Below are positions 1 through 36,221 of a stretch of DNA of 36,221 nt, in pieces. Origin of the DNA: an uncultured bacterium. GTDB lineage: Bacteria; Patescibacteriota; Minisyncoccia; Phycocordibacterales; PALSA-1337. The notes under the pieces were generated by a model that had not been told where the DNA came from, made no database searches, and saw nothing but the letters and a program-made list of their open reading frames with translations. Numbering within the stretch: the stretch's first letter is position 1; each line of letters begins with the position of its first letter. A program made the translations under genes and the position numbers. The stretch covers positions 1 to 36,221 of the forward strand of contig CAINCE010000070.1 of NCBI GenBank assembly GCA_903846945.1, given 5' to 3'.

Positions 1-1826
1 CCCGCACTCTTTGCTGTAGACACATTCCCCGCAGCATCCTTGGCCCATGCGTAGAGAGTGTATGTTCCTGCAGCAGAGACGGTGTAGGAGGTAGGAGCAG
101 TAGTGGTCCAACCAGTAGCGGAGGCAGCTGGGGCAGTGTTTGTAGTTGTGATCATATACCCTGTCACTCCTACAACATCTGTAGCTGTGAAGGTGGTTAC
201 AGGAACAGAAGCAGGTACTGATGAAACAGTTAATGCAGCAGGTATTGTGAAGGTGGAAACTACTGGAGGTAAGATATCTACCACTGCAGCTAATGTCGTC
301 GTAGAGACAGACGTAGACTGTGTAGAGACGTTAGCAGTAGGTGTAGCGTTGTCATAGGCAGCTACGGAGTAGGTATAGAGGGTGTGGGGATTGAGACCCA
401 TGTTCTGGAAAGTCGTTCCAGTACTGTTCACGTAGAAGTTGCCATTGATATATATCTTGTAGCCTTGTAGTCCTGTACCTCCGACATTGTCTGTAGAAGC
501 GCTCCATGAGAGGTTCACCTGTGTAGGAGAGACAGATGTGACGCGGAGATTGGTTGGAACGGAAGGAGCGGTAACATCACCTGTTACAGTAGTTGCGGCT
601 GGTATGGTTACATTTACTGACTTGTATACATATGTACCTGTAATATTAGGTAATTGAGATGTGTAACATCCTAGTTGGATATATCCTGTAGTACCAGCAT
701 TACGCATACCTACGGTTACATTGTTAGCGGGGATGGTGACAGTGATGCTGTCGTTAGCACCTTTCACTACCCCTAGTAAAGAACCGAAACTCTGTTGGAG
801 GTAGTTGTTACCGATAGATTCGATGTTACAGCTAGTCAGACCTGTGGTTGTCCATGAGAGAGTGGCTGACTGACCTCTAACTAGAGTGGAAGGAGTGATG
901 GTGAAGGTATTGATGGTAGGAGTAACAACAGGAGTGGCTGTTGGAGCAGTTGTGAACTGTTGGGCGATCTTCCCTGTCTGACTGTTAGCAGTAGATCTCA
1001 CCTGGAAGTAGTACATGGTATTAGGAGTGAGACCTGTGAGAGTGACAGAGTGAGAAGTAGAGAGAGCGGAGTCTAGGGCGGTATGACTGGTGTAGTTACT
1101 TGAGAACCTCTCATTGGTTAGACCATAGTAGACTTGGGTGTCAGCTGGGATATTGGTAGACCAGGTGATGGTGGCACCAGTAGAAGAGACTGTAGGAACA
1201 GCGACACCGGTGATAACTGGTGGGTAGGTTGGAGCTGGTGTGGAAGGGGTTGTGGTGACATTCAGTGTGGCATACATGGAGGCATGGCCAGTACCTGTAG
1301 TAGACGATGGGAAGGTGGATGGCATGGCACCATAGGTATATGGAGCTGCTTTGTAGGAACCAGAGGTACTCCATGGGAAGTATAGGTTGTTGTCGTTGGT
1401 GAGGTATGTGAGCCAGTAGGTACCAGCGGTGAGAGATCTAGCTGTTACAGGAGAGGTGTTCCAGCCTGTAACTGGTGTGATCTCGTTGGTTTCGGCTACT
1501 TTGGCACCACTACTGTCGTATACACCTAGTCGAAGCTTGCCTGAAGCAGTAGTGACATAGAAACTCATAGACTGGACTGTAGCAGTCTGTGAAAGTGTAA
1601 ATTGTTGTGCGACTAGATAGTTACCGTCTCCATGATCATCTTGCTGAGAGAGTTTAGAGTTGGTCTCCCCCATAGTTATGGTTGACTGTGTCACCTGTGC
1701 TACCTGAGTCTGTGGAGCTACTGTAGCTATGTTGGTAGATGGGTTTTGGGTCACGATCACAGAGAGCAGTGCTCCTACACCTATGACTGCTGCCAAGAGA
1801 GCTAGGGCTATTTGGTTGGGTTTCAT
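1..1826 (-). CDS. Secreted multi-domain surface protein with fibronectin type III / Ig-like repeats (C-terminus beyond window edge)
   Basis: Reverse-strand reading from CAT at 1824-1826 gives MKPNQIALALLAAVIGVGALLSVIVTQNPS... (signal/TM-like), then FN3-like segments (PPVITGVAVPTVSSTGATITWSTNIPADTQVYYGLT..., PSVPTNLRVTSVSPTQVNLSWSASTDNVGGTGLQGYKIYING) and ...YTLYAWAKDAAGNVST. Absent from the ORF track because there is no stop inside the window. Confidence 0.85.
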   Translation of the reverse strand, partial: MKPNQIALALLAAVIGVGALLSVIVTQNPSTNIATVAPQTQVAQVTQSTITMGETNSKLSQQDDHGDGNYLVAQQFTLSQTATVQSMSFYVTTASGKLRLGVYDSSGAKVAETNEITPVTGWNTSPVTARSLTAGTYWLTYLTNDNNLYFPWSTSGSYKAAPYTYGAMPSTFPSSTTGTGHASMYATLNVTTTPSTPAPTYPPVITGVAVPTVSSTGATITWSTNIPADTQVYYGLTNERFSSNYTSHTALDSALSTSHSVTLTGLTPNTMYYFQVRSTANSQTGKIAQQFTTAPTATPVVTPTINTFTITPSTLVRGQSATLSWTTTGLTSCNIESIGNNYLQQSFGSLLGVVKGANDSITVTIPANNVTVGMRNAGTTGYIQLGCYTSQLPNITGTYVYKSVNVTIPAATTVTGDVTAPSVPTNLRVTSVSPTQVNLSWSASTDNVGGTGLQGYKIYINGNFYVNSTGTTFQNMGLNPHTLYTYSVAAYDNATPTANVSTQSTSVSTTTLAAVVDILPPVVSTFTIPAALTVSSVPASVPVTTFTATDVVGVTGYMITTTNTAPAASATGWTTTAPTSYTVSAAGTYTLYAWAKDAAGNVSTAKSA

Positions 1827-1849
1827 ATGATTAATGGTAAATGGAAAAC

Positions 1850-1865
1850 CGTCGCGTTTGCGACG
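1850..1865 (-). promoter_or_regulatory. Perfect hairpin CGTCGC-N4-GCGACG in the 5' leader of the FN3 protein
   Basis: cgtcgcgtttgcgacg, 24 nt upstream of the start codon; on the minus strand it is followed by GTTTTCC, so could be a leader hairpin or weak attenuator. Confidence 0.3.
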
Positions 1866-1996
1866 TTATCTTCCACTTTGATTGTTACGTTTTGTAATAG
1901 TAATAACGACACCAATTATCCCCTTCCCTGGAGAGAATTAGTGTATATATTGTACCTTAGAGACTATTAGAAACGGAGGAGATTGTGGGGATAACT

Positions 1997-2021
1997 AAAA
2001 AGGAACCGTCAAAGTTCCCTT
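1997..2021 (-). terminator. Rho-independent terminator downstream of secA
   Basis: Minus strand AAGGGAAC-TTTGACG-GTTCCTTTTT: 8-bp stem (one G:U) running into a T-tract, ~30 nt after the secA stop. Confidence 0.6.
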
Positions 2022-2049
2022 CTAACTGATGAGTTCCGGTCTATCAATG

Positions 2050-4839
2050 TTACTTTCCTATGCCGTGGCACTTCTTGTATTTCTTGCCGCTACCACAAGG
2101 ACAAGGATCATTTCTACCGACTTCAGCTTCTTTCTTTTGACCCGCACCACTCTCCGAACCATCTCCTGCGCCGATGATCTGAGCATTTTCATGGATCTCT
2201 CGAAGTTCCGCTTTGATGCCACCATCATTTGCTTTAACTTGCTGGCCATTCACAACCGGCACAATGTTCGGCAAAATTCTAGCGATCTGCTCCGTCATAG
2301 CTATCTGCATCTCCTTGAAAAGTCTTAGACCCTCTTTCTTGTACTCAACTAATGGGTCTCGCTGACCATATGCTCGCAGATTCACACTGCTCCTCGTGTA
2401 GTCCATAACTTCGAGGTGTTCGACCCAATACATGTCGATGACTTGTAATAGGATGATACGGACCGACTGCAGGAATGCCTCACGACCGAATTCTGCAATC
2501 TTCCTGGAAATGATTGATTGGATAGCTGTAGAATCATTGGAATTAGGATCACTTCCCTCCACCGCGCCAACCAATCTATTTAACTCAACCTCTACATCAT
2601 CAATAGAACCCAATAGCAGTCGGCGGCGCATACCATAAATATTCGTCCTCTGTTTATTGATAACGTCGTCAAATTCTAGAACATGCTTACGAGAGTCAAA
2701 ATTAAAGCCTTCAATCTTTTCCTGTGCAGATTCCAACGACTTTGAAATGATCTTATGTTCTATTGCTTCATCTTCCGGCATACCGAGTCGGCCCATCATT
2801 GATTTCAATGTGTCTGACGCAAAGACACGCATTAGTGAATCCTCGAGCGAAACGAAAAACTGAGTCTCTCCAGGATCACCCTGACGGCCAGAACGACCGC
2901 GGAGCTGATTGTCGATGCGTCTAGCTTCGTGTCGCTCTGTTCCTAGAACGAACAAACCACCAGCTTTTTTTATCTCATCTGCCAACTCCGGAGTATTTGG
3001 ATTGCCACCGAGTTTGATATCCACTCCGCGACCCGCCATGTTCGTAGCGATGGTGACGCCACCCTTCTTGCCGGCTTGGGCGATGATCTCTCCCTCTCTC
3101 TCATGATTCTTGGCATTCAATATCTCATGAGGAATGCCCTCTGCTTTCAGGAATTGTGACAAGACTTCATTCTTCTCTATAGAAACCGTACCGATCAATA
3201 CTGGTTGACCTTTACTATGGAGATCCTTGACCTTGCGAGATATCGCCTTGTATTTACCGATCTCGGTGCGGAATATCTGGTCATTCTGATCTTTACGAAC
3301 GGCTGGTACATTTGTGGGAATCGAATACACCTCGAGACCATACACTTTGTAAAATTCTTCACTAGAAGTTGCAGCAGTTCCGGTCATACCTGACAATTTT
3401 GGATACATGCGGAAAAAGTTCTGGAATGTTATAGATGCATATGTGCGTGACTCTTGCTGTATCTTTACACCCTCTTTGGCTTCTATAGCCTGATGCAATC
3501 CTTCGGACCAGCGACGACCTGGTTGTAGACGACCAGTGAATTCATCGACGATAACTATCTCATCATTCTTGACGACATATTCCTTGTCCACATGATACAG
3601 TGCCTTGGCACGAATGGCGGTTTCTAGATGATGTACAAATTTGATACTTTTGTCAGTGTAAATATTGTCTACTCCGAGAGCTTTTTCGGCTTTGGTGATA
3701 CCTTCTGGGGTCAATGAAATGGCGCGGTGTTTTTCCTCTTTTGTATAATCAGTATCCTCAATGAATGATGCAACCATACCAGCAAACTGCTTGTAAGTAG
3801 ACTCTGCCTCACGAGTCGGTGCAGAGATGATGAGTGGTGTGCGCGCCTCATCGATCAATATTGAGTCGATCTCATCCACGATGGCGTAGTTAAAATCTCG
3901 CTGGCGCAATTTCTCACGACTGTATTCGAGGTTATCTCGCAAATAATCAAAACCAAACTCATTGTTGGTTCCATATGTAATGTCTGCCATGTATGCTTCG
4001 TGCCTAGTGCATGGTCGTAAATATTCATGAACTACTTTGAATCCGCCGACTATGTCCCTCTGCTTATCGAAATCATCTACAGAAAGTGATGTGTCAGATT
4101 TTGAGGGTTTAGGGTTTAGGGGATAGGGGTTAGGGTCTTGTTCTGATTTCTTTGTGCTGACTATACCCTCGACCCTTCCGCCAGCTGGCAGACCTAGACC
4201 CTTGTTTGTATGCGCCGAATCATATATAAAACTCGACTCATGATTGATAACTGCGATAGAAAGTCCGAGGAATGAATATATCTGACCCATCCACACCGCA
4301 TCGCGCCTAGAGAGATAGTCGTTCACCGTGACGATGTGAACACCCTTACCAGTGAGAGCATTTAGATACGCTGGCAATGTTGCGACGAGAGTCTTTCCTT
4401 CTCCAGTACGCATCTCAGCTATAGCGCCACTATTTAGGACCATACCACCGATGAGCTGTACATCAAAATGTCTCTGACCGAGAGTCCTACGTGCCGCCTC
4501 ACGAACTACCGCAAAGGCTTCAGGAAGGATTTCTTGCATGATTTTATTCTGCACTTCATTTGAGGGTATAGGGTTTAGGGTATAGGGTTTAGAGTTTAGG
4601 GGATAGGGTTTAGGGTCTTTGGCAGAGTTAATTGTGTTTTCTATACCCTCGACCCTTCCGCCAGCTGGCAGACCTAGACCCTGCAGTTTGTTTCTAAACT
4701 CATCCGTCTTCGCCCTTAGTTCCGCATCAGAAAGAGCCCGAATCTGTGCTTCGAGAGCATTTATCTTGGTTACTGTAGGTTGGAACTCCTTTACACCTCT
4801 AGTATGAGATTCCCCCATTAATCTGCTGAAAAATGACAT
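2050..4839 (-). CDS. secA: Preprotein translocase ATPase SecA (with two in-frame repeat-like insertions)
   Basis: GEGKTLVATLPAYLNAL, VNDYLSRRDAVWMG, TYGTNNEFGFDYLRDN, MAGRGVDIKLGG, GRSGRQGDPGETQFFVSLEDSLMR, C-terminal zinc motif RNDPCPCGSGKKYKKCHG. Confidence 0.98.
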   Translation of the reverse strand: MSFFSRLMGESHTRGVKEFQPTVTKINALEAQIRALSDAELRAKTDEFRNKLQGLGLPAGGRVEGIENTINSAKDPKPYPLNSKPYTLNPIPSNEVQNKIMQEILPEAFAVVREAARRTLGQRHFDVQLIGGMVLNSGAIAEMRTGEGKTLVATLPAYLNALTGKGVHIVTVNDYLSRRDAVWMGQIYSFLGLSIAVINHESSFIYDSAHTNKGLGLPAGGRVEGIVSTKKSEQDPNPYPLNPKPSKSDTSLSVDDFDKQRDIVGGFKVVHEYLRPCTRHEAYMADITYGTNNEFGFDYLRDNLEYSREKLRQRDFNYAIVDEIDSILIDEARTPLIISAPTREAESTYKQFAGMVASFIEDTDYTKEEKHRAISLTPEGITKAEKALGVDNIYTDKSIKFVHHLETAIRAKALYHVDKEYVVKNDEIVIVDEFTGRLQPGRRWSEGLHQAIEAKEGVKIQQESRTYASITFQNFFRMYPKLSGMTGTAATSSEEFYKVYGLEVYSIPTNVPAVRKDQNDQIFRTEIGKYKAISRKVKDLHSKGQPVLIGTVSIEKNEVLSQFLKAEGIPHEILNAKNHEREGEIIAQAGKKGGVTIATNMAGRGVDIKLGGNPNTPELADEIKKAGGLFVLGTERHEARRIDNQLRGRSGRQGDPGETQFFVSLEDSLMRVFASDTLKSMMGRLGMPEDEAIEHKIISKSLESAQEKIEGFNFDSRKHVLEFDDVINKQRTNIYGMRRRLLLGSIDDVEVELNRLVGAVEGSDPNSNDSTAIQSIISRKIAEFGREAFLQSVRIILLQVIDMYWVEHLEVMDYTRSSVNLRAYGQRDPLVEYKKEGLRLFKEMQIAMTEQIARILPNIVPVVNGQQVKANDGGIKAELREIHENAQIIGAGDGSESGAGQKKEAEVGRNDPCPCGSGKKYKKCHGIGK
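4161..4202 (-). repeat. 42-nt dispersed repeat copy 1 inside secA
   Basis: ctataccctcgacccttccgccagctggcagacctagaccct, identical to 4641-4682 (offset 480 nt = 160 codons); encodes GLGLPAGGRVEGI in frame; accompanied by a GGGTTTA-like tract at ~4103-4137. Confidence 0.9.
4641..4682 (-). repeat. 42-nt dispersed repeat copy 2 inside secA
   Basis: Identical to 4161-4202; accompanied by a GGGTTTA/GGGTATA tract at ~4562-4618 encoding DPKPYPLNSKPYTLNPIP. Confidence 0.9.
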
Positions 4840-4846
4840 GGAAATA

Positions 4847-4860
4847 GCCTTGTATAAGGC
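4847..4860 (-). promoter_or_regulatory. Palindrome GCCTTGTATAAGGC just upstream of the secA start codon
   Basis: GCCTT-N4-AAGGC, 7 nt upstream of the ATG; on the minus strand the potential SD (AAGG) lies in the stem arm. Confidence 0.3.
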
Positions 4861-4938
4861 AATGGAACTCTAGCACATTTCAGCCGATTTTGGGAGGTGG
4901 TATATGGGACCATGAACAAGTGTGACTGTGTCCACTTT

Positions 4939-6171
4939 CTAAATTGTATCGTGACCTAGAAAGTAATCGAATATATTATCCTTATGGATTAATTTGGCCT
5001 CAAAGTTTTTATAATCTTTTTTCCACATCAGAGGAATCTTTTGATTCTGATCTTTCCACTTACATTCAAATATTTTATACTCCTCACCACCCCTATACTC
5101 CTCAACGAAATCGATCTCCTGACCCTGTTTCGTTCTCCAGAAATATACTTTGCTTTCCGCATTGTTATAAAAATGTTGTTTCATCTTTTCAGAAACAAAG
5201 AAGTTTTCAAATAGCGCCCCAACATCAGTTCGTTTTTCCAATGGTTCAAAGTTGTCTACCAGTGCATTCCTAATGCCATTATCATAAAAATATATCTTAT
5301 TGAGACGGCTTATTTCCTTCCTCTTGTTCTTATGAAGTGGAGGAATAGTGAAAATGATGAATGCTTGCTCCAATATCCCGATATATGAGCGCACAGTATC
5401 CCTATTAACTGATAAAGTCCTAGCTATTTCACTATAGGATACTTCATTTCCTACTTGCAAAGCTAGCAACCTGAGCAAATCAAAAATTACCTTTGGTTTC
5501 CTGATACCTTCATACGAAAGTAAGTCTTTGTACAAATAATCACTTGAAAGAGTTTTCAAAATCTCCTTCCTATTTATTTCTGCAGAAACAACTTCAGGGT
5601 ATGATCCGAAAACTAGTAAGTCTCGCAATCTACTTCTCAACCCATCACCGTATGCCAGCGACATTTCCTTGACTGATAATGGAAAAAGATAAAATTTCCA
5701 ATTTCTTCCAGTCAGTGGCTCATTCACTTTATTTGCCAGATCAAATGATGATGACCCTGTTGCGATAACTTGTAGATCACCGTAATTATCAGCTATTATT
5801 TTGAGAGTTAAACCGATGTTCTCGACTCTTTGTGCCTCATCTATAATGATCAAACTTTCTTTTCCAAAATACTTTCTTAAATCATCTATTGATTTTGGCT
5901 CCAAACTTTTTGCAACAGCAGGATCGTCACAAACTATTATCTTACTATTTGGATACTTCTTTTGAATTTCTTTGCATAAAGTCGTCTTTCCGACCTGTCT
6001 CGGTCCATAGATGATGATAATCTTGCCTTTATAGAGCTTTTCTAATATTGGTACATAGTTTTCACGTTGGAATATAAGCATATTTTGAGTATTTATAACA
6101 AACGCGATTACGATAGTGTTTACTATATACCATTTGTTTTCATTGTCAATTATGTTCAGTAGCTTGAACAT
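4939..6171 (-). CDS. AAA family ATPase with DUF4143-like C-terminal domain
   Basis: Walker A IIYGPRQVGKTTLCKEI, LIIIDEAQRVENIGLTLK, ATGSSSFDLANK, C-terminal FFVSEKMKQ...YFWRTKQGQEIDFVEE. Confidence 0.9.
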   Translation of the reverse strand: MFKLLNIIDNENKWYIVNTIVIAFVINTQNMLIFQRENYVPILEKLYKGKIIIIYGPRQVGKTTLCKEIQKKYPNSKIIVCDDPAVAKSLEPKSIDDLRKYFGKESLIIIDEAQRVENIGLTLKIIADNYGDLQVIATGSSSFDLANKVNEPLTGRNWKFYLFPLSVKEMSLAYGDGLRSRLRDLLVFGSYPEVVSAEINRKEILKTLSSDYLYKDLLSYEGIRKPKVIFDLLRLLALQVGNEVSYSEIARTLSVNRDTVRSYIGILEQAFIIFTIPPLHKNKRKEISRLNKIYFYDNGIRNALVDNFEPLEKRTDVGALFENFFVSEKMKQHFYNNAESKVYFWRTKQGQEIDFVEEYRGGEEYKIFECKWKDQNQKIPLMWKKDYKNFEAKLIHKDNIFDYFLGHDTI

Positions 6172-6220
6172 TATGTTCCCTTGAATTCTATCCCAAAAAA
6201 ACTACTTCTCCCCCCACATA

Positions 6221-7246
6221 TCATGCCACCGCCCATTCTACTTCACCCTCTATCACTATACCTGTTTTTTCTTTCACGAGACGCATCAACTCATTTGCGA
6301 GATTTAGCACTTCTGTCGCAGTCGCACCAGGCTTGGCGACGAGCACGAGCGCTTGCTTTTCATAGACACTAACATTACCTACACTCAAACCTTTTGCATT
6401 ACATATCTTGTCCAAGATATACCCAAGAGAAACTTTCACTCGACCATCATGCTCGACGAATCCTGGGAGCTCTGGATACTCGGATCTCAAGTCTGCAAAT
6501 CGTGCAGCTTCGATCACTGGATTCTTGAAATATGAACCTGCCGTTCCCCACATCGTCCAATCAGGCAATTTACTTTTACGAATCTCTATGACAGCATCTC
6601 TCACCTCTTTCAAACTAGGCTTCGTCATATCTTTCTCAACAAAATATTTTTGCAATGCCCCATACTCGATATTGAGCTCGCCCAGTTTACATAGACGAAA
6701 TCTAACTCTCGTTACGATGTAATGACCCTTTTCGTGCTTGAATATGCTATCACGATATGAAAATTTGCAATCGAGCTGCGACAACTCGACGAACTGCATC
6801 GTGCTCGTATCCAGAACTCTCACTGACACGATAACCTTCGAGACCTCAGCACCATATGCACCAATATTCTGAACAGGTGAAGCACCGACTTTTCCTGGTA
6901 TTGCCGACAGATTTTCGATACCAAATAGATCCTTTTCGACAGTCTCTCTAACTAGATTTTCCCAATCCTCACCCGCGAAAGCATCGACAACAGAATAGAG
7001 AGTCCCGTCATCGGTAAATGTCCTCCCCATGATTTCGTTCTTGATAATGAGGCCAGCATATCCCGAGTCAGAGAACAATAGATTTGATCCGCCACCTATG
7101 ACCAGAAATGGCAACCCCTCTCCTTTCGCGTACCTTACTGCCTCCACCAACCCATCCTCAGTTGCAACTGCGCAAAAAAATCTGGCAGGACCGCCGATTT
7201 TGAATGTGGTATATGGTGCGATTAGTATATTTTCTTGAATATTCAT
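6221..7246 (-). CDS. murB: UDP-N-acetylenolpyruvoylglucosamine reductase (MurB)
   Basis: NTTFKIGGPARFF-like APYTTFKIGGPARFFCAV, LVIGGGSNLLFSDSGYAGLIIKNE, GIENLSAIPGKVGASPVQNIGAYGAEV, GTAGSYFKNPVI. Confidence 0.96.
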   Translation of the reverse strand: MNIQENILIAPYTTFKIGGPARFFCAVATEDGLVEAVRYAKGEGLPFLVIGGGSNLLFSDSGYAGLIIKNEIMGRTFTDDGTLYSVVDAFAGEDWENLVRETVEKDLFGIENLSAIPGKVGASPVQNIGAYGAEVSKVIVSVRVLDTSTMQFVELSQLDCKFSYRDSIFKHEKGHYIVTRVRFRLCKLGELNIEYGALQKYFVEKDMTKPSLKEVRDAVIEIRKSKLPDWTMWGTAGSYFKNPVIEAARFADLRSEYPELPGFVEHDGRVKVSLGYILDKICNAKGLSVGNVSVYEKQALVLVAKPGATATEVLNLANELMRLVKEKTGIVIEGEVEWAVA

Positions 7247-7258
7247 CGTGGTATGTCC

Positions 7259-7467
7259 AGTCCTTCACAGCAAAGAAGGGTGAAGGGGACTTGTGAGCGT
7301 GTCTGACGCGTGAGGATGCGAATACTTGGAGCATCCGCAAGACTCATTGAGGATTTTCGAGTGAAACGAGAAAAGCCCAATGAGTAGACAGTTCCTGTAA
7401 GGAACACGAGGAATTTTTCAGCAGAAAAATATCCGTGCCCCTGAACTCTTCTTTGTTGTGAAGGACT
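7259..7467. ncRNA. Candidate structured RNA / palindromic element with a 20-bp closing stem
   Basis: AGTCCTTCACAGCAAAGAAG (7259-7278) pairs with CTTCTTTGTTGTGAAGGACT (7448-7467): 19 Watson-Crick pairs plus one G:U if plus-strand RNA. Internal hairpins include GGATGC...GCATCC, CTCATTG...CAATGAG, GTTCC-TGTAA-GGAAC and ATTTTTC-AGCA-GAAAAAT, with GGGG/CCCC inside the closing stem. No convincing ORF. Confidence 0.55.
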
Positions 7468-7482
7468 ACATGTTTGCGCCCA

Positions 7483-7552
7483 ATGATGGCGACGGGTGCG
7501 AGCTCCAAATAAAAATGTTTAAATTTAATGTGAGTACAACCGTCGCCGTCAT
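7483..7552. other. Inverted repeat (13-bp arms) in the intergenic region
   Basis: ATGATGGCGACGG (7483-7495) versus CCGTCGCCGTCAT (7540-7552), one U:G wobble if plus-strand RNA; 44-nt loop. Confidence 0.5.
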
Positions 7553-7685
7553 TTGGTACAATCCTCTATTAGTATAACAACAAGTGAGGATTTGTGGAAG
7601 CTCGTCGCATTCACAGCTCGCATTCACATAATCCGAGCGCAGTTGGTATATGAGCTTTTCGAATATATCGCGACTTGCCCCATTA

Positions 7686-7716
7686 CGCAAAAGGCCCCCG
7701 AGGGGGACACTTTGCG
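7686..7716. other. Strong hairpin
   Basis: CGCAAAaggCCCCCgaGGGGGacacTTTGCG. Confidence 0.45.
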
Positions 7717-7937
7717 AAACATTTGCTTTGGATACGCCCACACGATTACTCACCTACCGAATATAACATTATTTTGCGGGGAATTCAATGTAGGTTGTGG
7801 ATAAGTCGCCCATTTCTGTACCTTGCTGGTAATTTGGATACATAATACTTGGAAGTTGTTAACACCTCGTGTGGTGGTAGTCTGTTGTTGAGCGCTCATT
7901 TTGGGAGTCTCGGGGGAGGTGTGGTACTAAATAATGC

Positions 7938-7957
7938 CACTTTCCCTAGGGAAAGTG
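7938..7957. other. Perfect 20-nt palindrome
   Basis: CACTTTCCCTAGGGAAAGTG, no spacer. Confidence 0.8.
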
Positions 7958-8087
7958 AGATTTTTCAACAATGCCCCGCCCTGGTTGAGAAACTTCTTCG
8001 ACCCAAACTTTTTTTCAAAATCTGCTTATTACGGGATAAGTCTATTTTTGATCTCATAAGGAGACATCCCTCCCCGCTCCATATACA

Positions 8088-8116
8088 AAAGCGTCAACTT
8101 TCTTGACACTTTTTCA
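8088..8116. terminator. Bidirectional terminator-like hairpin
   Basis: AAAAGCGTCAA-CTTTC-TTGACACTTTTT, with A/T tracts on both sides; lies ~95 nt downstream of the minus-strand ligase gene and at the end of the structured intergenic region for plus-strand transcription. Confidence 0.5.
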
Positions 8117-8209
8117 TAGGAGGCAAAACCCACACACTACACTCACCCATTTGATTCATGAGTGCAGTATGTATGTGAGGTTAGTCATATGGATAAGTGA
8201 ATATTTTCC

Positions 8210-10402
8210 CTACTTCCCACTCTGTATCTGTTTTATAGCAGCCTCAACTTGAGTCTTGTATTCGGGATTGGTATCTAGAATACTCTGTAATGTCTTCACG
8301 GCAGCATCTTTCTGTCCTGCAGAATATTGCACCTGGGCTAGCGAACCGCGTAAGTTCACATCTTTCGTACTCGTACCGATCAATTTTGTATAAATTGCGA
8401 TCGCTTTCGTATATTGTTTTAGAGAAGAGTACACATTTGCCATCTGTTGAGTCTCGAAGATAGCTGGATCATTGTTGAACATTGCTCTAGCCTCAGCCTC
8501 CTTATTGGTAACAACCAAGCCTATTGCGTAGGCGTACTTTGCAGAGAAATTGACAGTTGCAGATTCATAAGCATCCTTGAGCAACGCGACAGCTTCCTCG
8601 TTCTTACCAGTACTCAGATAGTCATTCGCCAGTGCGATACTCACGGACTGTTTTGTTGGTGTGAGTTCATGAGCTTTTTCTAGGAATGATGTACCATCGG
8701 CAACTTGACCGATATCATTCATGAAGGAACCTCCGAGAACATAGATACGAGCATCCTTGGGGGTCGCCTTGATCTGTGCATCTATCTCACTCGCAGCCAA
8801 TGTAAAGAATTGCTGCTTTACTTGATTTGGAACCTGTTGACTGGAAACGACTTGACCAGCACATGATAACAATTGTTCCCTAGCCTCTTGGTTAGCAACA
8901 TATGTATCTATGGCGAGTGCTTTCTCGAACAATACCGCATCAGGTTTACCACTACCACATGCTTGCAATGCCGTGATGAGACGAGTATTAGCTTGGATCG
9001 GTCGAACATTGAACATATACACCGCACCAAGGGCGAGGATGATGACGATCGGTGCGACGATGTATTCGACAGCATCAGTACTCATCGCCTTTTCACCAAA
9101 TATCTCAACTTGTTTTCCTTCTTTCAATGAATTCACGAATGCGATGACAGCAAAGAAGAATACATAGCTCGCAAGGTTGTCGAACACGGCGAGGTTGTTC
9201 ACCGCATATGCCGCCATGAGACCGGTCAGAACGCTCTTCTTTGATACAGTGATATCAGACTTCCAGATCGAGATGATGGCGAGGATAAATAATGCCAAGT
9301 AAGCGAACAGCCCAACAAAACCAGAAGCAACGAACCAGTCGATGAACACACTGTGAGCACGATCGAACCATTGTTCCTGACCGTACATCTGTGGAGCATA
9401 GTTAGCATTGAAGATGTAATTGAAATTCTCCTGACCCCAACCAAGTATAGGTCTCGCGAGTCCTCCCTTTATAGCCATCGGCCAGATAGATGCACGACCT
9501 TCATTTTGGAATCCACTGAGAGATAAGCTGGCTAGACGGCCAAATATCGGACTGTTTGCAAAGAATGGTTGTTTCCTTTCAACATAAAATATACCTGCTA
9601 AAACGATGAGGGCGACGATGATCCCACCAGTTATCTTGCGACTCTTCATAGAATGACTCTTTGCGAAGATGGTATAGAGCAATAGAGCGATGAATAGTCC
9701 TGCAGCCAAACCTATAACTGCGGCACGAGTTTGAGTCTCGAGAGCGACGAACCCAAATAGGACGAATAGTACTGGATATGCCCAACCAAAGAACATCTTG
9801 CCTTGGAAATCATCTGATCGCGCTGCAAAATAGAGATACGCGACGATGAACATATGGATGATGATGTATATACCGAGATATGCAGAGTTACCTATTGTCG
9901 CATCGAGACGAGCTGCCGACTGATGAATGGCAAACCATCCTAGAAGTTGTCCGATACCATAGAGGGCGATGATGGTCGAAACTGCAACAGAAGTATTTAA
10001 CCAGCGATGCCAGATTTTCTTGCCCACTGCTCCGGCGCCAAATAGACTCGTTGCTGTTATATAGAATGCCCATAGATGGATGATCACTATCCAACCTTCC
10101 ATACGTTCAAAGTTAGACCAGAGACTGCGGAGAGGATTAACACCGAGAAGGTCAGCGGTGAGAGTGATGACGGCGAACAATGTTACTGATACGTTTAGAG
10201 CAGTAAACTTCGGTCTGTATTTTGCATCTAAGAAACACAAGATAACCCAACTAGCAAAAGCGACTTCGACTAGTATTCGAAAATAAAATGCTTTTCCAGT
10301 AATGAATGGGAAGAAATACGAATTCGCTACGATGAGCGGAAAGAGCGGGACGAGGAACAGGGCGATGACGGAAATATACTGGGTTACTTTTTTTATAGAC
10401 AT
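8210..10402 (-). CDS. O-antigen ligase/polymerase family membrane protein with C-terminal TPR-like repeats
   Basis: Multiple TM segments; central RPILGWGQENFNYIFNANYAPQMYGQEQWFDRAHSVFIDWFVASGFVGLFAY typical of Wzy/WaaL family; C-terminal TPR-like helices (AIAIYTKLIGTSTKDVNLRGSLAQVQYSAGQKDAAVKTLQSIL). Confidence 0.9.
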   Translation of the reverse strand: MSIKKVTQYISVIALFLVPLFPLIVANSYFFPFITGKAFYFRILVEVAFASWVILCFLDAKYRPKFTALNVSVTLFAVITLTADLLGVNPLRSLWSNFERMEGWIVIIHLWAFYITATSLFGAGAVGKKIWHRWLNTSVAVSTIIALYGIGQLLGWFAIHQSAARLDATIGNSAYLGIYIIIHMFIVAYLYFAARSDDFQGKMFFGWAYPVLFVLFGFVALETQTRAAVIGLAAGLFIALLLYTIFAKSHSMKSRKITGGIIVALIVLAGIFYVERKQPFFANSPIFGRLASLSLSGFQNEGRASIWPMAIKGGLARPILGWGQENFNYIFNANYAPQMYGQEQWFDRAHSVFIDWFVASGFVGLFAYLALFILAIISIWKSDITVSKKSVLTGLMAAYAVNNLAVFDNLASYVFFFAVIAFVNSLKEGKQVEIFGEKAMSTDAVEYIVAPIVIILALGAVYMFNVRPIQANTRLITALQACGSGKPDAVLFEKALAIDTYVANQEAREQLLSCAGQVVSSQQVPNQVKQQFFTLAASEIDAQIKATPKDARIYVLGGSFMNDIGQVADGTSFLEKAHELTPTKQSVSIALANDYLSTGKNEEAVALLKDAYESATVNFSAKYAYAIGLVVTNKEAEARAMFNNDPAIFETQQMANVYSSLKQYTKAIAIYTKLIGTSTKDVNLRGSLAQVQYSAGQKDAAVKTLQSILDTNPEYKTQVEAAIKQIQSGK

Positions 10403-10513
10403 GATAGTAATACTGCTTAACTGCTAGTTATGATAATAATGCGAAGTTCATACATCATACTGAATAATGTGGAAATACTCAACAAGAGGACAAAGTCGTG
10501 CTAATATGGCTCC

Positions 10514-11338
10514 ATGTCAACGAAGGTTACTATCATCAGACCAAAGAAGCTTTTCCACCTAAGAGACCTAAAGGAATTGTGGCAATACCGCGAACTGCTG
10601 TATTTCTTTACATGGAGGGATCTCAAGGTGAGATATAAACAGACAATGATCGGAGTCGCCTGGGCTATATTCCAACCCCTGATCACCATGGTCGTGTTTA
10701 CCGTTTTCTTCGGTAACTTGGCAAAAGTTCCTTCGGATAATATCCCCTACCCTATCTTCGTCTTTACAGGCCTACTATTTTGGCAATTCTTCTCAACAGC
10801 ACTGAGTGAGACGAGTAACTGTCTCGTCACAAACCAGGCCATCATAACAAAAGTCTATTTCCCTAGACTGATCTTGCCATTATCTTCGGTGCTGACAAAA
10901 CTCGTAGACTTCCTCATCGCTGCAGCAATATTAGCAATAATGATGATCTTTTATGGATTTGTACCTCAACTATCCAGTATCGTCGTCGTGCCGCTCGTCT
11001 TGATCATTTCATTTATGGCATCCGTTGGACTAGGACTCATTCTTGCTGCCATCAATGTGAAATATCGCGATGTGCGTTATGCCCTGCCATTCTTCATACA
11101 AATGCTACTCTTCATCACCCCTGTTATATACCCAGCCAGCATCGCGGGAAAATATTCATGGCTATTGGCATTGAACCCTATGACAGGAGCTATCCAGAGC
11201 GCTCGTGCTTCACTTCTCGGTACAACACCGGTAAACTGGGCACTGATCGGGATCTCATTTGTAGCATGTCTCATACTCATGTTCGTGGGCATATACATAT
11301 TCAAGAAAGTAGAACGATATTTCGCAGACATCGTTTGA
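10514..11338 (+). CDS. Polysaccharide ABC transporter permease (Wzm/TagG-like, ABC-2 type)
   Basis: LKELWQYRELLYFFTWRDLKVRYKQTMIGVAWAIFQPLITMVVFTVFFGNLAKVPSDNIPYPIFVFTGLLFWQFFSTAL is diagnostic of Wzm-type permeases. Confidence 0.95.
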   Translation: MSTKVTIIRPKKLFHLRDLKELWQYRELLYFFTWRDLKVRYKQTMIGVAWAIFQPLITMVVFTVFFGNLAKVPSDNIPYPIFVFTGLLFWQFFSTALSETSNCLVTNQAIITKVYFPRLILPLSSVLTKLVDFLIAAAILAIMMIFYGFVPQLSSIVVVPLVLIISFMASVGLGLILAAINVKYRDVRYALPFFIQMLLFITPVIYPASIAGKYSWLLALNPMTGAIQSARASLLGTTPVNWALIGISFVACLILMFVGIYIFKKVERYFADIV

Positions 11339-11359
11339 TGAAGTTAATCCAATAACCAT

Positions 11360-12652
11360 ATGGAACCAATAATAGAAGTAAAAAATATAGGAAAGAAGTA
11401 CAATATCAACCATCAGCAAGGTCGGTATGTCTCATTACGCGACGTAGTTACAGATGTGTTTAAAAACCCATTTAGATTTCTGAAAGCCAAAGCAAAATCA
11501 GTAGCCGGAATAAATACCAAGGAAGAGTACTGGGCACTGAAGGGGCTAGATTTCAATATACATAAAGGTGAAGTAATAGGTATCATTGGTAGGAACGGTG
11601 CCGGTAAGTCAACACTTCTAAAGATAATTTCCCAGATCACCCCACCGACAACCGGCGAGATAAAGATACGTGGCAGAGTTGGTAGTCTCCTCGAAGTGGG
11701 CACAGGTTTTCATCCAGAACTGACAGGAAGAGAGAACATCATGCTAAATGGAGCAATTTTAGGAATGACGTACAAGGAGATTGCGAAGAAGTTCGATCAA
11801 ATAGTTGAGTTTGCAGGAATTGAAAAATTCTTGGACACCCCAGTTAAATATTATTCTAGTGGCATGTATGTCCGACTCGCCTTCTCAGTCGCTGCCCACA
11901 TGGAACCAGATATTCTGATAATAGATGAGGTGTTGGCGGTCGGCGATACAGAATTCCAAAAAAAGTGTTTGGGTAAAATGGATGAGATAAGTAAGGCTCA
12001 AGGCAGGACTATACTCTTCGTTAGTCACAATATGGGAGTTATACAGAATCTCTGTCAAAAGACAATCCTCCTCGAAAAAGGAGAAATCAAAATGTTTGAT
12101 GATACTGATAAAGTGATACATCACTATCTCAATAACGGAGAGCATTCAAATGCTGTCACGGACTTTAATGTCGACAAAACCAAAGATGCACAAATTTCCA
12201 GGGTTACAATTCTGAACAAAGATGGTATCCCATCAGCACGGATACCCGTATCAGAAAAATTCTTCATAAAGACTGATTTTACGATTTTCAAACCATTAAG
12301 CAAAACTATGGCTTCGCTGATGTTCTATGATCAGGGAGAAGTCTTACTACTCGCTTCGCCTTCCGATAGTTCGATGGAAATAGGTGATTATGAGATCGGT
12401 AACTACTCCATCACAGCTGAGATTCCAGCATTTCTATTCAATACTGGCCAATTCTTCTTCGATTCCATCATTCATAAGCCTATGATCATAAGTTTTGATC
12501 ATAGGAGAAATCTAGGATTTGAGATCATGGACAATAACCTCAACCCTAGATCAGTGATATTTGGCGGCAACAGTCCTGGAAGAATGGCGATGGTGTTGAA
12601 TTTCAAAATTATCAAATTAAGTTCTGATATTAAACCGAATGGAAAGATCTAA
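11360..12652 (+). CDS. Polysaccharide ABC transporter ATP-binding protein (Wzt-like) with C-terminal carbohydrate-binding-like domain
   Basis: IGIIGRNGAGKSTLLKIISQITPPTTGEI, YSSGMYVRLAFSVAAHMEPDILIIDEVLAVGD; C-terminal ~170 aa beta-rich extension as in Wzt proteins. Confidence 0.95.
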   Translation: MEPIIEVKNIGKKYNINHQQGRYVSLRDVVTDVFKNPFRFLKAKAKSVAGINTKEEYWALKGLDFNIHKGEVIGIIGRNGAGKSTLLKIISQITPPTTGEIKIRGRVGSLLEVGTGFHPELTGRENIMLNGAILGMTYKEIAKKFDQIVEFAGIEKFLDTPVKYYSSGMYVRLAFSVAAHMEPDILIIDEVLAVGDTEFQKKCLGKMDEISKAQGRTILFVSHNMGVIQNLCQKTILLEKGEIKMFDDTDKVIHHYLNNGEHSNAVTDFNVDKTKDAQISRVTILNKDGIPSARIPVSEKFFIKTDFTIFKPLSKTMASLMFYDQGEVLLLASPSDSSMEIGDYEIGNYSITAEIPAFLFNTGQFFFDSIIHKPMIISFDHRRNLGFEIMDNNLNPRSVIFGGNSPGRMAMVLNFKIIKLSSDIKPNGKI

Positions 12653-13220
12653 AATAAGAGACATCGTCAATATTGGCAAATGGTACATAAAAGGTAAACC
12701 AACTCCTGCACCTCATATCATCAAACAGATCATCATTAGACGAAATAGAGGTAATAGGAGAGTGTTAGTAGAGACAGGCACATATAGAGGAGATACGATC
12801 GATTCTCAAAAGAAGTATTTCCGACAGATATTTTCTATCGAACTCGACGAGAACCTGTTTAGACAGGCAAGAGAGAGATTTACAAATATTCCTTCTATCA
12901 ATATCGTCCAAGGGGATAGTGGTATCGTTCTGGGTAATATACTTCATGAAATCAACGAACCTGCGGTATTTTGGTTGGACGGTCACTATTCCGGCGGAGT
13001 CACCTCCAAAGGGAGTCATAATACTCCGATCTACGATGAGCTCGCAAATATATTTAGACACCATATTAGATCTCATGTGATATTGATAGATGATGCCAGG
13101 TGTTTTACCGGCGAAAACGACTATCCGACGATCAGTGATCTAGAAAATTATATCAGAAGTAACACACATAAATTTTCCATGACCGTTAATAATGATGTCA
13201 TAAAGGTCAAATATGAATAA
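12639..13220 (+). CDS. Putative SAM-dependent methyltransferase-like protein
   Basis: VLVETGTYRGDTIDSQKKYFRQIFSIELDENLFRQARERF...IVQGDSG...VFWLDGHYSGG resembles class I methyltransferase motifs; overlaps wzt-like gene by 14 nt. Confidence 0.65.
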   Translation: MERSKIRDIVNIGKWYIKGKPTPAPHIIKQIIIRRNRGNRRVLVETGTYRGDTIDSQKKYFRQIFSIELDENLFRQARERFTNIPSINIVQGDSGIVLGNILHEINEPAVFWLDGHYSGGVTSKGSHNTPIYDELANIFRHHIRSHVILIDDARCFTGENDYPTISDLENYIRSNTHKFSMTVNNDVIKVKYE

Positions 13221-15126
13221 CCTAAAAAAAGGTACAAGTTGCATCATATTCTCTATGGATAGAGCTATGCAGCTTCATGCTTTGCTCGGATCGCTGCTAG
13301 AAAACTTAACCTCCCCTATACCGATCTTCGTGATATATCGACCAACTTCCGAGATACATGAGAATGCATATAATAAAGTTATCGCCATCTATTCTAATAG
13401 ATCGATAATCTTTATTGAACAAAAAAGGAGAGAGACATTTCGAGATCAATTGCTAAAAATCATAGACACCGTAGACACTGACAAGGTATTTTTTCTAGTA
13501 GATGACATTTTGGTTACAGAAACAATCGATCCGAATGATTTTGACAAATTTGACCCTGAGACACATATGTTGAGCCTGCGTCTCGGTCAAAATCTGACTA
13601 AGACATACAATGCAAAGCGATCTCAACCTTTTCCTATATTCCTATCGGCTACAGAGAAATACAAAGATATGATTTGTTGGAAATGGGATACCGGCAGATA
13701 TGACTGGAATTATCCCATATCAGTCGATGGTCACATATTCTCAACTATTGAGATACTATCGATGTCTAAAGATATTGACTTTAATTCCCCTAACACGTTT
13801 GAGGGTAACCTCCAAATCTTTACTCAGACCTATATGGATCGTTATGGTCTAGCATACAAAAAATCTAAACTTTTTAACATACCTTGCAATAGAGTCCAAA
13901 ATGATATGACGAATCGTCACGGCAATATCCACCAGGATGATCTACTCATGAAGTGGCAAGAAGGCTATCAGATAAACTATAGAAAATACTATCATTTTGT
14001 GAATACTGGAGTTCACCAAGATGTTGTATTCGATCTGATCAAGCGAGACAGGACAGATCCCAACGTACCCAAGGTATCTGTCATTATGCCTGTTTATAAC
14101 AGTGAAAAATATGTTAGAGAAGCGATCGATAGCATTCTCTCGCAGACATATTCAGATTTTGAATTGATCATCATCAATGATGGTTCAACTGACAGCAGTG
14201 TAGATATAGTTAAATCCTACAATGATCGAAGGATTAGGTTCATAAACAATGTTTCAAATAGCGGTCTAGCAGTGACTAGAAACCAAGGATTGAAACTGGC
14301 TCGAGGAGAATATATCGCCAATCTAGATAGTGATGATCGATCATACCCCGAGAGGATTGAGAGACAAGTTAAGTTATTGGATATCAAACCGGATTTTGGA
14401 CTCGTCGGTACTTATGTGGAACCTATCGACAAGAACGGGCATGCAACACTGCACGATATCTGGTCTTTTCCTGCAAATGCAGACGAGATACCTGCTATAC
14501 TGTTTTTCAATAACTATTTTGCTCAATCAGCGACAATGATCAGGAAATCTGCCCTCCGGGAGATGGGATATAGACTAGATCTACCCCCCGCAGAAGACTA
14601 TGATCTGTGGATCAGAATTTCTGAAAATTCGAGAGTCTGGAACCTTCATGAAGTATTAACACAACTCAGAAGTCACGAGTCAAATACTAGTCAGATTCAC
14701 AAAGATGATTACCCTATCATCATGCCCAAAATATATACATATCAACTAACTAGACTTGGAGTATCATTCAATCAGACAGAACTATATGATCACTACCTGT
14801 TTTGCTCAGGTCAATATAGAGCAACAACTGAGTCAACAGACAGACTGATGAATTGGTTATGTAAACTAATTGCAGCAAATAGCAAAACTAGAATATATGA
14901 CAAGATAAATTTTTCGAAAGCGATCATCGGAAGATGGTACCTGCATTGCAAACAGATGCACATATCAAAATGGTCAACAATGATGATATTTCTCACTGGT
15001 CTACTGACCATCACAAAGGATCATTCAGTCATCGAAAAATTGAGGATGATTTGCACTTTATCAGTAAAATACTTTCTGTATACAAACACTAAGCCTAAGA
15101 TACACGGTAATGTTATAATGAAATAA
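13213..15126 (+). CDS. Two-domain glycosyltransferase (N-terminal GT-like domain + C-terminal GT2)
   Basis: C-terminal GT2: PKVSVIMPVYNSEKYVREAIDSILSQTYSDFELIIINDGSTDSSVDIVKSY...YIANLDSDDRSYPERIERQ; N-terminal ~280 aa with KVFFLVDDILVTE. Confidence 0.88.
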   Translation: MNNLKKGTSCIIFSMDRAMQLHALLGSLLENLTSPIPIFVIYRPTSEIHENAYNKVIAIYSNRSIIFIEQKRRETFRDQLLKIIDTVDTDKVFFLVDDILVTETIDPNDFDKFDPETHMLSLRLGQNLTKTYNAKRSQPFPIFLSATEKYKDMICWKWDTGRYDWNYPISVDGHIFSTIEILSMSKDIDFNSPNTFEGNLQIFTQTYMDRYGLAYKKSKLFNIPCNRVQNDMTNRHGNIHQDDLLMKWQEGYQINYRKYYHFVNTGVHQDVVFDLIKRDRTDPNVPKVSVIMPVYNSEKYVREAIDSILSQTYSDFELIIINDGSTDSSVDIVKSYNDRRIRFINNVSNSGLAVTRNQGLKLARGEYIANLDSDDRSYPERIERQVKLLDIKPDFGLVGTYVEPIDKNGHATLHDIWSFPANADEIPAILFFNNYFAQSATMIRKSALREMGYRLDLPPAEDYDLWIRISENSRVWNLHEVLTQLRSHESNTSQIHKDDYPIIMPKIYTYQLTRLGVSFNQTELYDHYLFCSGQYRATTESTDRLMNWLCKLIAANSKTRIYDKINFSKAIIGRWYLHCKQMHISKWSTMMIFLTGLLTITKDHSVIEKLRMICTLSVKYFLYTNTKPKIHGNVIMK

Positions 15127-15127
15127 T

Positions 15128-15916
15128 ATGCATTCATTCAAAAACAAGCTAAAGCGTATGATCGGTGATGATACTATCTATATCGCAAAGGACATCATAA
15201 ACAGGGTCTCTCCGAGCAAAGTCTACCTAGCAGACCTGGAAGATAAAAAAATAAAAAAAATATTTTATAGTAAATATGTGAAAAATGGTGATACATTTTT
15301 TGACGTCGGTGCGAATGTTGGTAACAGGATCGCTCCATTACTGGAATTGGGCGCGAGAGTTGTAGCCTTCGAACCGCAACGATCTTGCAGAAAGATATTG
15401 AAATGGAGATTTGGCAATAAGATGATACTGGTTCCCAAAGCTCTCGGTGAAAATGATGGTAACAAAGAACTTCATATCTCAAATTTTTCTGGAATCTCTT
15501 CCATTTCAACAGAATGGATCGACTCAGTAAAAAATACAAGATTTAAGAATTATGAATGGGCAACGGCCGAGACAGTCTCAACAACAACATTGGATCATGC
15601 GATTAGCACGTATGGGACTCCAAAGTTTATCAAGATCGATGTTGAGGGATATGAACTCGAAGTATTAAAAGGATTGAATCAACCCATAGACATGATCTCG
15701 TTTGAGTACACAACACCGGAGCAAACAGTTAAAGCCGTAGCATGTATAGATAGACTCGCAGTGATAAACAGAAATGTGCGATTTAATTATTCGGTAGGAG
15801 AGAGCATGGAATTTTTACTGAGAGATTGGATCGGCAAAGATGAGATGCTTCAACTAGTGAATAGTCCCAAATTCATCCAAACTGGATTTGGAGACATATA
15901 TGCCAGAAATTCTTAG
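15128..15916 (+). CDS. FkbM family methyltransferase
   Basis: GDTFFDVGANVGNRIAPLLELGARVVAFEPQRSC...TTTLDHAISTYGTPKFIKIDVEGYELEVLKGL. Confidence 0.92.
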   Translation: MHSFKNKLKRMIGDDTIYIAKDIINRVSPSKVYLADLEDKKIKKIFYSKYVKNGDTFFDVGANVGNRIAPLLELGARVVAFEPQRSCRKILKWRFGNKMILVPKALGENDGNKELHISNFSGISSISTEWIDSVKNTRFKNYEWATAETVSTTTLDHAISTYGTPKFIKIDVEGYELEVLKGLNQPIDMISFEYTTPEQTVKAVACIDRLAVINRNVRFNYSVGESMEFLLRDWIGKDEMLQLVNSPKFIQTGFGDIYARNS

Positions 15917-15953
15917 AGAACGAATGTTTGTAATAATCCGCTAGCAAAACCCA

Positions 15954-17729
15954 ATGAATACAAAATTATCGGTCATAATCCCCTGCTATAACTGTTCCAA
16001 GACACTCGTAGAAGCGGTGGACTCAGTTATTTCCCAATCCCTAAAGGTACTCTATGAAATCGTCTTGGTGGATGACAGATCCACTGATGGTACTCGAGAG
16101 ATCATGCAAAAACTAGCAGAAGAACATAAGGAAATAAAGTTGTTCTATCATGAAACAAATAGAGGTGGTGGAGCTACTAGGAATACCGCAGTAGAAAAAT
16201 CTCTCAGTGAAGATATATTTTGCTTAGATAGTGATGATCTACTCCCTGCCGGAACTTTGCAAAAAATGTATGACTATTTATTGCTCAAAGGGTGCGACGG
16301 GGTGGCCATAAACAGGTCAGTGAAATTTATCGGTAATGATATTAACAATATTGATCGTGTCGAGATATCAAATTATCTCGACAAAGAAATACCATTCTCA
16401 TCATTATTGTCTAAAGAGGAGTTCAATCCCCTATGTGTTAACTTTATGTTCACAAAAGGTGCTTTTCGTACTGCAGGTGGATATCCTACTGCTCACGGAT
16501 TTGATACTCAGGGGTTTGCCTGGCGCTTCCTCTGTGCTGGATTGAGAGCATTTACCTGTCCGGATACGGAATACTTGCACAGAACAAATTTTCACGATTC
16601 ATATTACTCAAGAGAATATAACAGTGGAAATTACAATTTTAACTATAGAAATATACTCTTGGAACACTATTACGTTTTAAACGACAAGGCGTTAAAATTT
16701 ATTCGCGAGTTTGACTGTGCTGATTTTACACGAAATATAATGATGGAACTAACCGATCTCGATGATATCTTGGCGTCTGGACTAGAAGATAAGCTGCATG
16801 TAAAACATTTGCCATTGGTCGAACAAGATATAATATATAACCCTGTAAAGAGGAATAGTCTACGAGGATACTTCTATAGAATACGACACAAACTCGGACT
16901 GATATTACACTATAGCAAAGGTGTACGGCCTAATTCAAAAATGACCATAAACAATGGTAAGACTCCGAGCATTGGAGCATATTACCAATGTTTTAAACGT
17001 CCAGAAGCTGTAATATTTGTCTTGAGAGAATTTCGTAGGCATTATCCAAATTCAGATATATTTCTACTGAATGATGGCGGTTATAACTACACTCATCTTG
17101 CTAAACAATTCAATTGCAAATACAAGCATGAAACGAAAAACATAGGCAATGGTGTGGCAGGTATTCTAAATAGTAGAGAAAAGTTATTAGATCTAACATC
17201 TAGATGGATAGAAGCTGCTAGAAACATAAAGGAAGATAATATATTGATCCTTGAAGATGACGTATTTGTTATGAATAGAATCAGTAAAGAAATGAAATAT
17301 TCCCTGAATGGGATACCAAACCCTAAATCATATCTGGGAGCAAAGATGACACAATTTCTGAAGTTTAAGAACCGAACAATCCCATTTTGGATATTAAGAC
17401 AGCCTTTCAGTTGTTTTGGTGGTACTATTGTAAGAAAGGCGGATATAATCAAATACTTAAGCCACGACATTAAGAAAGATCTGGATAAATTAGTCAATTA
17501 TGAAAAGAAACCAATCTCGAACTTTGCAGCCGACAAATGGCTAAGTATATTGATGTTGTATAATGGTGCAACAATCGGACAGTATGAAGGGTTATGTGAG
17601 ACGCATTCACCAGAATATAAGAATCGACTGGCCAAGGGTGACATATCTGTACTTCATCAGTATAAGATAACATACGGCAAGCCTCTAACAAAGAGTGACC
17701 TAGAGTTACTGGGTGACTACATCAACTAA
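15954..17729 (+). CDS. Two-domain glycosyltransferase (N-terminal GT2 + C-terminal GT-A-like domain)
   Basis: N-term LSVIIPCYNCSKTLVEAVDSVISQSLKVLYEIVLVDDRSTDGT...FCLDSDDLLPAG; C-term PSIGAYYQCFKRPEAVIFVLREFRRHYPNSDIFLLNDGG...ILILEDDVFVMNRI. Confidence 0.88.
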   Translation: MNTKLSVIIPCYNCSKTLVEAVDSVISQSLKVLYEIVLVDDRSTDGTREIMQKLAEEHKEIKLFYHETNRGGGATRNTAVEKSLSEDIFCLDSDDLLPAGTLQKMYDYLLLKGCDGVAINRSVKFIGNDINNIDRVEISNYLDKEIPFSSLLSKEEFNPLCVNFMFTKGAFRTAGGYPTAHGFDTQGFAWRFLCAGLRAFTCPDTEYLHRTNFHDSYYSREYNSGNYNFNYRNILLEHYYVLNDKALKFIREFDCADFTRNIMMELTDLDDILASGLEDKLHVKHLPLVEQDIIYNPVKRNSLRGYFYRIRHKLGLILHYSKGVRPNSKMTINNGKTPSIGAYYQCFKRPEAVIFVLREFRRHYPNSDIFLLNDGGYNYTHLAKQFNCKYKHETKNIGNGVAGILNSREKLLDLTSRWIEAARNIKEDNILILEDDVFVMNRISKEMKYSLNGIPNPKSYLGAKMTQFLKFKNRTIPFWILRQPFSCFGGTIVRKADIIKYLSHDIKKDLDKLVNYEKKPISNFAADKWLSILMLYNGATIGQYEGLCETHSPEYKNRLAKGDISVLHQYKITYGKPLTKSDLELLGDYIN

Positions 17730-17730
17730 C

Positions 17731-18549
17731 GTGAAAAAAACATCTGAAATATTGGTCACTATCGCTCTAGGTGAAGACTATAGATTATTCTATGATACCT
17801 ACTTCAGAAAGAGTCAGGAAGATTTTGCAAAAAGACACGGTATGGATTTTCTTGCCATCTATGAACCTATAGTACGATCACAAAAACATCCATCATGGCA
17901 GAAACTCTTGATATTTAAACATCCACAAATAGCCGAGTATGAACGTGTTGTATTTGTTGATGCGGATATATATATAACACAAACAGCTGACAACCCATCG
18001 AATCTAGTACCTCCAGAATATTGGGGAATGGTTGACAATAACTCTTACAAACTCGAGTCACTTGAGATTACTGATCCGCCTCTTTATGTAAATTGTCCAA
18101 AAGACTATACGCCTCCATTGATGCTAAATGGTGGTTTCTTCATAGCTAATCGCAAAGAACATCAGGAGTTGTTTGAGAATATATTTCTGACCTATCCGGA
18201 GCAAAATTGCTACGAGCAGGGACCACTGTCATATAGTCTGCAACGATATTGTAATAGAGGTATCGTTTTACCCTCTACATATAATGCCGTTCTGGCAGCA
18301 TATAGAATGAAATTCGGAAAGGGGTTATCAAAGATTATAGATTTCTTTGATGATAACTATTTCATTCATTTTGCAGGTGGTATCCCTATCATATTTGTTA
18401 GAATGCTCATAATGTTAGACAGGAAGCCTAACCATTTATTAACTAAAATGTTAAGATTGGTTAGTGGAAGATATCTTGACCCTTTTACCACAATTCTATT
18501 ACGCATATTGAGTCTTCTAAAGAAAATGGGACAGAATTATTACATATGA
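17731..18549 (+). CDS. Glycosyltransferase, GT8-like/nucleotide-diphospho-sugar transferase (probable GTG start; the ATG at 17713 would overlap the upstream gene)
   Basis: RVVFVDADIYITQTADNPSNLVPPEYWGMVDN...LMLNGGFFIANRKEHQELFENIFLTYPEQNCYEQGPLSY. Confidence 0.8.
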   Translation: MKKTSEILVTIALGEDYRLFYDTYFRKSQEDFAKRHGMDFLAIYEPIVRSQKHPSWQKLLIFKHPQIAEYERVVFVDADIYITQTADNPSNLVPPEYWGMVDNNSYKLESLEITDPPLYVNCPKDYTPPLMLNGGFFIANRKEHQELFENIFLTYPEQNCYEQGPLSYSLQRYCNRGIVLPSTYNAVLAAYRMKFGKGLSKIIDFFDDNYFIHFAGGIPIIFVRMLIMLDRKPNHLLTKMLRLVSGRYLDPFTTILLRILSLLKKMGQNYYI

Positions 18550-19457
18550 ATAGTTTCCCAATACCAATATTATTGATTATATTTAACAGACCAGATAAGG
18601 TTCAGCTGCTTATTCAAGCACTAGAAAAGCTGGGTCCGAGTCGAATATTTGTATCTGCAGACGGACCACGTCCAAACGTAGATTCTGATATAGAATTATG
18701 CGAGAAAACGAGGAATATAATTAATAATATTAATTGGCCATGTGAGATCGTTAGACGCTATCAAGATACAAATACAGGATGTAAGATTAATGCATCTGAA
18801 TCAGTTTCTTGGTTTTTTGAACATGTCGATGAAGGAATCATCTTGGAAGATGATTGCATACCAACAGAGTCATTTTTTCCATTTTGTAGAGAACTTTTAG
18901 ATAGATACCGAGACGAAACAAAAGTCATGCATATAAGTGGAAATACTTTTTTACTTCCCCAAGAAGTCAGTGACAAATCTGTGTCGTATTATTTTTCTAG
19001 ATGTCCACAACTATGGGGCTGGGCAACATGGAAAAGAGCTTGGAAACATTATGATATATCGATGTTGCATCTAGATTCTATAAAAAGCGATACCAACGTT
19101 AATAACCTATTTTTGCGAAAGGAGCATCTGGATTATTGGATTAAACATTGTCAACATATTCGAGACAATAATATTGACACATGGGATGCTCAGTGGCAGT
19201 ATACGATGATGTATCATGGTGGCTATGCTATCTCCCCTCTTTACAATCAAATCAATAATATTGGTTTCGGTATCAATGCCACCCATACCAAAGAAGAAAT
19301 AAATAATGTTAGTGTCCCAACCAGAAATTTTTCTTTCCCTTTAAAACACCCATCGCATGTAACTGCAGATAAAATTGCAGACGAAAGGCTCATGAACAAA
19401 TTTTATATAAGAAAGTGGTGGCAAAAACTTTTTTCAAAAATTAGAAAAATGATATGA
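18546..19457 (+). CDS. Glycosyltransferase-like protein (GNT-I/HlpA-like)
   Basis: PIPILLIIFNRPDKVQLLIQALEKLGPSRIFVSADGPRP...CKINASESVSWFFEHVDEGIILEDDCIPTESFFPFCRELLDRY...WGWATWKRAWKHYD. Confidence 0.85.
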   Translation: MNSFPIPILLIIFNRPDKVQLLIQALEKLGPSRIFVSADGPRPNVDSDIELCEKTRNIINNINWPCEIVRRYQDTNTGCKINASESVSWFFEHVDEGIILEDDCIPTESFFPFCRELLDRYRDETKVMHISGNTFLLPQEVSDKSVSYYFSRCPQLWGWATWKRAWKHYDISMLHLDSIKSDTNVNNLFLRKEHLDYWIKHCQHIRDNNIDTWDAQWQYTMMYHGGYAISPLYNQINNIGFGINATHTKEEINNVSVPTRNFSFPLKHPSHVTADKIADERLMNKFYIRKWWQKLFSKIRKMI

Positions 19458-20350
19458 AGAACCAAACAAATATATCATTCGTAGTACCCGCTTATAATTC
19501 AGCAAAAACTCTTGTTGAAAGTATCGACTCTATCTTTGATGGGAACTTTGTCGAAGGTGATGAGGTCATCATCATCGATGACCATTCCACTGATAGTACT
19601 CCCCTGATATGCAGAGAATTATCGGAAAAATATCATCCAAACGTAAAGATCATATATAATACTGAAAATAGAGGGTGTCCAGCATCTAGAAATGTAGGCA
19701 TTAGAGATTCAAAAAATGAATACATTTTCAACTTGGATTCTGATAACATTCTCCCGCCGGGGGCTATACAAAAACTTAGAGACTCAATAGTTGTAGGTAA
19801 GACTGACCTCGTATCGTTTCAAAATTATCATTATTTTAGAGATGATATATCAAAGATCTCTCACAGATGGATATGTAAAAGCGGACGATTGACCTTACCG
19901 GATCTGTTTTCGGGACTGATAAATCCGGCTCCAGGGGGAAATTTTCTGTATAGAAAAAGTATGTGGTCTAAAGTTGGTGGTTACTGGGAATACGGAAAAG
20001 GACTTCATGAAGCCTGGGGATATAGTTTCAAACTTCTTATCAATAACGCAATATTCATAGTTGTGCCCGATACTTTTTATTATCATAGGTTTTCACATAA
20101 ATCTCTTTTCGTACGAGAAAACAAAAAACATAACGAGAGCATTAACGTAACAAATAGATTTATCAAAGATTCCTTGAATATATTTAGCGATCAATCGATT
20201 TTAGACATGCAGAGAGATCCTGATTGGTTCAATCATTTGGAAAAACATTCCCTCACCCTCAGGACAGGTGACATTGGAACAAATGGAAAAAACATATATA
20301 CTTCAAAAGTGAGGCAGATATTATATCTAACAAAGAAAATTTTTATATGA
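19454..20350 (+). CDS. Glycosyltransferase family 2
   Basis: ISFVVPAYNSAKTLVESIDSIFDGNFVEGDEVIIIDDHSTDSTPLICRELSEKY...YIFNLDSDNILPPGAIQKL; 4-nt overlaps with both neighbours. Confidence 0.92.
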   Translation: MKNQTNISFVVPAYNSAKTLVESIDSIFDGNFVEGDEVIIIDDHSTDSTPLICRELSEKYHPNVKIIYNTENRGCPASRNVGIRDSKNEYIFNLDSDNILPPGAIQKLRDSIVVGKTDLVSFQNYHYFRDDISKISHRWICKSGRLTLPDLFSGLINPAPGGNFLYRKSMWSKVGGYWEYGKGLHEAWGYSFKLLINNAIFIVVPDTFYYHRFSHKSLFVRENKKHNESINVTNRFIKDSLNIFSDQSILDMQRDPDWFNHLEKHSLTLRTGDIGTNGKNIYTSKVRQILYLTKKIFI

Positions 20351-21090
20351 AAAAGTTGATAAAGAAAACAATTGGTCTTATATTATCGCCATTTCTACTC
20401 AAAGACTTCTTGGCATTCCATAAGAGTCTAAGGTCTGGTGATAAATCTTCTACAAGGTTTGCATTTAATATCAGAGACCTTCATTGCCAAATCAAAGATA
20501 AAACAATAAAGACAAACTTCGATAGGCATTATGTGTATCATACCTCATGGGCAGCACGCGTTCTAGCGGAATCAAAGCCACAGAAACACGTAGATGTATC
20601 TTCGAGTCTGTATTTTTCTGGCATAGTTTCCGCATTCGTCCCGATAGATTTTTACGACTACAGGCCAGCAAATCTCGACCTTTCAAATTTGAGTTCATAT
20701 GAAGGCGATCTACTATCTCTACCTTTCAAAGATAGCAGTGTCAACTCGATATCATGTATGCATACCATAGAGCATATAGGTTTGGGGAGATACGGTGACA
20801 AGATTGACTACGATGGAGATCTAAAAGCCGTGAAAGAACTCAAGCGAGTAACTTCAGTTGGTGGGAACCTGCTCATCGTTCTACCGATCGGCGAAAAAGC
20901 GATTATCCAGTTCAACGCACATAGGATATATACATACGATCAGATCCTAGCAATGTTCCAAGAATTTCGACTAAAAGAATTTTCCCTGATTCCAGAACAT
21001 GATAGTAAAGGTGGTCTTATACGAAACGCCACACCAGAGCAGATTCGGGGAGAAAAATATGCCTGCGGTTGCTTCTGGTTCATAAAATAG
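20347..21090 (+). CDS. DUF268-like / SAM-dependent methyltransferase-like protein
   Basis: HVDVSSSLYFSGIVSAFVPIDFYDYRPANLDLSNLSSYEGDLLSLPFKDSSVNSISCMHTIEHIGLGRYGDKIDYDGDLKAVKELKRV. Confidence 0.8.
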   Translation: MKKLIKKTIGLILSPFLLKDFLAFHKSLRSGDKSSTRFAFNIRDLHCQIKDKTIKTNFDRHYVYHTSWAARVLAESKPQKHVDVSSSLYFSGIVSAFVPIDFYDYRPANLDLSNLSSYEGDLLSLPFKDSSVNSISCMHTIEHIGLGRYGDKIDYDGDLKAVKELKRVTSVGGNLLIVLPIGEKAIIQFNAHRIYTYDQILAMFQEFRLKEFSLIPEHDSKGGLIRNATPEQIRGEKYACGCFWFIK

Positions 21091-21093
21091 ATT

Positions 21094-21126
21094 TAAAAAA
21101 CCCGGTACTATCTCTAGTACTCGGGT
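21094..21126. terminator. Terminator between convergent genes (best oriented for the minus-strand radical SAM gene)
   Basis: Minus strand ACCCG-A-GTACTA-GAGA-TAGTAC-C-GGGTTTTTT. Confidence 0.75.
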
Positions 21127-21143
21127 CGAACCTGTAAACTCAA

Positions 21144-22682
21144 TTATACCGACGACTGTTTCAATATATTCTCTGGGAAACAACCTGTCTGACCCATCGA
21201 ATGTTCATACGAGACAGCTGCCGCGGACTGATTGAACGAAATCCCTAGTGAATTCCGGACAGACGCTTCTAGCTCATTACGTTCTCTCACGAGATCGTCT
21301 GCCGACAAAGTATCGGAAAATACATAAGCCTTGTAGCCACCATTGGGGTCACCCTTGTAGTAGTCGGCTACTTCTTCGTAGTCTACTGCCACCTGGTACA
21401 ATCTCGCCCCAGTTGGAGGATATGTGTACACCCAAATATTGTCCCCGAACTGGGGCGCTCGTATCGCCTGATCATAATAGGGTGTTCCAGGATAACAGGT
21501 AATGATAGACATATCAAAGTCATCAGGCCTAACTTCGAGTAACCATTCCTTACTAGCCCTGACAGTCTCCAACGTCTCTCCAGGATGACCCATGGACATG
21601 AGAGCTTTTACCTTCAACCCATGACGCTTGGCTATCTCCATGCAACGCGAATTTTGAGCACGGGTAGATTTCTTGTTGATCGCAGTCAGAATATCCTCGG
21701 AACCGGATTCAAAACCAACTAAAATCCACCTAAAACCTGCACGATACATCACACTAGCTTGCTCATCAGTGAAAAGTTGTGACTTTACAAACCCTCTCAA
21801 CCTCCACTCTACACCAAGATTCCTCTGAGCATCGGTGATTGCAGACATGAGGGCCACTATATTGGGGTTAACATTGAGTTCATCATCATAGAACATGAAA
21901 CCGAGACAACCAGATGTTTTGTACATGTGCACCATCTCAGCTACGATGTTTTCCGTTGTTCGCGTCCTGATCTTGCGGAGCATATTCGACTCTCTGCCTC
22001 CGCAAAAACCACAAGCAAACGGGCAACCAAGTTGAGCGATGATAGACAGAGCCTTAACCCCATCGATCGTATAATGATAACTGCCGACATCGACTAAATG
22101 TCTCGCCGGAAATGGTAGCTCAGTTAAAATAGAGTTCGTAAGGAACATCGACGAGTTGAGCTCATCAGCATCAACAATCTTGGGAGCATCAGCTTCCAAT
22201 GCCCGAAAGACAGCGATTTCCCCATCTCCCGCGACTAGTGTGTCAGCTAATGATTCCAAACCTTTCATAGCGCTGATTGCACGACCGTTGAGACCAAGTC
22301 TCTGTTCCCTCTTGAAAGCCGCACTCACCAGTGTTACATGTGGCCCACCTAGTATGATCCTGGCTTCGGGACGGAGTGCTCTTATCTGGCCAATGATCGA
22401 CTTTACCGTAGGTAGTTGTGGGGTTGTCGACGTCAATCCGAAATGGATTACGTCTGTTTTCATCCTCACATAATCACGAATAACTTCAGTGAAGTTTCTA
22501 ATTCCAGATAGATCGATCATATCAACCTGTAATCCAGCCTTCTCGAGAACGGCTGCGATTTTCAAAATACCCAATGTCATGAAGACACGGGCATCCAGGA
22601 GAAACGACGCTTCTGGTATGATGAGACAAACTCTTTTGGGAAGTTTCTCTCTAACCATGTTGCATACTGCCAGTGTATTCAT
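21144..22682 (-). CDS. B12-binding domain radical SAM protein
   Basis: N-terminal Rossmann-like B12-binding region (DVIHFGLTSTTPQLPTVKSIIGQIRALRPEARIILGGPHVTL) and CxxxCxxC radical SAM motif in QLGCPFACGFCGGRESNMLRKIRTRTTENI. Confidence 0.93.
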   Translation of the reverse strand: MNTLAVCNMVREKLPKRVCLIIPEASFLLDARVFMTLGILKIAAVLEKAGLQVDMIDLSGIRNFTEVIRDYVRMKTDVIHFGLTSTTPQLPTVKSIIGQIRALRPEARIILGGPHVTLVSAAFKREQRLGLNGRAISAMKGLESLADTLVAGDGEIAVFRALEADAPKIVDADELNSSMFLTNSILTELPFPARHLVDVGSYHYTIDGVKALSIIAQLGCPFACGFCGGRESNMLRKIRTRTTENIVAEMVHMYKTSGCLGFMFYDDELNVNPNIVALMSAITDAQRNLGVEWRLRGFVKSQLFTDEQASVMYRAGFRWILVGFESGSEDILTAINKKSTRAQNSRCMEIAKRHGLKVKALMSMGHPGETLETVRASKEWLLEVRPDDFDMSIITCYPGTPYYDQAIRAPQFGDNIWVYTYPPTGARLYQVAVDYEEVADYYKGDPNGGYKAYVFSDTLSADDLVRERNELEASVRNSLGISFNQSAAAVSYEHSMGQTGCFPENILKQSSV

Positions 22683-22732
22683 ATCATTTTTTCCTATATT
22701 TGTTTATTACAAAATAGCTAACTTCCGAATCC

Positions 22733-22761
22733 ACTATACCCACTTGACAACACGTTGTCAA
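22733..22761 (-). promoter_or_regulatory. Sigma70-like promoter upstream of the radical SAM gene, with the -35 in a palindrome
   Basis: Minus strand TTGACA (22761-22756), 17-nt spacer, TATAGT (22738-22733); the -35 is one arm of TTGACAAC-N2-GTTGTCAA (22744-22761). Confidence 0.7.
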
Positions 22762-22765
22762 AGAT

Positions 22766-22791
22766 AAAAAACTGCCCCAGCGATGGAGCAG
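22766..22791 (-). terminator. Rho-independent terminator downstream of the DUF218 gene
   Basis: Minus strand CTGCTCCA-TCGC-TGGGGCAGTTTTTTATC. Confidence 0.65.
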
Positions 22792-22814
22792 GACATCCGA
22801 AATTTACCACTGTA

Positions 22815-23378
22815 TTAAAACTTTTTTGTTAGACGATACCAGAGAGCGAGCACTAAGTATTTTACTGTCCCTGCAGATTCGTGAATGATACTATATTTTC
22901 CATTCCACGCTGGAATGTATGCACTCTTCCACGAGTCATTCATTGAACATAATATTTTCCATGTAATCCACATTCGAGGATAAATATGAAATCCAGTTGA
23001 CACTACCAAAATATTACGTGACAAGTGCGACCTATTGATCATGTCCGTCATCTCTAGAGTAACTTCGATACAGTTCCAAACCCTATCATTCTGACTGCAA
23101 TGTATGATACTGGGGTCAATAGATCCTTCATTCACGAGCCACCTCTTCATCATCACCGCAAACGATTCTGATTGGTTAGGATATTCGTACTTGTTAGGAC
23201 CCAGGCCACACGCGAGGACTATTGCCGAGATTTTGTACTTTCCAAGGTTATAGGTTTCCACCAGCTTCTCTAAACGCAGTATGGTCTGAGGACCCAAATC
23301 ACCACCATTATTACTAAAATCCTGAGGATAAGTTACTACTGTCCAAGAACGAATAATATGCGATTGTTCATTGTTCAT
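22815..23378 (-). CDS. YdcF/SanA/ElyC-like DUF218 family protein
   Basis: GGDLGPQTILRLEKLVETYNLGKYKISAIVLACGLGPNKYEYPNQSESFAVMMKRWLVNEG...NCIEVTLEMTDMINRSHLSRNILVVSTGFHIYPRM matches DUF218 layout. Confidence 0.75.
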   Translation of the reverse strand: MNNEQSHIIRSWTVVTYPQDFSNNGGDLGPQTILRLEKLVETYNLGKYKISAIVLACGLGPNKYEYPNQSESFAVMMKRWLVNEGSIDPSIIHCSQNDRVWNCIEVTLEMTDMINRSHLSRNILVVSTGFHIYPRMWITWKILCSMNDSWKSAYIPAWNGKYSIIHESAGTVKYLVLALWYRLTKKF

Positions 23379-23459
23379 AATCTATCTATTTGAAACATTA
23401 CTGCAATATTATGGAACTGTCAATTTTTATTTCTGAAGCAGAATTGTTACACTAATTGA

Positions 23460-24344
23460 ATGATCATAATCAACATGAAAGGTGGTTTAGGTAATCAACT
23501 TTTTCAATATGCAGCCGGGAGAGCACTCTCGATACGTCAAGTAAAGTCGAGCGAGTCAGAAGTGATATTAAAACTAGATATAAACGGCTATGGTGAAAAC
23601 AATGGCATAGACACTATGCGCCACTATTCTCTTTCCCCTTTCAATATACGTGCAAACATAGCCACAAACTCAGAAATTCGAAAACTAAAATATCCTTTTG
23701 GTATATTTTCTAAAGGAATGAGATTTATTAAAAATAATATCTTTCACCAATATCATCTAGGTTTCAGTAAGACAATATACGAATATTCAAGAAATATTTA
23801 TCTAGATGGATTTTTTCAATCTGAAAAATATTTTCTTGATAATGAGACAATTATTAGAGACGATCTAAAATTAATCAAACCTCTCGGAGTAGAGGCAAAG
23901 AAAATTCTGGAGCAGATTCATCTGCATTCTCAAGCTGTATCTGTCCATGTTCGACGAGGTGACTATGTCAATGATGCCAATACAAATCAATTTCACGGTA
24001 CATGTAGTAAGGATTACTATAGGGACGCTGTCGATCATATCACTTCCCAAATCGGCAAAGATATCAATTTATATATATTTTCGGACGATATTGATTGGGT
24101 GAGAAGAAATATTCGATTCGACTACCCGACCACTTATGTGTCTTCTATAGATATAAAGGACTATGAGGAATTATATCTCATGAGCCAATGCGATCATCAT
24201 ATCATTGCAAACTCATCCTTCAGTTGGTGGGGAGCATGGCTAGATGAACGCTCATCAAAGATCATTGTAGCTCCCAAGCAATGGCTAAGAAACAAAACTT
24301 CCGCAGAACTAGGAATATTACCGAGGAGCTGGATTACACTCTAA
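23460..24344 (+). CDS. Alpha-1,2-fucosyltransferase-like protein (GT11)
   Basis: MIIINMKGGLGNQLFQYAAGRALS start, VSVHVRRGDYVND (HxRRGDY motif), ANSSFSWWGAWLDERSSKIIVAPKQW. Confidence 0.93.
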   Translation: MIIINMKGGLGNQLFQYAAGRALSIRQVKSSESEVILKLDINGYGENNGIDTMRHYSLSPFNIRANIATNSEIRKLKYPFGIFSKGMRFIKNNIFHQYHLGFSKTIYEYSRNIYLDGFFQSEKYFLDNETIIRDDLKLIKPLGVEAKKILEQIHLHSQAVSVHVRRGDYVNDANTNQFHGTCSKDYYRDAVDHITSQIGKDINLYIFSDDIDWVRRNIRFDYPTTYVSSIDIKDYEELYLMSQCDHHIIANSSFSWWGAWLDERSSKIIVAPKQWLRNKTSAELGILPRSWITL

Positions 24345-25047
24345 TCATCGATCTGTATATCGAGAGCATCCTTATCAAGAGACTTTTACCTCTCATCCTC
24401 ATTCTGCTTTTTGTTGTGGTTTGACCACTATGGATCCTATACGAAATTAAATATTCCGGAATATTGTAAGTCGCAAATTTATATATTATACGGGTCCACA
24501 ATTCGTAGTCATGGGCCGGGCTAAACGACTCATTATAATATCCGACTTGATCTAGAATTTCACGCCTGATCATCATACTCGAGTGAATGAATGGGCAATG
24601 AAAAAATACTTCTCGCCGAATTTCTTTACTCGAAATAGGGACCTGGTATTGTCCTATATGCTTTCCATCTTTATCTATAAAGTCTGCAAAACTTCCACAC
24701 ATAGCCAAACTCTGATCAAGATCCAATATATCCACTTGCTTCTCGAAACGCTCGGGATGAGATATGTCGTCCGCATCAAGAATAGCGATATATTCGCCAA
24801 CTGAATGTCCAATAGCCTCATTCAACGACTTCAACTGACCCTGATTTGCATTATGGAATAGTCTGATTCGATCATCTTTATAACTCATTAAAATAGTGTT
24901 TGAACCATCCGTTGAGCCATCATCCACAATGATAAATTCAAAATCTGCAAATGTTTGAGAAAGAACACTTTCAATGGCTTGTCTCAAATATAATTCACCA
25001 TTATAAACAGACATTATAATACTAACCTTGGGATGGCTCCTCATCAT
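24334..25047 (-). CDS. Glycosyltransferase family 2
   Basis: PKVSIIMSVYNGELYLRQAIESVLSQTFADFEFIIVDDGSTDGSNTILMSYKDDRIRLFHN...YIAILDADDISHPERF. Confidence 0.93.
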   Translation of the reverse strand: MMRSHPKVSIIMSVYNGELYLRQAIESVLSQTFADFEFIIVDDGSTDGSNTILMSYKDDRIRLFHNANQGQLKSLNEAIGHSVGEYIAILDADDISHPERFEKQVDILDLDQSLAMCGSFADFIDKDGKHIGQYQVPISSKEIRREVFFHCPFIHSSMMIRREILDQVGYYNESFSPAHDYELWTRIIYKFATYNIPEYLISYRIHSGQTTTKSRMRMRGKSLLIRMLSIYRSMIRV

Positions 25048-25123
25048 ATTATTGTAACATTAATAAAATTTGATTATATGAATAATTTCATTTATGCTAA
25101 AGTATACTCGATACTAAAGATAT

Positions 25124-25945
25124 ATGAAAGAAAACTCCAACAATTCAAAAAATACCGAAGCAAACAAGGGGAATGTTAATATTCCGACCGTCTCAATCGT
25201 CATTGCTACATATAATAGGGAAAAATTTATAGGTGAGGCAATCGATAGTGCCCTAGCACAAACATATTTTGATTGGGAGATAATAGTTATAGATGGCGCT
25301 TCAGAAGATAATACTCACAGAGTTGTCGAAAGTTATGTTACACGTGAATCAAGAATCAGGTATATGATGATCGAAAAAAATCTAAGTAAAGCAGCTGCGT
25401 ACAACAAAGGCTTAGAACTCGCCCGCGGCCGTTACATCGCACCACTCGACTCCGATGATATCTGGCTCGACAAAGACAAACTAAAGAAGCAAGTGGAATT
25501 CCTGGATGCAAATCCCGACTACGCTATGCTCGGTGGTGGTATTATGCATATCGAGGTAAACTCGAAGCCGATAAAGAAAGTTCTCTTCCCTATCTACGAC
25601 TCGTTGATCAGGAACATCATCCTGCAATACAATCCCTTCGCACAGTCGACCCTGCTATACAGGAAATCAGCAGCTCGCGAATGTGGTGGGTACTCGACTG
25701 ATTACAAGATATGCGACGACTATGATCTCTGGCTAAAGATTGGCACGAAACACAAATTTACCAACATTCCACAAGTATTAACAGGCTACAGGATTCACAA
25801 TGGTAATATAACGAAAACAAAGAGACTAACTGTGGCGCGAGAAATACTCGAGATCGTTAGAAAATACTCGAAAAATTATCCTAGGAGTTATCTAGGCATT
25901 ATCAAAGCGTATCTCAGAATATTACTTTCGTATGTGAGGACATAG
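25124..25945 (+). CDS. Glycosyltransferase family 2
   Basis: PTVSIVIATYNREKFIGEAIDSALAQTYFDWEIIVIDGASEDNTHRVVESY...YIAPLDSDDIWLDKDKLKKQVEFL. Confidence 0.93.
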   Translation: MKENSNNSKNTEANKGNVNIPTVSIVIATYNREKFIGEAIDSALAQTYFDWEIIVIDGASEDNTHRVVESYVTRESRIRYMMIEKNLSKAAAYNKGLELARGRYIAPLDSDDIWLDKDKLKKQVEFLDANPDYAMLGGGIMHIEVNSKPIKKVLFPIYDSLIRNIILQYNPFAQSTLLYRKSAARECGGYSTDYKICDDYDLWLKIGTKHKFTNIPQVLTGYRIHNGNITKTKRLTVAREILEIVRKYSKNYPRSYLGIIKAYLRILLSYVRT

Positions 25946-25970
25946 AACTATGCGCAGGCCTACACGCGCA

Positions 25971-28130
25971 TCAATCAACATTCAAAATCTTCTCGAGAAC
26001 ATCCTTAGGGACTTCTTGGGGATTAGGGTCTAGGGGATAGGGTCTAGGGGATAGGGTATTTTCTACAGAGAACGATGATTTTGTATCTTTTTTGATTTCA
26101 GATTTGGGATTTTGAGTTTGTTTAGAATTTCGGCTTTCGGGTTTAGGATTTACATGGTTCCCCTTCTGGAGCACTGCCGCCAGAGCATTCTTGAGATCGC
26201 TAACATTCTGCTTCGTAGGCACTTTTGGATCAACTTTAGGTGTATGCAGATGATTTATGTGCGATTTAGGGGCGAGATTTGCGAGAGGGACAAGCTTCAC
26301 TGGTGGCTTTGGCTCAACAGCTTTTTGTTCACTATGTACGATGATTGGCGATGGTGCCTTGGCCGCCAGTGAAACTGGGACTGGGGTAGATGTCAGAGTA
26401 GGAGAAACTGAAACAGATTTTGGAGCGATCGGTGTTGATGGAGTTGCGATCGATGTTGGCGGCATTACGGTCGGCCTTACCTCTGATTTAATCTCAGGCG
26501 ACTTACCCATAACTCTAGCCAGCACATCAGCGAACGGCTTGTGGACCGCACCTACAGCTGGAATCTTTTCTGATATCGAAGTCGGCACTTTTAGTGTAGA
26601 TGCGGGTGTAGATACCGTTGTTGATTTTGAAGCGGACGCGGTAGTAGAAGTTGTAGTTGAAATATTCGAAGTTGTCGTCGTAACAGACGAAGCCGAAGCG
26701 GCGGAAGGAGTCGGTGCAGAAGTTGCCGATTTTGATGCGCCTGAACCTGAACCTGAAGCCACGCTTGTAGCTGGAGTCGCCGTAGCAGAAGAAGGGGTCG
26801 ATACAGAAGCTGAACCCGCCTTCGCAGGCGTCTTTGCAGCCACCACAGGATTATGAAACTTGACGACTGCTTCCTCAACTTCTGCCCTCGGTCTAGAGAA
26901 CTGTTCCCGCGAAGCGGCGATGATCTCCTTTACATACGAATGATCTGGGTGAGATATCGGTGGCAATGTCGTAGCAGAAAATGGTGCCGAAGATAGTCCG
27001 TCTATCATCAACTTTAGGTAGATCTGTGCAAAACCTAGATTAACTAGATCTTCGATGACGAACTGTGGAGCGAACTCCTTCTCTAGGAGCTCTGCATCAG
27101 TAGCACCAACTCGAAATGCTATCATCGTACCGACGTTACCGAACACCGCGGGACGCACGATCTCATCCATCTGCTCGATGTACTGGTGAGCTATAGTCAG
27201 GTTTAGTTTGTATTTGCGAGCTTCAGACAAGATATCTGCAAAAGAAGCATTGGCAAAGTTCTGGAACTCGTCCACATAGAGATAGAAGTTCGGCAACATC
27301 TGCATCGTCCTATCCGGCACATCAGCGCGAGACATGGCTGCGAGATATATCTTCGTCACTAGTAGACCACCGAGCAACTTCATATTTTCATCACCTATCC
27401 TTCCCTTTGAAAGGTTGATGATAACTATCTTCTTGTGATCGATAGCTTCACGGAAGTCGAACGAAGACTGTGACTGACCGATCATATTCCTGATGAGTGG
27501 GTTCGCAGTAAACTGACCGACTTTGTTCTGGATAGCAGGAACTGCTTCGGCTGCCTGCCTCTCTGTATAGTTAGCAAACTCTTTCTGCCAGAACGCCTTG
27601 ACTGAAGGATCTTTTATATTGTTCACCACCTCTGTTCGATACGCCTTGTCCGAAAGCATCCTGTTCACTCCGAGCAATGTCGCGCCAGGATATTCGAGCA
27701 ACGCCAAGAGTGTGTTGGTCAAGATGTATTCCATACGCGCAGACCATGCATCCTCCCAGATCTTCTTGAAGGTACTCATGAGGCCTGATGACACTAGGTG
27801 TCGCTTATCAGGGTCGACGGACTCCAGAACATTGAATGAGATCGGATGCTCGATATCGAACGGCGCGATGTATATGACATCTCTTATACGCTCCTTGGGG
27901 ACATATTCGAGCATGAGGTCGGCAGTCTTACCGTGTGGGTCGATGAAACACATCCCTTCGCCATTCTGGATGTCCTGGACGGCCATGTTCTCGAGCATGG
28001 TGGACTTTCCCATACCTGTCTTTCCGATGACATAGACATGCTTGGTGCGATCCTTGGCTCTGATGCCAAATCTGACCCGCTTGTTGCGAGCATCTGTTTG
28101 TGCAAAATATGTGATGCGATTTTCTTCCAT
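25971..28130 (-). CDS. VirD4/TraG-like type IV secretion/DNA-processing ATPase with long S/T/A/P-rich C-terminal tail
   Basis: KHVYVIGKTGMGKSTMLENMAVQDIQNGEGMCFIDPHGKTADLML (Walker A), LYVDEFQNFANASFADILSEARKYKLNLTIAHQYIEQM; tail from ~aa 440 low complexity. Confidence 0.92.
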   Translation of the reverse strand: MEENRITYFAQTDARNKRVRFGIRAKDRTKHVYVIGKTGMGKSTMLENMAVQDIQNGEGMCFIDPHGKTADLMLEYVPKERIRDVIYIAPFDIEHPISFNVLESVDPDKRHLVSSGLMSTFKKIWEDAWSARMEYILTNTLLALLEYPGATLLGVNRMLSDKAYRTEVVNNIKDPSVKAFWQKEFANYTERQAAEAVPAIQNKVGQFTANPLIRNMIGQSQSSFDFREAIDHKKIVIINLSKGRIGDENMKLLGGLLVTKIYLAAMSRADVPDRTMQMLPNFYLYVDEFQNFANASFADILSEARKYKLNLTIAHQYIEQMDEIVRPAVFGNVGTMIAFRVGATDAELLEKEFAPQFVIEDLVNLGFAQIYLKLMIDGLSSAPFSATTLPPISHPDHSYVKEIIAASREQFSRPRAEVEEAVVKFHNPVVAAKTPAKAGSASVSTPSSATATPATSVASGSGSGASKSATSAPTPSAASASSVTTTTSNISTTTSTTASASKSTTVSTPASTLKVPTSISEKIPAVGAVHKPFADVLARVMGKSPEIKSEVRPTVMPPTSIATPSTPIAPKSVSVSPTLTSTPVPVSLAAKAPSPIIVHSEQKAVEPKPPVKLVPLANLAPKSHINHLHTPKVDPKVPTKQNVSDLKNALAAVLQKGNHVNPKPESRNSKQTQNPKSEIKKDTKSSFSVENTLSPRPYPLDPNPQEVPKDVLEKILNVD
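26017..26059 (-). repeat. GGGTCTA/GGGGATA repeat tract inside the VirD4-like gene
   Basis: ggggattagggtctaggggatagggtctaggggatagggta; encodes TLSPRPYPLDPNPQ, like the PYPLN-P tracts in the SecA insertions. Confidence 0.7.
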
Positions 28131-28186
28131 GGAATGAGCTTTTTAATATTCTAAATGACTTGAGTATATTGTATCACATAAAAAGC

Positions 28187-28228
28187 AAAGTCCCCCAACC
28201 ACCCATAGATCGGTGAGAGGGGGACTTT
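28187..28228 (-). terminator. Rho-independent terminator
   Basis: AAAGTCCCCC ... GGGGGACTTT perfect 10-bp stem, minus strand followed by GCTTTTTATG; downstream of the 28262-28525 ORF. Confidence 0.7.
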
Positions 28229-28261
28229 GACACGAATATTGGCCTGTGCCAATAATGGGAC

Positions 28262-28525
28262 TCAACTCATGCGTAGGGCGACGGGAATGCCGAGTTTCTC
28301 TCTCAGCCTCGAATCAATCTCAGAAGCAGCGTTCATGTCGTTGGCGGAAAATCGTTCCGCCCACATTTCGAACACCAAACGATTTCCGACTCTTTCTGCT
28401 GTCTTCATGATCCTGCTAACCTGACCACTCAGCCAGATTTCTCGCGCCCTCGATTCTCTCGGTACTTGATCCGAGCCATTATCTTTCAACTTCCGTGCCA
28501 TAGGTTTTATCCATTTGTACTGCAT
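28262..28525 (-). CDS. Hypothetical small protein
   Basis: 87-aa ORF with a terminator immediately downstream; no family recognised. Confidence 0.5.
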   Translation of the reverse strand: MQYKWIKPMARKLKDNGSDQVPRESRAREIWLSGQVSRIMKTAERVGNRLVFEMWAERFSANDMNAASEIDSRLREKLGIPVALRMS

Positions 28526-28724
28526 TTATTGCTGTACACACCAGAGGAACCGAATCAATTCGGGTGGTTAGGCTTGCACAGCGTTAATTTCATCCGTATA
28601 AAATACTACCACCAATCCAGGATTACGCAAGGGGTATGACGCACAGAAATATGATATATGATTTTAAATTACATAATCAATACATTCAAAATATGATCAT
28701 ATCTCATATTTCATATCTCGTATA

Positions 28725-29927
28725 TCAATTTGTAGTTGTTGTACTACTCCCCACTACCCCCTTCGACAAGAGTGCCGCCTTGTCATAAGTGCACGCCGCA
28801 TCCCAGAGTAACCAACTAGAGAGTCCAACATCATTCGTAGCCTGGATCTGTGCACGAACCATCGCCGGAGTGTATGTAGCTCCCATATCAAACGCCTGCA
28901 GCCAAGGGCGTAACTTCGCAGGACTCGAAGAAGCAGCGATAGTGCGCTTTATAGCAGTCTCCATAGCAAAACTGATAACATCATATGGATGTTCTGCAGG
29001 CTTATTAAACCCCAGATACCCAGTAGAAAAATGTGACGGATACACCATCGGTGATACATAGTCAAAATATGGCAGAGCGTCTACCAACACCTGACCGATA
29101 CCCAGGTCATCATTTGAACTAGTGGTGAGGCCAAATAGATCTGCAGATATAGGGATGACTGTTCCAGCATCAGTAGTTAGATGTTCGCGCAGATATAGAT
29201 AGAAATCATGCATCACTTCCCTCCTATTGCGACCAGCACCCCATGAATATACGATGTCTTTCAAGTTTCCATCAGATGGATATCGGATATAGTCAAAATT
29301 GATCTCGTCAAAACCATATGCGTATGACTGCTTACCTATAGCGATGAGATAGTCCCACACAGGCTGTGCACCCGCATCTAACCACTTGACTCCCTTGTAA
29401 TCTTGCCAAACCTTTCCTGCACCCGTCTTCACTGCCCAGTCTGGATGAACATTGATGAGAAACGAATCTTGGAATGAAGAGATACGAGCTATCACATACA
29501 CATTTCGTTCGTGCAACTTCGTTATCAGCTCCTTCACATCCGGAATACGATTTTGTGAAGCGCCAATCTCTACCAACTGCGGATCATCTACTGGGAAACT
29601 GATGCGACCAGAATAATCTTTCACATCGATAACGACCGCATTTATCTCTGTCGTATCAACGAGGTCGAACAATTCTTTGCGGAACTTTTCATTACCCGCC
29701 GCCCAACTACTCATATATACGGCTTTCAATGGGTCTGGAGTAGTGAGGTGTGTTACCTGCGGAACCGTAGATGTTGGTGCTACTAAAACCTCGAGTGTAT
29801 CAGAATAGGCGACCTTTCCCGCAGGAATCAGCCAATATATGAGAAAAAGACCAATGAAGATAGAGCATGCACCAAATAGTATAGCTACGATACGAGTTGC
29901 CCCGTTGTCTCTCCACAGATCCCTCAT
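28725..29927 (-). CDS. Putative glycoside hydrolase (DUF4015-like), membrane anchored; start most likely at 29927
   Basis: AVYMSSWAAGNEKFRKELFDLVDTTEINAVVIDVKDYSGRISFPVDDPQ...YGFDEINFDYIRYPSDG...VSPMVYPSHFSTGYLGFNKPAEHPYDVI. The internal Met (MRDLWRDNGATRIVAILFGACSIFIGLFLIYWLIPAG) gives a TM anchor and a 4-nt overlap with the upstream gene. Confidence 0.88.
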   Translation of the reverse strand: MRDLWRDNGATRIVAILFGACSIFIGLFLIYWLIPAGKVAYSDTLEVLVAPTSTVPQVTHLTTPDPLKAVYMSSWAAGNEKFRKELFDLVDTTEINAVVIDVKDYSGRISFPVDDPQLVEIGASQNRIPDVKELITKLHERNVYVIARISSFQDSFLINVHPDWAVKTGAGKVWQDYKGVKWLDAGAQPVWDYLIAIGKQSYAYGFDEINFDYIRYPSDGNLKDIVYSWGAGRNRREVMHDFYLYLREHLTTDAGTVIPISADLFGLTTSSNDDLGIGQVLVDALPYFDYVSPMVYPSHFSTGYLGFNKPAEHPYDVISFAMETAIKRTIAASSSPAKLRPWLQAFDMGATYTPAMVRAQIQATNDVGLSSWLLWDAACTYDKAALLSKGVVGSSTTTTN

Positions 29928-30163
29928 TGTGTTTGTTCTGTATTTGTATTGGTAATAGCTGCTACATCCTCTCTCTTGTGCTCCATGTATGGCATTGAAC
30001 CCGCATCGATAGGTTTGATGCGTGGCGCCATCCGATAAGCGATCGCCAATATGAGCATGCCGCCAACAAAAGTAAACAGCCTGCCCCATGCAGATGGAAA
30101 GCCGAGGAATTGGATGATAGCAACTGTCACACTGATTAACATGATGATCTGGCGTTTCGACAT
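29924..30163 (-). CDS. Small membrane protein, translationally coupled to the DUF4015 hydrolase
   Basis: 79 aa with two hydrophobic segments (IIMLISVTVAIIQFLGF, LFTFVGGMLILAIAYRM); 4-nt overlap with the downstream start. Confidence 0.6.
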   Translation of the reverse strand: MSKRQIIMLISVTVAIIQFLGFPSAWGRLFTFVGGMLILAIAYRMAPRIKPIDAGSMPYMEHKREDVAAITNTNTEQTQ

Positions 30164-30248
30164 AGTGCTAACATTCTAACGCTAAATGTGGATTTGTGAA
30201 AGTCCCGCAGATGGGATAGTATAAAAACTAGAAAAAATAAAGTGACAA

Positions 30249-30635
30249 ATGAATATACCAGAACAAAGCAAATCAGTACCATACGGACAACCAATCGCTC
30301 ATTTCGTAGTGTGCGGACTCCAATTATCATCTGGAGATCATCATGTCGGCAAAATACGATCTCACAGATTTGTAGGCAATAAACTCACTATCACTCTCGC
30401 ACCGATGGTCAAAGTCATCGAGGTTGGAAGTGGTGGAGATGCGACACTGAAGGTTGCTGAAGTTCACGATGTTTATAAGCTCGTTTTCGACGAATGTAAG
30501 GTTGTCATAGGTGAATCGAGCCATCACACTACTGTATTGAGGTCAAATATCGGCGACATCATCTCCCTCTCCAATAGCCCGATGACAGTCGTCGAGATCG
30601 AGAGTATCATCGCTGAGAAGGACCAGAAAGATTAA
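30249..30635 (+). CDS. Hypothetical protein
   Basis: 128-aa ORF followed by a terminator hairpin at 30651-30688; no family recognised. Confidence 0.55.
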   Translation: MNIPEQSKSVPYGQPIAHFVVCGLQLSSGDHHVGKIRSHRFVGNKLTITLAPMVKVIEVGSGGDATLKVAEVHDVYKLVFDECKVVIGESSHHTTVLRSNIGDIISLSNSPMTVVEIESIIAEKDQKD

Positions 30636-30650
30636 TTATCGGGCCACACA

Positions 30651-30688
30651 TATCCGCAGCAGTCATAACAGGCTAGTCTGCGGATTTT
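30651..30688 (+). terminator. Terminator-like hairpin
   Basis: ATCCGCAG ... CTGCGGAT followed by TTTC. Confidence 0.6.
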
Positions 30689-30749
30689 CTATGTCGGATC
30701 TTTTCCTGAAACGAATGAATTTCGATTGGGATTGATCGTCAACACGCGC

Positions 30750-31664
30750 CTATTTTACAGAAACTATCACCACGAACTCGCCCCTCACTTTGTCAGGATG
30801 TAGAGTGAAATAATACAGGACTTCATCGGCAGTACCGCTCACTACTTCCTCGAATATCTTTGTAAGCTCACGACAAACGGTGATCTTCTTTCTAGACTTT
30901 GAACCATTCGCTTGTTCGATAGCCGAATCATCTGATTGTTTAGTGGCTCCTCCGTTCAATTGTTCAATCTTTAAATCCTTCAATATTTCAATAGTTCCTT
31001 CCTTCATCGCCTCCAATGTTTTCATGATCCTATGCGGTGATTCATAAAATATCATCGTCCTATCTGATTCGGCAATTTCTCTGAACAATGTCTGTCTCCC
31101 CTTTTTGTGTGGCAAAAATCCTAGAAATGTAAAGTCTGCACATGGTACACCTGCTATAGATAGAGCTGCTGCCAGTGCAGAAGGTCCAGGGATAGCTTCG
31201 ATCTTCAATTGCCCATTTTCGATCTCCGTTTTCAATTCACTCCTGATGCGACCAACTAGTTCCGATCCAGGATCAGAGATACCTGGCGTACCCGCATCAG
31301 ATACAAGGGCGATATTCTCGACTCTACCGATACATTTACCGACACTGTTCATGTCTGCTCGGAATGAGGATGTCTCCCGATCCTTATTACCAGCATGCGG
31401 ATTAGAATCTCTTGATTGTTCAATTGTTGAATCCTCCGTTTTCGAATCCCTCAATATCCCAATGATTTCTTCCGTTCTCGACAGTTTACTCCTCGCATGA
31501 TATGACATCGTCTTTACATGGATATCGTGCCTATCCAGCAACTTCCTCGTAACACGAGTGTCTTCGCAGAGTACGAGGTCAGCCACGCGCAATACACTCA
31601 AAGCTCGCAGAGTTATATCTTCGAGATTACCTATCGGTGTCGCAACTACGGAAAAAGTGGTCAT
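30750..31664 (-). CDS. rsmI: 16S rRNA (cytidine(1402)-2'-O)-methyltransferase RsmI, with three in-frame insertions
   Basis: FSVVATPIGNLEDITLRALSVLRVADLVLCEDTRVTRKLL, NIALVSDAGTPGISDPGSELV, AIPGPSALAAALSIAGVPCADFTFLGFLPHKKGRQ, MIFYESPHRIMKTLEAM, VCRELTKIFEEV. Confidence 0.96.
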   Translation of the reverse strand: MTTFSVVATPIGNLEDITLRALSVLRVADLVLCEDTRVTRKLLDRHDIHVKTMSYHARSKLSRTEEIIGILRDSKTEDSTIEQSRDSNPHAGNKDRETSSFRADMNSVGKCIGRVENIALVSDAGTPGISDPGSELVGRIRSELKTEIENGQLKIEAIPGPSALAAALSIAGVPCADFTFLGFLPHKKGRQTLFREIAESDRTMIFYESPHRIMKTLEAMKEGTIEILKDLKIEQLNGGATKQSDDSAIEQANGSKSRKKITVCRELTKIFEEVVSGTADEVLYYFTLHPDKVRGEFVVIVSVK

Positions 31665-31862
31665 GTTTACACTCTAGCATACACATAAAATCATTCCCAA
31701 TGTGTAATTGAAATTATCAATATATTCAAGACATGGCTAATAACATAGCTATTTTGGATAAATAATAATTCATTCTTTTTTGAACAAAATTTGAACATTA
31801 TTTTATCGAATCTTCATTCTTTTTTTATCAGTTCTTTATCGCCTATTTGATATGTTTAACGC

Positions 31863-32081
31863 ATGAATATCAAATTCACACATCATGCACAATTTCGTCT
31901 TTACGAGAGAAACTTCACTGTTGAACAGATGAAACAAGCAATCCTCAATCCAGATATTGCCAGAAGTACAAGTGATGGTAAGATAGTCAGTAAGAGGAAA
32001 TTTATCGATGGTACCATAGAAGTAGTCTATGTACAGAGAAAAAATACATATATCATTATCACAGTATATATTAGTAAATAA
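31863..32081 (+). CDS. DUF4258-like small protein (putative toxin-like)
   Basis: MNIKFTHHAQFRLYERNFTVEQMKQAILNPDIARSTSDGKIVSKRKFIDGTIEVVYVQRKNTYIIITVYI matches the HA-x-R-x-x-x-R...IxTVY pattern of DUF4258. Confidence 0.75.
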   Translation: MNIKFTHHAQFRLYERNFTVEQMKQAILNPDIARSTSDGKIVSKRKFIDGTIEVVYVQRKNTYIIITVYISK

Positions 32082-32094
32082 TCAATTAAATATT

Positions 32095-32316
32095 ATGACA
32101 ATAACTTATGACAAGGAAGCCAACGCAGCATACATCTATATAAATACACCGAATAACAATTTGGTATCTAAGACTGTTCCTGTATCTGACGATGTTATGA
32201 TTGATTTTGGTTCAAAGGGAGAGTTGCTAGGTATAGAGATACTCAATGCGTCAAAACATATTGGTACCAATAGAGAAGATTTTGCTCGAATTCGATTATT
32301 AACAACACAATCTTAG
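32095..32316 (+). CDS. DUF2283 family small protein
   Basis: MTITYDKEANAAYIYINTPNNNLVSKTVPVSDDVMIDFGSKGELLGIEILNASKHI: canonical DUF2283 YD-xEADAxYI...xxD-xxGxxxGIEILxAS pattern. Confidence 0.85.
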   Translation: MTITYDKEANAAYIYINTPNNNLVSKTVPVSDDVMIDFGSKGELLGIEILNASKHIGTNREDFARIRLLTTQS

Positions 32317-32396
32317 TCTGTCAATATTATCCGAAATGAAGAAAGCTCAGATATGCCGGATTTGAGATTCTGGCTGATTTGTATTAGACTGCAACC

Positions 32397-33668
32397 ATGA
32401 ACACAAACCCCATTATCATCTATGTAACTAGAGAAATCGAAAGGGCGCTAGGAATGGAACCAAGTGAATCCTACTATATCGTTTCCAATAAGACGAAATA
32501 TGGTGAAGGTGTACAGAAAAAGTACCCAGATCATGTCATCCTAGTTGAGCCGAACGAAAAAGGCCTCTTGGGCACTACTGATCTTTTGGCACACCAACAG
32601 ACTCGTGACCTGATCGTAAATCTTAAATCCAATCCGCCAGCTGGCGGAGTAAATCTTGTTCCTTCTCTACTCGTCTTCAAGAACACCATGCGTGTCGAAA
32701 CTTCCGCAAATCTACTCGATTGCAAACTGATAAATCCACCAGCTTCATTATCTGAACGAGTCGAAAACAAGATCACACAGATCAGGTGGTTGGACAAGCT
32801 CGGTATGAAATATTTACCTCCTCACGCAGTAAAGGTTGCCAAACTGATCACATGGAAAGGCGAGAACCCATTTATCATCCAGTGGAATCATGGACACACA
32901 GGCGACGGCACGATGCTCATAAAAACATTTGATGACTTGCGCGCCATCCAGGAAAAATTCCCTGAGAGGATAGCACGCATCAGTGGTTTCGTCAGTGGAC
33001 CTTCATTCACGGTGAATGCTGTAGTCACTCCGAACAGGATACTCATTGGCAATGTGAGCTACCAGATCACGGGCATGCAACCATTTACAGATGGTGCATT
33101 CAGTACCGTAGGTAATGACTGGTCTCTAGCAAAGAAACTACTTACTCCAGAGGACTCACGAGCTATCGAAGAGATGACCCAAGAGATTGGTCAGAAACTC
33201 CAGGCAGATGGTTGGAGAGGTCTCTACGGCATCGATCTCATCAAACATGAGAAGAGTGGCAGACTATTCCTCATCGAAGTGAATGCTCGCCAACCAGCAT
33301 CGACTACATTTGAGTCTTCCCTCCAAGAGAGGGCTCGAGAGAAAGGTGCCCGTGGCCTCACTACATTCGAAGCTCATGTTCGTGCAGTCTCTGGACTACC
33401 TATAGATCAGGATCTGATACAGATCGTCGATGGTGCGCAAGTCGTCCAGCGTGTCACCAAGAATATTCAGGACATCTTCGACGATATTTCATCTTCACTC
33501 AACAAAAAAGGCTTCGATACTGTCGCCTACCAGAACACCGGCTACAATGCCGACCTTCTCCGAGTCCAGTCTGAGGCTGGTATCATGGAAGACCACGGCT
33601 CATTCAATGCAAAAGGTCACGAGATCGCTGAGGCTATCAAGGGTGCACATATCAATATAGCAGTATAA
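32397..33668 (+). CDS. ATP-grasp domain-containing protein
   Basis: PFIIQWNHGHTGDGTMLIKTFDDLRAIQEKFPERIARISGFVSGPSFTVNAVV...GLYGIDLIKHEKSGRLFLIEVNARQPASTTFE. Confidence 0.85.
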   Translation: MNTNPIIIYVTREIERALGMEPSESYYIVSNKTKYGEGVQKKYPDHVILVEPNEKGLLGTTDLLAHQQTRDLIVNLKSNPPAGGVNLVPSLLVFKNTMRVETSANLLDCKLINPPASLSERVENKITQIRWLDKLGMKYLPPHAVKVAKLITWKGENPFIIQWNHGHTGDGTMLIKTFDDLRAIQEKFPERIARISGFVSGPSFTVNAVVTPNRILIGNVSYQITGMQPFTDGAFSTVGNDWSLAKKLLTPEDSRAIEEMTQEIGQKLQADGWRGLYGIDLIKHEKSGRLFLIEVNARQPASTTFESSLQERAREKGARGLTTFEAHVRAVSGLPIDQDLIQIVDGAQVVQRVTKNIQDIFDDISSSLNKKGFDTVAYQNTGYNADLLRVQSEAGIMEDHGSFNAKGHEIAEAIKGAHINIAV

Positions 33669-33674
33669 AAATAA

Positions 33675-33712
33675 CCCCCCGAAACCTTGCACAATGCAAA
33701 GCTTCAGAGGGT
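33675..33712 (+). terminator. Hairpin downstream of the ATP-grasp gene
   Basis: CCCGAAaCCTTGCAcaaTGCAAaGcTTCaGaGGG imperfect stem, no clear T-tract. Confidence 0.4.
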
Positions 33713-33772
33713 CAAAGATTCAGAAAGCCAGGGGGTCATAAGGACCAGAGACCCTAAGTATCCGAGCTAGAA

Positions 33773-34429
33773 TCAGCGGGAGCAGAACTGAAGGCTAGCA
33801 TGCCACTCATACGCGCCCTCGACAGAATAGGCGCTCAGGTACCAACCGTCGCCGACGAGGCGGCCGCTGACAGCCCAAAGGTTGCCGTCTGAACCGTAAA
33901 TGTAGGCAACGAGCCAACTACCGATCTTGTCATCCGTCGGCTTTGCCTTTAGTACCTGGAAGAAGTGAGCGAGTTTGATGTCCTCGTTCGCATCACCAAG
34001 TTCTGTACGAATACCGAGATCCTTGGACTTCTTCTTGAGTTCGTGGATACGAATGGTTGCCACCGGAACATCCGCCTCGATCAGTGGCAACATCAACCGT
34101 TTGAAATCAGGTGACATGTAGCCAACCTTGACACCATCGATGGTTTTACCTTCGATGAAGTGGTCGGCGGCCTTGAACTGTTGGGTAGCTATGGTCGATA
34201 CCGACGTTATGAGCTTGAGAAGTTTGGGTGGGGCAGGCTTAACCTTGCTTACCACTCCTTTCATCCAACACGCCTCCTTACGGAGAAATGCGATCCCATT
34301 CTTCTCCCAATGCGAACCATCGGACCCTGCCAACTTTCTGGAGAAGTCCGATACTAGACCGAGCCTATCTTTCGGGACGGTCACTAAAACTCGCAATAGC
34401 GAGCCGAGAATGTCGTTTTGTTTTGACAT
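33773..34429 (-). CDS. DGR target protein with C-terminal variable (CLec-like) region
   Basis: C-terminus NLWAVSGRLVGDGWYLSAYSVEGAYEWHASLQFCSR is the VR counterpart of the TR-encoded AWAVNGNLYDDGWNLNAYSVENANEWNASNQFCSR. Confidence 0.9.
   Translation of the reverse strand: MSKQNDILGSLLRVLVTVPKDRLGLVSDFSRKLAGSDGSHWEKNGIAFLRKEACWMKGVVSKVKPAPPKLLKLITSVSTIATQQFKAADHFIEGKTIDGVKVGYMSPDFKRLMLPLIEADVPVATIRIHELKKKSKDLGIRTELGDANEDIKLAHFFQVLKAKPTDDKIGSWLVAYIYGSDGNLWAVSGRLVGDGWYLSAYSVEGAYEWHASLQFCSR
33776..33878 (-). repeat. DGR variable repeat (VR)
   Basis: 103 nt aligned without gaps to 35985-36087; 14 mismatches, 13 at TR adenines (coding sense). Conserved 3' end TTCTGCTCCCGC is a plausible IMH. Confidence 0.95.
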
Positions 34430-34553
34430 AGTCTGTATCTCTTTTGAATGTTCTACCTATTCAGGCTAGTTTTCCGGCACATACCGGAGCATTTCCTGAT
34501 TCCATTTGAGGATATCATACTCAACAATATGAGTCAATGGTTTTACTACTTTG

Positions 34554-35570
34554 TCAAAAAATAGAGTGAAGGCAACTGATTTTTGTACGCATTTTCCACG
34601 TATTTCCGTGAGACAACATACCCAGATAAGACCTCATAGTTGCTTCAAATTTATCAAGGTCACCATTTTGCTTTATGGCTATATTTCTAAACATTCTCTT
34701 CTCTGTTGCCTTTCTAAGTATCAAGTGATCAATGAAATGTACCCAACCTAGAAAATCAACTCCAGACGCAAACGTCTGGATAGATACTTTGTCTGGATGG
34801 AGGTCTAGCTTCAGTTCGGCGTGCAAATATTGCCGTATCTCGATCAGGATCGATTCAAGCTGTACTCTATTCTGATCGAGGATTACAAAATCATCCGCAT
34901 ATCGGATATACCAACGTGCCTTCAATCGATGCTTGACATATTGATCGAATTCGTTTAGAAAGATGTTTACAAATAATTGCGAAGTGAGATTTCCTAGTGG
35001 CAGTCCAACACCACTTACAGTTGAATGAAAACTGCCAATGATTTGTTTAACTAACCACATGATATTTGCATCAGGAATATATCTTTCAAGGATGATAAAC
35101 AATGTTTGATGGTCTATAGAAGCAAAGAATTTTCTAATGTCACATTTCAAAACCCACACGGTCTTTGTGTGATCAAATGAAGCACGACGAGCAAATTCAC
35201 TAAACCTCTTGAAACCTCTGTGTGTACCTTTATCGTCTCTACATGAATAGGAATCGAAGATGAACGTCCTATCGAAAAATGGGTACAATTGCCGATACAC
35301 CGCATGGTGTAGCAATCGATCTCTAACTAAGGCCTTGTGAATATCTCGAGACTTGGGGTCATGAATCTTGAAATGATGGTATTCACCATGACAATATGAT
35401 TTATTATTCAAGTCATCATTTAATTCTCTAATGTTAAATAGAAGATTGCGGGTAAAATTTGAAACATCTATTTTGCACCTCTTACAATTCACAAACTCCT
35501 TCCATGCCGCAAGCAAATTGTTCATAGAAATGATATCCTCGTAACTATGATTGAACTGAACCCTGCTCAT
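34554..35570 (-). CDS. DGR reverse transcriptase
   Basis: WYIRYADDFVIL (catalytic YADD), GLPLGNLTSQLFVNIFLNEFDQYVKH (DGR-type GxxxSQ), VWVLKCDIRKFFASIDH, VDFLGWVHF. Confidence 0.96.
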   Translation of the reverse strand: MSRVQFNHSYEDIISMNNLLAAWKEFVNCKRCKIDVSNFTRNLLFNIRELNDDLNNKSYCHGEYHHFKIHDPKSRDIHKALVRDRLLHHAVYRQLYPFFDRTFIFDSYSCRDDKGTHRGFKRFSEFARRASFDHTKTVWVLKCDIRKFFASIDHQTLFIILERYIPDANIMWLVKQIIGSFHSTVSGVGLPLGNLTSQLFVNIFLNEFDQYVKHRLKARWYIRYADDFVILDQNRVQLESILIEIRQYLHAELKLDLHPDKVSIQTFASGVDFLGWVHFIDHLILRKATEKRMFRNIAIKQNGDLDKFEATMRSYLGMLSHGNTWKMRTKISCLHSIF

Positions 35571-35963
35571 AATACAAACACTACCCCACCTCGCAGTTTA
35601 TTGCCAGAATTTTTGCCAGTAGTGGAAAAGACTAAACTTCTCTATTCATCATGGATAGTGATACATCGGAAAATCCCTCGCACAGAAAGATTTGGCATAG
35701 GTTTACGAATTGATAATGCATTCCTCGATCTATTAACTGCATTAAGGAGAGCTTCATTTTCTGAACTCAAACAAAAGATACCAATACTAGACATAGCTAT
35801 AGTAAAGATTGATGACATACGGTTCTTCCTTCAAATCTTATGGGAAAATCGCCTAATGTCCAATGAACAATACGTTTCGTTCGGCACAGAGATCGAAACT
35901 ATCGGAAAGAATGTCGGTGGCTGGAAAAAGGAAATACTAAAGAAAACTTCCACACCAAAGTGA
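35547..35963 (+). CDS. avd: DGR accessory protein, Avd-like four-helix-bundle protein (true start may be TTG at 35601)
   Basis: LPVVEKTKLLYSSWIVIHRKIPRTERFGIGLRIDNAFLDLLTALRRASFS... resembles bAvd/four-helix-bundle proteins; located between TR and RT. Confidence 0.85.
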   Translation: MIELNPAHNTNTTPPRSLLPEFLPVVEKTKLLYSSWIVIHRKIPRTERFGIGLRIDNAFLDLLTALRRASFSELKQKIPILDIAIVKIDDIRFFLQILWENRLMSNEQYVSFGTEIETIGKNVGGWKKEILKKTSTPK

Positions 35964-36164
35964 TGCAGAAGAAAGATTTGAATTGCGGGAGCAGAACTGA
36001 TTGCTAGCATTCCACTCATTCGCGTTCTCGACAGAATAGGCGTTCAGGTTCCAACCGTCGTCGTAGAGGTTGCCGTTGACAGCCCAAGCACTTTGCACGA
36101 TATACCATCCGTGCAGTTCCCGATCGAATACTCGATAAGGATGTGTTGTGTGTATCAGGGACAT
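35937..36164 (-). other. Small ORF containing the TR (translatable TR; possibly a gene remnant)
   Basis: MSLIHTTHPYRVFDRELHGWYIVQSAWAVNGNLYDDGWNLNAYSVENANEWNASNQFCSRNSNLSSASLWCGSFL; reads in the same frame as the VR protein across the TR. Expression unproven. Confidence 0.5.
35985..36087 (-). repeat. DGR template repeat (TR)
   Basis: Coding-sense TTGGGCTGTCAACGGCAACCTCTACGACGACGGTTGGAACCTGAACGCCTATTCTGTCGAGAACGCGAATGAGTGGAATGCTAGCAATCAGTTCTGCTCCCGC; 8 AAY codons, all altered in VR. Confidence 0.95.
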
Positions 36165-36221
36165 AGAAGTCCTCCAGTATATCGTGTCAATTCTATTCTT
36201 TTTATGAACATCACCATCCCC

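Follow-up and report, generated by a model that had tools for sequence, protein, structure and literature searches.

We consider it likely that the diversity-generating retroelement (DGR) near one end of the window (the whole stretch of DNA analysed here, 36,221 nucleotides long) is of a Patescibacteria type in which the template repeat (TR) is carried on a separate RNA, with a structured leader 5′ of the TR and a short helix, here called the clamp, that joins the two sides of it. What can be read directly in the sequences is the adenine bias between the template and variable repeats (VRs), the gene order, the covariation of leader and clamp, the promoter-like and terminator-like signals, and the linkage of the RNA to the reverse transcriptase (RT).

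The TR (35985–36087, minus strand) and the first variable repeat, VR1 (33776–33878, minus strand), are direct repeats of 103 nt that align without gaps and with 14 differences, of which 13 are at TR adenines and the remaining one is a T to G change at TR position 23; as the TR contains 24 adenines and 79 other bases, the bias is pronounced (hypergeometric p = 2.9e-9). The original prediction had reported this alignment and base count from inspection, and both are reproduced by computational alignment and recount; our translations likewise agree with the ten residue changes that it listed and with its eight AAY asparagine codons in the TR. A second variable repeat, VR2, lies in a second target gene (VP2) on another contig of the same genome, and it too has 14 differences from the TR, of which 13 fall on adenines and one on the initial base of the TR. 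Eight adenines are altered in both VR1 and VR2, and at six of these eight the two VRs bear different bases, from which we conclude that they were overwritten independently; neither overwritten repeat contains a stop codon. The prediction that the locus is a DGR in which the VR has been overwritten in an adenine-specific manner is thus supported by a second VR derived from the same TR, and its description as active-looking seems fair where past activity is meant, given two independently overwritten VRs. The differences in VR1 and VR2 point to adenine mutagenesis and retrohoming having occurred at this locus.

The RT (34554–35570, minus strand) contains the predicted YADD motif and a GxxxSQ motif in the form GNLTSQ. 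A profile built from the RTs of its clade has its best match in the PDB series 8ub7–8ube (E 1.3e-58), which we take to be the DGR RT of phage BPP-1, while the best match to a group II intron RT has E 2.7e-34 and retron RTs are far weaker; in the RT tree the window RT is placed among loci bearing TR/VR pairs, and not outside the DGR clade, the outcome that the prediction had named as counting against it. The protein described as Avd-like matches NF033474 DivGenRetAVD with 60.9 bits (E 1.2e-16; cut-off 80) and Pfam bAvd with 39.0 bits (cut-off 40), both under the cut-off. Its gene (35547–35963, plus strand) is on the strand opposite to TR, VR and RT and fills the interval between TR and RT, with its 5′ end overlapping the RT start and its stop codon 21 nt from the TR. 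The locus therefore has the RT type, the TR/VR pair with adenine differences and the Avd accessory protein by which DGRs are recognised.

The target protein VP1 (218 aa; 33773–34429, minus strand) has homologues in related DGR loci and a C-terminal variable region, VR1 being located at the 3′ end of its gene. It has no match in Pfam or NCBIfam. Its AlphaFold model is confident over residues 70–218, but structural searches of PDB and BFVD give nothing significant; a single C-type lectin is listed at rank 19 (E 2.7), and without a significant match we do not claim a C-type lectin fold. A terminator-like hairpin follows VP1 (33672–33714, minus strand), and a similar one follows VP2. Convergent with VP1 is a gene for an ATP-grasp-like protein (32397–33668; NCBIfam biotin carboxylase, E 9e-19, far under the cut-off), and upstream of that are two short plus-strand genes (31864–32316), presumably resembling a toxin-antitoxin type pair of DUF4258 and DUF2283.

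The window is the entire contig C70 of a Patescibacteria-like genome (0.98 Mb, 94% complete, 77 contigs), whose relatives, as identified through the RT, are MAGs of Patescibacteria type. A phage origin of the window was considered and rejected, the matched genes being chromosomal (SecA, MurB, an O-antigen/glycosyltransferase cluster and a SAM methylase); a TraG/VirD4-like coupling ATPase (25971–28130) lies within the glycosyltransferase cluster of this Patescibacteria-type genome. Contig C70 ends 134 nt beyond the TR, a point missed by the original prediction, as were the antisense avd, the second target VP2 and the structured template RNA. VP2 with VR2, together with the rest of the leader and an extended −10 sequence, is on contig C17 (about positions 1–890), and the ends of C17 and C70 share a 12-nt exact overlap. 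When the two are joined the distance from the −10 to the TR is 231 nt and that from VR2 to the TR is 348 nt, the clade medians being 231 and 347; because of the identical overlap and these matching spacings we conclude that C17 adjoins C70, so that along the minus strand VP2(VR2) is followed by the leader, the TR, the antisense avd, the RT and finally VP1(VR1). A target upstream of the TR is the rule among relatives, and a target downstream of the RT is rare (0/79 loci in the larger set). We note that the second DGR on L068 (12749–15543, genome G033) has one VR upstream of the TR and one downstream of the RT, a layout like that of C17 plus C70.

Related loci were sampled from the relatives in 60 genomes, from a scan of GTDB genomes and from a scan of viral contigs. 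Where an Avd is recognisable, avd lies antisense between TR and RT in all 78 genome loci and all 16 viral contigs of the window's clade, and in sense upstream of the TR in all 46 more distant loci. In a tree of 138 RTs a single branch (SH-aLRT 99) parts all 70 antisense loci from all 46 sense loci, and the clade to which the window RT belongs comprises MAGs of Patescibacteria type together with some contigs labelled viral. A few of the latter (such as L165 and L181) apparently carry two TR/VR sets beside one antisense Avd and RT. The window locus does not have the BPP-1-type organisation, with avd in sense 5′ of the TR and a spacer running into the RT.

Loci of this clade share a conserved non-coding stretch that separates the target from the TR. 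The part of the leader within the window is at 36088–36221 (minus strand), with the remainder on C17, and RNAalifold analysis of 35 loci predicts a helix, P1, beside the TR that encloses two hairpins, P2 and P3, with compensatory changes in 26 of 31 pairs. In an alignment of 31 loci made by sequence only, double changes occur at 20 of 23 pairs, the share of cells that pair is 95.6% (75.8% after shuffling), and the covariation score is 0.727, compared with 0.310 for shuffled and at most 0.223 for slid alignments; an alignment of other loci fitted to the model gives 22 of 23 pairs, although fitting of this kind is biased in favour of the structure. We built a covariance model of the leader, R1, with the window left out of training. 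Its match in the window (36094–36206, minus strand; 56.2 bits, E 1.8e-10) covers the core of P1, P2 and P3 and is the only copy in this genome; in the R1 alignment the 5′ strand of P1 is at 36176–36187 and the 3′ strand at 36095–36106 (both minus strand), ending 7 nt before the TR. Rfam 15 yields no match at E ≤ 1 in the window region and none at the gathering score in eight related loci.

The R1 RNA is closely linked to the RT. Among the 74 matches listed for 98 further sources 72 have E ≤ 0.003, and no credible match was found in 63 loci with sense avd or no avd (best E 0.78). R1 is present in 91 of 286 genomes of the class, and in 72 of the 74 that are RT-positive; at 84 of 92 places with an RT of at least 52% identity an R1 RNA lies upstream of the RT and on its strand, the median distance being 541 nt. 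Thirty loci were fetched by R1 alone, and 28 of these have an Avd match, which in all 28 is antisense to the RT or the RNA (27 with the RT in view). Some R1 matches have no close RT on their contig (for example G100 C1 and the second copy on G258 C10), which may be due to the contig ending, to an RT that is more distant, or to a template RNA that stands alone. R1 does not match the leaders of the sub-clade typified by a second DGR of the window's genome, on contig C73, or the C73 leader itself; these leaders align among themselves.

A further pairing spans the TR. By consensus, AAAUGAAGA just 5′ of P1 is complementary to UCUUCAUUU just 3′ of the TR, and many of the loci that depart from this consensus do so on both sides, as in AAAGATGAAA/TTTCATCTTT, AAATAATAAA/TTTATTATTT and AATCTTGG/CCAAGGTT. 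Leaders pair better with their own post-TR sequences than with mismatched ones (z 5.5), and the best 7-bp helix has an excess pairing of 0.744, compared with 0.307 ± 0.057 (maximum 0.569; 0/200 as high) in permutations that each repeat the search for the best helix. In the window the clamp is weak, consisting of only 6 bp, with GAATTG (36188–36193, minus strand) directly 5′ of P1 and CAATTC (35980–35985, minus strand) formed by the last TR base and the following 5 nt. For the family, the minimum-energy structure that RNAalifold gives for the joint alignment of leader and post-TR sequences does not include the clamp. Clamp-like pairing is also seen by inspection, without statistics, in loci of the C73 type, as AGAAACT/AGTTTCT in three and AACACT/AGTGTT in a fourth.

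Signals that could define the ends of the RNA lie on either side of these elements. Just 3′ of the TR there is a terminator-like hairpin followed by TTTTCTTT (35947–35971, minus strand), which overlaps the last avd codons. When a hairpin with a T tract is sought within 80 nt after the TR it is found in 67 of 79 antisense-clade loci, with 2.4 expected from shuffles, compared with 4 on the opposite strand, 6 of 79 after the VR and none of 41 in the sense clade; in the first set of loci the figures were 24 of 29 with 1.0 expected. The stem ends at a median of +34 after the TR, a nearly fixed position (27–43 nt). At the other end, a putative extended −10 sequence (TGATATATT here, on C17), presumed to be recognised by the sigma factors of these hosts, is present in 36 of 77 leaders (47%; 4.3 expected); it ends 231 nt before the TR (IQR 226–241), and in 24 of the 36 the T tract of the target's terminator is just upstream of it. 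Synonymous codons of avd were examined for constraint of the kind that a spacer RNA on the opposite strand would impose, and there is no broad signal; excess conservation is confined to the last codons by the TR, at the site of the hairpin, and to scattered single columns, and because of the overlap with avd the conserved third positions near the TR could have other causes. An open frame around the TR (35937–36221, minus strand) was considered as a small gene and rejected, its supposed Shine-Dalgarno sequence and start codon (GGAGG..ATG) being the P2 hairpin of the leader. The signals at the two ends suggest a discrete template RNA of about 0.37–0.39 kb, with its own start and stop.

The genome as a whole carries four TR/VR systems, and in the other three the differences are at adenines in 18 of 18 (C73), 20 of 20 (C57) and 12 of 13 (C46) cases. 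The DGR on C73 (L006, 5500–8085) is complete, has an antisense Avd and belongs to a second sub-clade whose conserved leader is a different one; it carries the clamp-like pair AGAAACT/AGTTTCT. That on C57, alone among the four, has a sense Avd and offers an internal contrast to the window locus; its Avd and TR lie within a single open frame of 236 aa (L007, 6789–7499) that overlaps the RT start, and its target (L007, 4458–6758) is a repeat-rich protein of 766 aa with a VR of 184 nt and all 20 changes at adenines. On C46 (L008, 30–665) an RT frame stops just before the catalytic part and is followed by unrelated sequence, with an intact target (VR 12/13 at adenines), a TR and an antisense Avd downstream on the same contig; given these, the truncated RT may be the remnant of a neighbouring DGR.

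The following mechanism would accommodate these features, and in it we infer the transcript ends, the binding by RT and Avd, the priming site and retrohoming from sequence. The template RNA would be transcribed from a promoter of its own that follows the VP2 terminator; the 5′ leader would fold into P1 enclosing P2 and P3, and the RNA would run on through the TR to end at the terminator within about 40 nt after it. The clamp would join the leader, 5′ of P1, to bases 3′ of the TR, a pairing that would turn the TR into a loop and keep its 3′ end close to the leader. Leader and clamp may then bind RT–Avd and place the primer at the TR 3′ end, by analogy with the 3′ spacer of BPP-1, and cDNA mutated opposite adenines would replace VR1 or VR2. 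We also put forward, tentatively, the more specific idea of a retron-like template RNA, in which cDNA synthesis at the TR 3′ end is primed by a nucleotide inside the leader, perhaps one in the conserved UACUUGG by the clamp, the reverse of 3′-spacer priming in BPP-1, and in which neither synthesis nor termination of the RNA depends on the RT and Avd mRNAs. In the ncRNA of retrons (msr-msd) the structured part is 5′ and the template 3′, and the flanks are paired in the a1/a2 stem. The likeness is one of topology only, in that pairing of the flanks would place the template's 3′ end next to the structured part; the window locus is not a retron, as it has a different RT family, different genes and a TR/VR pair, and we do not claim priming from a branched RNA.

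Several other explanations have to be weighed against a separate template RNA. It is improbable that this is an ordinary DGR of the BPP-1 type, with the TR RNA co-transcribed with the RT, a spacer 3′ of the TR in the antisense-avd strand and an incidental leader: BPP-1 does operate in this manner (PMC12875486) and the entire TR–RT interval could be transcribed, but a hairpin some 34 nt after the TR in 67 of 79 loci and in none of 41 sense-avd loci, the lack of broad excess conservation at avd synonymous codons (a few by the TR excepted), and the location of the strong covariation 5′ of the TR all argue otherwise. The leader might instead be a regulator of transcription or translation of the TR transcript, attenuator or riboswitch-like, and not an element recognised by RT–Avd. 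That P1 ends directly at the TR, that the clamp spans the TR, that no conserved gene lies directly downstream on the same strand, and that the RNA is linked to the RT and not to one family of target proteins make this unlikely, even though structured leaders are often regulators and this one sits between promoter-like and terminator-like signals.

The hairpin after the TR could also serve in recognition by RT or Avd, and not as a terminator, in which case the RNA may run further. Its nearly fixed position (27–43 nt), directly after the clamp strand, favours such a role, to which we give a minor share of the probability, since a T tract follows it in the scored cases and its stem, like those of terminators, is free to differ in sequence from locus to locus; one hairpin could moreover fill both roles. 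There is little to recommend the view that the window holds a decayed copy that is no longer active: all components (RT, Avd, TR, leader and the two VRs) are intact, the window sequence has kept P1, and two VRs have been independently overwritten and are stop-free. In its favour are the truncated RT of one of the four DGRs of the genome (C46) and the lower-than-average activity given for Patescibacteria clade 2 in the main text of Roux et al. 2021 (PMC8144416). A separate template RNA with leader and clamp remains our preferred reading.

Among known DGRs, the main text of Roux et al. 2021 offers a close parallel. As described there, DGRs are significantly enriched in CPR/Patescibacteria, and clade 2 is found only in Patescibacteria, in a cellular and not a viral context, with targets that have no known domain and with measured activity lower than average (PMC8144416). 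The window DGR resembles this clade in host group, cellular context and targets without a recognisable domain, and, judging by these shared features, it probably belongs to it. That main text makes no mention of Avd, strand or orientation and does not describe a template RNA (PMC8144416). The DiGReF study, in which avd orientation is not discussed, noted that the RT and the template RNA need not share a transcript, and it described inverted DGRs in Pseudogulbenkiania and relatives, where the RT or the VRs are inverted, in contrast to the antisense avd here (PMC3521204). The antisense avd and the template RNA are new relative to Rfam and the literature compared, although earlier DGR surveys (2017, 2018) may hold a prior description. 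With R1 as search model such DGRs can be found independently of their RT, and a short template RNA whose ends are defined would lend itself to in vitro tests and to programmable diversification.

The window DGR resembles that of BPP-1 (mtd/avd/TR/brt) in RT family, Avd, adenine-specific TR/VR changes and a C-terminally variable target. In BPP-1, avd is in sense and 5′ of the TR, avd, TR and brt form one operon, and the structure for recruiting and priming is in the spacer 3′ of the TR (PMC12875486), whereas here avd is antisense between TR and RT, the structured leader is 5′ of the TR, a terminator-like hairpin comes right after the TR, and a clamp reaches across it. All mechanistic work on DGRs, as cited in the literature compared, rests on BPP-1 and its recognition of the template RNA through the 3′ spacer; if the DGRs of CPR/Patescibacteria do use a separate template RNA that has a clamp and a leader on its 5′ side, priming as modelled for BPP-1 would not apply to a large share of DGRs in nature.
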